Assembly: GCA_947258755.1 (NCBI GenBank)
Contig: CAMYJO010000014.1
Span: 1-64,000, forward strand
Direction of reading: 5' to 3'
DNA from: an uncultured Gammaproteobacteria bacterium
GTDB lineage: Bacteria; Pseudomonadota; Gammaproteobacteria; JAADHQ01
Length of the DNA: 64,000 bases
Part shown: in pieces, positions 1 through 64,000 of the stretch
Position numbering within the stretch: the first letter of the stretch is position 1
Layout: the number at the start of each line of letters is the position of its first letter
Translations under genes and position numbers: made by a program
Notes under the pieces: generated by a model
Database searches by the model: none
What the model was told of the DNA's origin: nothing
Seen by the model: only the letters and a program-made list of their open reading frames with translations

Positions 1-607
1 ACAGAGTCTGTTCATCACCCCCTTTGCCGTTAAAACGCCCAACAGCTGCATTGAGCAAGGCACCACTGGCCAGGCAGGTAATGCCAACAATGCGGCAAAT
101 GGGAAAGCCCAGGCCAGGTTGTTGCCCACGCTGCTGTGGAAAGGAGGCTTGATTGGATTGTGTATCAGGCATGGTAACGGTGGTACCATCGATGATGCGT
201 ACTTGACGACCTTGCCAATGCCACTCGTCGGGGGTCTGATGGTTAATTTGCTCACCCAGATAACGTGTAAGATGGGTTATCATACTCAAAGGTAAACGTT
301 GTCTCGCACGACAATATCCACCAGTATAAGTACTGCTCGTACTCAGCCCACCTGCAAGCCGCTGAAGGGCGGCTTGATTAACTGCGTTCTGGCATGATCG
401 ATCAACACTCATGGTTTGGGCGAGAAACATCGACAAGCATTCGGTCGGCGGATAAAGTCGTTCTCTATGCTCAGGGAGCAACTCCTCTACTTTTTCTAAC
501 ATAGCATCACTGGTGAGTAGATTGAAAAAACTATAGCTATTAGTAGTTTCACGATAGCTTTTAATACGTCGGTGTTGATGTTTGTTGCCAGGTTGAGTAA
601 TCTGCAT
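1..607 (-). CDS. IS4 family transposase, N-terminal part
   Basis: Translated from the ATG at 607 on the minus strand the frame stays open for 202 codons to the window edge. The visible part has an N-terminal helical region and then the motif DGTTVTMPDT at about residue 142, which fits the first catalytic Asp region of IS4-type DDE transposases. This is followed by the QQRGQQPGLGFP segment typical of the family. The enzyme would cut and paste the element. The second Asp and the Glu lie outside the window, so it cannot be said whether the gene is intact. No frameshift or stop occurs in the visible part. Confidence 0.8.
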   Translation of the reverse strand, partial: MQITQPGNKHQHRRIKSYRETTNSYSFFNLLTSDAMLEKVEELLPEHRERLYPPTECLSMFLAQTMSVDRSCQNAVNQAALQRLAGGLSTSSTYTGGYCRARQRLPLSMITHLTRYLGEQINHQTPDEWHWQGRQVRIIDGTTVTMPDTQSNQASFPQQRGQQPGLGFPICRIVGITCLASGALLNAAVGRFNGKGGDEQTL

Positions 608-730
608 TTTGACCGGTTCCTTTTGGTAGCTTGTGGGTTTGGCGATTTGCAGCCTACCATGGTTCCGGTCTTTTTATCATTTTAATTCAATTGCTTGGGC
701 TTAAGTAAGTGCCATTCGGCTCTGACCCCT
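1..730. mobile_element. IS4-type insertion sequence, one end only
   Basis: This stretch holds the 5' part of a transposase gene on the minus strand plus its terminal non-coding region; the rest of the element lies beyond the window edge. The sequence at about 706-730, which reads AGGGGTCAGAGCCGAATGGC inward on the minus strand, looks like the terminal inverted repeat, because it sits outside the transposase start and just before a different gene. The other end is not visible, so the inverted repeat and any target duplication cannot be confirmed. Confidence 0.7.
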
Positions 731-768
731 TTAAACTTTAAGAATTGCATCCAAAAAAGAGACAAATA

Positions 769-1269
769 ATGGAGTATTGGAAAACCATTGTAGAAGTATT
801 CACAATAATCGGCGGTCTGGTTGCACTTATTCAGGTTCGAAAGTGGTTATTAAAACCTGTTATACATATAAGTGAGTTTGATATTTATATGCCAATTGAT
901 ACCGTTTGGAATGTGATAGGTAATCCTGCTGAGTGGAAAAACTGGATGTTTGGCTTTAGGTCATATGGTGAGCTACCAGCATCGCCACGAATTGGATCTA
1001 AAATTGATACCTACTTGAAGAATAAGCATCTTCCATATAGTTCTGAAATTACAAATTATAAGCCAAAGGATATCATCAAGATTGAATCACACGAATTTTC
1101 AACAGAGTCTATAAGTCAATCACTCACTCGAGTTAGATATAAAGAGTATGCAGAATACAATGGTGTAATTGAAGCAATCATGGATCGTTTTACTCAAAGG
1201 ATATTTGAAGAAACAAAAGGCTTAGTGCACGCTCGTACAAAAGCACTGCAAGACTATCTTAATAAATAA
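769..1269 (+). CDS. Membrane-anchored SRPBCC-fold protein
   Basis: A 166-residue protein. Residues 5-25 form one hydrophobic segment (FTIIGGLVALIQV), and the rest resembles the START/SRPBCC fold. The stretch PIDTVWNVIGNPAEWKNWM matches the usual first helix and tryptophan pattern of polyketide cyclase-like proteins. No ligand or enzymatic role can be assigned. An in-frame TTG at 745 would add eight residues; the ATG at 769 is preferred because it directly precedes the hydrophobic anchor. The gene begins about 40 bases from the apparent IS end, so its native promoter may have been displaced and transcription may now come from the element. Confidence 0.55.
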   Translation: MEYWKTIVEVFTIIGGLVALIQVRKWLLKPVIHISEFDIYMPIDTVWNVIGNPAEWKNWMFGFRSYGELPASPRIGSKIDTYLKNKHLPYSSEITNYKPKDIIKIESHEFSTESISQSLTRVRYKEYAEYNGVIEAIMDRFTQRIFEETKGLVHARTKALQDYLNK

Positions 1270-1629
1270 CCAACTTAAACTAAAAATAAAACAATAGGTT
1301 ATTGTACTTTATGGTAGTTTCTCCCTGTATATGACCTATCAGCCACTGGTTACAAATTTTAGTACTTGTCGTGGAAATTTTGTACTTTTCATGAAAAATT
1401 TTCGTCCTTAGCTTGGACGACCACTTACACGTATATAACCATTTGAATGGAATATTACTATTTAACATAATATATATTATACGCACTTATATATCCTGAT
1501 ATTCATCCCATCCCTGTCTCGTTCTTTATGCATATAAAGCATAACTGTTATTGATTAAACGACCATTATCAAATTAATACGCATGCACTACTCTTGTCAC
1601 CATCATTTCAACCAGTAGGAAACATGCAG
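1270..1629. other. AT-rich intergenic region, no gene seen
   Basis: No convincing coding frame. A 68-codon minus-strand frame at 1280-1486 has a composition unlike a protein and no ribosome binding site. An imperfect tandem repeat (GTACTTGTCGTGGAAATTTT, then a similar copy beginning GTACTTTTCATG) lies around 1361-1405. The promoter of the DUF4395-thioredoxin pair should lie in the right part. Confidence 0.5.
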
Positions 1630-2160
1630 ATGGTAACAAATACAAGCGCTAACCCGATAGATACTTCAAATTCAGTTTCAGCTGACCGATGGTTGGACTC
1701 CAATGAGATTATGACCGGTCAGTTTCTAACCGTTGCAATGGCAGTGACAGCCTACGTACTTGGCCGCTGGGAGTTTCTGGCTTTTCAATGTGCTGTCTTT
1801 GTACTGAGTGTTATCTCATCTGGTCGATTGGATATTTATGCCTTGATCTATAAAAGCATACTAAAGCCCCTTGGGATCTTGAAACCTGACATGCGCATCG
1901 ACAACATTGAGGCTTATCAATTTTCTCACATGATTGGTAGCATAGTATCGGGTTCAGCCGCATATCTCATTTATAGCGGTTCCACGACCATAGGCTGGGG
2001 TCTTACCTGGGCAATGATGATTCTGGGTAGTCTGGGTTTTTTTGGCTGGTGTATCGCGTGTTGGATGTACTACATGATCCAGAAGATGGGAATCAAGGGA
2101 TTCTTTCGCCATACCCTGATAGCTGGAACTTTTCCAGGAGCAAGAGGACCCCGCGCATGA
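1630..2160 (+). CDS. DUF4395-type integral membrane protein
   Basis: About 176 residues with roughly four hydrophobic segments (near residues 30-60, 95-115 and 120-145) and the FSHMIGS motif after the second segment, as in DUF4395 proteins. A TTG at 1594 is possible, but the AGGA at 1617-1620 lies nine bases before the ATG at 1630, so that start is preferred; ATG 1624 would be too close. Its stop is 16 bases from the start of a membrane-anchored thioredoxin-like gene. DUF4395 proteins are often found next to thioredoxin-like genes, so a role in envelope thiol chemistry is a reasonable inference, but no activity has been established. Confidence 0.65.
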   Translation: MVTNTSANPIDTSNSVSADRWLDSNEIMTGQFLTVAMAVTAYVLGRWEFLAFQCAVFVLSVISSGRLDIYALIYKSILKPLGILKPDMRIDNIEAYQFSHMIGSIVSGSAAYLIYSGSTTIGWGLTWAMMILGSLGFFGWCIACWMYYMIQKMGIKGFFRHTLIAGTFPGARGPRA

Positions 2161-2176
2161 GTCGGGAGACTGTGAT

Positions 2177-2581
2177 ATGTACGAACGGTTATTTATAGTC
2201 ATTACTACTGCCCTCCTGTTCTTAGCCGCTTTCCAGTTATTGCTGCGCTTACAGTTACGCCGTGCCCAAAATGCGGCTACCGAAATAAATAGCATTCAAC
2301 TAAAAGCCGATACAGTTCACGTAGTATATTTTTGGTCGGAACATTGCTCTCAGTGTAAAAGCGCACAAAAACCCATACTTGACCGTTTGCTGAAAAAGAC
2401 GGAGGGAGAAAAAGTAGCGTTGATTGTATTACGCGTAGAGGACAATGATGAATTGGCTAAATCCTGGGGGATACGGACACTTCCAACAACCTACGTTCTC
2501 GACCGTCAGGGCAAGGTCTCTCATATCAATAATGGACTTGTATCAGAGACACGTCTTTTACAACAGTTGGATTGCTTATGA
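2177..2581 (+). CDS. Membrane-anchored thioredoxin-like protein
   Basis: A 134-residue protein with one N-terminal membrane segment (residues 6-26) and a thioredoxin fold. The redox motif is C57-S-Q-C60 after YFWSEH, and the cis-proline is P103 in LPTTYVL. The active-site dipeptide SQ differs from the GP of thioredoxin and the PH of DsbA. The anchor suggests the domain faces the periplasm, where it would reduce or exchange disulfides. A GGGAG ribosome binding site at 2164-2168 supports the ATG. It is probably co-transcribed with the DUF4395 gene, which may pass electrons through the membrane; that coupling is inferred. Confidence 0.75.
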   Translation: MYERLFIVITTALLFLAAFQLLLRLQLRRAQNAATEINSIQLKADTVHVVYFWSEHCSQCKSAQKPILDRLLKKTEGEKVALIVLRVEDNDELAKSWGIRTLPTTYVLDRQGKVSHINNGLVSETRLLQQLDCL

Positions 2582-2593
2582 TGATATAGCAAA

Positions 2594-2770
2594 ATGAATA
2601 AATACGAGAGCCTATATAATTCCGCTTCTCATCTGTCATTCTGGCTCCGTCGCATTGGCTACCTATTTAATATCGACTATGTAGTCGCGGATTATCAGAA
2701 AATGAGCTCTATCCCAGCGAAATGCCTGATTGAAGGTCTACTAAAACGTGTTTTTTTAATGTTTATCTGA
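2594..2770 (+). CDS. Possible small protein, 58 residues
   Basis: An ATG frame starting 13 bases after the thioredoxin-like gene encodes 58 residues (begins MNKYESLYNSASHLSFWLRR) with a mixed, protein-like composition and a hydrophobic C-terminus (KRVFLMFI). No clear ribosome binding site precedes it and the family is not recognised. It may be the last gene of the DUF4395-thioredoxin unit, a fragment of a longer gene, or chance. Confidence 0.35.
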   Translation: MNKYESLYNSASHLSFWLRRIGYLFNIDYVVADYQKMSSIPAKCLIEGLLKRVFLMFI

Positions 2771-2849
2771 ATTAATTCAATACTATCAGTTGGTTAAATA
2801 TTAATGAGGCAGCTTAAAGTTTTGCCGCAGTTAATCGCTATATATAAGT

Positions 2850-3152
2850 ATGAATGTTAAAAATGTAAAGAAAGAAATCCACCCCGCCTTCGATGATCTG
2901 TGTAATTTCTACGAAGAGCATGTGTTCGCGGCGATAACGAATCACCTCAGCCCAGAACAGAATGAAAACCCTGACTTCCTGGCAGATGTCGCCTGTGTGG
3001 CCATGAACAAGTTGCCGAGCAAGTATATTCGACACCATGTTGATATGGCTTTTTATATGACGCCGGAAGAACACCAGCAAATGGAAGAGCGGGTTAACAA
3101 GGCCGTTGTTGAGGCCATTGATTTGGTCAAAAGTCATAAGCGCGGCGAATAG
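2850..3152 (+). CDS. ComFB-like protein
   Basis: A 100-residue soluble protein. The motif DVACVAMNKLPSKYI at about 49-63 is the signature of the ComFB family ('D(I)xALALNxLPPxYV'), followed by a helical C-terminus. ComFB was named in the Bacillus competence operon, and family members have been reported as cyclic di-nucleotide receptors in cyanobacteria. Several homologues carry a Cys-x2-Cys zinc site just before the DxxALA motif; this protein has NENPDF there and no such cysteines. The gene stands alone, so its job here is open; it could link to the c-di-GMP proteins elsewhere in the window. Confidence 0.7.
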   Translation: MNVKNVKKEIHPAFDDLCNFYEEHVFAAITNHLSPEQNENPDFLADVACVAMNKLPSKYIRHHVDMAFYMTPEEHQQMEERVNKAVVEAIDLVKSHKRGE

Positions 3153-3283
3153 TAGTTGGTAAAAACTTACTTCTGTCGTTAGACACAGCGGACCACCCTC
3201 GCCTGACAATCACATCATGCTAATTCAGTAATCGTTATGTTAGTATCGGCTCATTAACCGATTTTATTAATGATTAAGCATAC

Positions 3284-4417
3284 ATGACACAGCAAAACAG
3301 ACACATTCAATTTCCTCTCGATGATAATATTTTGTACTTCAATCATGCTGCGGTATCGCCGTGGCCGTTGTATACAGCGGAAGCGATCAAGCAATTCACC
3401 GACCAGAACCTGCATAGTGGTTCTAAAAATTATCCTCAGTGGCTTGAGAAAGAGCAACAAATGCGTGAATTGTTACGCTGGTTGATCAATGCCGAATCTG
3501 CTGATGATATTGCGCTATTAAAGAATACATCGGAAGGTTTATCGGTTATTGCCTACGGGCTTGACTGGTCGGCGGGAGACAATGTGGTCATTCCTGCCGG
3601 TGAGTTTCCATCCAACCGGATTGTCTGGGAATCGTTACGACAATATGGCGTCGAAACCAGGGAGGTGGATATATATTCTTCACAAGACCCGGAGCAGGCT
3701 CTGGCTGACACCATGGACGACAACACACGCCTGTTATCCGTCAGTGCCGTGCAATATAGCAGTGGCTTCAGACTTGATCTTGCCAAGCTCGGTGAGCAAT
3801 GCCGTCGCCATGACGTTTTGCTGGCCGTTGATGCCATACAGCAACTGGGCGCACTGGAATTTGACCAACAGGCAATACAGGCAGATTTTATCGTTGCCGA
3901 TGGCCATAAGTGGATGATGGCGCCGGAAGGACTTGCCCTATTCTACTGCAAGCCTACAGTACGACCGCAATTGAATCTAAAACAATACGGCTGGCGCATG
4001 ATTGAAGATCCGACCAACTTCCTGCAGCAGGATTGGGCTGTCGCCGACACGGCACAACGCTTCGAATGCGGTAGTCCAAACATGCTAGCCATCTTTGCAC
4101 TGCATGCCAGTATTAGCCTGATCAAACAAATCGGCAAGCAATCTATCGAACAATCAGTATTGGCCCATACCGGTAGGATCAACGACTACATACTCAATAA
4201 TAAATCTTATGAGTTATTGATCAATACCGACCCCGGCAGACGTTCAGGTATTACTAATTTCAGGCACAGGGCGTTGGCTAGTGACGCCCTCTTTAAGCAA
4301 TTAACCGATCAGGGTATCCAATGCGCACAACGCGGTCAGGGCATACGCCTGTCCCCTCATTTCTATCACCAGCCATGGGAATTTGAACGTCTGTTCGAGA
4401 TACTCGATGCTGTTTAA
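3284..4417 (+). CDS. Class V aminotransferase-fold PLP enzyme
   Basis: A 377-residue fold-type I PLP enzyme of the aminotransferase V / isopenicillin N epimerase-like group. It begins with YFNHAAVSPWP; the PLP aspartate is in LAVDAIQQLG and the Schiff-base lysine is K209 in VADGHKWM. The C-terminal loop that carries the catalytic cysteine in SufS/CsdA desulfurases is absent: GIQCAQRG runs directly into GIRLSPHFYH. It is therefore unlikely to be a cysteine desulfurase. The substrate is unknown. It is monocistronic and convergent with tatD. Confidence 0.75.
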   Translation: MTQQNRHIQFPLDDNILYFNHAAVSPWPLYTAEAIKQFTDQNLHSGSKNYPQWLEKEQQMRELLRWLINAESADDIALLKNTSEGLSVIAYGLDWSAGDNVVIPAGEFPSNRIVWESLRQYGVETREVDIYSSQDPEQALADTMDDNTRLLSVSAVQYSSGFRLDLAKLGEQCRRHDVLLAVDAIQQLGALEFDQQAIQADFIVADGHKWMMAPEGLALFYCKPTVRPQLNLKQYGWRMIEDPTNFLQQDWAVADTAQRFECGSPNMLAIFALHASISLIKQIGKQSIEQSVLAHTGRINDYILNNKSYELLINTDPGRRSGITNFRHRALASDALFKQLTDQGIQCAQRGQGIRLSPHFYHQPWEFERLFEILDAV

Positions 4418-4451
4418 CGACCTCTGTTAAAGAGGCAGGAAGCATTTGTTG

Positions 4452-5240
4452 TTAATGCTGTTTGACTTTAAACAGGTTGTTGAAATTTTCAGTGGTGATC
4501 GCGGCCACCTCGTCGAAATCCATATTTCTTAGTTCTGCGATCTTCTCGGCCACGTACAGGACATAGGCCGGTTCATTCGGTTTACCACGGTTTGGTACCG
4601 GGGCCAGATAAGGCGAGTCGGTTTCGATCAACATACGATCCTGCGGTACCTTCACGGCCACTTCGCGTAGTGATTCGGCATTCTTGAAGGTGACGATACC
4701 CGAAAAGGATATGTAAAAGCCAAGGTCGAGTGCGTGTTTGGCCGTTTCCCAGTCTTCTGCAAAACAGTGCATCACCCCACCCGCCTGTTCGGCATGTTCA
4801 GCGCGCATCAGCTCGATGGTGTCCTGACGGGCATCACGCGTATGGATGATCAACGGCTTGCCTGTTTGTTTGGATGCTTCGATATGGACCCTGAAGCGCT
4901 CACGCTGCCATTCCAGATCACCTTCAGAACGGAAGTAATCAAGGCCGGTCTCGCCTATCGCGATGACTTTGTCATCCTGCGCCAGTTCCACCAGCCTGTC
5001 GACGGTCGGCTCCTCGCCTTCACGCTCATTCGGATGGACACCAACTGAGACCGATATCTGCGGATAGTCGCGTACCTGTTCGAGCATGGCCGGGTAGGCC
5101 TCAAGATCTATCGATACACATAGCATATGGCCAACATTGTTGTTGGTAGCACTGTCTATAGCCCCTTGCAGTTCACCATCATATTTGGATAACTCCAGAC
5201 GGTCGAGGTGACAATGAGAATCGACGAGATAAGATGACAT
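4452..5240 (-). CDS. TatD family metal-dependent hydrolase (YcfH type)
   Basis: A 262-residue TIM-barrel hydrolase with the complete TatD metal set: DSHCHLD near the N-terminus, GETGLDY, the histidine in IIHTRDA, MHCF and TDSPYLAP. TatD proteins act as DNases or exonucleases in the cytoplasm; the physiological role of the YcfH branch is less certain. It is the last gene of the conserved holB-pilZ-tatD string, as in Pseudomonas, though here a repeat-filled gap of about 420 bases separates it from pilZ. Confidence 0.9.
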   Translation of the reverse strand: MSSYLVDSHCHLDRLELSKYDGELQGAIDSATNNNVGHMLCVSIDLEAYPAMLEQVRDYPQISVSVGVHPNEREGEEPTVDRLVELAQDDKVIAIGETGLDYFRSEGDLEWQRERFRVHIEASKQTGKPLIIHTRDARQDTIELMRAEHAEQAGGVMHCFAEDWETAKHALDLGFYISFSGIVTFKNAESLREVAVKVPQDRMLIETDSPYLAPVPNRGKPNEPAYVLYVAEKIAELRNMDFDEVAAITTENFNNLFKVKQH

Positions 5241-5328
5241 AGGTTTGGCTTCTACTGATTCAAATGATGAGCATTATAGACGAGACGGGCTTTGAAAAAA
5301 ACATATAGAAGCAATGTTTAGCAACAAT

Positions 5329-5436
5329 CGCCAGTCACGATTTTTATGCCATGGCGATCAATTAAGGCCTCACAACATCTCATAATGACGTGGATAGGGT
5401 ATTTAAGAGATTGCTTCGCTAGCGCTCGCAATGACA
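5329..5436. repeat. Dispersed repeat, copy 1
   Basis: About 108 bases starting CGCCAGTCACG and ending GCTCGCAATGACAG. It aligns along its length with copy 2: the block ATTTAAGAGATTGCTTCGCT (5401-5420) is identical in both, and GTGGATAGGG and ATGGCGATC have close counterparts. The outer parts are complementary in character (CGCCAGTCACG against GCTCGCAATGAC), like the 'GTCATTGCGAG...GAGATTGCTTCGC' repeats seen scattered in many bacterial genomes. The left arm is more decayed than the right. Confidence 0.75.
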
Positions 5437-5475
5437 GGGCCTTTGATGTCCGCAGCAATTCCGCTAATAAAATAT

Positions 5476-5625
5476 CGTCATCGCGAGTCGCGGGTTTTGC
5501 GACGTGGCGATCTGTAACGGCCTCTGTGCAGCCCATTGTAACCTGGATAAGGGATTTAAGAGATTGCTTCGCTCGCGACCGCCTACTAATGGCCTAAGGT
5601 ATGGCCTGTTAGCTCGCAATGACAC
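5476..5625. repeat. Dispersed repeat, copy 2 with an internal insert
   Basis: About 150 bases from CGTCATCGCGAGTCGCG to GCTCGCAATGACACG, in the same orientation as copy 1. After GAGATTGCTTCGCTCGC it has about 35 extra bases (GACCGCCTACTAATGG onward) before GCTCGCAATGAC resumes, so it looks interrupted. The ends GTCATCGCGAG and CTCGCAATGAC form a terminal inverted repeat with one mismatch. Short open frames across this gap are products of the repeat, not genes. Confidence 0.75.
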
Positions 5626-5660
5626 GAATTTTTTAATTTACTGGAGATTCAGTTGCTGCG

Positions 5661-6020
5661 TTAAAGCGTATGCGTGGGTCGGTCAGCACCAAGGGCACCG
5701 GCCAGGTAGGTTTCGATCTTGTTACGCGCACTGCCACCATCCTGATCGCTGAATTGTACGCCAATACCGGAAGCGCGGTTACCTTGTGCGCCCTTCGGTG
5801 TGATCCAGACAATGGTGCCGGCTACGGGCAATTTTTCGGTTTCTTCCATCAAAGTCAGCAGCATGAAAACCTCGTCACCGATTTGATACGTCTTGTTAGT
5901 CGGTATAAAAAGACCGCCGTTTTTAACAAAGGGCATGTATGCGGAATAAAGTGCACCTTTATCCTTGATTGTCAGGGATAAGATCCCCTGTCTACCGCCG
6001 AGTCCGCCTGGTTTTTTCAT
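5661..6020 (-). CDS. pilZ: Type IV pilus assembly protein PilZ
   Basis: A 119-residue single PilZ domain, with GILSLTIKDKGALYSAYMPF near the N-terminus, VKNGGLFIPT in place of the DxSxxG loop, and GTIVWITPKGAQ followed by GIGVQF. The RxxxR motif needed to bind c-di-GMP is missing, as in Pseudomonas PilZ, which works with PilB and FimX in pilus biogenesis instead of as a receptor. The position between holB and tatD is the canonical one. Its start lies four bases from the holB stop, so translation is probably coupled. Confidence 0.9.
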   Translation of the reverse strand: MKKPGGLGGRQGILSLTIKDKGALYSAYMPFVKNGGLFIPTNKTYQIGDEVFMLLTLMEETEKLPVAGTIVWITPKGAQGNRASGIGVQFSDQDGGSARNKIETYLAGALGADRPTHTL

Positions 6021-6024
6021 TGCT

Positions 6025-6999
6025 CTACCTTGTCTTTATCCACGAAATAAATAGATCTTCCATTAATAATTGCACATTTACCTGGGTGCTCATCTGTCTT
6101 ACACCCACCTGGAGTTTATCCAGGAAAGTAAACAGGTTGATCAAGTCTAACTGCTTGGCCATCGCTTGCAAGCGTTGCTGTTCAGCCTTATTGCTCAACA
6201 CATGGCTTGATGCGCCCGATTTTAACCTAATCAGATCCATGACCCAATGCATCATCCACTGCAAACAGTGCTCTGGATGCTGCTTGTACCATTTAGCGGC
6301 CATTTGCATCGGATTCTGAATACCTGTCTTTAATTCCAGGAATTGTTGCAGAAAATCACTATGGGCTTGCAGCCTGTCATCATTGGCAAAACGCAGGGCC
6401 TGTAACGGGGCCATGCCAGACAGGCTTAATAATAACTCTAAATTATCTTTAACCCCTTGTTCTTTAAGCCATTTTATAGACTGTTGTGGCTCCGGGGTAT
6501 GGAACAGCAGCTGTTGGCAACGACTTCTGATGGTCGCTGTCAGCCGGCCGGGGTCGGCACTAACCAGAATAAGCATGCTTTGCTCGCCTGGCTCCTCCAG
6601 CGTCTTTAATAAGGCGTTGGCCGCATTGTGGTTCATGGCATCGGCTGGATGAATAATGCACACACGATAACCGCCCAGCTGCGCCTTGCGGCTCATCACA
6701 TCGGATAGTTCCCTGATCTGATCAACCTTGATGGCCTTACCCTCTTCCTCGGCATAGACCGTGTGCATATCCGGATGGCTGCCCGCCTGCAGTAACTGAC
6801 AAGCCTTGCAGGTGCCGCAGGCCTGGGCTTGTTGGTCTCGTTGCTGACACATCAGACTGGCAGCAATATGCTGGGCAAACTGCAGTTTACCCAATCCCTC
6901 CGGACCACTCAGTAACAGTGCGTGCGGGAGTCGCTCAGCTTGTAGGCGTTGCCCTAGCTGCGACCATTGGTCCTGTTGCCATGGGTAGATGTTATTCAT
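6025..6999 (-). CDS. holB: DNA polymerase III subunit delta'
   Basis: A 324-residue AAA+ clamp-loader subunit. The N-terminus has LLSGPEGLGKLQFA (Walker A-like), then the zinc module with cysteines in MCQQRDQQAQACGTCKACQ, ALLKTLEEPG in the sensor region, and the SRC motif in TIRSRCQQL. HolB lacks ATPase activity and acts as the stator that opens the beta clamp with HolA and DnaX. Length matches the family. It lies between tmk and pilZ, as in pseudomonads. Confidence 0.93.
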   Translation of the reverse strand: MNNIYPWQQDQWSQLGQRLQAERLPHALLLSGPEGLGKLQFAQHIAASLMCQQRDQQAQACGTCKACQLLQAGSHPDMHTVYAEEEGKAIKVDQIRELSDVMSRKAQLGGYRVCIIHPADAMNHNAANALLKTLEEPGEQSMLILVSADPGRLTATIRSRCQQLLFHTPEPQQSIKWLKEQGVKDNLELLLSLSGMAPLQALRFANDDRLQAHSDFLQQFLELKTGIQNPMQMAAKWYKQHPEHCLQWMMHWVMDLIRLKSGASSHVLSNKAEQQRLQAMAKQLDLINLFTFLDKLQVGVRQMSTQVNVQLLMEDLFISWIKTR

Positions 7000-7036
7000 T
7001 TTATATTACAAGTACTTATAGTATTTTTTTAATCTA

Positions 7037-7663
7037 TTATCTAGATTGCAAAAAGTCTGACAGGACCGTACTGATCTGGGCCTGCACCTGCTCCAGGCTG
7101 ACGCTGCTATCGATAACCCGGTAACGTTGTGGCTGCTGCCCGGCGCGTTCCAGATAACCATGACGAACCTGGTCGAAAAAATCTAATTGTTGTTTTTCAA
7201 AGCGATCAGGGGCACTGCGCTCGCCTGCCCTTTTCATGCCGAGCTCGACCGGCAAATCCAGGAACAGCGTCAGGTCCGGTCTGAGCGAACCCTGCACCCA
7301 ATCTTCCAGTGTTGCAATTCGATCCAGGGCGATACCCCGCCCGTAACCCTGGTAGGCATAGGTGGCATCGGTGAAACGGTCGCACAAGACCGTCTTGCCC
7401 TGCGCCAACGCTGGCTTAATCTTCGCCGCCAGGTGTTCAGCCCGCGCGGCGAACATCAGCAACAATTCGGTATCCGACGCCATGCCGTCGTATTCATGCC
7501 CCAATAGCAGTGCACGGATATGCTCGGACAACGCGGTGCCGCCCGGCTCGCGGGTCTGTACCACCGTATGCCCAGCCTGCTCGAGGTAATCATGAATAAA
7601 TGCCAGGTTGGTCGATTTGCCGGCTCCCTCCGAACCTTCAAGCGTAATAAATAAACCCTGCAT
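7037..7663 (-). CDS. tmk: Thymidylate kinase
   Basis: A 208-residue P-loop kinase that phosphorylates dTMP to dTDP. Visible motifs are LEGSEGAGKST (P-loop), the DR motif in LCDRFTDATYAYQGYGRG, and a lid near RAGERSAPDRFE. Length is normal. It sits 22 bases after mltG and 37 bases before holB on the same transcript. Confidence 0.95.
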   Translation of the reverse strand: MQGLFITLEGSEGAGKSTNLAFIHDYLEQAGHTVVQTREPGGTALSEHIRALLLGHEYDGMASDTELLLMFAARAEHLAAKIKPALAQGKTVLCDRFTDATYAYQGYGRGIALDRIATLEDWVQGSLRPDLTLFLDLPVELGMKRAGERSAPDRFEKQQLDFFDQVRHGYLERAGQQPQRYRVIDSSVSLEQVQAQISTVLSDFLQSR

Positions 7664-7685
7664 TACAGTATTCCTGTCATCGATG

Positions 7686-8759
7686 TCATGGCGTGACTTT
7701 GGGCTTGGAAGAAAAGGCCTTGGTCCTGTCGCCCTTGAGCTGATAGCGTATCACAGCCTCATTATGTTCTTTCAAGTTACGTGAAAAGTAATGCGTGCCG
7801 TCACCCTTGGAGACAAAATAAAGCGTCTTACCCGTGCCGGGATTTAATGCGGCCTTGATCGCCCCTGCACCGGGTATCGCTATCGGCGTTGGCGGCAGGC
7901 CCTTGCGGGTATAGGTGTTATAGGGCGTGTCCTGGCGCAGATGCTTGCGTGTCAGGTTGCCGTTAAATGTCTGCCCGAGACCATAAATAACAGTAGGGTC
8001 CGTTTGCAGGCGCATACCTATCTTTAATCGGCGCGTGAACACGCCGGCAATTTGCCGATACTCACTCTTTTGACCCGTCTCTTTCTCAATGATAGAAGCC
8101 AGGATCAATGCCTGATAGTCATCCTTCAGTGGTAAGCCACTCTCCTTCTCCTTCCAGGCCGCACTCAAAAACTCCTGCATGTGCCGGTATGCGCGCTTCA
8201 GAAACTCGACATCTGAGGTGTTTTTCGGGAAACGGTAAGTCTCAGGGAAAAAGCGGCCTTCGGGGTGAACGCCCTCGTGTCCGATCGCCTGCATGATCTG
8301 CTCGTTGTTTTTGTCGATCAAGGTATGACGTAATTGTGGATGCGCGTTAATGGCAGCCATCACTTCACGAAAGGACCAGCCTTCAATCAGGGTGAGTGAA
8401 TACTGTTTGACTTTGCCCTTGACCATTTGATCGAGTAATTGGTCAGGAGAGGTTCCTTGTTTTATCGTGTACTCGCCGACCTTGATGGATTGGGCCAATT
8501 CACGCATACGTGCACGCACCACCAGGAAGGTAGGCTCTTCGAGCAAGCCCATTTGCGTCAGGTCGCGGGCAATATTACGCATGGAGGCACCCGATTTAAC
8601 GCTATAGTCTACTGAGTCCGCTTGTATGTTCAGCGGTGAGGCGAGGAATTCCTGGTATTGGGTATAGGTCAAAACACCCTTGATAATAACGCCAATAACA
8701 ATAATGGCGAGGAACAGGTACCATTTATATGCTGCCATGCCTTTTAATAATTTACTCAT
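7686..8759 (-). CDS. mltG: Endolytic murein transglycosylase MltG
   Basis: A 357-residue inner-membrane protein with one N-terminal membrane segment (residues 13-30) followed by the periplasmic YceG domain. The catalytic glutamate is in ILASIIEKETGQ and is followed by the conserved RLKIGMRLQTDPTVIYGLG. MltG cuts nascent glycan strands and sets their length. Its start overlaps the pabC stop by eight bases, which suggests translational coupling. Confidence 0.94.
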   Translation of the reverse strand: MSKLLKGMAAYKWYLFLAIIVIGVIIKGVLTYTQYQEFLASPLNIQADSVDYSVKSGASMRNIARDLTQMGLLEEPTFLVVRARMRELAQSIKVGEYTIKQGTSPDQLLDQMVKGKVKQYSLTLIEGWSFREVMAAINAHPQLRHTLIDKNNEQIMQAIGHEGVHPEGRFFPETYRFPKNTSDVEFLKRAYRHMQEFLSAAWKEKESGLPLKDDYQALILASIIEKETGQKSEYRQIAGVFTRRLKIGMRLQTDPTVIYGLGQTFNGNLTRKHLRQDTPYNTYTRKGLPPTPIAIPGAGAIKAALNPGTGKTLYFVSKGDGTHYFSRNLKEHNEAVIRYQLKGDRTKAFSSKPKVTP

Positions 8760-9573
8760 ATTCGCTCAACCGGGTTTCAAGCTTGTTCATGATGTCTACG
8801 GTCACTGGACCACGCTGATAAATAGTATTTTGATATTCAATCACCGGCCATACACCCAGGATACTGTTGCAAACAAAAATCTCATTTGCACTCCTGAATT
8901 CCTCATGACCAAGCTCACGCTCGTGTACAGTCATGCCATCATTTTTCGCCATCTCGATAATCACGTCACGCATAATACCTTTTATACCGGCAGATTTCAG
9001 CGTCGGCGTTAACAATTCATCATCTTTAACTGCAAATACATTGCTACGAGTGCCTTCGATCACCCGCCCATCCGGATCCAGCATAAGCCCTTCGGCAAAT
9101 TCTGATTCTTCAAACTCCTGTTGCGCCATCACCTGCTCGAGACGGCACAGTGTTTTCAGCCCCGCCAGTGCGCTATTGACCGAGACCGGGGTCGCACAGC
9201 GAAACAAACGAATGCCCTGCTGACGGTGGCCAACATCATAATCCGGTAAGGCATGATAAGAAACGATTCTGCGTGCCGGACAACGCGCATCCGGCCTGTA
9301 GCCCCGGCCGCCACTGCCACGCGTCAGGATGATCTTGATAATACCGTGTTCGTGGCCCTCGGCAAGCTGCAGCGTTTCCTGTAGCAACTGCGCCTCGTCA
9401 TCGTATTCAATACCCAGCACCTGACAGCCTTGCAACAGTCTACGCATGTGACGCCGCCATAATAGCGGGCGACCATTTGTAATCTTGATGGTCTCAAATA
9501 AACCATCTCCATAGGCCAGGCCGCGGTCATCTGCGGGTAGCTCATTTGTTTGTTTGCCATCTATCAGAATCAT
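8752..9573 (-). CDS. pabC: Aminodeoxychorismate lyase
   Basis: A 273-residue fold-type IV PLP enzyme that converts 4-amino-4-deoxychorismate to p-aminobenzoate and pyruvate for folate synthesis. The N-terminal DRGLAYGDGLFET, the Schiff-base lysine K140 in AGLKTLCRLEQV, and EGTRSNVFAV are typical. It overlaps pabB by four bases and mltG by eight, placing it in the middle of a tightly coupled unit. A branched-chain aminotransferase-like activity cannot be excluded from motifs alone, but adjacent pabB makes pabC the clear choice. Confidence 0.93.
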   Translation of the reverse strand: MILIDGKQTNELPADDRGLAYGDGLFETIKITNGRPLLWRRHMRRLLQGCQVLGIEYDDEAQLLQETLQLAEGHEHGIIKIILTRGSGGRGYRPDARCPARRIVSYHALPDYDVGHRQQGIRLFRCATPVSVNSALAGLKTLCRLEQVMAQQEFEESEFAEGLMLDPDGRVIEGTRSNVFAVKDDELLTPTLKSAGIKGIMRDVIIEMAKNDGMTVHERELGHEEFRSANEIFVCNSILGVWPVIEYQNTIYQRGPVTVDIMNKLETRLSEYE

Positions 9574-10931
9574 GCCTGGTCCATTACCAATGCTTGTAAT
9601 AAGCCAAGTGCCTTGGCCCGAGTTTCATCCAGCTCATGCTGAGGGTCAGAGTCATAGACAATGCCGGCGCCGGCGCGCCATGATATTTCATCATTATATT
9701 TTAGCAGTGTACGGATAAGTATATTCAAGTCCATTGAGCCGTCCAGGTTGAGATAGCCCATCGATCCAGTGTAGGCCCCGCGTGGCTCTTGCTCGAGTTC
9801 AGCAATGATTTGCATGCAGCGAACTTTCGGGCAACCGGTAATGGTACCGCCAGGAAAGACTGCACGAATGACATCCGATGGACTGACGTCGTCCTGAAGT
9901 TCACCAAGCACATTGGAAACGATATGGTGTACGTGGCTATAGGACTCAAGACACATTAACTCATTGACCTTGATTGAACCCGGTTTGCATACCCTGCCGA
10001 GATCATTTCTTTCCAGATCAATCAGCATAATATGCTCGGCCTGCTCCTTCGGGTGTGCCATCAACTCATCTGCCAGTCTTTTGTCCTCGATATCGCTCCC
10101 TGATCGCGGCCGTGTGCCGGCGATAGGTCTCACTTCAATGATGTTATCACGTACACTGACCAGTCTTTCCGGCGATGAACTGATCACGGTAAAATCGGGT
10201 AACTGAGCAATACCGGCAAAAGGTGCTGGATTGCTGACCCGTAAATTTCGGTATAGCTCATGAGCACTAACATCATGACTTATTTTTGCTTTCCACAGTC
10301 GTGACAGATTTACCTGAAAGACATCACCTTCAATGATGTACTCCCGAATTCTGTTGACGGCCTGGCAATATTGTTCCGCAGGGGCTTCAATAATATCGCC
10401 AAACCCTTCTTCAAGGCCTGGGCCTGGCTGTGCTTGTTGTTCTATGTGCCTGACATCACGCTGTAGTTCAGTTAGCAGGTCTTCATGCTCTTCTTCTACG
10501 AACAAGTGCATTTGTCCTTGTTCGTGGTCGAGGATAACGGCTGCCGGACAACGTAGCGCCCATGCTGTCGTCTGCCTGTCTGTAGCAACTGGTAAATCAA
10601 TGCCCGGCTCGATTTCGGCGACCAGTTCATAGGCCAGGTAGACAAACCACCCACCATGATAAGGTAGCTCATTATCGTTCTGCTTTGCCTTTTTTTCCTG
10701 CTGCCACCATTGCTGCAAAGAGGATAGAAAGCCCTCGGCATTGACACCAGGCGGTGACTGCAAACTGCCATCGGATGTCAGGCGTAATTGTTGTTGCGGA
10801 AATGCAAACAGGATATCAAAACGTGACTGCGCAGTACCATGGGCGACACTTTCCAGCAGACAGGGATAACGCTCAGGATTTAACTCATGTAAACGAAGAA
10901 GATCTATAGAGGCCGACTGAGTAAGATACAT
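9570..10931 (-). CDS. pabB: Aminodeoxychorismate synthase component I
   Basis: A 453-residue chorismate-utilising enzyme. It has an N-terminal anthranilate-synthase-I-like domain and a C-terminal chorismate-binding domain with PIAGTRPRSG, LIDLERNDLGRV and GGTITGCPKVRCM. With a PabA glutaminase it makes aminodeoxychorismate, which the adjacent PabC then cleaves. In Pseudomonas the equivalent position holds pabC alone, so the pabB-pabC pairing is a local difference. No pabA is seen in the window. The start is ATG 10931; fabF ends 54 bases upstream. Confidence 0.92.
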   Translation of the reverse strand: MYLTQSASIDLLRLHELNPERYPCLLESVAHGTAQSRFDILFAFPQQQLRLTSDGSLQSPPGVNAEGFLSSLQQWWQQEKKAKQNDNELPYHGGWFVYLAYELVAEIEPGIDLPVATDRQTTAWALRCPAAVILDHEQGQMHLFVEEEHEDLLTELQRDVRHIEQQAQPGPGLEEGFGDIIEAPAEQYCQAVNRIREYIIEGDVFQVNLSRLWKAKISHDVSAHELYRNLRVSNPAPFAGIAQLPDFTVISSSPERLVSVRDNIIEVRPIAGTRPRSGSDIEDKRLADELMAHPKEQAEHIMLIDLERNDLGRVCKPGSIKVNELMCLESYSHVHHIVSNVLGELQDDVSPSDVIRAVFPGGTITGCPKVRCMQIIAELEQEPRGAYTGSMGYLNLDGSMDLNILIRTLLKYNDEISWRAGAGIVYDSDPQHELDETRAKALGLLQALVMDQA

Positions 10932-10985
10932 TCATGAACCATACTATTGATTCAGCACAGTCGACTTGATGGCGGCTTGCAGGGA

Positions 10986-12224
10986 TCAGGCCTTCTTGAA
11001 AATAATGGTGCCGTTGGTGCCACCAAAGCCGAATGAGTTGGACAGGCACACATCCATTTTCATTTCGCGTGCCGTATTCGGAACAAAGTCCAGATCACAT
11101 TCGGGGTCCTGATTCTCCAGGTTGATGGTCGGTGGTGCTACCTGGTCGCGTAATGCCAAAACGCTGAAAACAGCCTCGATACCACCAGCGGCACCCAGTA
11201 AATGCCCTGTCATGGATTTTGTTGAACTGGTCGCTAACTTGTAAGCATGGTCACCAAAGGCACCCTTGATGGCTTCACATTCGGCCTTGTCGCCTGCCGG
11301 AGTCGACGTACCATGGGCATTGATGTAATCCACTTCATTGGTATTGATACCGGCATCACGCAAGGCATTCAACATGCAACGACTGGCGCCCTCGCCTCCT
11401 GGTGGTGGGTTGGTCATATGGAAGGCGTCGCCGCTCATACCAAAACCGGCCAGTTCTGCATAGATGGTCGCGCCACGCTTTTTAGCATGTTCGTATTCTT
11501 CCAGGACCAGTACACCGGCACCATCACCGAGCACAAAACCATCACGGTCCTTATCCCAGGGGCGGCTAGCGCCTTCAGGATCATCATTGCGGGTAGACAA
11601 TGCACGTGCAGCAGCAAATCCGCCCAGGCCGGTCGGTGTTGTCGCCATTTCGGCACCACCGACAATCATGATATCGGCATCACCGTGCACGATCATTCTA
11701 CCGGCATCACCGATGTTATGTGTACCCGTTGTACAGGCCGTGACTATGGCAAAGTTCGGTCCCTTCAATCCGTATTGAACGGACAAGTTACCTGAAATCA
11801 TATTAATGATACTTTGCGGGACGAAAAAGGGTGATATCTTGCGTGGGCCACCTTGCAAAAAATTATCGTAGCCCTTTTCAATAGAGGATATACCGCCGAT
11901 ACCCGAACCGATAGCAACACCGATGCGGTGTGCATTCTCGTCGGTCACTTCAAAACCGGAATCATTGATGGCCTGAGTTGCCGCGGCCATACCATAATGA
12001 ATAAAGGGATCCATTTTTTTGATGTCTTTGGGGGAGATATAGTCCTTGGCCTCAAAACCAACAATACGTCCACCAAAACGTGATGCAAATGCACTGACAT
12101 CAAATTCGGTAATAGGCGATATCCCGGATTTTCCGGCCAGGATATTGTCCCATGCTTCAGAAACGGATAGACCTACCGGGGAAATAATCCCCATGCCTGT
12201 AACGACAACGCGTCTCTTTGACAA
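10986..12224 (-). CDS. fabF: Beta-ketoacyl-ACP synthase II
   Basis: A 412-residue thiolase-fold condensing enzyme that elongates acyl-ACP with malonyl-ACP. The nucleophile is C164 in [12 protein letters not shown], and the two histidines are in [11 protein letters not shown] and [12 protein letters not shown]. The glycine-rich end [11 protein letters not shown] is intact. It lies 70 bases downstream of acpP, the usual arrangement. Confidence 0.95.
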
Positions 12225-12294
12225 AATGGATTCCTCTTGGAGAAATAATTCTGAAGGTCATCAGGCCGTGAATGGCCAATGACCGCTGATCATA

Positions 12295-12528
12295 TCAGGC
12301 GTGACTGTTGACGTAATCAACAGCATGCTGAACAGTGGTGATATTGGCTGATTCCTCATCAGGAATCTCGCATTCAAACTCTTCTTCCAGTGCCATGACC
12401 AGCTCAACTGTATCGAGGGAATCTGCGCCAAGATCATCTACGAAAGATGCTGCGTTTACGACTTGATCTTCATTGACTCCTAATTGTTCAACGATAATCT
12501 TCTTAACGCGTTCTTCAACAGTACTCAT
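12295..12528 (-). CDS. acpP: Acyl carrier protein
   Basis: A 77-residue acidic four-helix protein that carries acyl chains on a 4'-phosphopantetheine arm attached to S37 in [13 protein letters not shown] strong AGAGGAAG ribosome binding site lies eight bases before the ATG. It is preceded by a 215-base leader, much longer than the other gaps in the operon, which fits the high independent expression acpP usually needs. Confidence 0.97.
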
Positions 12529-12540
12529 GTTTTGCTTCCT

Positions 12541-12743
12541 CTAAAATTGTATTTACAGCGTTTAGTTATTCTCTGTCTGCGGCGGTATTTTAGTTAAATA
12601 CGCCGCAATATACCAGCTTATCTACGACATTTAGCGCCTTGGTGAAAACACCATAATAAGCTTATTATTTCCATAATAACATATTGTTACAATACATATC
12701 TAATGTTATTTATATAATAAATAACAAAAATTAATTACCCTGT
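12541..12743 (-). promoter_or_regulatory. fabG-acpP spacer with two inverted repeats
   Basis: This AT-rich gap inside the fab operon carries a GC-rich stem in the acpP leader (arms GCGGCGGTATTT at 12579-12590 and AAATACGCCGC at 12596-12606, one bulged base). It also has a perfect AT-only inverted repeat close to the fabG stop (TGTTATTTA at 12704-12712 and TAAATAACA at 12718-12726). Neither is followed by a U-run on the minus strand, so they are not classical terminators. They could serve mRNA processing or stabilise the acpP transcript; a promoter probably lies here too. Confidence 0.45.
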
Positions 12744-13499
12744 TTAGCCCATATACATGCCACCGTTAACATGGATCGTCTCACCGGTAATATAGGCGGC
12801 TAAAGGTGAGGCTAAAAATGCAACGCAGGCAGCTATCTCATCGACCGAGCCCAGGCGATCCAATGGGATCTGCTTGAGTAATGCGTCCTTATGCTCATCG
12901 GCGAGTTCACGTGTCATATCCGTATCAATAAAACCAGGTGCGACCGTGTTGACGGTAATGCCGCGCGAACCCACTTCTCTGGCCAGGGCCTTACTGAAAC
13001 CAACCATACCGGCCTTGGCAGCGGCGTAATTGGTTTGCCCGGCATTGCCGGAGGCACCGACAACCGATGAGATGCTAATAATTCGGCCTTTACGGGCCTT
13101 CATCATGGTTCGCAAACAGGCTTTGCTCAGACGGTAAACAGAGGTCAGGTTGGTCTGAATGATACTGTCCCACTCATCATCCTTCATACGCATCAACAAA
13201 TTATCGCGGGTAATGCCAGCGTTATTGACCAGAATACTAACAACACCGTAGTCAACTGCAATGTTATCAATCACGGTCTTGATACTGTCTGCCTGATTAA
13301 CATCCAGCAGCATACCTGTACCGTTGATGCCGGCTTCTTGTAAGTAGGCAGTGATGGCATCAGCGCCCGCCTGACTGGTGGCAGTACCGATAACAGTGGC
13401 GCCACGAGCCCCTAGCGCGAGTGCAATACCCTTACCGATGCCGCGGCTGGCACCGCTGACCAATGCTATCTCATCTTTTAATTCCGTATTTAAATCCAT
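12744..13499 (-). CDS. fabG: 3-oxoacyl-ACP reductase
   Basis: A 251-residue short-chain dehydrogenase that reduces 3-oxoacyl-ACP with NADPH. It has the cofactor motif VSGASRGIGKG, NNAG at 92-95, and the catalytic set S145, Y158 and K162 (SVVGASGNAGQTNYAAAKAG). Length is a few residues more than E. coli FabG because of a longer N-terminus. It lies 15 bases after the fabD stop. Confidence 0.95.
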   Translation of the reverse strand: MDLNTELKDEIALVSGASRGIGKGIALALGARGATVIGTATSQAGADAITAYLQEAGINGTGMLLDVNQADSIKTVIDNIAVDYGVVSILVNNAGITRDNLLMRMKDDEWDSIIQTNLTSVYRLSKACLRTMMKARKGRIISISSVVGASGNAGQTNYAAAKAGMVGFSKALAREVGSRGITVNTVAPGFIDTDMTRELADEHKDALLKQIPLDRLGSVDEIAACVAFLASPLAAYITGETIHVNGGMYMG

Positions 13500-13514
13500 C
13501 AGAGCCCTCCCGTT

Positions 13515-14444
13515 CTATTCTTTTGCCATTGCAGCCTGCAGCGACTCGGAGTCAAACACCGGCATGCCCTTGATTGATTTATCGATGCGTTTGCATAAAC
13601 CAATCAAAACCTTACCTGGACCACATTCAACAATATGATCGACGCCTTGCGCAGTCATTGCCTGAATGGTTTCCACCCAACGCACCGGATTATGTAATTG
13701 CTGTTGCAAGGCCTGACGAATGGCATCGCCATCAGCATGCGACTGCACATCGACATTATGTATTACCGGGATAGATGGCGCTTGCAGTTCAATGCCATTT
13801 AGTTTTTCGCCGAGCTTTTCAGCAGCCGGCAACATCAACTGACAATGCGAAGGTACACTAACCGGCAACATCAATGCCCGCTTGGCCCCGGTTTCCTTTA
13901 ATAGATCAATTGCTCTCTGCACAGCGCTCTTTTGCCCGGCAATGACAACCTGCCCGGGCGAATTAAAGTTAACCGCCTCAACAACCTCACCCTGTGCAGC
14001 TTCACTGCATGCAGCGATAACACGCTCATCTTCCAGACCAAGGATCGCGGCCATGGCCCCCTGGCCTTCTGGCACTGCCTCCTGCATCAATCTTGCGCGT
14101 TCTGCAACCAGGGCAAGCGCATCTTCAAACATTAATGCACCGCTACACACAAGAGCGGTATATTCGCCGAGACTATGCCCAGCCATGCACACCGGGTTTT
14201 CTCCACCGTTTTGTTGCCATATTTTCCAGCTGATATAACCGACTGATAACATAGCCGGCTGGGTGACTTCTGTCCGATTCAACTCGTCGGCTTCGCCTTC
14301 TGAAATAATTTTCCAGAGGTCGTAACCAAGCACAGCAGAGGCCTTACTCATGATCTCCCTGGCCACATCATATTCTTCATAAAATGCCTTCAGCATGCCT
14401 ACTGATTGTGAGCCTTGACCAGGAAATACGATTGCTAGTGACAT
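13515..14444 (-). CDS. fabD: Malonyl-CoA:ACP transacylase
   Basis: A 309-residue acyltransferase that loads malonate on ACP. The nucleophile is S91 in AGHSLGEYTALV, after FPGQGSQSVGM at the N-terminus. The frame is open 55 codons further upstream, but that stretch overlaps fabH in the wrong frame and is not protein-like. The ATG at 14444, giving MSLAIVFPGQGSQ, is the family start and leaves a 19-base gap after fabH. Confidence 0.95.
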   Translation of the reverse strand: MSLAIVFPGQGSQSVGMLKAFYEEYDVAREIMSKASAVLGYDLWKIISEGEADELNRTEVTQPAMLSVGYISWKIWQQNGGENPVCMAGHSLGEYTALVCSGALMFEDALALVAERARLMQEAVPEGQGAMAAILGLEDERVIAACSEAAQGEVVEAVNFNSPGQVVIAGQKSAVQRAIDLLKETGAKRALMLPVSVPSHCQLMLPAAEKLGEKLNGIELQAPSIPVIHNVDVQSHADGDAIRQALQQQLHNPVRWVETIQAMTAQGVDHIVECGPGKVLIGLCKRIDKSIKGMPVFDSESLQAAMAKE

Positions 14445-14463
14445 ATTGATACCATTTTTGATT

Positions 14464-15420
14464 TTAATATTTAATAAGTACCGAGCCCCAGGTGAATCCA
14501 CCACCGAAGGCCTCGAGTAATAATGTCTCACCGCGTTTAATGCGCCCGTCACGGACTGCAACGTCCAGTGCCAGTGGCACGGAGGCGGCCGAGGTATTGC
14601 CATGCTCATCGACGGTCACAACGACATTATCCATCGACATTTTTAACTTTTTAGCGGTGGCATTGATAATTCGGATATTGGCCTGGTGCGGAATAAGCCA
14701 GTCAATATCGGATTTTTGTAGATTATTTGCATCAAGGGTTTCATCAACGATACGGCCTAGTGTATTGACCGCCATCTTAAATACCTCATTACCTTTCATC
14801 TCGATATAGGCTGGGTTGTCATAACCCTCGGAAATTCCTGCCGGTACCGTCAACAGATTTTCATAGGCGCCATCAGCATGTAAATGGGACGACATGATGC
14901 CAGCCTCATCACTGGCACTGAGGACAACTGCGCCGGCACCATCACCAAACAGAACGCAGGTGCCGCGGTCACTCCAGTCTACGATTTTTGACAGTGTTTC
15001 TGCTCCGACCACTAATGCATGCTTTGCAGAACCGGTGGCAATAAATTTTTCCGCCACGCCCAGGGCATAAACGAATCCGGTGCAAACGGCCTGGACATCA
15101 AAGGCCGCACAACCATGTATATCCAGGCGTTGCTGGAGTAAGCAGGCAGTACTGGGGAAAACACGATCGGGTGTTGTCGTCGCAACGATCACTAAATCGA
15201 TATCACTAGCCGTTACGCCGGCTGCATCCATTGCATTGCGCGCGGCCTTTTCAGCCAGGTCACAGGTAGTCTCATTGTCTGCAGCGATATGACGCTTCTT
15301 GATGCCAGTACGTTCTTGTATCCATTGATCAGAAGTGTCTACAGTCTTTTCGAGATCAGCATTCGTGACTGTTTTTTCAGGCAGATAACTACCCGTTCCT
15401 GTTATACGTGCGTATTTCAA
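14464..15420 (-). CDS. fabH: Beta-ketoacyl-ACP synthase III
   Basis: A 318-residue initiating condensing enzyme that joins acetyl-CoA and malonyl-ACP. The nucleophile is C113 in [13 protein letters not shown]; His and Asn are in [10 protein letters not shown] and [12 protein letters not shown]. The start overlaps the plsX stop by four bases, so the two are coupled. The plsX-fabH-fabD order is the E. coli one; in Pseudomonas aeruginosa fabH is missing at this place. Confidence 0.95.
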
Positions 15421-16445
15421 TCCGGCTGCCTCTCGCTAAGCAATGATTCCAGGTGTGAACTGATCATTTGTGGAACACCCTCGTCTATCTCGATCAGGGC
15501 AATATTAATCGCATTCTCAAATGCAATCTCATCAGCACCGCCATGACTCTTGATGACTATGCCACGCAAGCCAACCAGGCTTGCTCCATTATACTGGCGC
15601 GGATCAATTTTTTTACGAAAAGATTTGAGTACCGGCATGGTCATCATACCGATCATGCGCGTCAGTGCGTTACGGTTAAATTCCTGTTTCAGATAATGGC
15701 TGATCATTTTTGCCACGCCTTCACTGGTTTTTAAAGCCACGTTACCGACAAAACCATCACAGACAACAACATCCGCGCCACCTTTGTAGATATCATCACC
15801 TTCAACAAAACCAATGTAATTCAGTTGACTGTCAGACAATAATTGTGAGGCCACTTTGACGGTGTCATTACCCTTCATTTCTTCTTCGCCGATATTCAGC
15901 AGGCCAACGCGGGGTGACTCAATATTGTCGATCGCCTGGGCTAGCATGGAACCCATCACGGCAAACTGAAAAAGATGCTCCGAACTGCTGTCGATATTGG
16001 CGCCCAGATCGAGGACATGAGTATGACCTTCGATTGAAGGCAAAGCAGAGATAATAGCCGGTCGATCGATACCGGCCAAGGTCTTCAGTACGAAGCGACC
16101 TGTGGCCATTAGTGCGCCGGTATTGCCGGCACTGACACAGGCATCGGCGACGCCTTCCTTAACCAGATTGATGGCCACTCGCATCGACGAGTCTTTCTTG
16201 CCGCGTAATGCACGTGCAGGTGACTCATCCATATCAACCACTTCGGTGGCATTATGAATTTGCAGGTTGTCACTCTCGGCTGCTCCCAGAGAAGCCAACC
16301 CCTGTCGTAGCACCTCTTCCCTGCCGACCAGCAACAAACGTACATCATCACGTTTATTAACGGTCTTGATGGCTGCCGGCAGCACAACGTCAGGACCAAT
16401 GTCGCCACCCATAGCATCTAATGCAACAGTATATCTGGGTTTCAT
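15417..16445 (-). CDS. plsX: Phosphate acyltransferase PlsX
   Basis: A 342-residue enzyme that makes acyl-phosphate from acyl-ACP, the first step of phospholipid synthesis by the PlsX/PlsY route. It begins with [19 protein letters not shown], and has [10 protein letters not shown] and [17 protein letters not shown]. Length is typical. The gap of about 115 bases to rpmF is the largest between yceD and fabG. Confidence 0.95.
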
Positions 16446-16559
16446 AGAGTCACGTACAAGCTCGTATTAAACAACAAAGACCGCAGAGTTCCGAAAAAGC
16501 TGGAAACATCTGCAGTCTTTAGTTTGATTAGCAGGCCAATAAAGGCCAAGCTGAATAAA

Positions 16560-16736
16560 CTATTTCTTGCCGGAGGTTATCTGGCGACCACGATAAAAAC
16601 CATCAGGGCTAACATGATGTCGTAAATGGGTCTCGCCTGTTTCTGCATTCACAGCTAAAGTGGATGCCTTCAGGGAATCATGTGAACGTCTCATTCCACG
16701 TGTGGATGGTGTTCTTCGGCTCTTTTGTACTGCCAT
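16560..16736 (-). CDS. rpmF: 50S ribosomal protein L32
   Basis: A 58-residue basic protein beginning [20 protein letters not shown], the invariant L32 start, and ending with the [14 protein letters not shown] segment. AGGAG lies eight to nine bases before the ATG at 16736; an upstream in-frame ATG at 16766 would overlap yceD and is not used. It has no zinc-binding cysteines, as in other gammaproteobacteria. The yceD-rpmF-plsX order is widely conserved. Confidence 0.97.
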
Positions 16737-16755
16737 TTCTGCTACTCCTGGTTCA

Positions 16756-17283
16756 TTAACCGTCAATTTTTAAATCTTTAAGTACCGCAAACGGGTTTGG
16801 CTTATCTGTCGTCTGATCCTGCTCGACAGATGGCTGCTGCTCTCGCATGTAAACGCCTGCCTCACACAAGGCTTCGTCATGCTTGGGCACCAATGCAAAC
16901 CCCAGAATCAGTTCGTCTTCAATAATACTGTACAGTGACGTTGGTACTTCCGTCAGCACTATCGCGTCGACATCATCCTGAAGACCTTCCATTTTATATT
17001 CGGAATCCAGCAGTAACAGCCTGAATGTCGTCTTCATGTCGTGCCACATGGGTTGCAAGCAGCGCTGGCAAAGCACCTGCACTCTGGCACTGGCCACACC
17101 TTCCATAAAAGCCTGGTGGTGTTCGTCTGTACCGAGCCTGATATCGACATCCAACTGACCATCCTGGTTGGCCAGATATTCGGAAAAACGCGGCATTTTG
17201 GCAATATCAATCGAACCAATATAGTGGCTGTCTTGTCTTGCGGCCCGCATTAAATCTACATGCTCGGGGATACCCTGTGACAT
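16756..17283 (-). CDS. yceD: YceD family (DUF177) protein
   Basis: A 175-residue protein with the DUF177 motif [10 protein letters not shown] and the acidic segment [25 protein letters not shown] in the second half, ending in [11 protein letters not shown] as in E. coli YceD (first three motifs quoted as they are read). In plants and cyanobacteria the family is linked to 23S rRNA accumulation; the bacterial role is not settled. The N-terminus aligns with E. coli YceD from its first residues, so ATG 17283 is kept although no ribosome binding site is seen. It is the first gene of the plsX-fab transcript. Confidence 0.9.
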
Positions 17284-17292
17284 AAGCCGTGT

Positions 17293-17321
17293 ATCTTAGC
17301 CGCAGAAGCGCTTGCTGTCAA
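17293..17321 (-). promoter_or_regulatory. Sigma70-type promoter for yceD-rpmF-plsX-fab
   Basis: On the minus strand a perfect TTGACA (17316-17321) lies 17 bases from TAAGAT (17293-17298, four of six consensus bases). Transcription would start near 17286, only about three bases before the yceD ATG, which would make the mRNA nearly leaderless. Confidence 0.5.
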
Positions 17322-17371
17322 AATAAAATATCTAAAATCCTTGTTTTTTCAATAATATCCCGCTGCTTTTC

Positions 17372-17400
17372 TTGACAACGGTGGCGCTTTTGCGTAGAAA
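17372..17400 (+). promoter_or_regulatory. Sigma70-type promoter for pycA-pycB
   Basis: TTGACA at 17372-17377 and TAGAAA at 17395-17400 are 17 bases apart. The predicted start near 17407 gives a leader of about 50 bases containing the AGGA at 17446-17449. The promoter diverges from the yceD promoter about 50 bases away. Confidence 0.5.
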
Positions 17401-17457
17401 ATTTATTGGATTAGCGAATTTGCGCAAAACAGCTGCTATCAATTTAGGAAATTCATC

Positions 17458-18876
17458 TTGATTAAAAAGGTTTTAATCGCCAATCGCGGCGAAATTGCGG
17501 TTCGTATCGTGCGCGCCTGTGCCGAACTCGGTATCACCTCTGCCGCCATCTATACCGAACCGGACCGGCATTCCCTGCACGTAAAAAAAGCGGATGAGGC
17601 CTACAATCTCGGCCCCGACTCGATTGCCGGCTATCTGAATGCCCATCGTATCGTCAACATGGCCGTGGCCACCGGTTGCGATGCATTACACCCGGGGTAT
17701 GGATTTTTATCAGAAAACCCTTTAATTGCATCCATCTGCAAACGCCGCAATATCCGATTTATTGGCCCCAGCTCGGAAGTCATTCAGCGTATGGGACACA
17801 AGATTGAGGCCCGACGCGCGATGATCAAGGCTGGCGTGCCGGTGGTTCCAGGTAGCAATGAAAACCTGCAGGATATCGATGAGGCGGTGACACTGGCCGA
17901 AGAAATCGGTTATCCGGTCATGCTGAAGGCAACCTCGGGTGGCGGCGGACGTGGAATCAGGCGCTGCAATAATGTCGATGAGCTGCGCAAGAACTACGAA
18001 CGGGTCTTGTCCGAGGCCACCAAGGCCTTCGGTAGTGCCGATATATTCATGGAGAAATGTGTCGATAATCCCCGACATATCGAGGTACAGGTGCTCGCCG
18101 ATGAACACGGTAATGTCATCCATTTATTCGAGCGTGATTGCTCGATTCAACGTCGTCACCAGAAACTAATAGAAATCGCGCCCTCGCCGCAGCTGAGTCC
18201 GGAACAACGCGACTACATTGGCGACCTGGCTGTGCGTGCGGCCAAAGCCACCGATTATACCAACGCCGGCACGGTCGAATTTCTGATGGATGAGGATGAA
18301 CAGTTCTATTTTATGGAAATGAATACGCGTCTGCAGGTCGAGCATACGATCACCGAGCAAATCACCGGCATCGATATCGTCAAGGAACAAATCAATATCG
18401 CTGCGGGCTTGACGCTTAATTATCAGCAGGATGATATCGAACATCACGGCTATGCCATGGAATTCCGTATTAATGCGGAAGATCCACAAAATGATTTTCT
18501 GCCCAGCTTTGGGCGCATTACGCGTTATTTAGCTGCCGGCGGCCCTGGTGTACGTACCGATGGTGCTATTTACACGGGCTATCAGATCCCCCCTTATTAT
18601 GACTCAATGTGTGCCAAACTGATTGTCTGGGCGCAGGAATGGGATGAGCTACTGTGCCGCGGCCGTCGGGCTTTAAATGATATTGTCGTCTATGGTGTCA
18701 AAACAACGATACCCTATCATCTCGAAATTTTGAAAAACGAACAGTTCCGTTCCGCTGCTTTTAATACCTCCTTTGTTGAAGAGCATCCGGAATTAATCAA
18801 TTATTCCATACGCAGACCGCCCAGTCGCATGGCAGCCGTGATCGCCGCTGCAGTGGTTGCTCACATGGGCCTGTAG
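17458..18876 (+). CDS. pycA: Pyruvate carboxylase subunit A (biotin carboxylase)
   Basis: A 472-residue ATP-grasp biotin carboxylase. It starts IKKVLIANRGEIAVRIVRAC, and has the glycine loop TSGGGGRGIR, HIEVQVLAD, the metal-binding region EFLMDEDEQFYFMEMNTRLQ and VEHTITEQITG. It carboxylates the biotin carried on the next gene's product. The start is TTG, supported by AGGA eight bases upstream and by the family N-terminus. It could in principle serve acetyl-CoA carboxylase, but accC normally follows accB; the neighbour here is a carboxyltransferase-biotin carrier fusion, so a two-subunit pyruvate carboxylase is the better call. The pair is not part of this gene string in Pseudomonas. Confidence 0.85.
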   Translation: MIKKVLIANRGEIAVRIVRACAELGITSAAIYTEPDRHSLHVKKADEAYNLGPDSIAGYLNAHRIVNMAVATGCDALHPGYGFLSENPLIASICKRRNIRFIGPSSEVIQRMGHKIEARRAMIKAGVPVVPGSNENLQDIDEAVTLAEEIGYPVMLKATSGGGGRGIRRCNNVDELRKNYERVLSEATKAFGSADIFMEKCVDNPRHIEVQVLADEHGNVIHLFERDCSIQRRHQKLIEIAPSPQLSPEQRDYIGDLAVRAAKATDYTNAGTVEFLMDEDEQFYFMEMNTRLQVEHTITEQITGIDIVKEQINIAAGLTLNYQQDDIEHHGYAMEFRINAEDPQNDFLPSFGRITRYLAAGGPGVRTDGAIYTGYQIPPYYDSMCAKLIVWAQEWDELLCRGRRALNDIVVYGVKTTIPYHLEILKNEQFRSAAFNTSFVEEHPELINYSIRRPPSRMAAVIAAAVVAHMGL

Positions 18877-18910
18877 GCGACATCATGTCGAAGAAAGGGA
18901 AACACCAATA

Positions 18911-20731
18911 ATGCCTAAAGTTGAAATCACTGACACCATTTTACGTGATGCGCACCAGTGCCTGATTGCAACACGCATGCGTACCGAAGATATGCTGCCC
19001 ATTTGTGCCAAGCTCGATGCCGTCGGCTTCTGGTCACTGGAGGCCTGGGGCGGTGCAACCTTTGATGCCTGTGTCCGCTTCCTGAAGGAAGATCCCTGGG
19101 AAAGACTGCGACAGTTACGCAAGGCACTGCCCAATACCCAGATTCAAATGTTATTACGTGGGCAAAATCTGCTCGGTTATCGGCATTACTCTGATGATGT
19201 GGTCCGAGCCTTTGTCAAACACGCGGCCAGTAATGGTGTCGATGTGTTTCGCATCTTCGACGCCATGAACGATAGTCGCAATCTCAAGGTTGCCATAGAA
19301 GCTACACGTGAACAGGGCAAACATGCCCAGGGCACCATTTGCTATACCACCAGCCCAGTGCATAACATAGAAACCTTCACAGACATGGCCCAGCAATTAC
19401 AGGACATGGGTTGCGATAGTATCGCCATTAAAGACATGGCGGGCCTGCTGACACCTACGGCCACCGAGGAGTTGGTCAAGAACCTGATTAAGGCGATAGA
19501 TATTCCCTTGCACCTACATTCACATGCCACCTCGGGCATGGCCGACATGTGCCAGTTAAAGGCCATCGAAAATGGCTGCTTGCATATCGATACGGCGATA
19601 TCGGCCTTTTCCAATGGTGCTAGTCACCCGCCGACCGAAACCATGGTCGCTGCATTAAGGGATACCGAATCCGATACCGGACTGGATCTTGAATTATTGC
19701 AGGACATCGGCATGTACTTTCATGAGGTGCGAAAGAAATATCACCAGTTTGAAAGTGAGTTTGCCGGGCTTGATACCCGTGTGCAGGTGAACCAGGTACC
19801 CGGTGGCATGATTTCCAATCTCTATTCACAACTTCGCGAACAAGGTGCGCTGCACCATATGAATGACGTACTTGAGGAAATACCGAAAGTCCGTGCCGAT
19901 CTTGGCTACCCTCCACTGGTCACCCCGACATCACAGATTGTCGGCACCCAGGCAGTACTGAATGTGCTGACCGGTGATCGTTACAAGACCATCACTAATG
20001 AAGTCAAACTCTATCTGCAAGGACGCTATGGTAAAGCACCCGGTGAAATCAACACCCTGGTAAGACAACAGGCCATTGGTAACGAGGACGTCATCGACTG
20101 CAGACCTGCAGATTTGCTCGATAACGAAATGGACAAGCTATCGATGGAGATTGGCGAACTGGCGAAAACAGACGAAGACGTCCTGATATACGCGATGTTT
20201 CCGGAAATCGGCAAGGAATTCCTGCAACAACGTCACGACAATAAACTTGTACCAGAAACACTTGAACCGCCACTATCATCAAATGGACAGGAACATCCGG
20301 CTCCGGTTGAATTCAATGTCACCATGCATGGTGAGACATACCATATCAAGGTCACAGGTACCGGGCACAAAAACCTTGAATGCAGACCTTTTTATGTCAC
20401 CGTTGACGGCATGCCCGAAGAAATCGTACTTGAAACACTTGATGAATTACCAGCAGAAGGTGCCGATGCCGGCCAGACACGTCTTGCCAAGCATAGCAAG
20501 CGGCCGCGTGCAACCAAGCCTGGTGATGTAACGACATCGATGCCCGGTACCATTGTCGACATCATTGTCGCGGAAGGAGACAGCGTCAAGGCCGGTGATC
20601 CTGTCCTGGTCACTGAAGCGATGAAAATGGAAACAGAAATCCAGGCACCGATTGCCGGTAAGGTCAGCGCTATACATGTAGAAAAAGGCGATAGTGTAAA
20701 TCCTGACGAAGCACTGATCGAACTGGAATAA
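18911..20731 (+). CDS. pycB: Pyruvate carboxylase subunit B / OadA-like
   Basis: A 606-residue protein. Residues 1-270 are an HMGL-like carboxyltransferase barrel ([24 protein letters not shown], the metal ligands in [12 protein letters not shown]), then the conserved carboxylase domain, and a C-terminal biotinyl domain with [12 protein letters not shown]. The frame extends 18 codons upstream, but the ATG at 18911, with AGGGA ten bases before it, gives the family start. OadA of the sodium-pumping decarboxylase is alike in sequence, but no oadB or oadG is nearby. With PycA next door, ATP-dependent pyruvate carboxylation to oxaloacetate (anaplerosis) is most likely. Confidence 0.85.
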
Positions 20732-20733
20732 TC

Positions 20734-21327
20734 ATGCCTGCAGTGAAACCATTACCCCTGGTGCTGAGCTCTACATCTCCGTTTCGTCGCGAAATCCTGC
20801 AAAAGCTTGATATACCATTTTCCACCGCCGCTCCTGAAATCGATGAGAATGCTAATGCACAGGAAACACCTCAAGCGCTGGTAAAACGCCTGGCAGAACT
20901 AAAGGCACAGGCGGTTGCCCGCGACTACCCACAGCATTTGATTATCGGTTCAGATCAAGTGGCCGTCATCGATGGCAACATCATCGGCAAACCGGGCACA
21001 CATGCCAAGGCCGTTGCACAATTACAGCAAGCCTCAGGAAAAACCGTTCACTTTTTTACCGGCCTGTGTCTGTTTAACAGTGCAAGCGGGGCAATACAAT
21101 GTGATGTCGTACCCTTCGACGTAGTCTTCAGGGACCTGACTCGTGATGAAATAGAACATTATCTGAACAAGGAAAAACCCTATAACTGCGCCGGCAGCTT
21201 CAAGTCCGAAGGACTGGGTATCGCCTTGTTTGAACGCCTACACGGCGATGACCCGAACACCTTGATAGGTCTGCCGCTGATCAGATTGGTACAGATGTTG
21301 AAAAATGAAGGTATCGAGATCATCTAA
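20734..21327 (+). CDS. yceF: Maf-like nucleotide pyrophosphatase (YceF type)
   Basis: A 197-residue Maf protein that hydrolyses noncanonical nucleoside triphosphates; the YceF branch prefers m7GTP. Visible motifs are [14 protein letters not shown] at the N-terminus, IIGSDQV, and [12 protein letters not shown]. It follows pycB by two bases, so it is probably translated from the pyc transcript. YceF lies near yceD-rpmF-plsX in E. coli and Pseudomonas too, so it belongs to the conserved string, while pycAB is what differs. Confidence 0.88.
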
Positions 21328-21354
21328 GGCCCTACGCCAAATTACCTCAGGCGA

Positions 21355-22299
21355 TCAACGCAGTCCCAAACCTTGCTGAGGCCAGATACTGCTGACCATC
21401 GATGCCCCCAGGCGGTCAACAAGGCGATCGAACAGGTTCTGGCTCGGCGTATAGTCAACCAGCTCTTCGGCACCGACGATATCCCTGGCCACGGCACTGG
21501 CGCTGGAATAGTCATCGACCAAACCCATCTCCTTGGCTTTGGCCCCGGTCCAGAACAGACCACTGAATGTGTCTTCGTTATCTTTCAGGCGCTCGCCCCT
21601 ACCCGTCTTAACGGCATTGATAAACTGGCCATGTACTTCTTTTAGTAGTGCGTTCATGTGTTTAACGTCTTCCGGTTTCTCCGGTGAAAACGGATCGAGC
21701 GTACCCTTGTGTTCTCCCGCTGTGTATAGGCGTCTTTCAATACCGAGTTTTTCCATAGTGCCGACGAAACCAAAGCTGTCGGTCAACACACCTATTGAAC
21801 CGACCAGGCTGGCTTCGTTGGCATAGATTTTATCTGCCGCCGAAACAACGTAATAACAGGCCGAGGCACAGGCATCGGTAATCACGGCGTAGATCGGTTT
21901 TTCGGGGTATTTTGCCCGCAATCTGACAATTTCCTTATACATATAATCTGCCTGTACAGGACTGCCGCCCGGGCTGTTGGCCCTGATGATCAGGGCCTGA
22001 CTCTTTTTATCTTCCATTGCTTCGCGCATACCCGTGACAATGACATCAGCGCTGGCATCACTGTCGGCGAAAATAGCACCTGATAATTCTACCAATGCTG
22101 TATGCTCACCCACAGGCAATCCCGTCTTGCTCGTGCCGTCAGTCGACATAAAAGATATCAATAAAATGGTGACATATATCAGAAACATGAGCTTGAAAAA
22201 GATACCCCAGCGCCTGGATTTACGTTGCTCCTTGATGGCTGCGAATGCCAGTTTATTGAGCACCTCTTTCTCCCAGGTCTGTTTACTTTCTTCAGTCAT
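21355..22299 (-). CDS. sppA: Signal peptide peptidase SppA, short (36K) type
   Basis: A 314-residue membrane-anchored S49 peptidase with one membrane segment at about 33-50. The oxyanion region is RANSPGGSPVQADY, the nucleophile is S146 in ACASACYYV, and the general base is K198 in GEHKGTLDPF; TLVGSIGV-like LVGSIGVLTDSFG follows the serine. The usual ASGGYY motif reads ASACYY here. It degrades cleaved signal peptides in the membrane. The protein has a single protease domain, unlike the 67-kDa E. coli SppA. Confidence 0.9.
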   Translation of the reverse strand: MTEESKQTWEKEVLNKLAFAAIKEQRKSRRWGIFFKLMFLIYVTILLISFMSTDGTSKTGLPVGEHTALVELSGAIFADSDASADVIVTGMREAMEDKKSQALIIRANSPGGSPVQADYMYKEIVRLRAKYPEKPIYAVITDACASACYYVVSAADKIYANEASLVGSIGVLTDSFGFVGTMEKLGIERRLYTAGEHKGTLDPFSPEKPEDVKHMNALLKEVHGQFINAVKTGRGERLKDNEDTFSGLFWTGAKAKEMGLVDDYSSASAVARDIVGAEELVDYTPSQNLFDRLVDRLGASMVSSIWPQQGLGLR

Positions 22300-22319
22300 C
22301 TTATCTTCCTCAAGTACCT

Positions 22320-22985
22320 TTAAAGTACTGCAAATTTATCGTTTAGACAGTTGGGTAATTCACTGATGTTATCAAGAATATGCAAGGGCTGGTACTTTTG
22401 CAGTCGCCGTTTTTCATGCACGCCATAACTGACACCTAGTCGATGCACGTCAGCCCTTGCTGCCATGTCCATATCATATTCCGTATCGCCGATCATCACT
22501 GCCTGCTGCGGCTTCACATCCAATGATGCCAGGATTTCCTCCAACATCAACGGATCAGGTTTCGAGCGGGTCTCGTCGGCACAACGACTTTCGACAAACA
22601 GGGAACCAATGCCGGTCTCGGCCAGGACCTTGTCTAGTCCATGACGGCTTTTGCCCGTTGCGATAGCCAGCTGATAGCCGCGTTGCTGCAATGTTTCTAA
22701 TGTTTCCACAACACCCTCAAAAAGGGATTGAGGCGCGTTCTCAGAGAAAAAATGCGTCCTGTAGGCGGCAGTAAAGTGATTGGCAAAATCCTGATTTTTG
22801 AATTCCGGATATAACATATAGATGGCCTCATGCATGCCCAGGCCGATGACATTCTTCATGTCTTCTTCTTGCCTGGGTTCAAGACCCAACTGCTGAATAG
22901 CGCTACGCATACTGCCGACAATATGCATCACGGAATCCATCAGAGTCCCATCCCAATCAAAAATCAATAATTTTAATTCATTCAT
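22320..22985 (-). CDS. HAD-family phosphatase, Gph-like
   Basis: A 221-residue haloacid dehalogenase-type hydrolase. The nucleophile motif is FDWDGTLMDS, motif II is IATGKS, and motif IV is GDTEYDMDMA; a helical cap domain lies at about 15-85. It may hydrolyse phosphoglycolate or another small phosphate ester. Its place between rluC and sppA is the same as in Pseudomonas, where the protein is also annotated only as a HAD hydrolase. Confidence 0.85.
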   Translation of the reverse strand: MNELKLLIFDWDGTLMDSVMHIVGSMRSAIQQLGLEPRQEEDMKNVIGLGMHEAIYMLYPEFKNQDFANHFTAAYRTHFFSENAPQSLFEGVVETLETLQQRGYQLAIATGKSRHGLDKVLAETGIGSLFVESRCADETRSKPDPLMLEEILASLDVKPQQAVMIGDTEYDMDMAARADVHRLGVSYGVHEKRRLQKYQPLHILDNISELPNCLNDKFAVL

Positions 22986-22994
22986 ATATGTCGA

Positions 22995-23945
22995 TTACTC
23001 CAATGCGTTCAAGACATCGTTTAACTCCGATGGCAATGGCGTGGTCAGTTGTATACTGTCATCCTGGCCGGGTAATACCAGTTCCAGCCAATGCGAATGC
23101 AGGAACAGGCGTTTTAGCCCTTTGCTCTTGATCCACTGATTGTACTCCCGATCACCGTACTTGCTATCACCCGCTACCGGGTGACCTTCATAGGCGGCAT
23201 GCACTCTGATTTGGTGCGTACGTCCGGTTTCCAATTCAACTTCCATTAGGCACAGCTGCTTATATTGTTGCAGCGGGGTAAAATGACTCACAGCCATCTT
23301 GCCATCGGCCTGCACCTCGACCATGCGCTCACCGCCCTGCATGACATTTTTCCTTAATGGGGCCGACACCGTCTTTTTTCCACCCGTCCAGGTTCCGGCC
23401 ACCCCGGCCAGGTATTTCTTGATGACTGTCCCGGCCTTAAACTGGTCGTGAAAACAGGTCAAGGCCTTACGATTTTTGGCCAACAACAGACAGCCACTGG
23501 TTTCACGATCCAGACGGTGGACCAGTTCCAGATATGGCTGTCCGGGCCTGATGGCCTTGGCGACATCGATCAGCCCAAATTTAAGACCACTACCGGCATG
23601 CACCGCCAGCCCAGATGGTTTGTTGACCACCAGACAGTCATCGTTTTCAAACAGTATCGAAGCTTCGATCGCCGTCAACAAACTATCCGGCAGTCTTGGC
23701 GTCGATTCATCCTCCAGCGTGACCGGTGGTACCCGTACCATATCCCCTTTTTTTAATCGGTGATTTGGCTTGATCCTGCCTTTATTGACCCGCACCTGGC
23801 CCTTTCTGAGCAAACGGTAGATGCGTGATTTTGGAATGCCCTTGAGTACCCGTGAGAGGTAATTGTCGATACGCTGACCATCCTGATCTTCCGTGATTTC
23901 AATTACTTGAACACTTGTCCGTCCGTTTTTTGTCAATTCATTCAT
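22995..23945 (-). CDS. rluC: 23S rRNA pseudouridine synthase RluC
   Basis: A 316-residue protein with an N-terminal S4 RNA-binding domain (QRIDNYLSRVLKGIPKSRIY) and the RluA-type catalytic domain with Asp in ELVHRLDRETSGCLLLAK. It makes pseudouridine in 23S rRNA (positions 955, 2504 and 2580 in E. coli). The frame continues 19 codons upstream; ATG 23945 gives the usual length. It is divergent from rne, as in many gammaproteobacteria. Confidence 0.92.
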   Translation of the reverse strand: MNELTKNGRTSVQVIEITEDQDGQRIDNYLSRVLKGIPKSRIYRLLRKGQVRVNKGRIKPNHRLKKGDMVRVPPVTLEDESTPRLPDSLLTAIEASILFENDDCLVVNKPSGLAVHAGSGLKFGLIDVAKAIRPGQPYLELVHRLDRETSGCLLLAKNRKALTCFHDQFKAGTVIKKYLAGVAGTWTGGKKTVSAPLRKNVMQGGERMVEVQADGKMAVSHFTPLQQYKQLCLMEVELETGRTHQIRVHAAYEGHPVAGDSKYGDREYNQWIKSKGLKRLFLHSHWLELVLPGQDDSIQLTTPLPSELNDVLNALE

Positions 23946-24332
23946 ATATATATGATACCAGTACCGCGACTGCAGTCCCATCAGAATTGCCGAGATGGTC
24001 AAACACTGCTATATTAGTGGAGCAAAAATCGTTTTTAGTACAATACATTACAGGGCCTTCCCTTGAATGTATCTATGCAGCCCCCATTATTTAATAGAGA
24101 CGATTTTGGTTTATTGCACAAATGCATAGGTGCAATGATCCCGCAGAAAAAAATAGATAAGTTAGACGGCCGCGAATGGCCAGCATGCACGGACAAACAA
24201 CATCCTGCCGAATACCCGCAGCAAAGTTGAGCCGTGACCATAATGAATTTTTAAGAATTTACAGCGCTTTGCTTTCATAGCCTGATTCCGTCAGGACTAT
24301 CAGATTTAGTTGAAGCGCTAGAGAGAACATAA
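23946..24332. promoter_or_regulatory. rluC-rne divergent region and rne leader
   Basis: About 390 bases without a gene. In enterobacteria the equivalent region gives rne a long structured 5' leader through which RNase E controls its own mRNA; the length here allows the same, but no hairpin equivalent was identified. A ribosome binding site (AGAGAG) precedes the rne ATG. Confidence 0.5.
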
Positions 24333-26750
24333 ATGAAAAGAATGCTAGTTAACGCAACTCAGCAAGAGGAGTTGCGCGTAGCCATGGTAGATGGCCAGAG
24401 GCTATATGATCTTGACCTTGAGACTTCCTCGAGGGAACAAAAAAAATCCAATATTTACAAGGCTCGTATCACCCGCATCGAACCTAGTCTCGAGGCTTGC
24501 TTCGTTGACTATGGGTCAAGCCGGCACGGATTCCTACCACTAAAGGAAATAGCCCGCAGCTATTTCAAGAAAGACGTTAAGGCCGGCGGCGGCCGCGTCA
24601 ATATCAAGGACGTCGTCCATGAGGGTCAGGAACTCGTTATCCAGGTAGAGAAGGAAGAGCGAGGCAACAAAGGCGCCGCGTTGACGACCTTTATCAGCCT
24701 GGCCGGACGCTACCTGGTACTCATGCCCAATAACCCCAGAGCTGGTGGGGTGTCTAGACGTATCGAGGGCGAAGACCGTAATGAGATCCGTGAGGCCATG
24801 GCTGCCCTGGATATCAAGGAAGGCATGGGCCTGATAGTCAGGACTGCCGGTGTCGGTCGCAACCATGAAGAGCTACAATGGGACCTCGATTACCTGGTGC
24901 AATTATGGGATGCGATTGAGAAGGCATCCAGTGAACGTGCTGCCCCCTTCCTCATTTACCAGGAAAGCAATGTCATCATTCGCGCCCTGCGAGATTACTT
25001 GCGTACCGATATTGGCGAGATCTTGATCGATAATGATGCTCTCTACCAGGATGCTGTCGATTTTATGCAGCAGGTCATGCCACATAACCTGAAAAAGCTA
25101 AAGCATTACCAGGACCCCGTTCCCCTATTCACCCGCTACCAGATCGAAAGCCAAATTGAAACGGCCTTTAATCGTGAAGTCCGCCTGCCCTCAGGTGGCT
25201 CTATCGTCATTGATCACACAGAGGCACTGGTATCAATCGATATCAACTCTGCCCGGGCAACCAAGGGTGGCGACATTGAAGAAACAGCTTTAAACACCAA
25301 TCTTGAAGCAGCCGAGGAAGTAGCACGCCAACTGCGTTTGCGTGACATGGGTGGACTGGTCGTTATCGATTTCATTGACATGTATCAGTCACGTAACCAG
25401 CGTGCAGTTGAAAATCGTCTACGAGACTCACTGAAGGTAGACCGTGCCCGTGTACAGGTTGGGCGCATATCCCGATTTGGTCTGCTGGAAATGTCACGAC
25501 AACGGCTGAGTGCCTCTTTAGGTGAAGCCAGTCAAATCGTTTGTCCACGCTGTAACGGTCAAGGCACAATACGCGGTATAGAGTCACTGGCATTATCGGT
25601 ATTGCGCATTCTCGAAGAGGAATCCATCAAGGAAAAAACCTCAAGAGTGGTCGCCCAGTTACCAGTCAATGTCGCAACCTTTTTGCTCAATGAAAAACGC
25701 AAAATGGTCACGGAGATAGAAGCGCGTAACAAGGTCGAACTGGTTTTGATTCCAAACACGAATCTGGAAACGCCCAATTATGAAGTCACTCGCGTACGCG
25801 AGGATGAAACTATCTCTGACGAGAGCAGTCATCAAATGGCCAGTCAAATTCAGCAGGAAGAACCAACTACAAGCAAAGCTAGCCCTAAAAGCGTTGAATC
25901 TGAACAACCAGCAGTGAGCTCATTAACACCTGCGGCACCAGCGCCAGTGACATCGCGTACAGAGAAAAGCGAAGATGGCGGCCTTATTAAGAATCTGTGG
26001 AGCAGCATCTTCGGTACTAAGAAAGAAGCGAAAAAAGAAGAAGAAGCCAAACCTAAGGCCGGCACACAAGCTCGAAAAACATCGTCTAACCGACGCCCTC
26101 AGGGTAAAGGACAGCAAGCCGGTCGTGGTCGAAGAAGCAGTAACAGGCCACAAGATAGCCGTAAAACGCAGGGCAAAGGTAAACAACCACAACGACAGCA
26201 GGATAGTGCGAGAAAAACTGCGGCGAGTAAAAAGCCTGTACAGAAAAAACCCGATGAACAGGCCACTGAGCAAAAACAAACGCGTAGTGAAGGTGGTAAA
26301 AGTAACAGGCGCGGTCGTCGTGGCGGTCGTAATCGAAACAGGAAACCTGATCAGTCCCGCAATCAGAATACTGCTGAAGCGGCAAAAACAAACGGCAACG
26401 TAGATACAGGTAGTGCCAATAAACCTGAACAGAGTGGTAATGTCGCGGCAAACAAACAGCCTACACAAAACACTGCTGTGGCCACTAAACCCAATGCTGC
26501 CCCCAGTGCTGCCCCAAAAAATAGACAGGAAGGTGCAGAGCAATCAAAGACCATCAGCGAGCCTCAACAAAAGCGCACTGAGAAACCTGCTGACTTGTCT
26601 GCCAACAAAAGCAGTGATGCAAAACCACAAGTGGCAGAGACACCTAAGCCAGCAGCAATTGAACCAACTGTAAGCAAACCCCAGCAGAATCAGGAGCCGG
26701 CTATTGCCAAGAAACCTGAAGACACGACGACGAAAGTTGTTTCTGAATAA
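24333..26750 (+). CDS. rne: Ribonuclease E
   Basis: An 805-residue endoribonuclease, the core of the RNA degradosome. The catalytic half (about 1-510) has the S1 domain ([24 protein letters not shown]), the DNase I-like part ([24 protein letters not shown]) and the zinc-link C404-P-R-C407. The C-terminal half is a low-complexity, Lys/Arg/Gln/Pro/Ala-rich disordered arm with an amphipathic stretch [13 protein letters not shown] at about 550 that may bind the membrane, and an arginine-rich RNA-binding patch ([14 protein letters not shown]). The arm is shorter than in E. coli (1061 residues). Autoregulation through the leader is likely. Confidence 0.95.
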
Positions 26751-26778
26751 ACCTGTTAGCGAGCGATAGTTCAATAAA

Positions 26779-26812
26779 AAACGGCCTGGTCAATAAACCA
26801 GGCCGTTTTTGT
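26779..26812 (+). terminator. Rho-independent terminator after rne
   Basis: AACGGCCTGGT, a short loop, then ACCAGGCCGTTTTTG: a perfect stem of at least eleven pairs followed by a T-run, 30 bases after the rne stop. The complementary A-run on the left may let it serve the minus strand too. Confidence 0.92.
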
Positions 26813-26841
26813 TTACGTAGCTTAGATCCCAATCAGAATGC

Positions 26842-27330
26842 TCACAGCCTGCCCTTTAGATCATTCAACAGACCTTCTGATGCCGCCTCAATCAGATCTA
26901 ACACCCGCTCAAAACCGTTATTGCCACCATAATATGGGTCTGGCACCTCTTTGACGCCAAGATGTGGCGCATAATCGAGAAACAGTGTTAATTTGTCCTC
27001 ATGACCTGCAGGTGCAATGGCCAGCAGATCACTGTAGTTACTCTCATCCATTGCTAAAATGTAGTCGAACTCAACAAAGTCGGCCTCGATAGCTTTGCGG
27101 GCACGTAAATCACCTAGATCAACATCGCGCTTTAAGGCCGCTTGCTGCGCGCGCGTATCAGGTGGCTCGCTGACATGGTAGGCATGTGTCCCGGCAGAGT
27201 CTACATAAACATGATCATGCAATCCTTCTCTTTCTACCAGGTCACGAAAAACCCCGTGCGCCGTCGGCGAACGGCAGATGTTACCCATACAAACAAAAAG
27301 AACCTTCAGCACTTCATGTACCTCACCCAT
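26842..27330 (-). CDS. Low-molecular-weight protein-tyrosine phosphatase
   Basis: A 162-residue LMW phosphatase with the P-loop C14-MGNICR20-S and the general acid Asp in VPDPYYGG. It removes phosphate from tyrosine or from arginine in cytoplasmic proteins. ATG 27330 is in frame, but a GTG six codons in, preceded by GAGG at eight bases, gives a better ribosome site and an N-terminus LKVLFVCMGN. No exopolysaccharide kinase genes (wzc type) are near, so the substrate is unknown. Confidence 0.88.
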   Translation of the reverse strand: MGEVHEVLKVLFVCMGNICRSPTAHGVFRDLVEREGLHDHVYVDSAGTHAYHVSEPPDTRAQQAALKRDVDLGDLRARKAIEADFVEFDYILAMDESNYSDLLAIAPAGHEDKLTLFLDYAPHLGVKEVPDPYYGGNNGFERVLDLIEAASEGLLNDLKGRL

Positions 27331-27422
27331 TTACGCTTAAATGATTATGCAGGATATAATACTTCGGTGTGAAGCCAAAGTCCTGTTCAGAGCTTCCTTT
27401 GAAAAGATGCTGACATGGTCAA

Positions 27423-27447
27423 CAGAGGGAATCGACTGAATCCCTCT
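27423..27447 (-). terminator. Possible hairpin after the Cys-rich small gene
   Basis: AGAGGGA and TCCCTCT form a perfect seven-base-pair stem with a ten-base loop, 30 bases past the stop at 27476. There is no clear U-run on the minus strand, so it is a weak terminator or an mRNA end stabiliser. Confidence 0.35.
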
Positions 27448-27475
27448 TTGCTCAGTGATATGAATTAAATGTAGG

Positions 27476-27604
27476 TTATCCCCTGATCAACAGGAACGCA
27501 GGTATAGATATCGCAGTTGCCAAGAAGGCATAGAAAAGCCACGGACACCAGCCACCTAGATGTTTACATGCTTTTTTCAGATGACACCGTTTACAGTCAG
27601 CCAT
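27476..27604 (-). CDS. Small Cys-rich membrane protein, 42 residues
   Basis: Not recognised as a named family. The frame starts ATG 27604 after GAGG spaced seven bases, and encodes 42 residues. The N-terminal half is MADCKRCHLKKACKHLGGWC, with cysteines at 4, 7, 13 and 20 and two histidines; the C-terminal half is one membrane helix of about 18 residues ending in LLIRG. The lysine-rich N-terminus suggests it stays in the cytoplasm. The four cysteines could bind a metal or Fe-S cluster, or be redox active; this is inference. A perfect FNR-type box lies 166 bases upstream with a -10 element in between, so anaerobic control is plausible. Gene callers with a 60-codon limit miss it. Confidence 0.65.
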   Translation of the reverse strand: MADCKRCHLKKACKHLGGWCPWLFYAFLATAISIPAFLLIRG

Positions 27605-27769
27605 AATTTACCTCAATTTGGAATCATTCTAGAATTGCAAAATTAAACCGGCCAATAAAGATATTAATAATAAGGTTATAGCAAAATTACCAATGATTCT
27701 TCATTATTATCATTCTATATTGTTGTTTTGTATGTATATTTTACTTATATAAACAATTGTTAACAACTA

Positions 27770-27783
27770 TTGATCTAGATCAA
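27770..27783. promoter_or_regulatory. Perfect FNR/ANR-type box
   Basis: TTGATCTAGATCAA fits the FNR consensus TTGATnnnnATCAA at all ten fixed positions. On the minus strand a TATAAG -10 element lies at 27744-27749, which would put the start of transcription near 27737 and the box centre at about -40, the class II activation geometry. The gene it would drive is the small Cys-rich membrane protein. On the plus strand ggt is 262 bases away and no suitable -10 element lies at the right distance. Confidence 0.7.
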
Positions 27784-28044
27784 GATGTTTATCAATGGAG
27801 CTTTCTGAACTGACAACATCACTCAAGACATCGATGTAATGACCTCCTTCAGTGACAGATTACATCAGTGGGGTAATTAAACATAATGTAGCTGATTTCA
27901 TGCAACCCAGCAGCACAACTGATTATCGCTAAACCGTGATTGCACTAAAACAAGCACCCCTTTTTGCATTATAATCATTGATCACTAATGAATTTATTAA
28001 CAGTTTCCGCGATAACATAAGCGCATAGCCTGTAGGTCAATATT
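27784..28044. other. ggt upstream region
   Basis: No gene. An inverted pair GATGTAAT (27833-27840) and ATTACATC (27859-27866) separated by 18 bases may be an operator. The ggt promoter should lie in the right-hand part. Confidence 0.35.
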
Positions 28045-29745
28045 ATGGGATATAACAAATCTCTTAGCTATATAGTTTCAGTTTTCATCCTCGTTATTTC
28101 ACCTTTACTACAGGCAGAAAACTTACCAAAAAATGCGGCCATCGCTACAGCGCACCCGCTGGCCACTCGCGCCGGCATACGCATACTTGAACAAGGCGGC
28201 AATGCTTTCGATGCCTCGATTGCCGTTACTGCCACACTCGCGGTTGTCGAGCCCTACTCTTCCGGTCTGGGCGGCGGTGGTTTCTGGTTATTACATGACC
28301 AGAAAAAGAATATTGACCTGATGATCGATGCGCGCGAAAAAGCGCCACTCAAAGCACAGCGGGATATGTATCTTGATAAGCAGGGAGATGTTATTCCGAA
28401 AATCTCACTGCAAGGTCCTCTGGCCGCCGGCATACCTGGCGTGCCAGCTGCCCTTGTGCATATTGCCGAGCACTATGGAAACCTGCCACTGAAGGTCAGC
28501 CTTGCCCCCGCCATACAGATTGCCCGACAAGGTTACCGCATCGATGAAAGTTATCGGCGCTTTGCAAAATTGCGCCTGCAAGCACTACAGTCGGACAAAG
28601 AAACAGCGGCAATTTTTCTGCATAAGAATGAAGTACCCCCGGCGGCCTATTTACTTAAGCAACCAGATCTCGCCAATACACTTGAACAAATAGCACAATA
28701 TGGTAATAAGGGCTTTTATGCTGGCAGTGTCGCGCAAAAACTGGTTCAAGGTGTCAACAAAGCGAATGGCATCTGGACTCTGGAAGATTTACAGCATTAC
28801 CGCATCAAGGAACGTCAGCCTGTAAGGTTTCAGTATCATGACTACACCATCAGCTCTGCTGCACCGCCTTCCTCCGGTGGAATTGCGTTGGCGACCATAT
28901 TAAACATCCTGGAGGCCTATAAACTCGATGAGCTGTCTGCAGCTCAGCGTAAACATCTTATTATTGAAGCTATGCGCCGTGCCTATGCCGACCGCGCTCA
29001 TTTCCTTGGTGACCCTGATTTTGTTCCTGTCCCTGTCAATAAGCTGATCAGTGAGCAACATGCGCGCCAATGGCGTACTAACATTGACATGAAAAAGGCC
29101 ACCCCAAGCAATACCTTGTCAACCCAGAAAGCAGAACTTAAGAAAGGCAAGGATACGACTCATTTCTCAATTATAGACAAACACGGCAACCGGGTTGCGG
29201 CAACTTTAAGTATCAATTATCCGTTTGGAGCCTGCTTTACCCCTGCTGGAACAGGCGTACTCCTGAATGATGAGATGGACGATTTTTCTGCCAAGCCGGG
29301 TGTACCCAATGCCTATGGTCTGGTCGGTGCCGAGGCCAATGCGATAGCCCCGGGAAAAAGACCGTTATCAAGCATGTCACCCACCTTTATCGAATCCGAG
29401 CAAGGGCTGGCTATTCTGGGTACACCCGGGGGTAGTCGCATCATCACGATGGTATTACTAGGGATCCTTAACTATATCGATGGCATGAATGCCACACAGC
29501 TTGTCGAGGCTGGCCGATATCATCATCAATTCTTACCTGATCGTGTCATCTATGAGCAGTCAGCATTAACTGAATCGGAAGTTAGTCAGTTGGCACAAAT
29601 GGGCCATCGGTTTAAAAGTAACAGCGCCGCCTATGGCGGCCAGGGCCCTTACGGTAATATGCAGGTCGTTATCTGGAACAAAACCGACAAAACAGTGCAG
29701 GCTGCCAGTGATCCGCGTGGACATGGATTGGCTATTGTTAAGTAA
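28045..29745 (+). CDS. ggt: Gamma-glutamyltranspeptidase
   Basis: A 566-residue secreted N-terminal nucleophile hydrolase that transfers or hydrolyses the gamma-glutamyl group of glutathione. Residues 1-24 are a signal peptide ending LLQA-EN. The large subunit has ATAHPLATRAGIRILEQGGNAFDA and SSGLGGGGFWLLHD; autocleavage should precede T371 in DTTHFSI, followed by LSINYPFGACF and SSMSPTFI. Length and motifs are complete, so it should be active in the periplasm. It is monocistronic. Confidence 0.93.
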   Translation: MGYNKSLSYIVSVFILVISPLLQAENLPKNAAIATAHPLATRAGIRILEQGGNAFDASIAVTATLAVVEPYSSGLGGGGFWLLHDQKKNIDLMIDAREKAPLKAQRDMYLDKQGDVIPKISLQGPLAAGIPGVPAALVHIAEHYGNLPLKVSLAPAIQIARQGYRIDESYRRFAKLRLQALQSDKETAAIFLHKNEVPPAAYLLKQPDLANTLEQIAQYGNKGFYAGSVAQKLVQGVNKANGIWTLEDLQHYRIKERQPVRFQYHDYTISSAAPPSSGGIALATILNILEAYKLDELSAAQRKHLIIEAMRRAYADRAHFLGDPDFVPVPVNKLISEQHARQWRTNIDMKKATPSNTLSTQKAELKKGKDTTHFSIIDKHGNRVAATLSINYPFGACFTPAGTGVLLNDEMDDFSAKPGVPNAYGLVGAEANAIAPGKRPLSSMSPTFIESEQGLAILGTPGGSRIITMVLLGILNYIDGMNATQLVEAGRYHHQFLPDRVIYEQSALTESEVSQLAQMGHRFKSNSAAYGGQGPYGNMQVVIWNKTDKTVQAASDPRGHGLAIVK

Positions 29746-29889
29746 TATTTATCATATTATTATATAGTAATCAATATGATAGAAAACTTTTGTCTTTTAT
29801 AACTAATACTGTCAATTATTATTAAAGCTTTCTGCCGCCTGGCCGTTAGATTAGTAACGCTGTTATTAATTTTTCGAGTGGCTTAGGCG

Positions 29890-30840
29890 ATGAATTCACG
29901 TTTTAAACTTTTCTCTGGCATTGTCTTTTTAATGCTAACGGTACTGCTGCATGGCTGTAATATCGTCAAGGTTCAGTCTGAACCCACTTATTTGCCAGCG
30001 AGTGTCTTGCGCAGTGATATAAAAAATGGCCTAAGCAGCTACGGCAATGAACAAATTCTAGAGCATAGTATTTTCCGTCCCCAATTTGTAGATTATCTTG
30101 ATGCGGTCAACCTGGAAAATGGTTCGATTGATATCGTCATGCTGGAACGGGCCATTACTACATGGAACGCGGTCATGACTGAGAGTAACGCCTGGATTGA
30201 ATTTAATAATATGCACTTTGAACGTCTGGCCAATGTATCAGGTGGTGATGACTATTGCGTCATGATAAACAGCTGTCGAATCACATCGGCCGATATTGCT
30301 GTTGTTAAATCTTGGAGTCTTGTAAATAGCAACGAACTGCTTCGTAACATCGACTATGACAGTGATTATGAATCAATCAATCAACCCTCAATCATTAATA
30401 GTATGGATGCCGGTAATGCTGAGCTCAATCGCACGCTAAAGCTAATTTATAATGACCCGGTCGGTAAAAAATTGATTGAGCGCTGTTATCAGCGTGGTGT
30501 TCTATTTCGTGTTGAAAATCTTGAAGGAAAACATGGCTATTATCACCATGGAAAGAAAATGGTAGTGATTGATCCGAAGATTTTTTACAACGAATTCAAT
30601 ACCCGATACATGATCCATGAAATGGTTCATGCTATCCACGATGAAAGCGAAAACTCCATTACCGAAGAAGTCCTGGCTGAAATTATAGGGCTCGATACAC
30701 AAAATCGAATCACCGGTATACCCTTAGAACTTCATCCCTATTCGATTTTTGTGCAGCATGTACTCCATCCTGAATATGGCAGGCTTTCCATGTCAAATAA
30801 TATCCGTGCCAGCCTCGATAACATCGGACTGGAGCTGTAA
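29890..30840 (+). CDS. Lipoprotein, putative zinc metalloprotease
   Basis: A 316-residue protein with a signal peptide and lipobox LLHGC (Cys about 23), so it should be anchored in the outer membrane or periplasmic leaflet. Near residue 241 it has YMIHEMVHAIHDE, with the zinc motif H243-E244-x-x-H247, and acidic residues in TEEVLAEIIG about 16-21 further on can supply the third ligand (gluzincin-like). The remainder matches no family recognised here. It may also be a non-peptidase HExxH protein. Its neighbours give no partner. Confidence 0.5.
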   Translation: MNSRFKLFSGIVFLMLTVLLHGCNIVKVQSEPTYLPASVLRSDIKNGLSSYGNEQILEHSIFRPQFVDYLDAVNLENGSIDIVMLERAITTWNAVMTESNAWIEFNNMHFERLANVSGGDDYCVMINSCRITSADIAVVKSWSLVNSNELLRNIDYDSDYESINQPSIINSMDAGNAELNRTLKLIYNDPVGKKLIERCYQRGVLFRVENLEGKHGYYHHGKKMVVIDPKIFYNEFNTRYMIHEMVHAIHDESENSITEEVLAEIIGLDTQNRITGIPLELHPYSIFVQHVLHPEYGRLSMSNNIRASLDNIGLEL

Positions 30841-30866
30841 ATAATTCCATATTGATCCTTATCGTG

Positions 30867-30893
30867 CATGGGCCTGGTCGAGCCAGGTCCATG
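30867..30893. terminator. Possible hairpin after the metalloprotease gene
   Basis: CATGGGCCTGG, the loop TCGAG, then CCAGGTCCATG: an eleven-pair stem with one G-U pair, 27 bases past the stop. No T-run follows, so termination would be weak or Rho-assisted. Confidence 0.45.
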
Positions 30894-31002
30894 AGCATGC
30901 TTGAATATAACGGATCAATATTAATCGTCAGTGAAAATAAAGAAATACATGACGTAACATAATTTTTAATTACTTTTTAAACTTTAAATTGGGAGAAATA
31001 TC

Positions 31003-31353
31003 ATGAAGAAGTTAAGTCTAATTGCAGGTATAGTTTGCTCACTCGGCACACTTGGCATTACCAGCACTGCACATGCATGTTATTACGAAGGCGACCCCGT
31101 AAAGACCGCATCGGGTTTTGACACTCCGAAAACCGCCTCAGACATAGACTGTTATTATGATGGCGATCCAGTTGCGAACGCTTCCGGTCAATATGACAGC
31201 CTTGTTATTTCCTATGAAAGCGGTGAGTACTATACTGCTGACATGCCGGAAAAATACGTGTCGCATGATAGCACCCAGAAAGCCGTAAACATATCAGCAA
31301 GCGAAAATGGATTATTGAATACCGTGATGGCAAACAGAAAATCTGTAAGATAA
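31003..31353 (+). CDS. Small secreted protein with a duplicated motif
   Basis: A 116-residue protein with a signal peptide cut after AHA (about residue 24), so that the mature protein starts with cysteine. Two near copies of a 13-residue motif follow: CYYEGDPVKTASG and CYYDGDPVANASG, 25 residues apart. Each carries one cysteine, so a disulfide between the copies is possible. The cysteine at the cleavage site does not fit a lipobox (HAC). GGGAG precedes the ATG. Function and family are unknown. Confidence 0.6.
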   Translation: MKKLSLIAGIVCSLGTLGITSTAHACYYEGDPVKTASGFDTPKTASDIDCYYDGDPVANASGQYDSLVISYESGEYYTADMPEKYVSHDSTQKAVNISASENGLLNTVMANRKSVR

Positions 31354-31412
31354 GTATGTTCAGACTGGATTAAAATCTACTCATATTTTTAATCCAGAAA
31401 TCAGCAACAATA

Positions 31413-31452
31413 AAAACCCCGATTGATATTATTATCTCAATCGGGGTTTTTT
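31413..31452. terminator. Bidirectional rho-independent terminator
   Basis: AAAACCCCGATTGA, a ten-base loop, then TCAATCGGGGTTTTTT forms a long perfect stem with a T-run on the plus strand and A-run on the left that gives a U-run on the minus strand. It ends the small secreted protein gene from the left and the ybbP transcript from the right. Confidence 0.92.
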
Positions 31453-31478
31453 ACATCATCAAGTCGTTCTAGTGTGCC

Positions 31479-33965
31479 TTAACGATACAAAATACTCGCA
31501 GGTGGTAGCAATGTCACATGTCGCGTATATAATCTACCCGTCAACAAGATCAATACAACACCAGTTAATGGTGCCAGAACCCAGTATAGTACATGCAATT
31601 CATAGCCCAATTTGAACACATACTTGTATAACCCATAGGTGATCATCTCAGTTCCGATAACAGCCAATACACCTGCAAATAAACCCAATATCGTAAACTC
31701 AGCCAACTGTCCTTTGCGTAAAAAGGATTTCTTGGCCCCCAAGCTACGCATAATAATAGCCGTATGAATACGATCATCCATACTTGACTGCAATGCCGCC
31801 ATTAATACAACCAGTCCGGCAATCAACACAAACAGCATGACATATTCTACAGCCAGCGTGACCTGGTCAAGAATCACTTTGACCTGCTCCATGATGGCAT
31901 CAACCTCAATAACGGTTAAACCGGGAAACTGTCGAACCAGTTTATTTATAATCTCCTTCTTATCAGCGGGCAGGTAAAAGCTACTAATAAAGTTGTGCGG
32001 GTAATCGCTGATGACCTTGGGTGGAAAGATAATGTAAAAGTTTGGCTGAAATGAATCCCATTGTACCTTGCGGATATTACTGACACTGGCCTTAAATTTT
32101 TTATCGGCCGCTTGAAAGCTTAATGAGTCACCCAACTTAACTCCCAAACGTTGCGCCAGGCCACTCTCAATCGATAACAAATTTTTACCTTGATCTGCGG
32201 CTGACCACCATTTACCTTTTATCAGTTGATTGTTTTTCTGTATATTATCTGCCCAGGATATATTCAACTCCCGCCGCAGGGCCTCATCAATACGCGCACC
32301 AGGAGGTACCGCCTGCAATACCGGTACATCGTTAATCGCGCTGATACGCGCGCGTACCATTGGATACAAGCCCTCCGTCCTCATGCCATGGGCACTGAAA
32401 AAGCTTGCTAATGCAGGCACTTCACTGGCCTGTATATTGACAACAAAATGGTTGGGTGCCTCGGCCGGGAGTTGGGCTTGCCAACGATCCAGCAGGTCAG
32501 TGCGTAGTAGTAATACAGTCAGCAATATCATCAAGGCCAGGCCTAATGCGAGGATCTGCAATTGATTAGCTTGTCGATAGCGAATGACCTGCATTAATCC
32601 GCTGCGCCATGGCCCAGTTAAAAATATCAGCAGGTAGCGACTCAAAGCAATCATCAGAACTGTTAACACCGCTAACAGCAACACACAGGCCAGGGTGCCT
32701 AGTAACACAATCAGTGTTAATAACAGGTTCCCTGATTGCCACCACATCAGCACGCAAATACTGAATAATGCCAGACCATAAACAACAACAGCGCTAATGG
32801 GTAGTGGTATGCTATCGCGGCGAAGTACACGCAATGGTGGTACCGATTTCAAACGCATGATAGCCGGCAGGCTAAATCCGGCCAATGTTAAAAAACCAGA
32901 AAAGAAACCACTGACAAGAGGCTGATAGCCCGGCCTGGGTAAATTTTCCGGGAGCAAATCGGCCATCACCATGACCAAACCCTGTTGCGCCAGGAAGCCG
33001 ACTAAACACCCCAATACACAAGCCAGCACACCGATCATGATCAGTTGCATACTATATAGTGATACGATTTTCGCCTGAACTGCCCCCATGCAACGTAGTA
33101 GCGCTGTTTGATCAAAATGCCTCTGACCATAACGATTGGCGGCCATGGCAATGGCGATTCCTGCCAACATCACGCTGAGCATCGATGCCAGTGCCAGGTA
33201 CTGCTCAGCCCTATCCAGAGCTGTATTCAGTGCCTGGGAGCCCTGTTTACCACCAAAAAGTCTGGCCGTTGGATTAAGCACCGGTTTTAGCCAGCGCTCA
33301 AAACGTTCTCTATCCTGCAAGGATCCACTGAACAGATATTGATAGGTAATACGACTTCCGGGTTGAATGACGCCAGTGTTAGCCACATCACTATAGTGCA
33401 TCAACATACGTGGTGCTATCGGCATAAAACTGCCTGCCTGGCCGGGATCATACTTCAGTACTCCGCTAACCGTTAACTGGCTGTTACCCAGTTCAAAACT
33501 ATCCCCTACTTTCAGATTCAATCGCTTCAGCAAGCGATGTGTCAGCCAGGCCTCACCAGGGCCAGGTCCGCGGCTACTTATAATGGTTTCGCCATACAGC
33601 TGCGTCGCGTATTCTATTTCACCTAATAAGGGGAAATGATCATCCACCGCCTTTACCTGCGCCAATTGAAAGTCCTCATTGGCGACTAACACCGTCGAAA
33701 ACAATAAATTTTTACTGACGGCCAATTTCAGCTGACTGGCCTTGTCCAATACGCTAGCATCGACCTCCCTGGGAGAGTTCAACATTAAATCGGCGCCTAA
33801 GAATTTTCCGGTTTGATCTTGCATCGCCAGATTGATGCGTTGGGTAAAAAAACCAATCGATGTCACACTGGCAACGGCGATGATTAACGCCAGGGTTAAT
33901 ATTTTCAATTCACCGACATACCAGTCACGTCGTATAAGTCGCCAGGCCAACTTGATTGTATTCAT
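31479..33965 (-). CDS. ybbP: ABC transporter permease, YbbP family
   Basis: An 828-residue FtsX/MacB-like permease. A membrane segment at about 20-40 is followed by a large periplasmic MacB-like domain, membrane helices at about 255-480, a second periplasmic domain, and three helices at the C-terminus (around 690-820). It works with YbbA, whose stop overlaps its start by four bases. In E. coli ybbA-ybbP is divergent from tesA exactly as here. The substrate is unknown; lipid or lipoprotein release is suspected for the family. Confidence 0.88.
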   Translation of the reverse strand: MNTIKLAWRLIRRDWYVGELKILTLALIIAVASVTSIGFFTQRINLAMQDQTGKFLGADLMLNSPREVDASVLDKASQLKLAVSKNLLFSTVLVANEDFQLAQVKAVDDHFPLLGEIEYATQLYGETIISSRGPGPGEAWLTHRLLKRLNLKVGDSFELGNSQLTVSGVLKYDPGQAGSFMPIAPRMLMHYSDVANTGVIQPGSRITYQYLFSGSLQDRERFERWLKPVLNPTARLFGGKQGSQALNTALDRAEQYLALASMLSVMLAGIAIAMAANRYGQRHFDQTALLRCMGAVQAKIVSLYSMQLIMIGVLACVLGCLVGFLAQQGLVMVMADLLPENLPRPGYQPLVSGFFSGFLTLAGFSLPAIMRLKSVPPLRVLRRDSIPLPISAVVVYGLALFSICVLMWWQSGNLLLTLIVLLGTLACVLLLAVLTVLMIALSRYLLIFLTGPWRSGLMQVIRYRQANQLQILALGLALMILLTVLLLRTDLLDRWQAQLPAEAPNHFVVNIQASEVPALASFFSAHGMRTEGLYPMVRARISAINDVPVLQAVPPGARIDEALRRELNISWADNIQKNNQLIKGKWWSAADQGKNLLSIESGLAQRLGVKLGDSLSFQAADKKFKASVSNIRKVQWDSFQPNFYIIFPPKVISDYPHNFISSFYLPADKKEIINKLVRQFPGLTVIEVDAIMEQVKVILDQVTLAVEYVMLFVLIAGLVVLMAALQSSMDDRIHTAIIMRSLGAKKSFLRKGQLAEFTILGLFAGVLAVIGTEMITYGLYKYVFKLGYELHVLYWVLAPLTGVVLILLTGRLYTRHVTLLPPASILYR

Positions 33966-34663
33966 CCCTTTTCTTCCCTGATGAGTCCATCCTCAAGTAT
34001 CAACCTACGCTGACACAGGCCAGCCAGGTTTTCATCATGTGTGACCATTACCAGTGTGGTCTGCTGCTCACGATTAATCTCGAATAACAAATTAATAATT
34101 TGTGCACTGGTAACCGTATCAAGATTACCGGTAGGCTCGTCGGCGAAGACGATGGCTGGCTGTAATGCAAATGCACGCGCAATCGCCACCCTTTGTTGCT
34201 CGCCCCCGGATAATTGACGCGGAAAATGTTGCAGGCGCTGATCCAGCCCTACCCTTTGTAATAATTCATGTGCGCGCGTTTTGGCATTGCTATCAGCCTT
34301 AAGCTCGAGTGGTAACATGACATTTTCCAGGGCAGTCAGGTTGGGCAAAAGTTGAAACGATTGAAAGACAAAACCCACTTTATCCAGGCGCAATTCAGCA
34401 CGTCCGTCTTCATCCAATGCATTTAAGTGTTTGTTATCGAGAAATACATCCCCTGCAGTTGGCATGTCAAGGCCTGCCAATAGCCCCAGTAAGGTTGATT
34501 TCCCTGATCCGGATTGACCGAGGATGGCAATGGTTTCTCCAGACTTGATTTCCAGTTCAACACCATTCAGGATGTTAAGCATCTGTTGCGTTGAACTATC
34601 GAGTGAAGGGACTTGCTTATAAAGTTTACGAGCTGTCAGGATCAGTTCAGAAGGTTTATTCAT
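33962..34663 (-). CDS. ybbA: ABC transporter ATPase, YbbA family
   Basis: A 233-residue LolD-type ATPase with Walker A LGQSGSGKSTL, Q-loop FVFQSFQLLP, signature LSGGEQQRVAIARAF, Walker B IVFADEPTGNLD and the H-loop in VMVTHDENLA. It powers YbbP at the inner membrane. Its ATG (34663-34661) shares bases with the tesA ATG on the other strand, so both genes must read their promoters within each other's coding sequence. Confidence 0.9.
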   Translation of the reverse strand: MNKPSELILTARKLYKQVPSLDSSTQQMLNILNGVELEIKSGETIAILGQSGSGKSTLLGLLAGLDMPTAGDVFLDNKHLNALDEDGRAELRLDKVGFVFQSFQLLPNLTALENVMLPLELKADSNAKTRAHELLQRVGLDQRLQHFPRQLSGGEQQRVAIARAFALQPAIVFADEPTGNLDTVTSAQIINLLFEINREQQTTLVMVTHDENLAGLCQRRLILEDGLIREEKG

Positions 34664-35324
34664 GATACGTTTTATCTATATATTATTGTTGGTCGTTTCC
34701 AACGCTGACGCCAACCTGGCAACAGCCGGGGCTCAACAAGAAGAAAATCCACCCGTCATTCTGGTGATTGGTGACAGCCTGAGTGCAGCCTATGGTATCG
34801 AGGCAGACAAAGGCTGGGTTTCATTGATTGGACAGAGACTAAAGGAAAAAAGTTTCAATTACCAGATAGTTAATGCCAGCATAAGTGGCGATACGAGTGC
34901 GAATGGCCTTGTCCGGCTACCGGCCTTATTAAAAAGATATCAACCTGTTCTGGTCATTGTAGAACTGGGAGGCAACGACGGCATCAGGGGGCTATCAATT
35001 AAGGTCATGAAACAGAATCTGTCAAAGATCATAGTAAACAGCCTGCAGGCGCAAGCGCGAGTGCTGTTGACCGGGATTAAAATCCCACCGAATTATGGCA
35101 AACGCTACACGCAGGCCTTCTACGCGGTTTATACAAGCCTGGCCAATGAGTATCAAATACCATTAGTCCCATTTTTACTCGACTCGGTAGGTACTCGCTC
35201 TGAACTAATGCAAGCAGATGGCGTGCACCCGACAGAACAGGCGCAGTCACTGATAGCAGAAAATGTCTGGCCATACCTCGCATCCATGTTATCGAGATCC
35301 GCGTCAGAATCCTCCACCCAATAA
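34662..35324 (+). CDS. tesA: Arylesterase / acyl-CoA thioesterase I
   Basis: A 220-residue SGNH hydrolase with a signal peptide (about 1-22). The catalytic serine is in VIGDSLSAAYG, the Gly-Asn block in ELGGNDGIRG, and Asp-His in ADGVHPTEQA. It hydrolyses acyl esters, thioesters and lysophospholipids in the periplasm. AGAAGG seven bases upstream supports ATG 34662, although that site lies inside the ybbA coding sequence. Confidence 0.92.
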   Translation: MIRFIYILLLVVSNADANLATAGAQQEENPPVILVIGDSLSAAYGIEADKGWVSLIGQRLKEKSFNYQIVNASISGDTSANGLVRLPALLKRYQPVLVIVELGGNDGIRGLSIKVMKQNLSKIIVNSLQAQARVLLTGIKIPPNYGKRYTQAFYAVYTSLANEYQIPLVPFLLDSVGTRSELMQADGVHPTEQAQSLIAENVWPYLASMLSRSASESSTQ

Positions 35325-35438
35325 AGGCTTGCATGGAACTCAAACACGCTCGCTACTTATCGCAGCGCTATAACTATAATTAACTTTAAATATTAATACT
35401 ATATCATTGTTATTAATGTTTTTTATACATATAATATG

Positions 35439-36263
35439 CTAACCAGCAGCAACACTGACCTGATAGCCTGCAAACTTACGGATATTCAATACCCCCGTAT
35501 CCATGATCAAATATTGCCCCTTGATGCCCTGCAGAATCCCTTCGATCTGAGCGGTCTTATCAAAATTAAATGATTTCACCTTGTCCGGATATTGACTAAC
35601 CGGATAACGGATGTTGACCGTTTGCTCCTCGGGCAATAGCGATACCGACTCATAACCGAATTCGTGTTCAATGCGTTTTATTTCATCTTCAGCGTGTTGC
35701 AATAGCTCATCACGTTTTGCCGCCAGATCGAGTTTATCTGGCTCCCCTTTTAACATTTTTCGCCAATCGGTACGGTCTGATACATGTTCTTTTATGACGA
35801 CTTCCAGTTTACCTGAGATCAACCGATTGCTGACACGTAAAATCGCTAATGCCTGACTGGCACCCTGATCCATCCAACGGGTGGGCACCTGTGAGCCACG
35901 TGTGATACCTACCTTGATCCCTGAGGAATTGGCCAGATAAACATAGTGGTCCTGAAAACAATGCTCTTTACCCCACTCTGGCTGACGACAAGTGTCCTTA
36001 AAGAAATGACAAGTTTCAGGTTTCATGATGCACATATCGCAGGCCGCGAGTGACTGAAAACAGGGATAACAATATCCCTGGCTATAACTTTTTTTTGTCT
36101 TACGACCGCACTCAATACAATGTATCTGGTCCTGAAAAGTCAATGAAATTGGTTTGCCGATAAACTGATTCATTGGCAGTAATTGATCATCGAGCGGTAA
36201 TTGGTACTCCACAGTTGATGCAAGTGTGGTGACCATTTTTTTTAGATGTCCGGTAGCATTCAT
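35439..36263 (-). CDS. DUF2797 protein with Cys-rich centre
   Basis: A 274-residue protein of the DUF2797 family, recognised by the middle section HCFQDHYVYLANSSGIKVGITRG and the following WMDQGASQA. About nine cysteines occur in 45-110, in pairs CIECG, CYPCF and CDMC and CHFFKDTC, suggesting one or two zinc sites. The KVGITR motif resembles GIY-YIG nuclease cores, but catalysis has not been shown for the family. Function is unknown. Confidence 0.75.
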   Translation of the reverse strand: MNATGHLKKMVTTLASTVEYQLPLDDQLLPMNQFIGKPISLTFQDQIHCIECGRKTKKSYSQGYCYPCFQSLAACDMCIMKPETCHFFKDTCRQPEWGKEHCFQDHYVYLANSSGIKVGITRGSQVPTRWMDQGASQALAILRVSNRLISGKLEVVIKEHVSDRTDWRKMLKGEPDKLDLAAKRDELLQHAEDEIKRIEHEFGYESVSLLPEEQTVNIRYPVSQYPDKVKSFNFDKTAQIEGILQGIKGQYLIMDTGVLNIRKFAGYQVSVAAG

Positions 36264-36285
36264 CAGGCCATTCTAGCATAGATAA

Positions 36286-36402
36286 TTAGCGCGTCATTAA
36301 GCGCACACCACGCATATACAGTCTGTGCGCATCGCTATGCAGGCTCAACTCGCGAGCATAAGAAAGGCCGTCAATTAGCCTAATTAATACCCACTGAAAC
36401 AT
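36286..36402 (-). CDS. Possible small protein, 38 residues
   Basis: A 38-codon frame from ATG 36402 to the stop at 36286 lies 22 bases upstream of the DUF2797 start on the same strand. The peptide (begins MFQWVLIRLIDGLSYARELS) has a balanced composition rich in Arg, Leu and His. A GAG eight bases before the ATG may bind ribosomes. It could be a leader peptide for DUF2797 or a chance frame. Confidence 0.35.
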   Translation of the reverse strand: MFQWVLIRLIDGLSYARELSLHSDAHRLYMRGVRLMTR

Positions 36403-36536
36403 TCCTATACTCTACGTAAGGATTTATAGGTATCTGATACATATAGAAATTATTTTGGCTATAATCGATAGGCAACACTGAATCAATAAATCACATACCT
36501 TGCCGATAAACTAATGACACTAAGAGCGAATTGAGT

Positions 36537-37415
36537 ATGGTTTTAAGATATATTTTTCAGATGCTTATGTTACTTTGGTTCGTTTCCATCCCGACCATGA
36601 CTGCGGCTGAAACAATCATTCGAGAAGTCCAACCGGGCATCCTGGCCAGTGCTGAATATGAAGCGGGCGAATCCGACATGCCCGTGGTCCTCATCGTGCA
36701 TGGTTTTCTACAAAACAATAACTACCTGACATTAACCAATATCAAGGATGCGGTACTGGACAATGGCTACAGTCTGCTGGCACCGGTCATTTCGCTAAGT
36801 GTCAACAACCGTCGTTCCTCCTTACCCTGTCAGTCAACCCATCGACATACGATGGAAGACAGCCTTAACGAGATTGAAAGCTGGATGCAATGGCTAAAGG
36901 AGAAAAAGCATAATCGCGTCATTTTGATTGGCCACAGCTTTGGCAGTGTGCAGGCAGTCGCCTACGTTGAGAAGAAACACAAGGCTAATAGCTTACCGCG
37001 AGTGACAAAAATTATAGGTGTCAGCTTAATTGACTCTGAATATGTACCAGACAGGGAACGTCGGGAACAGCTTCGAATTACCGCGAGACAACGGTTACAG
37101 AATAACAACACTGAAACCAATACCTACAGATTATCATACTGTCATATTTATCGCGCATCAGCCAAAGGCTTTCTTTCTTATGCTGATTGGACAAGTGATC
37201 GTATCCTGGCTGCGCTCCAGGTACTGACCAAAGATTACGAAGTCGTTTCCATATTAGGAAGCAAAGACAAACGTGTGCCGATAAATTGGCCCGATAAGCA
37301 AAAGAATGCAGGCGCCGAAGTTAAATTAATAGAAGGCGCAAATCACTTTTTTGGCGGCAGTCAACAAATTGATCTAATTGAGTACCTGGATGAGTTACTG
37401 GGCGATCCCTCTTGA
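36537..37415 (+). CDS. Secreted alpha/beta hydrolase
   Basis: A 292-residue protein with a signal peptide (about 1-24, ending TAAE) and an alpha/beta-hydrolase fold. HGFLQNNNYLTL gives the oxyanion loop, the nucleophile is in IGHSFGSVQAV, and D and H are in ILGSKDKRVP and EGANHFFGG. A TTG at 36531 is an alternative start; ATG 36537 has AAGAG ten bases upstream. The substrate is unknown. The stop overlaps the next gene (TTGA), which ties it to the binding protein and the GGDEF-EAL protein in one operon. Confidence 0.7.
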   Translation: MVLRYIFQMLMLLWFVSIPTMTAAETIIREVQPGILASAEYEAGESDMPVVLIVHGFLQNNNYLTLTNIKDAVLDNGYSLLAPVISLSVNNRRSSLPCQSTHRHTMEDSLNEIESWMQWLKEKKHNRVILIGHSFGSVQAVAYVEKKHKANSLPRVTKIIGVSLIDSEYVPDRERREQLRITARQRLQNNNTETNTYRLSYCHIYRASAKGFLSYADWTSDRILAALQVLTKDYEVVSILGSKDKRVPINWPDKQKNAGAEVKLIEGANHFFGGSQQIDLIEYLDELLGDPS

Positions 37416-38401
37416 TAACTTCAAAACTATTTTTAAATAAAGCTCAACTAAAGTACGTAATGCATATTTCCTTTCTGTTATTAGCACTGTCTGTCAGCAC
37501 GCTTACAAATGCTGCCAATTGCCTGTATGTCTCATCTTATCATCAAGGCTATGAATGGAATGATGGCATCGAGCGCGGCCTGGAATCAGTTTTGAAAGGA
37601 AAATGCCAGATTGATAGATTTTACATGGACACGAAACGAAATCAGGATGAATCATTTGGAAAAAAACAGGGGCTTGCTGCAAAAAAATATATTTTATCTA
37701 CTAATCCGGATGTCGTTATTGCTGCAGATGACAATGCATCACGTTACCTGGTCAAACCGCACTTCAGAAATTCAAGCATACCCTTCGTTTTTTGTGGTGT
37801 GAACTGGACAGTTGATGAATATGGCTATCCTTATACAAACATTACTGGCATGATCGAAGTAGCTCCTATCATGCAAACCTTGAAGGCCATCAAGGAAATC
37901 AGTAAGTCACCACTACAAGGGGTATATTTATCATCAGATGTATTTACAGAGCATAAAGACTTTCAGCGCTATCGTACATTGTTCGCCCAGCAAAGTGTTG
38001 AAATTACCGGTATCTTCGTTAGCTCAGTTGAAGAATGGAAACAAGCATACCTTGATGCACAAAATGAAGGTTTCATTATTTTAGGCAATAATGCTGGCAT
38101 CAATGACTGGCAGCGTACCGAAGTCATCAAGCACGTAATGCTGAATTCCCGTGTGTTATCGATCACCAACTACGACTGGATGATGCCCTATGCAATGTTT
38201 GCGATCACGAAGCAGCCTGAGGAGCAGGGAGAATGGGCAGGTCAAGTTGCATTGGCTATTCTTAACAAGCTAGTTATCAGTAATATACCGATTGTTGTGA
38301 ATCGAAAAACAAACATGTATACAAACCCTATCCTGAGTAAGGCTGCAGGCATTCGCATACCACCTGATCTGTACCATAAAGCAGTAAAAATTGGCCAATA
38401 A
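37412..38401 (+). CDS. Periplasmic ABC-type substrate-binding protein
   Basis: A 329-residue protein with a signal peptide (hydrophobic 19-34, ending TNAAN) and two lobes of the PF04392 type: LYVSSYHQGYEWNDGIE, TNPDVVIAADDNAS, FVFCGVNW, YLSSDV and ILGNNAGIND. A TTG start overlaps the upstream stop; an ATG at 37460 gives a shorter signal sequence and is equally possible. No permease or ATPase genes are near. Because the next gene begins right after its stop and encodes a membrane sensor with a periplasmic CHASE domain, it probably acts as a ligand-binding partner for signalling, not transport; this is inference. Confidence 0.75.
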   Translation: MITSKLFLNKAQLKYVMHISFLLLALSVSTLTNAANCLYVSSYHQGYEWNDGIERGLESVLKGKCQIDRFYMDTKRNQDESFGKKQGLAAKKYILSTNPDVVIAADDNASRYLVKPHFRNSSIPFVFCGVNWTVDEYGYPYTNITGMIEVAPIMQTLKAIKEISKSPLQGVYLSSDVFTEHKDFQRYRTLFAQQSVEITGIFVSSVEEWKQAYLDAQNEGFIILGNNAGINDWQRTEVIKHVMLNSRVLSITNYDWMMPYAMFAITKQPEEQGEWAGQVALAILNKLVISNIPIVVNRKTNMYTNPILSKAAGIRIPPDLYHKAVKIGQ

Positions 38402-38402
38402 G

Positions 38403-41400
38403 ATGTCAGGCAATCGCTTAAGTAATAACCTTCTATTTCCATTAATTGCCCTAGTCGCAGGACTGCTAATCACAGCATTCTTGATTAATAGCGCATTTGA
38501 ACGTCTGCTCGAACACGAAAAAGATGAGTTTCAAACTCTGACTAACCAGATTAGTGATAGATTATCATCACGATTGAGCACTAGTGAAGAAGCGTTGTAT
38601 AACCTGTCAGCATTTTTCAACTCTTCAAGCATCGTGGATGCGGATGAATTTAGTGTCTTCAGCAATGAAATACTAAACCGCCACCCATATATTCATTCTG
38701 CCCTATATCTACCTCTCATCACTTATGAGCGACGTGGGGAATTTGAATCTAGACTACACAATAATGGCTATGCCACATTCTCTATATCCGAATTCAGGAA
38801 TGGTCGTTACATCACCGCACCGCCACGAGAACGTTATTTCCCTGTGTTATATCAAGAGCCTTTTAATCCATATACCGCCTCGATCATGGGTTATGATGTA
38901 CTGAGCAATAACAATATGTCGACAACGATTAGAACCGCGATCGACTCCGGTAATGCATCTTCTTTATATGATATCGATCCCTTAACCAAGAGAAATTATC
39001 TAACCCTGATAAAGGCACTGTACTCAGGGAAAAGAACCCCTAGTGATGCGCAAGTCAGGCGTACTATAGCAAACAGTTTACTGATTATCAGAGTAGACAT
39101 GGCGACATTAATCGAGGATTTTGCTAACAAGAACAAATACGAACTAAGTGTATTTACAGTTAATGAAGAAACTGGCCAGAGGCAGGCGCGCATTGCCCAC
39201 CATAAAGGCAACGTATTGCTTGATGAGGATCATTGGCGCCTTTCCTTGAATATGCGTGCGGTACCTATCGAACTTACAAGTGGCAAGTATCTTATCGAAA
39301 TTAGCAGTCCCGTCCACTGGTATGATGCCGATACTGATGCTGTTTACATGCGAGGATTGATAGGAATATTACTGACACTACTGCTAATTGTCGGCACAAT
39401 TACACTGACCCTGAGAACAAAAAAACTCCAGGACACCAATAAACAAATATCACGCATGGTAGACCTGCGTACTGACGAGCTACAGCACGAAAAGACCCAA
39501 CTTGAAAATGAGATTAAGGTTCGGCAGCTTGCCGAACAACGACTACTAAGCCAACAAAACTCGATGCTGAAGTTATCAACCGACCAAGTCAGCGCTAATG
39601 AAAGCCTTGATGATGCCTTGAAAAAGATCACTCAAATGTCGGCTGAGACACTAAACGTTGAGTATGTCAGCATCTGGCTATTTAACAAAGATCATAGCCA
39701 GCTAGAATGTACGGACCAGTATATAAACTCAACTCAGCAACATAGTTCTTGTACGATCATTAAGCATATTGATTACCCACTTTACTTTGCAACCCTGGAA
39801 GCTGGACGGCCGATATCGGCAGATGATGCCAGAAACGATGTACGTACCAGTGAGTTCACGGAAACTCTCTTGAAGCCCATGAATATATACTCCATGCTGG
39901 GCGCTCCTTTACGAAGAGAGGGGCAGATTGTTGGTGTATTGTGTCATCAACATACAGATGCCATTCGGGCCTGGAAGCTAGACGAACAGAATTATTCTAG
40001 CTCCATAGGTGACATGATTTCGCTAGAAATGGAACGCTATGGACGCAAAAAGGCAGAATCCAAAACAATTAAGCTTTCCAGGGCCTTGGAGCATGCTGCA
40101 GACTCAGTATTCATCACTGACATTACGGGCATCATTGAATACACAAACCGTTCATTTGAAACTATTACTGGTTATAAAAATGCAGAAGTTATTGGCAAGA
40201 ATACTAGCATTATCAGCTCTGGCAGACACGATAAGGCGTTCTATAAAAAACTATGGAGTACGATACTGGCCGGGCATGAATTCCGCGATATATTCATTAA
40301 TAAAAAAAGTGACGGCACCATCTACTATGAAGAAAAAACAATCACCCCTTTACTCGATGACAATGGCAAGATCTACAATTTTGTATCAGTCGGTAAGGAT
40401 ATCACTGAAAGAATGCAGACCCAGGAACGTCTACACTTCCTCGCACATCATGACCTGTTAACCGAGTTGCCAAACCGGATCATGCTTATTGACAGGCTCA
40501 ATCATGCGATAACAACCTCACAAGCACGCACTGATTCACTTGCAATTATGTTTCTTGACCTCGATCGTTTCAAGATCATTAATGACACCCTGGGGCATAA
40601 TGCAGGCGATCAATTATTACAACTAGTAGCTGACAGGCTTAGGCCCTGTGTGCGCAAGACAGACACGGTTTCACGCATTGGTGGTGACGAATTCGTGATA
40701 TTACTTGAAGAAATAGAGGACATAACAAACATTTCGACAATCGCAAAAAATATTCTCGACTCGCTATCCCACCCTTTCCTACTTGAGGGCCGAGAATTAT
40801 TTATTACTTGCAGTATTGGTATTAGCATACACCCCCAAGACGGCCAGGATTCAAATGCCTTGTTGAAAAATGCAGACAGCGCCATGTATCGCGCCAAGGA
40901 ACACGGTAGAAATAATTTTCAATATTATTCAGAAGACATGAACTCCAGATCACTTGAAAAACTTACTTTGGAGACTGATCTGCGTCATGCACTTCACCGT
41001 GAACAATTCGAACTTCACTATCAACCGCAGGTTGATTTGAGTACGGGCAATATCATCGGATTTGAAGCACTATTACGCTGGCAACACCCTGAATTAGGCT
41101 TGGTATCTCCTATCGACTTTATTCCGATCCTCGAAGACACTGGCCTTATCTTACCGGTTGGTGAATGGGTTTTGCGCACAGCCTGTGAGCAAAACAGAAA
41201 ATGGCAAAAGCAGGGGCTGCCCACCTTACCTGTTGCTGTTAACCTGTCAGCCAGACAATTTAGTGATTCCAACCTCGGCATGCAAGTATCTAGTATATTG
41301 ATGGAAACAAAACTTGCACCTGAATGCCTCCACCTTGAAATTACTGAAAGCGTTATTATGAATAATGCATCTGGAACTTACAAAATACTTGATGAATTAT

Positions 41401-41759
41401 ACCGACTTGGCGTGCATTTAGCAGTCGATGACTTTGGCACCGGCTATTCCTCGCTAAGCTACCTCAAGCGCTTCCCTATCCATATTCTGAAAGTCGATCG
41501 TTCTTTTGTTCGAGATATTACCACTGACCCGGATGATGCATCGATTGTATCGACTGTTATCACCCTTGCACACAGCTTGAAACTAAAGGTCATTGCCGAA
41601 GGTGTGGAAACTGAAGATCAAGCCATGTTTCTGCGAAACAGATCATGCGATATTGCTCAAGGCTATTTGTATAGCAAACCCATATCTGTAGAGCACATGA
41701 GCAAGCTGCTGCAAGATCAATCCAATGCCAAGAACAAGATCGACGAACTGCGTTCATAG
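38403..41759 (+). CDS. CHASE-GAF-PAS-GGDEF-EAL membrane protein
   Basis: A 1118-residue signalling protein. Membrane helix at about 10-30, periplasmic CHASE domain at about 60-250 (FPVLYQEPFNPYTASIMGYD), second helix at 318-338, coiled region, GAF at about 395-545, PAS at 560-680, GGDEF with the intact motif at 760-764, and EAL with E888-A-L. The RxxD inhibitory site RKTD is at 751-754. Both the diguanylate cyclase and the phosphodiesterase sites look functional (DDFGTGYSSLSYLKRFP in EAL). The ATG follows the stop of the binding-protein gene by one base; a TTG four codons earlier is possible. Ligand binding outside probably sets c-di-GMP inside. Confidence 0.92.
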   Translation: MSGNRLSNNLLFPLIALVAGLLITAFLINSAFERLLEHEKDEFQTLTNQISDRLSSRLSTSEEALYNLSAFFNSSSIVDADEFSVFSNEILNRHPYIHSALYLPLITYERRGEFESRLHNNGYATFSISEFRNGRYITAPPRERYFPVLYQEPFNPYTASIMGYDVLSNNNMSTTIRTAIDSGNASSLYDIDPLTKRNYLTLIKALYSGKRTPSDAQVRRTIANSLLIIRVDMATLIEDFANKNKYELSVFTVNEETGQRQARIAHHKGNVLLDEDHWRLSLNMRAVPIELTSGKYLIEISSPVHWYDADTDAVYMRGLIGILLTLLLIVGTITLTLRTKKLQDTNKQISRMVDLRTDELQHEKTQLENEIKVRQLAEQRLLSQQNSMLKLSTDQVSANESLDDALKKITQMSAETLNVEYVSIWLFNKDHSQLECTDQYINSTQQHSSCTIIKHIDYPLYFATLEAGRPISADDARNDVRTSEFTETLLKPMNIYSMLGAPLRREGQIVGVLCHQHTDAIRAWKLDEQNYSSSIGDMISLEMERYGRKKAESKTIKLSRALEHAADSVFITDITGIIEYTNRSFETITGYKNAEVIGKNTSIISSGRHDKAFYKKLWSTILAGHEFRDIFINKKSDGTIYYEEKTITPLLDDNGKIYNFVSVGKDITERMQTQERLHFLAHHDLLTELPNRIMLIDRLNHAITTSQARTDSLAIMFLDLDRFKIINDTLGHNAGDQLLQLVADRLRPCVRKTDTVSRIGGDEFVILLEEIEDITNISTIAKNILDSLSHPFLLEGRELFITCSIGISIHPQDGQDSNALLKNADSAMYRAKEHGRNNFQYYSEDMNSRSLEKLTLETDLRHALHREQFELHYQPQVDLSTGNIIGFEALLRWQHPELGLVSPIDFIPILEDTGLILPVGEWVLRTACEQNRKWQKQGLPTLPVAVNLSARQFSDSNLGMQVSSILMETKLAPECLHLEITESVIMNNASGTYKILDELYRLGVHLAVDDFGTGYSSLSYLKRFPIHILKVDRSFVRDITTDPDDASIVSTVITLAHSLKLKVIAEGVETEDQAMFLRNRSCDIAQGYLYSKPISVEHMSKLLQDQSNAKNKIDELRS

Positions 41760-41940
41760 TCAATATTTCATATCCGTCGCTTCTGCGGCAAGCATCTGTA
41801 TTTAACAAAGAAATAACAATTTAAGTAGGCACACAAAATCATTAGATAATTATTGATCTTGCTAACCTACAACTTGCCAATTTTACTGTATTTTTCACTG
41901 ATCACTTTACCTTCGCGACAGTTTAGTTCACTATTCAACT

Positions 41941-42630
41941 ATGAATACTGAAACCTTAACTGCAGACAGCAAAAAACAGGGCGGCATACGCTGGTCACAT
42001 ATTTTGTTACTCATGCTGGTCATGATGCTGATTACTATTGGCGTAACGGTGTGGGTTGTAAAAAGCTACCTGTTCCCTTCAGAGTTCACCCCGGTTACAC
42101 TAAGCGCTAAAGAGGAGCAGATACTCGACACAAAACTTGAGAAACTGGAATCCTTTCATCAAAGCCGCTCTAATAAAGCCACTGATGATGGCATGCCATC
42201 GTCACTGGAACCGGAAGCCTATAGCGAAGTCGGTGCAAAAAGGGAAATCAACCTAAGTGAAAAAGAAGTCAACGCCCTATTGGCTAAAAACACAGACCTG
42301 GCCAGAAAACTTGCCGTTGATCTGTCCGATGATTTAGTCAGCGCCAAGCTGTTGGTCCCGGTAGACCCGGATTTCCCAATTATGGGTGGTAAGATACTCA
42401 AGGTAAAAGCCGGTATCGAGGTGGCCTATCGTGATAGCAAGCCGGTGGTCGTTATCAAAGGTGTTAGCATCATGGGTGTACCCGTACCCAATGCCTGGAT
42501 AGGCGGGATAAAAAATATAGATCTGGTCCGTGAGTTCGGTGCTCAGCAAGGGTTCTGGAAATCGTTCTCTGAAGGCGTCGACAATATCGCCGTCAAGGAC
42601 GGCAAACTAAATATCAAACTGAAAGAATAG
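41941..42630 (+). CDS. Single-pass membrane protein of unknown function
   Basis: A 229-residue protein with one membrane segment (about 22-45) and a soluble domain that should be periplasmic. The domain has an acidic linker and the segments LSEKEVNALLAKN and KVKAGIEVAYRDSKPVVVIK, a pattern reminiscent of DUF2140/YpmS-like envelope proteins. Family membership is a guess. It stands alone between the sensor operon and the convergent exonuclease. Confidence 0.5.
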   Translation: MNTETLTADSKKQGGIRWSHILLLMLVMMLITIGVTVWVVKSYLFPSEFTPVTLSAKEEQILDTKLEKLESFHQSRSNKATDDGMPSSLEPEAYSEVGAKREINLSEKEVNALLAKNTDLARKLAVDLSDDLVSAKLLVPVDPDFPIMGGKILKVKAGIEVAYRDSKPVVVIKGVSIMGVPVPNAWIGGIKNIDLVREFGAQQGFWKSFSEGVDNIAVKDGKLNIKLKE

Positions 42631-42644
42631 CAAGCTTGTTAGCT

Positions 42645-43559
42645 TCAGACGCGTGCCGAATACCTCAGTTGCGCATTAATTTTTTTCTTGGGTAGATCTC
42701 CCATCGGCTTACTATAGATCTCCTTTTGCAGGTAGTTCAATTCATTCTCTAGATCCGATTCAGGAATATCAATATACCAGGCCTTATAGCCCCCTTCATC
42801 GCCAGATGACCAATAATAGCCACGGCTCTTAAGCTGGTCTTTGCGGTCAAAAGGTGCATTCACGGCCCAAATCCTGTAATCAGCTCGTCTGGCGGATTCC
42901 AGCAGGCATTTCATCGCCGGCTCGGATGTCAATGGTAGTTGCTTACTAAGCAGATGAATACCAGCAAGACAATCGATGGTCGCCCGATGTCCTTCATAGA
43001 AAAATCCGTATTTATAGGCCAGGTACTCGAGCTTACTACTCTCGATACCTTGTTGCTGCCAGTTAATGTCGGCCATAGAACAGCCCCACCATAAATCCTG
43101 AAAACCTGCATAAAGGTTTTCCATAAACGGGCGATCAAAACGGGCATTATGTGCGATCACCAAAACGGTATCAGCTAATAGCTTGGCGACTTGATCCAGG
43201 TCTATCGACTGCCCCGCGACCATTTCATCTGTAATGCCGGTGATGCGGGTTATCTGCTCCGGTATCGGAATACCCGGGTCCTGAAATGCATTATAGGCAG
43301 GCAGCACCCGGTAAATATTGCCATTACTATCAAACTCGAAAGGCACCATCGCTAATTCTATGATCTTGTCGCTGTCCGCATCCAGGCCGGTCGTTTCGAC
43401 ATCCAGATACAGCGCTTTTTTCAGGCTTTGTTCTCCCGGTTCATTATAACTTTCAACCGGACTCAAGCGTTTAATAATCCTGTAATCGCCTGTTTCCTGC
43501 AAACGCCTGGCCATATCATCCAGTGACTTGGTGTCAGTATTGGTATTTTTATTAGTCAT
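42645..43559 (-). CDS. DEDDh 3'-5' exonuclease (DnaQ-like)
   Basis: A 304-residue protein with an RNase T/DnaQ-type exonuclease in its middle. Exo I is LYLDVETTGLDA, Exo II is VIAHNARFDRPF, and Exo III includes GHRATIDCLAGI. The C-terminal part (RIWAVNAPFDRKDQLKSRGY) resembles the extra domain found in exonucleases of this kind. It may degrade single-stranded DNA or RNA ends; a proofreading role is not implied. Confidence 0.8.
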   Translation of the reverse strand: MTNKNTNTDTKSLDDMARRLQETGDYRIIKRLSPVESYNEPGEQSLKKALYLDVETTGLDADSDKIIELAMVPFEFDSNGNIYRVLPAYNAFQDPGIPIPEQITRITGITDEMVAGQSIDLDQVAKLLADTVLVIAHNARFDRPFMENLYAGFQDLWWGCSMADINWQQQGIESSKLEYLAYKYGFFYEGHRATIDCLAGIHLLSKQLPLTSEPAMKCLLESARRADYRIWAVNAPFDRKDQLKSRGYYWSSGDEGGYKAWYIDIPESDLENELNYLQKEIYSKPMGDLPKKKINAQLRYSARV

Positions 43560-43583
43560 TGATTGTATATCGATTATAGGGAA

Positions 43584-43823
43584 CTATTGCGTGGATTCCA
43601 GGATGGTCAGCGCCGCCTGTGTATGCTCAGTTAACTCGCGACCCAGGTCAGTCAGGTAGCCGCCATCTGCTTGTGTGATAAGACCTTTATCGAATAAGCG
43701 TTGTGTCGCCGCAATCTTTTCTGGATCTGCAGTCTTATGAACCTTGATACCTTCCTGAGTCGTTGCCAGATTATAAAGTGCTAGCACATTTAACTCATCT
43801 ACCAGATCAGCTGTAAAAGCCAT
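43584..43823 (-). CDS. TIGR02647-like small protein
   Basis: A 79-residue protein recognised by MAFTADLVDELNVLALYNL and the ending LTDLGRELTEH; it resembles a winged-helix DNA-binding unit. The open frame goes on another 51 codons upstream, but AGAGG seven bases before the ATG at 43823 and the family length favour this start. Function is unknown. Confidence 0.75.
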   Translation of the reverse strand: MAFTADLVDELNVLALYNLATTQEGIKVHKTADPEKIAATQRLFDKGLITQADGGYLTDLGRELTEHTQAALTILESTQ

Positions 43824-43893
43824 GGCCATACCTCTATTTATAGTTACTGTAGTTGAGTCAACTTTATAGCGAATAGCATATATTGACAATAGC

Positions 43894-44904
43894 TCAATCG
43901 GGTATTCCGCTAAATGGAGCCGGCATGGCTGGATCGATACCCAATGTTTTCGCCATTTGTTCTTCGCTGCGGTCAATAAGAAACTCTACCCACAATGGAA
44001 AATGGTCTGAAACACGGTATGACATTTGCCTATGACTGAGTTCTTTATAAACAGCATCTGCGAAATTAATCACACCTGCCTCATTGCTACTCAACAGGTT
44101 CAGCTCTCCCATAAACCAGGCTATCTGGTCGTAGTACTTAGGCTTGGAATTATAGGTGGTTTTAAGATTCAATAGTTTTTTCGGCACCACGAGCCCCGTA
44201 GATGCAAAAGCCTTAAATAAAGGATTATCGCCGCGATCATCAATATTAAAATCACCCAGGACGATAAGATTGCAGATTTCCATGTCATGCTTTGTTCGTC
44301 CTATTATCTCATCGGCAATATAAGCAGAAAGTGCCTTGAGCTCTGGCAAGCGATCATTGGCACTTTTGCCATAACGAATATGCGCAGTTAACAGCGCGAA
44401 ATGTTCATTGGCTGAACGAAAGCCAACGATATAAGGTGTGCGATCAAACTGTTCAGTCGGATTACCCTCATCAGTCGCTGCTAGCACTATCTCTCCGGCC
44501 AGGCCTGAGGGCTGAACTCTGCGTTTATCATAGATATAGGCAAGACGCTCGGTATTGCCGCGCTCACCGATGGTAACATCACTGAATATGACGTCCCAGT
44601 CAGCACCAAGAAACTCATCGAGCAAATAACGAATGGCCGTTGTATTCCGCTTCACTTCCTGAACAGCAAGGACGTCGAATTTTCTGATGATCTCGGCAAT
44701 ATAGGCCAACGCTCTCAGATTTCTCTTCGGACTATCAGCATTCTCTTCCCACAACTGATAAAGGTCGCCGATATTGCGAATATTCCAGGTACCGATGATC
44801 AGGTTGCGGTCAACTTGTTTGGTTGGAATTCCTGATTCTGCAATACGCCGTCGCAAACGTGCAATATCTTCCGCTACTATGGGTGGATAGTCAGTATAAT
44901 TCAC
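43894..44904 (-). CDS. Endonuclease/exonuclease/phosphatase family protein
   Basis: A 336-residue EEP-fold hydrolase with IIGTWNIRNIG at the N-terminus, FDVLAVQEVKRN (metal-binding Glu), LGDFNIDDRGDNPLFK, and VSDHFPLWVEF. The residues for metal-dependent phosphodiester cleavage are all present. It could be a DNase or a phosphatase. It has no signal peptide, so it is cytoplasmic. Confidence 0.8.
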   Translation of the reverse strand: MNYTDYPPIVAEDIARLRRRIAESGIPTKQVDRNLIIGTWNIRNIGDLYQLWEENADSPKRNLRALAYIAEIIRKFDVLAVQEVKRNTTAIRYLLDEFLGADWDVIFSDVTIGERGNTERLAYIYDKRRVQPSGLAGEIVLAATDEGNPTEQFDRTPYIVGFRSANEHFALLTAHIRYGKSANDRLPELKALSAYIADEIIGRTKHDMEICNLIVLGDFNIDDRGDNPLFKAFASTGLVVPKKLLNLKTTYNSKPKYYDQIAWFMGELNLLSSNEAGVINFADAVYKELSHRQMSYRVSDHFPLWVEFLIDRSEEQMAKTLGIDPAMPAPFSGIPD

Positions 44905-44944
44905 TACACTGTCCCTGTTGCTCTAAGCATGAAGCATGATAATT

Positions 44945-46315
44945 CTATTTGATAATCTTATAACAGGGAGTATATGTTTTACTCTCAATTTTCATTCGAT
45001 GTTGACTGACGAAGGAGGCCAGCAATGAATCCATATGCTCCATAATGACCTCGTCGCCGCGTATCTCGAAATGCCCATATTTTTCAATTGCACGCACTCC
45101 TTCATCTTTGACATTGCCGGCAACCACACCTGAAAATGCCCGTCTAAGATTTGCTGCGAGCAAGTGAGGATCCTGATCAGTATGTAATGCCAGATTACGC
45201 ATATTTTCATGCGTCGGCTCAAAGGGTCTCTGGAACTCCTCATCAATTTTCAACAGCCAGTTGAAATAAAATGCATCACCGTGTTTTCTGCGAAAACCAC
45301 ATACTTTTGCGATGCCCTTCTCCATCTCACTGGCGACCAGGACCGGATCATTAATAATGATTGTATAACGCTGCCGGGCCTCCTCGCCTAAAGTATTGGC
45401 AATAAACATATCAATTTGATCAAAATATTCCTGTGCACTTTTGGGGCCGGTGAAAATAAGTGGGAATGGCATTTCCGCATTATCCGGATGCATTAGAACA
45501 CCGAGGATATAAAGTATCTCCTCTGCTGTACCCACCCCGCCCGGAAAGACAATAATGCCATGCCCTAATCGAATGAAGGCTTCCAGCCGTTTCTCTATAT
45601 CCGGCATAATCACCAGGTCATTGACGATTGGATTGGGTGATTCGGCTGCGATGATACCGGGCTCGGTGACACCCAAATACTGACCATCGCGAATACGTTG
45701 CTTAGCATGTCCAATCGTCGCCCCCTTCATTGGACCCTTCATTGCCCCTGGACCGCAACCGGTACAGATATCCAAAGCACGCAAGCCCATTTGATAGCCA
45801 ACCTCCTTGGTATAGTCATATTCCTTTCGCTTGATTGAATGGCCGCCCCAACACACAACCAGATTGGGAGTGCTTTTGGGCTTCAAGACATTGGCATTTC
45901 GCAGAATATGAAACACCGCGTTGGTAATGCCCGTCGATGTCTGCATATCAAATGCCGGGTTGGCATAGATCTCGTCACTGACAAAAATAACATCACGTAA
46001 TACTGCATACAGATGCTCATTAATACCCCTGATCATCTCTTCATCAACAAAGGCATGAGCCGGTGCGTTCTTGACCTGTAGTTTAATACCCCTTTCCTGC
46101 TGTACGACTCGGATGTCGAAATTACGGTAACGTTCCAGCAACATCTTACCATCATCCAGATTACTGCCACTATTGAGCACCGCCAGAGAACAATTTCTGA
46201 ATAGGCTATACAGACCGCCCTGACTGGAATCCAGTAATTTTTCAACTTCGGATTTTGACAGCACTGCCATGCGGCCTACAGGTGAGATAATTGAGTCAAC
46301 TACGTTATATTTCAT
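44945..46315 (-). CDS. ppnN: Nucleotide 5'-monophosphate nucleosidase PpnN
   Basis: A 456-residue LOG/YgdH-type enzyme that cleaves purine and pyrimidine nucleoside monophosphates to base and ribose 5-phosphate. It has GGHSIKRKEYDYTKEVGYQM, CTGCGPGAMKGPMKGA, and the LOG motif FPGGVGTAEEILYILG, with N- and C-terminal regulatory extensions as in E. coli (454 residues). In E. coli (p)ppGpp binding activates it. Confidence 0.92.
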   Translation of the reverse strand: MKYNVVDSIISPVGRMAVLSKSEVEKLLDSSQGGLYSLFRNCSLAVLNSGSNLDDGKMLLERYRNFDIRVVQQERGIKLQVKNAPAHAFVDEEMIRGINEHLYAVLRDVIFVSDEIYANPAFDMQTSTGITNAVFHILRNANVLKPKSTPNLVVCWGGHSIKRKEYDYTKEVGYQMGLRALDICTGCGPGAMKGPMKGATIGHAKQRIRDGQYLGVTEPGIIAAESPNPIVNDLVIMPDIEKRLEAFIRLGHGIIVFPGGVGTAEEILYILGVLMHPDNAEMPFPLIFTGPKSAQEYFDQIDMFIANTLGEEARQRYTIIINDPVLVASEMEKGIAKVCGFRRKHGDAFYFNWLLKIDEEFQRPFEPTHENMRNLALHTDQDPHLLAANLRRAFSGVVAGNVKDEGVRAIEKYGHFEIRGDEVIMEHMDSLLASFVSQHRMKIESKTYTPCYKIIK

Positions 46316-46402
46316 TTTTTACCTACATTATTTTTTCATTAGTATTATTTATACGGCAAGTTCTAAGCTCAAAGGTTCTGCCATGGTTGTGTATTTATAC
46401 AA

Positions 46403-46804
46403 TCAGTCAGAGTCACTTTCTTTTTTCAACAGTTCTGCGAGGCCGGCAAAAGGCTGGTGACTGGCCGCTTCCTGCTTTGTCTGAGCCAGGCCATCATAGC
46501 CACGCACATGGTCTATATATTTTTGGTGCTCGTTATCATGGCAGTACAAACATAAATTTTCCCAGTTACTACCATCTGCCGGATTGTTTTCATGATTATG
46601 ATCTTTATGATGAACCGTCAGCTCCTGCAAATTTGCTCTGGTAAATTCACGTCCACAGCGTCCACAGACCCATGGATGGATACCTAAAGACTGTTCTCGA
46701 TAACCTTGTTGACGCTGTTCAGCATTGCGCCTGGCATCGGCGACTACCCGATCAAGTTTATCCGTATCGATGGGGTCACCGGCCACTCTTGGGCGTTTAG
46801 CCAT
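46403..46804 (-). CDS. yajD: HNH nuclease family protein YajD
   Basis: A 133-residue protein with a zinc-supported HNH fold: CGRCGREF, then LTVHHKDHNHENNPADGSNW and LCLYCHDNEH. The ATG at 46804 with GGAGAG is the family start; the ATG four codons earlier is less likely. Whether YajD cuts DNA in the cell is not known. Confidence 0.88.
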   Translation of the reverse strand: MAKRPRVAGDPIDTDKLDRVVADARRNAEQRQQGYREQSLGIHPWVCGRCGREFTRANLQELTVHHKDHNHENNPADGSNWENLCLYCHDNEHQKYIDHVRGYDGLAQTKQEAASHQPFAGLAELLKKESDSD

Positions 46805-47266
46805 ATTGCTCTCCAAAGCATTCAGTACAAACGTGTTGATTCATAACGCGTTAGATTACAGCATCATGAAGACAATTTACAGACGCGGCCATGGAGCACA
46901 TACACAAGCAAATCGACTCAATTCTGGCTCTGAGGAACTCAGCTTTAATGAGGGTCTTGGTACGTTACGCAGCGCTACATTGCCGAGGACAAGGTCCAGG
47001 TCACCATCCGACGATGAGGTTGCCATTATTTCAATTGGACTGGATTAGCGACATATTGTCTCAGCTGCTGCTCAGGCACTAATAGCTCAAGCCTTATCTG
47101 CGATTCAACACCCATCCTGAGTGCATTATCCCTTATATTTATAATTGTTATTGCAGTGCCCTGGAATTTGTACTATTCTGAAATTTCCACCCTCAAATCT
47201 GCAGGAATAATTATAACTACAACTGCTAGGAATAATTAAAGCGATATATTGGGAGCATATGTCATT
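46805..47266. other. Intergenic region, no gene identified
   Basis: Two overlapping plus-strand frames (46725-47048 and 46891-47082) share this stretch, but neither has a ribosome site or recognisable protein. The GC content of 46890-47040 is higher than of the flanks, which may mark a decayed gene or inserted piece. AGGAATAATTA occurs twice (47203-47213 and 47228-47238) in the leader of the next gene. Confidence 0.4.
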
Positions 47267-47638
47267 ATGGAAATATACATTGGAAATCTACCGGGCAGTA
47301 AATACGAGCCTGAAATCCGTGCTTTATTGAAGCACTGTCAGCGCCAGGCTCAGGCAAAAATCACAACGCCTATCCACAAACACAAGGAACATGGTTACTT
47401 TTGCATTGCCAGTATTAGCGTGGACAAAGTGGCCCGACGTTTTATTAAAAAATTCAATAATAAAAGTCCCTATGGGCACACATTGATGATTCGCGAATAT
47501 GTACACCGCTGTTACGGCAATGAACGACGTGACATTAACTGGCGTGACAGCCAATGGCAAGGAAATGAAAAGCGGTCAGATGAACGTAGGTTCTTCCAGG
47601 CGCAAACAGAAATAAGTTTTCCGATGTATGGGACTTAA
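47267..47638 (+). CDS. RRM-like RNA-binding protein, copy 1
   Basis: A 123-residue protein. Strand 1 is MEIYIGNLP, a textbook RNP2 motif; GYFCIASISV stands at the RNP1 place, and RFIKKFNNKSPYGHTLMIREYV ends the fold like the last helix and strand of an RNA recognition motif. The C-terminal tail begins HRCYGNERRDINWRDSQW and is basic. The GGGAG 11 bases before the ATG at 47267 is the best ribosome site; a TTG at 47249 is possible. The second copy lies 346 bases downstream. The tail is conserved between them and matches no domain recognised here. Confidence 0.7.
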   Translation: MEIYIGNLPGSKYEPEIRALLKHCQRQAQAKITTPIHKHKEHGYFCIASISVDKVARRFIKKFNNKSPYGHTLMIREYVHRCYGNERRDINWRDSQWQGNEKRSDERRFFQAQTEISFPMYGT

Positions 47639-47984
47639 TTAACAGAGCCTGACAAAATATAATATTTATCTAACGTATCTGAATTAATGTTAATTCTGTA
47701 TGGACGATTCTAAATTGTCTATACACTGCTTACAGTCATACCCGAGTAATTCAGGCTGATTTTTGTTGACCTAAATCTGCCAGAAACCCACCAAATATTT
47801 TAACTTAAGTTTAACACCTTGGAAGCGCCCATCCCTTGCCTATGCTGAGCTTATGATTTATCCTACGCGCATAAATTCACAGACGAATTTTCTGCCACGT
47901 CCATCAAACCATAACGTGGAATATACAATAACAACATATAGAAACTCTGTGTACAACTGGATGACAAAGAGAGGACATATGTTC
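47639..47984. promoter_or_regulatory. Leader or promoter region of RRM copy 2
   Basis: About 345 bases without a gene. The open frame of copy 2 can be read upstream to 47853, but that part is not conserved in copy 1 and starts without a ribosome site. A long 5' leader of the kind seen before regulated RNA-binding protein genes is possible. Confidence 0.35.
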
Positions 47985-48356
47985 ATGTATATTTTTATCG
48001 GCAACCTGCCAAGTGAAGATTGTCAGGCTGAGATAACAACTCTATTAAAGAAGTTTAATAAACCTGCAGGTGCGCACCCACCATTAGCCATTCATAAACA
48101 CCAGGATGATTTTTTTTGTGTTGCCCATATCAGTGATGAAAAAAAAGCGAACAAGTTTATCAAGAAATATCACCAAAAAAATCCCCTTGGTACCAAGTTA
48201 ATCGTACGCGAGTATATACATCGCACCTATGGCAATGAACGCCGAGACATTAATTGGCGCAAGAAACAATGGCCAATGGCAGAAAAGAGAAAATTCGAAC
48301 GCAGAAAGCCCATCCCTGTCAGCGCGCCTCAGCCGCTGTTCCCTGCGGAGGCATAA
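47985..48356 (+). CDS. RRM-like RNA-binding protein, copy 2
   Basis: A 123-residue paralogue of the preceding gene. MYIFIGNLPSEDC, FFCVAHISDEKK, KFIKKYHQKNPLGTKLIVRE and YIHRTYGNERRDINWRKKQW line up with copy 1 almost without gaps; about half of the positions are identical. GAGG at 47971-47974 is ten bases before ATG 47985 and four before ATG 47979; the first matches the start of copy 1. The linker and the last 15 residues differ. Like copy 1 it probably binds single-stranded RNA through the beta-sheet face; target unknown. Confidence 0.7.
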   Translation: MYIFIGNLPSEDCQAEITTLLKKFNKPAGAHPPLAIHKHQDDFFCVAHISDEKKANKFIKKYHQKNPLGTKLIVREYIHRTYGNERRDINWRKKQWPMAEKRKFERRKPIPVSAPQPLFPAEA

Positions 48357-48517
48357 ACTAACAAAAGATTAAAAGGCTCTAAATCTAATAGTGTTAAACC
48401 CACATTCTTAATATTTACTGCGGCATTTTCGACAAGATGGGAAAGTAACAGTACGCTCCCAGTAGCAATCAAAACATCCCTGTTTCAATAAAATAATTGA
48501 TTTAACATAATCGGCAA

Positions 48518-48799
48518 TCAATCATTACGGCTGGTTATTTCCAACAAATGATATCCAAACTGCGTCTTGATCGGGCCATGCACAGTATTCAAGTCAGCGC
48601 TGAACACGACGTCATCGAATTCCTTGACCATTTGGCCCTGACTGAATTCACCCAGGTCACCGCCCTGCTTGCCCGATGGACAACTGGAATACTGCTTGGC
48701 TATATCTGCAAAATCAGCACCTGAAAGGATCTGCTGCTTCAGATCTTCGCATTTCTGTTCATCGTCTACTAATATGTGTCGGGCACTTGCTGTTGGCAT
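48518..48799 (-). CDS. ppiC: Peptidyl-prolyl isomerase, parvulin type
   Basis: A 93-residue single-domain parvulin without signal peptide, beginning ASARHILVDDEQKC and with KQYSSCPSGKQGGDLGEF and KTQFGYHLLEI. These match E. coli PpiC (93 residues). It speeds cis-trans isomerisation before proline in the cytoplasm. Confidence 0.92.
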   Translation of the reverse strand: MPTASARHILVDDEQKCEDLKQQILSGADFADIAKQYSSCPSGKQGGDLGEFSQGQMVKEFDDVVFSADLNTVHGPIKTQFGYHLLEITSRND

Positions 48800-48959
48800 A
48801 ATCTGTCTCCTTAATCATCAATACGAAAAGACCGGCAATAATACTCTATTTCTTGATTAAAATCGCGACAATTTAGCGTTGACACAATAAATTACACGCC
48901 AGACTGGTTCTTATAGAGCGAAATCTATAAACTACTGCTTCAATATTCAGGGTAGTAAT

Positions 48960-49790
48960 ATGGTTAAAATAGGTGAGCTAAATCGTTTACAGGTAGTCAA
49001 GCAAGACGATGCCGGTCTTTATCTGGATGCGGGCAAGTCAGGCACTATCCTGTTGCCAGCAAGTGATGTACCGGATTCATTTAGCATAGGTGACAAACTT
49101 GAAGTATTTATCTATCGCGACTCTGAAGACGATCTGATCGCAACGACACAAACACCGCTGGCCATGGTTGGGCAATGCGCCTATCTCAAGGTCGTTGATG
49201 TGAATCGTTTCGGCGCTTTCCTTGACTGGGGACTACCCAAGGACCTGCTAGTCCCATACGGCCAGCAACAAATACCTATGAAGCCTGGGCATTCCTATGT
49301 CGTCTATGTCTATCTTGACGAAAATACGCAGCGTATCACTGCCTCTTCCAAACTATATAAATTCCTTGCTGAAGAATCCATTCAATATGATGTCAATGAT
49401 GCCGTCAAGATAATGATCTGCGCACAAACAGATATGGCATACAAAGCTGTCATCGATAACAACTGCCTTGGCTTACTGTATAAAAATGAATTGAAGACAT
49501 CGCTCACCATCGGTCAGCAATTAAATGCTTACATCAAGACCATTCGCGATGACGACAAAATCGACCTCAAGCTGGACTTACCCAGCGAACGAACCCGGGA
49601 TGAATTATCTGCACGCATTCTGCAATACCTGTCTGACCACGGCGGACAGAGTGAAATTACTGACAAGAGTTCACCCGAACTCATCTACAAACAATTTACG
49701 GTCAGCAAATCCAGCTATAAGAAGGCCCTGGGAAATCTGTACAAAGCAAGGCTGATCACGATTGGAAAAGACAAAATAAGTCTGACTTAA
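48960..49790 (+). CDS. cvfB: S1-domain RNA-binding protein, CvfB-like
   Basis: A 276-residue protein with repeated S1-type folds: GRLNRLQVVKQDDAGLYLDAG-like start (IGELNRLQVVKQDD), then VNRFGAFLDWGLPKDLLVP, a third S1-like part, and a C-terminal winged helix (ISARILQYLSDHGGQ, FTVSKSSYKKALGNLYKARL). CvfB in Staphylococcus binds RNA and affects virulence genes; the gammaproteobacterial role is not known. AGGG eight bases before ATG supports the start. Confidence 0.85.
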   Translation: MVKIGELNRLQVVKQDDAGLYLDAGKSGTILLPASDVPDSFSIGDKLEVFIYRDSEDDLIATTQTPLAMVGQCAYLKVVDVNRFGAFLDWGLPKDLLVPYGQQQIPMKPGHSYVVYVYLDENTQRITASSKLYKFLAEESIQYDVNDAVKIMICAQTDMAYKAVIDNNCLGLLYKNELKTSLTIGQQLNAYIKTIRDDDKIDLKLDLPSERTRDELSARILQYLSDHGGQSEITDKSSPELIYKQFTVSKSSYKKALGNLYKARLITIGKDKISLT

Positions 49791-49891
49791 AGCCGCCCCC
49801 TCAGTAAATGCTTGCCCTTGATGCGAAGTGAGTGTCCACTGGTGTAATATCAGGTTATAATAATATTTTGGACCAGACTCAAGAGAACGAC

Positions 49892-50815
49892 ATGCCAATT
49901 CAATGGTTCCCGGGGCATATGCATAAGGCCGGCAAGGAAATCAGAAAAATCCTGCCCAAGGTCGATCTTGTGATTGAGATACTGGATGCACGCATTCCAC
50001 ATAGCAGTGACAACCCCTTACTGACAGAAATACGCAACAACAAACCCTGTATCAAGGTGCTGAACAAAAGTGACCTGGCGGACCCGGAACGGACGCGTGA
50101 ATGGCAGTCCTACCTCGAACGCGATCAGGGTGTTAAAACACTCGCACTAAGTACGGATCAAGCCGACAAAGTCAAACAGATAACTGCACTCTGCCATAAA
50201 ATCATCCCCGGAAGAACGGACAGCATTAAAAATATTCATGCGATAATAATGGGCATCCCCAATGTCGGAAAATCAACATTAATTAATATTCTGGCCGGAA
50301 AAAGCATCGCTAAAACCGGTAATGAACCGGCAATCACCAAGGCCCAGCAACGCATTAAACTCGATGAGTCAATTATCTTGCTAGACACACCAGGCATGCT
50401 TTGGCCAAAATTTGAGCATGAGAATATCGGCTATCGCCTGGCAACCATCGGCGCTATTAAGGACACAGCGATAGACCATGATGATGTTGCCTTTTTTGCG
50501 GCCGCTTACTTGAAACAACACTATCCTGACCGGCTCACGCAACGTTATCAACTAGACTCTCTCGGCGAAACTACCCTGGAACTGCTCGAATCCATCGGCA
50601 AAAAACGCGGCTGTTTACGCGCCGGTGGTCAGGTTGAGTTGGACAAAGTCGGCAAGTTATTTCTAAGTGAATTACGTGCAGGCCTACTGGGTTGCGTTAC
50701 GCTGGAGACACCGCAAGAGATTGAAAAGGAATTGCTCGAGATAAATGAGATCAAACAACGAAAGGCAGCGCGCAAAGAAGCCCGTAAACAGAATTGGAAA
50801 AAATCACGACGTTAA
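49892..50815 (+). CDS. rbgA: Ribosome biogenesis GTPase YlqF/RbgA
   Basis: A 307-residue circularly permuted GTPase with motif order G4 (LNKSDLAD), G1 (GIPNVGKSTLIN), G3 (DTPGMLWPK), as expected for the family. The N-terminal WFPGHMHKAGKEI is diagnostic. RbgA helps assemble the late 50S subunit. The in-frame ATG 20 codons earlier is skipped, because AAGAGA precedes ATG 49892. Confidence 0.9.
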   Translation: MPIQWFPGHMHKAGKEIRKILPKVDLVIEILDARIPHSSDNPLLTEIRNNKPCIKVLNKSDLADPERTREWQSYLERDQGVKTLALSTDQADKVKQITALCHKIIPGRTDSIKNIHAIIMGIPNVGKSTLINILAGKSIAKTGNEPAITKAQQRIKLDESIILLDTPGMLWPKFEHENIGYRLATIGAIKDTAIDHDDVAFFAAAYLKQHYPDRLTQRYQLDSLGETTLELLESIGKKRGCLRAGGQVELDKVGKLFLSELRAGLLGCVTLETPQEIEKELLEINEIKQRKAARKEARKQNWKKSRR

Positions 50816-50851
50816 TTTAACAGCAAAAGACCAATAGGCAGTCACTCGATA

Positions 50852-51724
50852 TTACTCTAATTCAAGAATGGCGCGCATCTCATCGAAACGGTTGCGCTCC
50901 TTGTCGTCCACCTTGGGATAATGCAAGTCCAGGGACCGCATACTTTGTTTTATTATTTCGGCGACACAAAGCCGCATGAAGGGTTTATTATCGGCTGGAA
51001 TCGCATACCAGGGCGCCCAGGATCGAGAAGTCTCTGATACGGCTGCTTCAAATGCCTGCATATATTCATCCCAATGCCCTCGCTCCTTGATATCACTGGA
51101 TGAAAATTTCCAGTGCTTTTCCGGCTCATCAAGACGACTCAGAAAGCGATTGCGCTGTTCTTCTTTTGATACATTCAACCAAAACTTCAACACAACGGTA
51201 CCATTCCTGGCCAAATGCTCCTCCTGCTCTCTGATCGACTGATAACGACCATCCCAGATCGTATTATGATTCTCAATGATCAGTTTTTGCGAGGATAAAT
51301 ACTCCGGGTGCACCTTGACGACAAGCACCTCTTCGTAATAACTGCGATTAAATACCCCTATTCTACCGCGCTCAGGCAGGCTTCGATTCGTTCGCCACAT
51401 AAAATCATGGTCCAGTTCTTTCGCTGATGGCTGCTTAAATGAAAACACCTGACAACCGGCCGGATTGATTCCTTTTAACACGGCTCTGATAGTGCCATCC
51501 TTGCCGGCCGCATCCATACCCTGGAATACCAATAGAATAGAATGTTTATCATGGGCATAGAATATGCGCTGTAACTCATCTAACTGCTGGACACAGCGTT
51601 TTAACTTTTTTTTCAGCGCTTTCTTGTCTTCGATTAAATTATCGTCAGGACATGTGTTGGCCTGACTTAATTGGAAGGAGCCGTCAAACGGGACGAGGTA
51701 CGGGCTATCTGGGGCTTTAAACAT
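50852..51724 (-). CDS. ppk2: Polyphosphate kinase 2 family protein
   Basis: A PPK2-type kinase with Walker A FQGMDAAGKDGTIRAV, Walker B/lid GVFNRSYYEEVLVV and RFLSRLDEPEKHWKF. It transfers phosphate between polyphosphate and nucleotides; class I (NDP) or III (AMP) cannot be told from motifs. The frame starts TTG at 51775, but ATG 51724 (MFKAPDSPYLVPFDGSF) fits the family N-terminus, and neither site has a strong ribosome site. Length from ATG is 290 residues. Confidence 0.87.
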   Translation of the reverse strand: MFKAPDSPYLVPFDGSFQLSQANTCPDDNLIEDKKALKKKLKRCVQQLDELQRIFYAHDKHSILLVFQGMDAAGKDGTIRAVLKGINPAGCQVFSFKQPSAKELDHDFMWRTNRSLPERGRIGVFNRSYYEEVLVVKVHPEYLSSQKLIIENHNTIWDGRYQSIREQEEHLARNGTVVLKFWLNVSKEEQRNRFLSRLDEPEKHWKFSSSDIKERGHWDEYMQAFEAAVSETSRSWAPWYAIPADNKPFMRLCVAEIIKQSMRSLDLHYPKVDDKERNRFDEMRAILELE

Positions 51725-51881
51725 ACTATCTTGACCTGGATAATGGCTGTCTTGAGATTCTATGATGCCGGGCAAGATTTAGCAATGCATACCCTATTCG
51801 ACTCTGATTGTATTACTGAAGGAAGAAATCTGGGGCTTATTTACTCATAATCATAGGGCATAGCTTTCAGTGGTTCATGCG

Positions 51882-53564
51882 TCACTCTAAAGCCTTAGTA
51901 CCCGCTTGCATATCATCATCCAATATGGGCTGTTTCCTGAAACGGAATTGCGTCGACAAACCTTTCGCAATGCCTGCATCGCGTTGATAAATATCGCGTC
52001 TGAACAATATTTGTCCATTTTCATCGACACCTGCTGTCCAATAAAACAAGATGACAGTAATGGCCTTCGGTAACGGCACCGTGCGGTTTTCCAGAGAATC
52101 TATGGCCTCCAGTATCGAGTTTTTATTCCATGTCGATGGATCATTCAACAGGATCTCAGCGAGATCATAGGGCTCTTCGATTCGAATACAACCAGAGCTG
52201 AAGGCACGTTCATTATTTCTAAAAAGAGAACGGTGCGGCGTGTCATGCAGATACACCGCATATTTATTTGGAAACATGAATTTTATCCGGCCCAATGCCC
52301 CACCTGGCCCTGAGTCCTGACGCAACATGTATGGGAATTTCTGATCTGGATACAATGACCAGTCAATCTCGGATTCATCGACAGGATTACCGTCGAAATC
52401 AAGTACACGTAATCTTTTTTTCTGCAAATAATCTGGGTCCTGGTGTAATTCCGGTAATATGTCTTCTTCAAGAATGGTCGGCGGTACAGTCCAGGTTGGG
52501 TTCATGACCAGGTATCGTATCCGAGAACGAAATATGGGAGTCTTACGAAATGGCTGACCTACCTGCGCGCGCGTACTCCATATCTCCTTGCCGCGGCGGT
52601 AATATCTGACATTAAACCCGGCGATATCGGCAAGCACAAATTCCTCAGGAAGATCATGTAAAACCCATCGTGCGCGCTCAAGATTAACTTTTAATTTTTC
52701 AATTTTCTCTTGCACGGGAATATTCATCAACTGGATGGTTCTCTTTCCCACCAGGCCATCGACGGTGAGGCCATGTCGGTACTGAAACAAACTGACCGCT
52801 TCAACCAGTTCGCTATCATATAATAACGTTGGTGAGTCCTCACCTGGATAGTCTGCCGTGGCTATTAAGCGCTTACGTAAATCAATGACACGCGGATCCG
52901 TCATACCGGGCCTTATTGTCGGTCCGAGAGCGATGGGTTTCCAGCCACCTGCAGCTGCTATGCTGAGATATCGAACTAATGCGGAACGCAGATTGGTATA
53001 AATACGCGAGCGCGGCCGAAGCTTGTTGACCAAGGCTTCGATATCACCAGTATCAATTGCATTGGCCAGGTTGAGCACCATTTTCAGACTGCCGACCGTA
53101 TTTTCCATGTTCCAATGACTATCCAGTTCTACCGGGTCCACCTTGCCAACCAACAGATGATAACCAAGCCGAATAAGACTATCGGTCAATAACAAATCGT
53201 ATTCTGCCAGCAATCCCGAATTATCTTCATCTGACTCCCACATCGCATTCTGTAAATCCAGTAATTCCTGGTAATGATAATCACTGGAATTCAGTCCATC
53301 GGCATCAATCTCTTCGAGTATTTCCAATAACTGATGAATGGAGCGGACATTTTGCCAAACGGGTTCATAATCGCGTTGCTTATATAATGCCGGCAAGACG
53401 ATTTCAGAGGCAATGTAGGCATTCTGTAGTGGTAAGACTTTACTGGTATCCAACTCATCAATCGCGGTTTGGATATAGGCACGCACCTGTGGATTGTCTG
53501 AAGTAGCAAACGACAGTTGCGAATAGAATGTGACAATAAAAATAATGATAGTACGATTAAACAT
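51882..53564 (-). CDS. L,D-transpeptidase, YcbB/LdtD type
   Basis: A 560-residue secreted protein: signal peptide (about 1-20), helical N-terminal domain, peptidoglycan-binding domain at about 235-290 (SLFQYRHGLTVDGLVGKRTI) and the YkuD domain with catalytic C459 in FSSGCIRIE after HDTPHRSLF. It makes 3-3 cross-links in peptidoglycan, or attaches proteins, and is insensitive to most penicillins. It has the long architecture of E. coli LdtD (615 residues). It stands alone. Confidence 0.9.
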   Translation of the reverse strand: MFNRTIIIFIVTFYSQLSFATSDNPQVRAYIQTAIDELDTSKVLPLQNAYIASEIVLPALYKQRDYEPVWQNVRSIHQLLEILEEIDADGLNSSDYHYQELLDLQNAMWESDEDNSGLLAEYDLLLTDSLIRLGYHLLVGKVDPVELDSHWNMENTVGSLKMVLNLANAIDTGDIEALVNKLRPRSRIYTNLRSALVRYLSIAAAGGWKPIALGPTIRPGMTDPRVIDLRKRLIATADYPGEDSPTLLYDSELVEAVSLFQYRHGLTVDGLVGKRTIQLMNIPVQEKIEKLKVNLERARWVLHDLPEEFVLADIAGFNVRYYRRGKEIWSTRAQVGQPFRKTPIFRSRIRYLVMNPTWTVPPTILEEDILPELHQDPDYLQKKRLRVLDFDGNPVDESEIDWSLYPDQKFPYMLRQDSGPGGALGRIKFMFPNKYAVYLHDTPHRSLFRNNERAFSSGCIRIEEPYDLAEILLNDPSTWNKNSILEAIDSLENRTVPLPKAITVILFYWTAGVDENGQILFRRDIYQRDAGIAKGLSTQFRFRKQPILDDDMQAGTKALE

Positions 53565-53973
53565 CGCCCTGTTCCCTTAAAACATCTTACCTAGAAACTG
53601 TAGCGTCAGTTTTATTGAATCGTTTATCTGAATGAACGACAAGCTTGATGACACCCGGAAAAAACACAGATAAATATTGATATTCTCTGTCTATGACCAT
53701 CATACTATACTTTTTATAGGTCTTTTTCCATAAATAATAAATGGATTATGGTCAAATAATCGCCAACTGTCCCCATAAAATTGATCATTTAAACCGCCTC
53801 AGCTAGCTGGGAGAAGCGCATTCAGTAATCAAACAATTGGGTCGATATCATAATAGTGCCTGTACATGAGTTCACATTGCTGCTAACTAGTATATTTACA
53901 GGATGCAAGGCGCTATCTTTTAGCAATAAGATTAAATAAAATAAATAACAGATGATCCTTTGGAACAAGTAAT
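53565..53973. other. Intergenic region, no gene seen
   Basis: About 400 AT-rich bases between divergent genes. No supported frame, tRNA or terminator. Promoters of the transpeptidase gene and of the small lipoprotein gene are expected here. Confidence 0.5.
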
Positions 53974-54180
53974 ATGCCACGATATACCCGTAAAAATATC
54001 ATGAAATCATTATTGGCCGCACTTATTCTCATGCAAATGGGTGGTTGTTTTGCGACCAAGATCGTAACCGTACCCATGCGGGTTGGCGGCGCCATAGTTT
54101 CTGTCGTTCCAGTGGTTGGCAATGTCGCCGATGATGCTATTGATGTTGCTGCTGATACCGTCGATTTAATCCCGCTATAG
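53974..54180 (+). CDS. Small lipoprotein, DUF6726-like
   Basis: A 68-residue protein with a signal peptide and lipobox MGGC at about 22-25. The mature part (CFATKIVTVPMRVGGAIVSV then VVGNVADDAIDVAADTVDLIP) matches the DUF6726 family from memory. The in-frame ATG at 54001 would give a shorter, equally good signal peptide. It should be anchored to the membrane facing the periplasm. Function is unknown. Confidence 0.7.
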   Translation: MPRYTRKNIMKSLLAALILMQMGGCFATKIVTVPMRVGGAIVSVVPVVGNVADDAIDVAADTVDLIPL

Positions 54181-54307
54181 TACGCTCCATGGTTGCCAGC
54201 AGTTTTCACTGTACAGCCATTTTCCTGATCACACTGCCATGTATACATTACCCGGAAATGGTCTATCTTAGGGATATAAGATAATAGATCCGGAGTGACT
54301 TCCAGTC

Positions 54308-54748
54308 GTGCCAACAAGGAACAACAAGAATAGAAGGCGTTTTCTCAGGCACCAGACTGAAATCCCGGTTGAAATCTACAACCCGGATGAGGATTGGCAC
54401 AAACAGGTCAACTCCGCTCATGATATTAGTAATGGCGGCCTGTCATTTATCTCTGATACCCCACTTAAGATCAATAATGTCATCAATTTAAGTATTCGTA
54501 TCACACAACCCTATTTTGAAGAATCAGCAAAAGTTGTCTGGTGCCGCAAAAATGGATCAGGGTATGAAATTGGTGTGCGGTTTATGAATGAAGAAGCTGT
54601 CTATGGTATTCGTATGGTTGAGCAAGTCTGCCATATTGAACAATATCGTAAAGACATGAAGGATACTCAAGGTAGAGAGTTATCAACCCAGGAAGCGGCC
54701 ATGGAGTGGATTAGCAAATATGCCGCTGACTATCGTGAGCAAAGTTAG
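54308..54748 (+). CDS. PilZ-domain c-di-GMP receptor protein
   Basis: A 146-residue protein with an intact c-di-GMP-binding PilZ domain: the RxxxR motif in RRRFLRHQTEIPVEI and the D/NxSxxG motif in DISNGGLSF, followed by AKVVWCRKNGSGYEIGVRF. A helical tail (MKDTQGRELSTQEAAMEWIS) follows. It starts with GTG at 54308 and GGAG about 12 bases before; that start gives the basic N-terminus PTRNNKNRRR. It may read the product of the GGDEF-EAL sensor at 38403-41759, though not linked to it. Confidence 0.85.
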   Translation: MPTRNNKNRRRFLRHQTEIPVEIYNPDEDWHKQVNSAHDISNGGLSFISDTPLKINNVINLSIRITQPYFEESAKVVWCRKNGSGYEIGVRFMNEEAVYGIRMVEQVCHIEQYRKDMKDTQGRELSTQEAAMEWISKYAADYREQS

Positions 54749-54756
54749 ACACAATA

Positions 54757-55242
54757 CTATACGGCAGTATCTTTTTTCCTTCTATGCGCCCATTCTGTCA
54801 ATGTGCCAGTCATCCTGTGAACATGACTTCCCTGCCAATACAATTTATCACAACACGGGCAATATAAAACGTTTGTAACATGTTTCCTGCTATTGGCAGG
54901 TATCCTTTCATACAGGCATTCAGCAGCAGGTATCAACTCAGTATTACACAACATGCAACGACTGAATGGTTTGTAAAGCCAGTCAAGTCCTATTTGCGTT
55001 GACAAGGCATCAACACAATCACTCAACAAATTGCACTGTAAGTAAATGACGGTACCCGCCGCATGTCGAAACTCTAATAATTTTTTATCACGCGTCAATA
55101 ATAAACGCTGCTCTTTTATCGCCAACTGCAATAGCTCTCGATCACTGAGCCCCGAGTCACAGGTGCTGGTATCGTAGCCCGCCGCCCGTAACCAGCTTGC
55201 AAAACCTTTGAGCATCTCATCACAGAGAAAACGGTAGACAAT
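54757..55242 (-). CDS. Mut7-C RNase domain protein, non-ATG start
   Basis: The Mut7-C (PIN-like) fold continues upstream of the first ATG at 55215. In frame before it are the codons for YRFLCDE, which carry the catalytic Asp and the first strand; the family consensus is RFxxDxxLxxLAxWLRxxGYD. The start must therefore lie upstream, and the only start-like codons are ATT (55242, 55266, 55269), ATA 55260 and CTG 55299; the coordinate given is the nearest. There is no clear ribosome site, so coupling to the macro-domain gene, which ends at 55287, is likely. A zinc ribbon (CMLCN, CPCC) ends the protein. Confidence 0.65.
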   Translation of the reverse strand: MVYRFLCDEMLKGFASWLRAAGYDTSTCDSGLSDRELLQLAIKEQRLLLTRDKKLLEFRHAAGTVIYLQCNLLSDCVDALSTQIGLDWLYKPFSRCMLCNTELIPAAECLYERIPANSRKHVTNVLYCPCCDKLYWQGSHVHRMTGTLTEWAHRRKKDTAV

Positions 55243-55286
55243 GTGCTTTGAAGCTTCTATGTTAATAATCCAATATGGATATACGC

Positions 55287-55976
55287 TTACTTGAACCAGG
55301 CGCTCATTTCATCATCGTCAAGATTATCAATATCTTCCTGCTGTAGCTCGACAATACCGACCTCTTCCACTTCAATTTCTGCTTCGTCGGTTGTAACAGA
55401 ATCTGAACCGGGTTTTGCCTCGATAGCATCCTGGCGAAAGGCATCAAAGAACATCATCAGCTGATCTTCTTGCAGACATAGTATGATTTTTTCAACGCTA
55501 CACTCAAAACGCGCATCCCAGAAACTGGTAATGGCGCGAAAAAACGCCTGCGCACACAACTCAACCGGTATATTATGCTCAGCGACGCCTAAAGCTGGAA
55601 AGGCGATCGAGCGCCAGGCATTGGTTTCACAAAGCATCAGGGATCGAGAAACCGATTGTTGCAATTGATTGCGCACATCGTCACCTTCCCCCTCAGCCGC
55701 AACCGTATGAATCAAAGCCTCAAAGGAGAGTTTACCGGCACTTGTGTAAACCACCATACCGGGCTCTATTGTTCCATATTGATGGATCAACTGCTGGCTT
55801 TGTTGTTCCATCTCATCACCCGCTTCACGCCGCAACCTTGAAGCCGAATCATTCTCATGTAATAAGTCGGTATCGGTCAGGTTAACGATCACATCGACTG
55901 GGGCGGTTAGCAGGTCACCGGCATGCAGTAATAATTCGCGATCACCAAACAGAAATTGCATATTTTTATTGCTCAT
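55287..55976 (-). CDS. Degenerate macro-domain protein
   Basis: A 229-residue protein. Residues 14-185 follow the macro domain: VDVIVNLTDTDL (where active proteins have IVNAAN), LIHQYGTIEPGMVVYTSAGKL, FEALIHTVAAEGEG, and SIAFPALGVAEHNIP. The substitutions in the ligand-binding loop may abolish ADP-ribose hydrolysis but could leave binding. The C-terminus (about 190-229) is very acidic (DDDEMSAWFK). It is followed by the Mut7-C RNase gene, so the two may act together, for instance on NAD- or ADP-ribose-linked RNA; this is inference. Confidence 0.6.
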   Translation of the reverse strand: MSNKNMQFLFGDRELLLHAGDLLTAPVDVIVNLTDTDLLHENDSASRLRREAGDEMEQQSQQLIHQYGTIEPGMVVYTSAGKLSFEALIHTVAAEGEGDDVRNQLQQSVSRSLMLCETNAWRSIAFPALGVAEHNIPVELCAQAFFRAITSFWDARFECSVEKIILCLQEDQLMMFFDAFRQDAIEAKPGSDSVTTDEAEIEVEEVGIVELQQEDIDNLDDDEMSAWFK

Positions 55977-56264
55977 ACGAATAAACTTTAGCTTATTTAG
56001 AAACGTATGGCCAACGCCACATCTAGCGTATAACGTTAGGCTACTGAGGTTTTCTATTTTCCTAAAGTAGGTATTTTTTCATCTTTTATATGAACAAGGT
56101 GAGTAAGTGAAGTGCACTATTATCTTGAGCACTCAAGCTATCATCCTGTTTTATATAGACATAATGACGCTATCACCTAAAGCATTTTTCGATTAACGAG
56201 CCAACCGACACCCGGATCTGTTATCATCCGCCTGCCTCTTAACCGACACTAGATAATTGATACC

Positions 56265-57647
56265 ATGACGACAACGGCCTTCTCTTCATTGCCATTAAGT
56301 AATGAGATACTCACTGCGATCCAGGCACTGGGATATCAGCACATGACACCCATCCAGGAACAAAGTCTGCCTGCCCTGTTAAAAGGCAATGACATACTGG
56401 CACAGGCTAAAACCGGTAGTGGTAAAACCGCAGCATTTGCCATTAGTATTCTACATAAACTGGATACTGGTCTAGCCAATACTCAAGCACTGGTGCTTTG
56501 TCCAACACGGGAACTCGCCAATCAGGTTAGCAACGAAATACGTTCCCTGGCACGTACAACAGCCAATACCCGTGTTGTTACCCTCTGTGGTGGGTCGCCG
56601 ACAGCACCACAACTGACGTCACTACAACATAACCCACATATCGTTGTCGGCACACCAGGACGCCTGTTAAAGCTGTTGCAAAAAGATGCGTTAAAACTCA
56701 ATGCCGTGAAAACACTGGTGCTTGATGAAGCCGATCGCATGCTCGATATGGGTTTTTATGACGACATCATGCGCATTATCAGTAAGACTGCACGCAGCAG
56801 ACAAACCCTGTTATTTTCCGCCACCTACCCGGATGAAATCAGAGATATCAGTACTGCCATCCAGAATGACCCGGTTGATGTCCGTATAGAAGGCATGCAT
56901 GACAATAAAAAAATTAAACAGGTCTTTTATGAAATACAAAAAGGCGAGAGAACCCGTGCCTTAGTTGCCTTGCTACAACATTATCGCCCGCAATCCAGTG
57001 TCGTTTTTTGCAATCGCAAACAACAATGTCAGGAACTCGCAGACGATCTATGGCAACAGGGCTTGCATGCACTCGCCCTGCATGGTGACCTTGAACAAAA
57101 GGAACGCGACCAGGTGTTGGCGCAATTCTCCAATAAAAGCAGCTCGATTCTGATCGCCACCGACGTTGCCGCACGCGGCCTCGACATCAAGGACCTGGAA
57201 GCCGTGATTAACTTTGAGTTATCGCCTGATCCGGAGGTGCATATACACCGAATCGGTCGCACCGGGCGTGCAGGTAAACAGGGCTTAGCGCTGAGCTTAT
57301 TCATGCCATCTGAGCACTTTAGGATTGAAGCCATTGAAGAATACCAGGAAAGTCCGGTCAGAATAGAAAAAGCATCGTCACTTAAAACACGTGAATATTT
57401 CAAAATGAGCCCACCGATGGTTACGCTGTGTATTACTGGCGGACGTAAAGACAAGCTGCGGGCAGGTGATATATTGGGGGCACTGACGGCCAATGACAAG
57501 CTGTCAGGTAAGCAAATCGGTAAAATTGATATCTTCGACAAACAGACGTTTATCGCCGTCGAGCGTCCTATCGCCAAACAGGCATTGAAGATTTTATCTG
57601 AAGATAAGATCAAGGGTCGTAAGTTCAGGGTGCGAAAACTACGTTAA
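56265..57647 (+). CDS. dbpA: ATP-dependent RNA helicase DbpA
   Basis: A 460-residue DEAD-box protein. Q motif MTPIQEQSLP, motif I AKTGSGKTAA, motif II LDEADRMLD, motif III FSATYPDE, and motif VI HRIGRTGRAG are intact. The C-terminal domain (VTLCITGGRKDKLRAGDILG, IGKIDIFDKQTFIAVER) is the RNA-binding unit that grips hairpin 92 of 23S rRNA. It remodels the peptidyl-transferase centre during 50S assembly. It faces the tRNA-Leu gene, which ends one base after the dbpA stop on the opposite strand. Confidence 0.94.
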   Translation: MTTTAFSSLPLSNEILTAIQALGYQHMTPIQEQSLPALLKGNDILAQAKTGSGKTAAFAISILHKLDTGLANTQALVLCPTRELANQVSNEIRSLARTTANTRVVTLCGGSPTAPQLTSLQHNPHIVVGTPGRLLKLLQKDALKLNAVKTLVLDEADRMLDMGFYDDIMRIISKTARSRQTLLFSATYPDEIRDISTAIQNDPVDVRIEGMHDNKKIKQVFYEIQKGERTRALVALLQHYRPQSSVVFCNRKQQCQELADDLWQQGLHALALHGDLEQKERDQVLAQFSNKSSSILIATDVAARGLDIKDLEAVINFELSPDPEVHIHRIGRTGRAGKQGLALSLFMPSEHFRIEAIEEYQESPVRIEKASSLKTREYFKMSPPMVTLCITGGRKDKLRAGDILGALTANDKLSGKQIGKIDIFDKQTFIAVERPIAKQALKILSEDKIKGRKFRVRKLR

Positions 57648-57648
57648 A

Positions 57649-57735
57649 TGGTGCCCAGGGCCGGAATCGAACCGGCACGGTGTTTCCACCGAGGGATTTT
57701 AAGTCCCTTGCGTCTACCAATTTCGCCACCTGGGC
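57649..57735 (-). tRNA. tRNA-Leu (UAA)
   Basis: Read on the minus strand, 87 bases fold as a class II tRNA: acceptor GCCCAGG/CCTGGGC, a long variable arm (GGTGGAAACACC), and T-arm GGTTCGATTCC. The anticodon loop CTTAAAA has the anticodon TAA. The encoded CCA is at 57649-57651. Its 3' end is one base from the dbpA stop. Confidence 0.95.
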
Positions 57736-57736
57736 T

Positions 57737-57902
57737 CAAGATGACGAGCGTAGTGTACCTGAATAAGCAGAATTGTGAAGTTCAATGAGGAAATTTTTTA
57801 CAAGAATATTAAGATGTTGACTTAGGCTGATGTAATCACGCACAGAACCCCTCCGGGTTTCATTATGCGTACCTCATCCATCTCCGATGGATCGAGGCAA
57901 TA
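57737..57902. other. tRNA-Leu to tRNA-Cys spacer
   Basis: Contains two small stems, ATCCATC/GATGGAT and GAACCCC/GGGTTTC-like, on the side next to tRNA-Cys. No gene. The 166-base gap suggests that tRNA-Leu has its own promoter or is processed from a tRNA-Cys transcript. Confidence 0.35.
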
Positions 57903-57976
57903 TGGAGGCGGAACCCGGAGTCGAACCGAGGTCCACGGATTTGCAATCCGCTGCATAGCCACTCTGCCATTCCGCC
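57903..57976 (-). tRNA. tRNA-Cys (GCA)
   Basis: Minus-strand 74 bases: acceptor GGCGGAA/TTCCGCC, T-arm GGTTCGACTCC, anticodon loop with GCA (TTGCAAA), encoded CCA at 57903-57905. A TATACT box (revcomp of 57993-57998) about 17 bases upstream of the 5' end may be its own -10 element, since a terminator lies between it and tRNA-Gly. Confidence 0.96.
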
Positions 57977-58011
57977 ATATATTACTGATTTTAGTATACT
58001 ACCTTCAAATT

Positions 58012-58041
58012 AAAAAAGCCCCGGCCAGACGACCGAGGCTT
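58012..58041 (-). terminator. Terminator after tRNA-Gly
   Basis: On the minus strand AAGCCTCGG, an eight-base loop and CCGGGGCTT form a nine-pair stem with one G-U pair, followed by a six-U run. It closes the uvrC-pgsA-tRNA-Gly transcript and separates it from tRNA-Cys. Confidence 0.85.
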
Positions 58042-58052
58042 CATTAAAAATT

Positions 58053-58128
58053 TGGAGCGGGAAACGAGATTCGAACTCGCGACCCCAACCTTGGCAAGGT
58101 TGTGCTCTACCAGCTGAGCTATTCCCGC
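58053..58128 (-). tRNA. tRNA-Gly (GCC)
   Basis: Minus-strand 76 bases: acceptor GCGGGAA/TTCCCGC, D-arm AGCTCAGCTGGTAGAGC, anticodon loop with GCC (TTGCCAA), T-arm GAGTTCGAATCTC, encoded CCA at 58053-58055. It lies 53 bases downstream of pgsA, as is usual in gammaproteobacteria. Confidence 0.96.
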
Positions 58129-58181
58129 ATCATCCTCGAAGGAGACATAATGTTTAACGCGTAAGTGTCAAGAAAATATCG

Positions 58182-58763
58182 CTATTTTCCGGCATTATCT
58201 TTTAATATTGGCCAGGCTCCACGAATATAGGTCACCATCGACCATAAAGTCAGTACTGCTGCGACATAGAGCAGAAACAGGCCTATTTCTGCCACCGGTA
58301 GTACCCCCCATAGCGGCTCGCGGTGGATCATAAACGGTAGTGCAATCAACTGCGCGGTGGTTTTTACCTTACCAATATAGGAAACGGACACCAGGCCACT
58401 CTCCCCCAGCTCGGCCATCCATTCACGTAGTGCCGAGATAGTGATTTCGCGGCCGATGATGATAATGGCCGGTATAGCCACGAACAGATCCGGCACCGAG
58501 GTCGGATTGCGGTCCACTAGCAGCACCAGCACCACGGCTACCATCAACTTATCCGCAACAGGGTCCAGAAAGGCGCCAAAACGCGACGATAGCTGATAAC
58601 GACGGGCGATATAGCCATCCAGCCAATCGGTGATAGCGGCCAGTACAAACAGCATGGTACAGACGACATTCGACCAGGCAACAGGCAGATAATAGATCAG
58701 TATGAAGATCGGTATCACCGCGATGCGCGACAGGGTAAGATAAGTAGGTAAATTTAACTTCAT
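58182..58763 (-). CDS. pgsA: CDP-diacylglycerol--glycerol-3-phosphate 3-phosphatidyltransferase
   Basis: A 193-residue integral membrane enzyme that makes phosphatidylglycerol phosphate. About five membrane helices are seen. The CDP-alcohol phosphotransferase motif D(x)2DG(x)2AR...G(x)3D(x)3D is in ITDWLDGYIARRYQLSSRFG then FLDPVADK. The N-terminus NLPTYLTLSRI is conserved. It is followed by tRNA-Gly. Confidence 0.94.
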   Translation of the reverse strand: MKLNLPTYLTLSRIAVIPIFILIYYLPVAWSNVVCTMLFVLAAITDWLDGYIARRYQLSSRFGAFLDPVADKLMVAVVLVLLVDRNPTSVPDLFVAIPAIIIIGREITISALREWMAELGESGLVSVSYIGKVKTTAQLIALPFMIHREPLWGVLPVAEIGLFLLYVAAVLTLWSMVTYIRGAWPILKDNAGK

Positions 58764-58940
58764 GATTTATTAGCCCGCATTTTTCACCATGATCTCGGGA
58801 GCTGACGCAGTACAGGCGTGCCTGGACAAGTCAGAACCGAGATAGGCTTACTTGAATAATTAATATTTATTGTTTTTTTCATTTTTTCCATAATCTACAA
58901 TAACTTACATCATATATTGCCGCATGGTGAGAAATGTGGG

Positions 58941-60782
58941 CTAGTTATTTTTGTCTGAATGGAAGGCATCGTAGACCTTTTGTGCCAACTGCTGACTAAT
59001 ACCATCAACACTGGCCAGGTCTTCAACCCCGGCTTTCGCTATCTCCTGCAGTCCACCGAATTGTCTAATCAGCGTCTGTCGGCGTTTCGGGCCCATCCCG
59101 GGTATCGATTCCAGTACCGAGGTTTTTCTCTTCTTGGCCCTTCTCTGGCGGTGACCACTGATGGCGAAACGGTGCGCCTCGTCCCGGATCTGTTGCAACA
59201 CATGCAAGGCACCAGACGTCTCAGGCAGTATAATCGGCGCGGCCTTGCTGGACAAGAACAGTGTTTCCAGACCGGGCTTACGACCAGGCCCCTTGGCAAT
59301 ACCCACTATAGTAACACCTTCAATCTGTAATTCATTCAAGACATCTTCTGCCTGATGAATCTGTCCCTTGCCGCCATCGATGACCAATAAATCGGGTAAC
59401 TTACCTTCACCCTTCTTCAAGCGAGTATAACGACGCATTAAGGCCTGTTGCATCGCTGCATAATCATCGCCTGGGGTAATATCCTTGATATTAAAGCGCC
59501 TGTAATCACTTTTTAACGGGCCATTGCTATCAAAGACCACGCAGGAAGCCACGGTTGCCTCCCCTGCGGTATGACTGATATCGAAGCATTCCATTCTCGC
59601 CGGAAATTGATCGAGACCAAGCTCTTCCTGCAGCGCTTCCAGGCGCTTGAGTACACCCTGACGACTGGCCAGCCGCGATTCCAGGGTATTGCGTGCATTA
59701 TGTGTCGCCATCTGTAACCAACGCTTACGCTCCAGGCGGACATTACTGCGGATGTGACAGGCATGGCCACTGGACTGGCTCAATGCGGTCTGCAGCAGCC
59801 CAAGCTCTCTGGGTGCATGATTTACCAGGATCTCATCGGGGATATCCTTATCTAGGTAGTATTGCGGGATGAAGCTTTCAAGAATGTCGCTACAGCTTGT
59901 TTGCCCCGGTATTTTCGGGAAAAAGGCCTTGTTGCCCAGGTTGCGTCCCTGACGAATAAAAAACACCTGTATACAGGCTGTACCGGCCTCAGTATAACAG
60001 GCGACCACGTCCAGGTTACCATGCTCACCCTCGACATATTGACGCTCCTGCATTTTCTTCAAGCTGCGTATCTGGTCACGTATCACTGCCGCCTGCTCAT
60101 AGTCCTGCTGTTCAGCGGCCTCTTCCATCAGTACAATTAATTCATCGGCAATCTCGGTACTTTTGCCTTCCAGAAACTGGATCGCATGACGGACATCACG
60201 CATATAGGTATCGTGATCGATCAAACCAACACAGGGTGCCGAGCAGCGTTTGATCTGATACTGCAAACAAGGGCGTGAACGGTTTTTAAAAAAGCTGTCT
60301 TCACACTGACGTACAGGAAATACTTTTTGCAGCAGATTCAAACTGTCGCGGACAGCACCAACATTCGGATAGGGTCCGAAAAATCGACCCGGCATATTAC
60401 GCGCGCCACGATGAAAGGCAAGTCGAGGAAAGTCTTGCTCTGTAGAAAGATAGACATACGGGTAGCCCTTATCATCACGTAACAGGATATTGTAACGTGG
60501 CAGGTGCTCCTTGATCAGATTGTTTTCCAGTATCAATGCCTCTGCCTCGGTATGCGTTACCGTGACTTCGACATGATCAACCTGTTTCATCAGCGCCTGG
60601 GTCTTGCTGGCCAAACCGCTTTTACGGAAATAGCTGGACACCCTTTTTTTCAGGTTCTTAGCCTTACCGACATACAGTATCTCGCCATCACTGCTGATCA
60701 TGCGATAGACACCCGGCAAGTGTGTCAGGCTCTTTAGAAAGGCCTCGGCATCAAAGCTATGTTCACTGGATTGTACTGACAT
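58941..60782 (-). CDS. uvrC: UvrABC system protein C
   Basis: A 613-residue nucleotide-excision repair nuclease. N-terminal GIY-YIG nuclease (GVYRMISSDGEILYVGKAKNLKKRV), Cys-rich loop (CLQYQIKRCSAPCVG), UVR domain (DYEQAAVIRDQI), RNase H-like 5' nuclease (MECFDISH, LLVIDGGKGQ), and a C-terminal HhH2 pair. It cuts on both sides of a UvrB-bound lesion. The frame can start TTG at 60806, but ATG 60782 (MSVQSSEHSFDAEAF) is preferred. It is usually next to gacA; two genes intervene here. Confidence 0.94.
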   Translation of the reverse strand: MSVQSSEHSFDAEAFLKSLTHLPGVYRMISSDGEILYVGKAKNLKKRVSSYFRKSGLASKTQALMKQVDHVEVTVTHTEAEALILENNLIKEHLPRYNILLRDDKGYPYVYLSTEQDFPRLAFHRGARNMPGRFFGPYPNVGAVRDSLNLLQKVFPVRQCEDSFFKNRSRPCLQYQIKRCSAPCVGLIDHDTYMRDVRHAIQFLEGKSTEIADELIVLMEEAAEQQDYEQAAVIRDQIRSLKKMQERQYVEGEHGNLDVVACYTEAGTACIQVFFIRQGRNLGNKAFFPKIPGQTSCSDILESFIPQYYLDKDIPDEILVNHAPRELGLLQTALSQSSGHACHIRSNVRLERKRWLQMATHNARNTLESRLASRQGVLKRLEALQEELGLDQFPARMECFDISHTAGEATVASCVVFDSNGPLKSDYRRFNIKDITPGDDYAAMQQALMRRYTRLKKGEGKLPDLLVIDGGKGQIHQAEDVLNELQIEGVTIVGIAKGPGRKPGLETLFLSSKAAPIILPETSGALHVLQQIRDEAHRFAISGHRQRRAKKRKTSVLESIPGMGPKRRQTLIRQFGGLQEIAKAGVEDLASVDGISQQLAQKVYDAFHSDKNN

Positions 60783-60831
60783 GAGCTCATTATATCCCCG
60801 ATTCAATCAGCTCGGCCAGCGGCCATTGTGA

Positions 60832-61467
60832 CTATAAGCCAAGTAGCCTTTTCGCCTTTTTGAAGACATTATGAAACATTTTCTCAGTCAATCGCTTTGT
60901 CTGGGTGTTATAACGGCTACAATGATAGGAATCGAGCAAGATGTAGTCACCAATCTGATGTTGATGTTCGTGACCGAATTTATATTGCGATAGTTTTTCA
61001 CCGAATGCACGGATCACGGCATTATGGGCAACACCGCCAAGGGCAATGATGACCGCACCTGGCTTTAGTGCCTTTAATTCAGCCTGCAGAAAGGCGTTAC
61101 AATTATTGACTTCACTACCAATCGGTTTGTTTTGCGGCGGCAGGCATTTGACCGCATTGCTGATGCGGCAATTTTTTAATTTCAATCCATCACTCGCAGA
61201 GTCAGAAGTACCCTTGTTGGAAAAGCCGAATTTATACAAGGTTTCATAAAGCAAGATGCCGGCATGATCACCGGTAAAGGGCCTGCCACTGGCATTGGCG
61301 CCATGCATACCCGGAGCCAAGCCGACAACCAGTAAGCGTGCACGCTTATCACCGAATGGCGCTACCGGTCGGTTATGATAGTCCGGGTATTGCTGTTGTA
61401 AGTCATCCAGGAATGTAGCCAGTCGCTCACATTGACGGCAATCAATATCAAAAATCTTCTGGCTCAT
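60832..61467 (-). CDS. Family 5 uracil-DNA glycosylase (UdgB type)
   Basis: A 211-residue protein. VVGLAPGMHGANASGRPFTG is the family-5 glycosylase motif A, and SYHCSRYNTQTKRL the second motif; cysteines in CRQCERL and KCLPPQ can ligate a 4Fe-4S cluster. It removes uracil (and some other deaminated bases) from DNA. The gene overlaps the NHL gene by about 20 bases and lies 50 bases before uvrC, so it can be co-transcribed with repair genes. TTG 61476 is an alternative start. Confidence 0.85.
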   Translation of the reverse strand: MSQKIFDIDCRQCERLATFLDDLQQQYPDYHNRPVAPFGDKRARLLVVGLAPGMHGANASGRPFTGDHAGILLYETLYKFGFSNKGTSDSASDGLKLKNCRISNAVKCLPPQNKPIGSEVNNCNAFLQAELKALKPGAVIIALGGVAHNAVIRAFGEKLSQYKFGHEHQHQIGDYILLDSYHCSRYNTQTKRLTEKMFHNVFKKAKRLLGL

Positions 61468-62893
61468 TGAGTTCAAATACCTCTACTTCATCGGTAAGCA
61501 AATTTAATTTTCGTATTTCATGGGCATTGGTGTTTGCTATCCATAAGGTATTATCCCAAAGCGACAAACCATCTGGTTCATCCAGACCATCTCCGACATC
61601 CAGGCTACGAATACTGGATAGCTTAAAGTCCATCGCTTTAATTTTATCATTATACGTATCGGCAACATAGAGTTGTTTTCGCTGCGCATCAAAAGTGACA
61701 GCCTGCGGATGTTGCAAACGCGCCTTGGACCAACCGCTGTCAACATCACCGGAAGTAGACAGGCCCGCGCCTATCAGAGTCTTCACTTGCCTGCTTGTCG
61801 TATGTAACAAACGAATCGCAGATGATTCTGCATCACAGACAAATATCCTGAAAGCATCGATGGCTATACCGCAGGGTTGTGCGAACCCGGCCGTATCCAG
61901 GCTGCCATCCTGGATACCTATCTGGCCATTACCAGCAAGTATTGACAACTGGTTATCAACCAGATGTAGCTTCCATATCTGATGCTGACCACCCATGGCA
62001 ATATATAACACACCGTCACTATAACTAAGGTCTCGCGGTGAATTTAGACTCACAGCGGTCGGATTATTCGGTTCCGCTATGCTTGTATCACCGATATAAC
62101 CATTACCGGCAATCGTTAATACATCCTGTGATTGTAAATCAATACGCCGGACTGCATGGTTGCCACAATCAGCCACGTACAGAAAGTCACCAATCAAGGC
62201 TAGTCCCTGTGGGCTATTGAAGGAAGCCTCCTTTCCAGTACCATCGAGTAAACCCACACTACCTGAACCGAACACTCGGGTCACACGCCCGTGTAAATTG
62301 GTTTCCAATACACGATTATGACCACTGTCACTGATATAAATGTGTGTCGCCCCGGCCAATAATTTAGTGGGAAATTTCAGCACCCCAGCCGCTTCCGGTC
62401 GGGCCTTTAATTCTACTGTATTTCGCTGCAGTAGATTTTCCTGGTCAGCCCTCTCAATGTATTGCCTGATCAGTTTATCTAAAGCGCGCCGATGACCTTC
62501 ACCCTGCAACCTGCCGATAATGCGTCCTGTTACATCTATTAATACGACGGCAGGCCAAAGCTTAATGCCGTATTTCCTGCTCATATATTTTTCTGAATCC
62601 TGCGCTACAGGGTATTTGATGTGCAGTCGGTTAATCGACTTTTGTAGGCTGGAGATTTCATTATCATGTGGAAATTTCGACGAATGAATGCCGATAATTT
62701 GTAAGTGATCTAGGTACTTATTTTTTAAATATTGCAGATCCGCATGCATATGCATACAGCTAATACTACCTGCGGCCCAGAATTCAAGAATAACGATATT
62801 CCCGCGCAATTCCGACAGTTGTACAGGGTACTTGGTATTAAGCCATTGCAGGGATTCTGGTAAATCAGGAGCAATTGGGTTTTTATCGGCCAT
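61448..62893 (-). CDS. Thioredoxin-like / NHL-repeat protein, NHLRC2-like
   Basis: A 481-residue protein: a thioredoxin-fold domain (about 1-150) followed by four to five NHL repeats forming a propeller (residues 170-475). Homologues like NHLRC2 have CCINC in the redox loop (FWTYCCINCMH); here the loop reads FWAAGSISCMHMH, so the first cysteine is replaced by serine (S43) and only C46 remains. The cis-proline is in KLWPAVVLID. It should therefore not act as a dithiol reductase. No signal peptide is seen, so it is cytoplasmic. Its 3' end overlaps the glycosylase gene. Confidence 0.75.
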   Translation of the reverse strand: MADKNPIAPDLPESLQWLNTKYPVQLSELRGNIVILEFWAAGSISCMHMHADLQYLKNKYLDHLQIIGIHSSKFPHDNEISSLQKSINRLHIKYPVAQDSEKYMSRKYGIKLWPAVVLIDVTGRIIGRLQGEGHRRALDKLIRQYIERADQENLLQRNTVELKARPEAAGVLKFPTKLLAGATHIYISDSGHNRVLETNLHGRVTRVFGSGSVGLLDGTGKEASFNSPQGLALIGDFLYVADCGNHAVRRIDLQSQDVLTIAGNGYIGDTSIAEPNNPTAVSLNSPRDLSYSDGVLYIAMGGQHQIWKLHLVDNQLSILAGNGQIGIQDGSLDTAGFAQPCGIAIDAFRIFVCDAESSAIRLLHTTSRQVKTLIGAGLSTSGDVDSGWSKARLQHPQAVTFDAQRKQLYVADTYNDKIKAMDFKLSSIRSLDVGDGLDEPDGLSLWDNTLWIANTNAHEIRKLNLLTDEVEVFELNEPEDF

Positions 62894-62922
62894 ACATATT
62901 CCTTATGCAAAGGCTTTGCAGC

Positions 62923-63570
62923 TCAGGCTATTTCGCCATTTTCAATCATTCCATGCCTGATCGCCAGACGCGTTAACTCTACATCATTCTCGACATTCAG
63001 TTTATCGAACAGGCGATGACGATAAGTGCTGACTGTTTTCGGGCTGAGGCAAAGCCTGTCGGATATCTGCTGAGCATTCTGACCTTGCGTCACCATTAGC
63101 ATGACCTGCATTTCGCGGTGCGACAGTGAATCAAACGGTGATTTATTCGCGCCCGGCATCATCGACAAAGCGATTTTCTGCGCTATATTGGATCCAATAT
63201 AACGATCACCGGAACTCACAGAATGTATTGCATTGATGATTTCTGATTGACCGCAATCCTTGGTCAAATACCCGGATGCACCTGCTTCCAGTAACCGAGT
63301 TGGGAATGGTTCGCCGGCATGTACAGTCACAACAATCACTTTAAGATTGGGCTCGATTTTCATTAGCTTGCGAGTGGCCTCAAGGCCACCGATACCAGGC
63401 ATATTAACATCCATCAGGATAACATCCGGCATTGACTGTCGAACCTTATCAATGGCCATTTCCCCACAGTCGGCCTCGTCGACTACTACGATATCCTCAG
63501 CGTCATCCAGTAATCGCTTGATGCCGGCACGAACCAGTTCATGGTCATCAACCAGCAATACCTTAATCAT
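62923..63570 (-). CDS. uvrY: Response regulator GacA/UvrY
   Basis: A 215-residue two-component regulator with a receiver (phosphoacceptor D54 in ILMDVNMPG, Lys in YLTKDCG) and a LuxR-type HTH ([34 protein letters not shown]). GacA/UvrY works with GacS/BarA to switch on the small RNAs that sequester CsrA. The gene starts the cluster that leads to uvrC and pgsA, the classic order, but with the NHL and glycosylase genes inserted. Confidence 0.93.
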
Positions 63571-64000
63571 CCATGCGCCCTCATTAATGCTGTCTTCACT
63601 ATCACTTTATTAACATATCCATTTTACCAAGTTTTGACTAATCCATGTTAAGAAAATTTGACGCCGTTTTATTCTGTACGCATCATGATTTACATGATGT
63701 AAATCAATTATTTATATTTTCTTCATAATGTCATTTATTAAGGTGAAGGGGAATTATTTATAGAGCTTGTGCTGTTGTTATTGGCACTACTAGTGTTGCC
63801 GGAATAGCTGTCCTGCCGCCCAAACACGATATCCCCATCCATTACCCTGTCGGCCCGTGCATATGCCCGTCTAAATAATCCGTGCCCAGTATTTTGCACA
63901 CATATCAACAAACTAGCAACCTGAATGTTAGTGACACTAATACCTTCCTTTAATACAGTTCAGTTCATAACTAGATTATCGGTAGTAGTGTACGCAGGCT
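63571..64000. other. uvrY upstream region, partly unassigned
   Basis: 430 bases without an annotated gene. On the plus strand an FNR-like palindrome is followed by CATAAT (63724-63729), a purine-rich AAGGTGAAGGGG (63740-63751) and a 40-codon open frame (63756-63878, ending at TAA) with protein-like start YRACAVVIGTTSVAGIAVL, but without an ATG, GTG or TTG start in frame. It may be a decayed gene or a gene using ATT. The last 120 bases show nothing. Confidence 0.4.
63686..63707. promoter_or_regulatory. FNR-like palindromic operator
   Basis: Half-sites TGATTTACAT and ATGTAAATCA flank a single G: a perfect 21-base palindrome. Inside it, ATGATGTAAATCAA (63694-63707) is one base from the FNR/DNR consensus TTGATnnnnATCAA, and ATGATTTACATGAT overlaps it. 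It could control uvrY (115 bases to the left) or the unassigned frame on the right. Confidence 0.55.

Follow-up and report, generated by a model that had tools for sequence, protein, structure and literature searches.

The minus-strand frame at 27476–27604 of the 64,000-nucleotide stretch analysed here (hereafter the window) is a real, unannotated gene. It encodes a 42-aa predicted membrane peptide with four cysteines, a member of an unnamed family that extends across at least five gammaproteobacterial families, and the evidence strongly suggests that in the genus of the window this gene is activated by FNR.

Coding evidence and distribution of the peptide

The translation of the frame is MADCKRCHLKKACKHLGGWCPWLFYAFLATAISIPAFLLIRG. 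Its ATG is preceded by TTGAGGTAAATTATG, with a GAGG ribosome-binding site at 27611–27614 (−) that both same-genus relatives keep as GAGGT. Cysteines 4, 7, 13 and 20 form a C-x2-C-x5-C-x6-C pattern followed by a hydrophobic stretch, and this pattern occurs once in the six frames of the window compared with 0.07 expected in base-shuffled windows. The ATG, the GAGG site, the spaced cysteines and the C-terminal hydrophobic stretch, taken as a membrane helix, had been listed by the first-pass annotation, and each one is present in the sequence. Homologues with conserved cysteines had been set beforehand as the test of the peptide; we found them in two same-genus species, at 73–75% identity and with 4/4 cysteines retained, and the claim of a peptide stands. 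Across the three species (40 codons), pS was 0.79–0.90 and pN 0.10–0.16, with 22 differences at third codon positions vs 3–11 at first and 5–6 at second positions. Because of this same-genus conservation, the large excess of pS over pN and the bias towards third positions, we conclude that the frame has evolved under strong selection at the protein level. In G003, a further genome of the genus that is 79% complete, we found neither a peptide match nor an FNR above the cut-off, and its incompleteness may account for both absences.

AlphaFold, given three sequences, places a helix at residues 20–40 with low confidence (pLDDT 66), and five Lys/Arg residues precede this helix while one follows it. 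The basic flank of a membrane helix stays cytoplasmic under the positive-inside rule, so the strongly basic N-terminus points to a single-pass membrane protein whose cysteines would lie on the cytoplasmic side, at the membrane surface. A heme-c reading of the CKRCH segment was rejected: the corresponding segments, CKHCR in L003 and CRTCR in L037, do not keep its histidine, and a cytoplasmic position of the head is probable.

Beyond the genus, a profile built from the three sequences matched homologues in G086 and G209 at E about 1e-14 and, weakly, one sequence in G350. Once extended with these matches, the profile identified members in 91/147 genomes and 28/48 genera of the order of G350 (Chromatiaceae-like, family f141), and the genus profile aligned with a profile of members from that order over 39 columns (hhalign 97%). 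Further members were found in families f125 and f137; several of those in f125, with a C-x2-C-x5-C-x7-C pattern and an FCP-x2-FY ... PAYL helix, are very close to the window peptide. The cysteines at positions 4, 7, 13 and 20 are invariant in alignments spanning five families, and an excess of third-position changes among f141 members supports coding there as well. Taken together, the alignments delineate an unnamed family with a C-x2-C-x5-C-x6/7-C core and one predicted membrane helix in at least five gammaproteobacterial families. Its members, membrane proteins of roughly 40–53 residues from purple sulfur bacteria and their relatives, are short enough to evade standard gene calling. Searches of Pfam, NCBIfam, PHROGs and PDB sequences with the peptide or the family returned noise only and no named family, a phylum-level sample of 299 genomes yielded no further match, and plasmids and viral contigs gave no convincing relative.

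Family f141 probably corresponds to Chromatiaceae, because photosynthetic reaction-centre genes occur in 59/147 of its genomes. A pmoA search, made on the guess that f141 might be methanotrophic, gave no match, but neither did the control genomes, which makes that search uninformative. The peptide is carried by 43/59 genomes with reaction-centre genes vs 48/88 without (Fisher p 0.04, uncorrected for relatedness), and we do not consider a link to phototrophy convincing.

FNR box and promoter geometry

The palindrome TTGATCTAGATCAA at 27770–27783, which has no strand, is the sole perfect FNR box (TTGAT-N4-ATCAA) within the window. A perfect FNR palindrome begins 175–179 bases before the peptide start codon in 3/3 same-genus species, and a probable −10 element, TATAAG, lies at 27744–27749 (−). 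Both the box and the TATAAG had been reported upstream of the peptide in the first-pass annotation; we recovered both, and show that two other species share the box and its spacing. In class II FNR promoters the box is centred at −41.5 (PMC4886647), from which we calculated that the −10 hexamer should be 29.5 bases away from the box centre. The best hexamers lie at 29.5 (TATAAA) and 30.5 (GATAAT) in the relatives, and at 27.5 (TATAAG) or 33.5 in the window. With a start site placed by inference near 27737, the box centre would fall at about −39.5. The class II spacing that had been proposed, with a centre at about −40, would agree with this start site, and the distances in the relatives are close to the calculated 29.5.

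The predicted 5′ leader, about 133 bases from the inferred start site (27605–27737, −), is of conserved length. It had no match in an Rfam search and its predicted structure is weak; an RNA element in the leader was rejected on these two grounds. It includes a conserved stretch, ATCTTTATTG, with the potential to base-pair with the ribosome site.

The genome that contains the window (G000) has its own FNR, which scores above the NCBIfam cut-off and whose cysteines correspond to positions 20, 23, 29 and 122. Perfect FNR boxes number 25 in G000, 19 in G001 and 25 in G002, compared with 0–1 for the reversed control pattern (1 in G000). Some of these boxes fall inside genes and not every box need be regulatory; several are placed in front of genes that would make plausible targets, among them a moaA-like gene and a c-type cytochrome-like ORF. 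Together, conservation of the box, the −10 geometry, the intact FNR and the enrichment of boxes strongly suggest that FNR activates the peptide gene in this genus. Upstream of homologues in other families we found no convincing box, and FNR control appears to be a feature of the genus and not a trait of the family. The original description, an FNR-controlled membrane peptide rich in cysteines, is supported by conservation in three species of one genus, but its FNR part does not carry over to the homologues in other families.

Two other short frames in the same genome also follow perfect FNR boxes. One, between two convergent genes, encodes a 66-aa unannotated-looking hydrophobic protein (MSWLRSLFITAIIAAGIALVIWLV...; L120 1611–1811, +; G000:C1 near 44036–44300) with the box 60 bases before it. 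The other encodes a 27-aa hydrophobic peptide, MASNRAKTIMVLIGFMCVIIILSNMLA, just 5′ of an aat-like gene (L128 1661–1744, +; G000:C9 near 24560), and its counterpart in a second species, MASNLAKTIMVLIGFMFAIIVLANLLV (L106, G002), is likewise behind a perfect box. These frames resemble the 42-aa peptide in being short and hydrophobic with a perfect box 60–110 bases upstream, but they have no cysteine cluster and their sequences are unrelated to it. These two candidates suggest that small membrane proteins missed by annotation can be sought by way of FNR boxes.

Possible roles of the cysteine head

Four cysteines are conserved in most members of the family, not in all. A second type, C-x5-C-x5-C-x6-C (L046, L051 and L157), is an additional copy in the genomes G086, G209 and G394. 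In the Chromatiaceae-like genera g214, g283 and g141, the sole copy has two or three cysteines, keeping either C-x5-C-x6-C (Cys2–4) or only C-x6-C (Cys3 and Cys4), and retains the DIPG motif and the VTQEL tail despite the cysteine loss. Cys3, Cys4 and the juxtamembrane motif are thus the most constant part of the family. Since the only copy in this subclade has two or three cysteines, a four-ligand site would be typical of the family without being universal, and it cannot be essential in all members.

We tentatively favour, at somewhat less than even confidence, an FNR-switched, membrane-anchored peptide whose cytoplasm-facing metal-thiolate site is docked to a membrane redox complex. Under this reading, the gene would probably be transcribed alone and, in this genus, turned on by FNR at low oxygen. 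With the basic N-terminus in the cytoplasm, the four cysteines would be presented beside the membrane as ligands of a single metal-thiolate site; its likeliest occupant would be a labile cluster, [4Fe-4S] or [2Fe-2S], with Zn as the alternative. Through its helix the peptide would dock to a partner in the membrane, which would probably be a complex of respiration or redox metabolism, and would be a small accessory or redox-responsive subunit of it. Metal binding would be in line with the FNR/WhiB1-like ligand spacing and with the conservation of four cysteines across several families. The C-x2-C-x5-C spacing by itself cannot separate Fe-S from Zn; by analogy with the labile Fe-S proteins, we infer that Fe-S is somewhat more likely.

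It is rather unlikely, in our estimation, that the cysteines hold a structural Zn and that the peptide serves as a simple adaptor in the membrane, comparable to the accessory subunit CydX and without any part in sensing or redox chemistry. Zn binding is common among four-cysteine heads whose spacers are short, and the variable spacing (x6, x7, x5) and the cysteine loss in the subclade would be in keeping with a structural site that can be dispensed with. CydX and other small proteins with one helix act as subunits (PMC6005532). Against the adaptor, the C-x2-C-x5-C spacing matches that of the labile Fe-S proteins FNR and WhiB1, and FNR control in the genus would fit a cofactor that is stable without oxygen, a weak argument.

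A bolder form of the Fe-S reading, which we regard as doubtful, is a stand-alone membrane microprotein with an O2- or NO-labile [4Fe-4S] cluster, convergent on the FNR/WhiB1 spacing, which would modulate a membrane redox complex directly and would be FNR-controlled in this genus, so that an Fe-S regulator would have a small Fe-S peptide downstream of it. Were a labile cluster bound, this would make the peptide an Fe-S protein of very small size, one that could couple a membrane complex directly to oxygen state.

The cysteine losses in g214, g283 and g141 bear also on a further reading, in which no metal is bound, the juxtamembrane Cys3/Cys4 motif (CNDxPGxC) performs thiol-disulfide chemistry or partner packing, and Cys1 and Cys2 are accessory. 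Members in these genera lose Cys1 and partly Cys2 while Cys3, Cys4, DIPG and VTQEL stay. Yet none of the four cysteines varies in the other families sampled, and two cysteines per chain could still make a site in a dimer, and we consider this reading distinctly unlikely.

Neighbouring genes offer no shared partner: none was conserved, and no operon partner can be named, among the family loci compared. The neighbours differ by family, being queA, a uup-like ABC-F gene, a DnaJ-like frame or none that is codirectional. In L161 (612–1357, +), the start of the DnaJ-like frame overlaps the peptide stop codon, and in L162–L164 the gene after the peptide is the uup-like ABC-F ATPase. In genus g263 (L053, L056, L057, L060 and L063), a conserved inverted repeat, GGTCGGCTC...GAGCTGCCGACC, immediately precedes the peptide ribosome site and might be a regulatory hairpin. 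Downstream of the window peptide, a phosphatase gene lies on the same strand. An operon with it was rejected, given a weak terminator-like hairpin in the gap (27408–27424, −; 1 found vs 0.9 expected in shuffles), a separate promoter-like site for the phosphatase and a gap length that varies among relatives.

Beyond the FNR box, with genes named from their sequences, the window has ggt, L002 has a 73-aa ORF and L003 has no close gene; the box can be assigned to the peptide because these divergent neighbours differ while box and peptide persist. It is therefore most improbable, and largely refuted by conservation, that the box serves ggt or that the frame is a mere leader for the phosphatase and its peptide non-functional: the palindrome is directionless, ggt starts 262 bases from it on the side opposite to the peptide and the phosphatase follows on the same strand, yet both relatives keep peptide and box without ggt, selection on the peptide codons is strong, the phosphatase has a promoter-like site of its own and homologues elsewhere adjoin other genes.

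Comparison with known systems

CydX, the small subunit of cytochrome bd oxidase, is not known to have a four-cysteine head. The peptide resembles it in being tiny and having a single membrane helix, and CydX is tied to respiration (PMC6005532, PMC4325964). No oxidase gene, however, adjoins the peptide.

WhiB1 (C9, C37, C40, C46; PMC6282962) is, like the peptide, small and endowed with four cysteines, and its ligands 37, 40 and 46 have the C-x2-C-x5-C spacing (PMC6282962). Wbl proteins are actinobacterial and soluble, carry a G(V/I)WGG motif and have their lone cysteine upstream of the other three; the peptide is set apart by being gammaproteobacterial and apparently membrane-bound, with the lone cysteine downstream and G(V/I)WGG absent.

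The same spacing occurs in FNR, where the [4Fe-4S] ligands 20, 23 and 29 are C-x2-C-x5-C (PMC6659574). The first three of the cysteines in the E. coli protein (C20, C23, C29, C122) are thus spaced as in the peptide, and the genome's own FNR reads ACQSCNLYELC where the peptide reads DCKRCHLKKAC. In contrast, the fourth cysteine of FNR is about 90 residues further on and that of the peptide 6–7, and the peptide has a membrane helix and no sensor or DNA-binding domain. An hhalign comparison of the peptide family with eight FNR N-termini aligned 11 columns only, at 6–7% probability, with no homology beyond the spacing. The likeness between FNR and the peptide would therefore be at most convergence on ligand geometry, not family membership. 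What is new here is the family of small proteins, as yet without a name, and not the kind of system.
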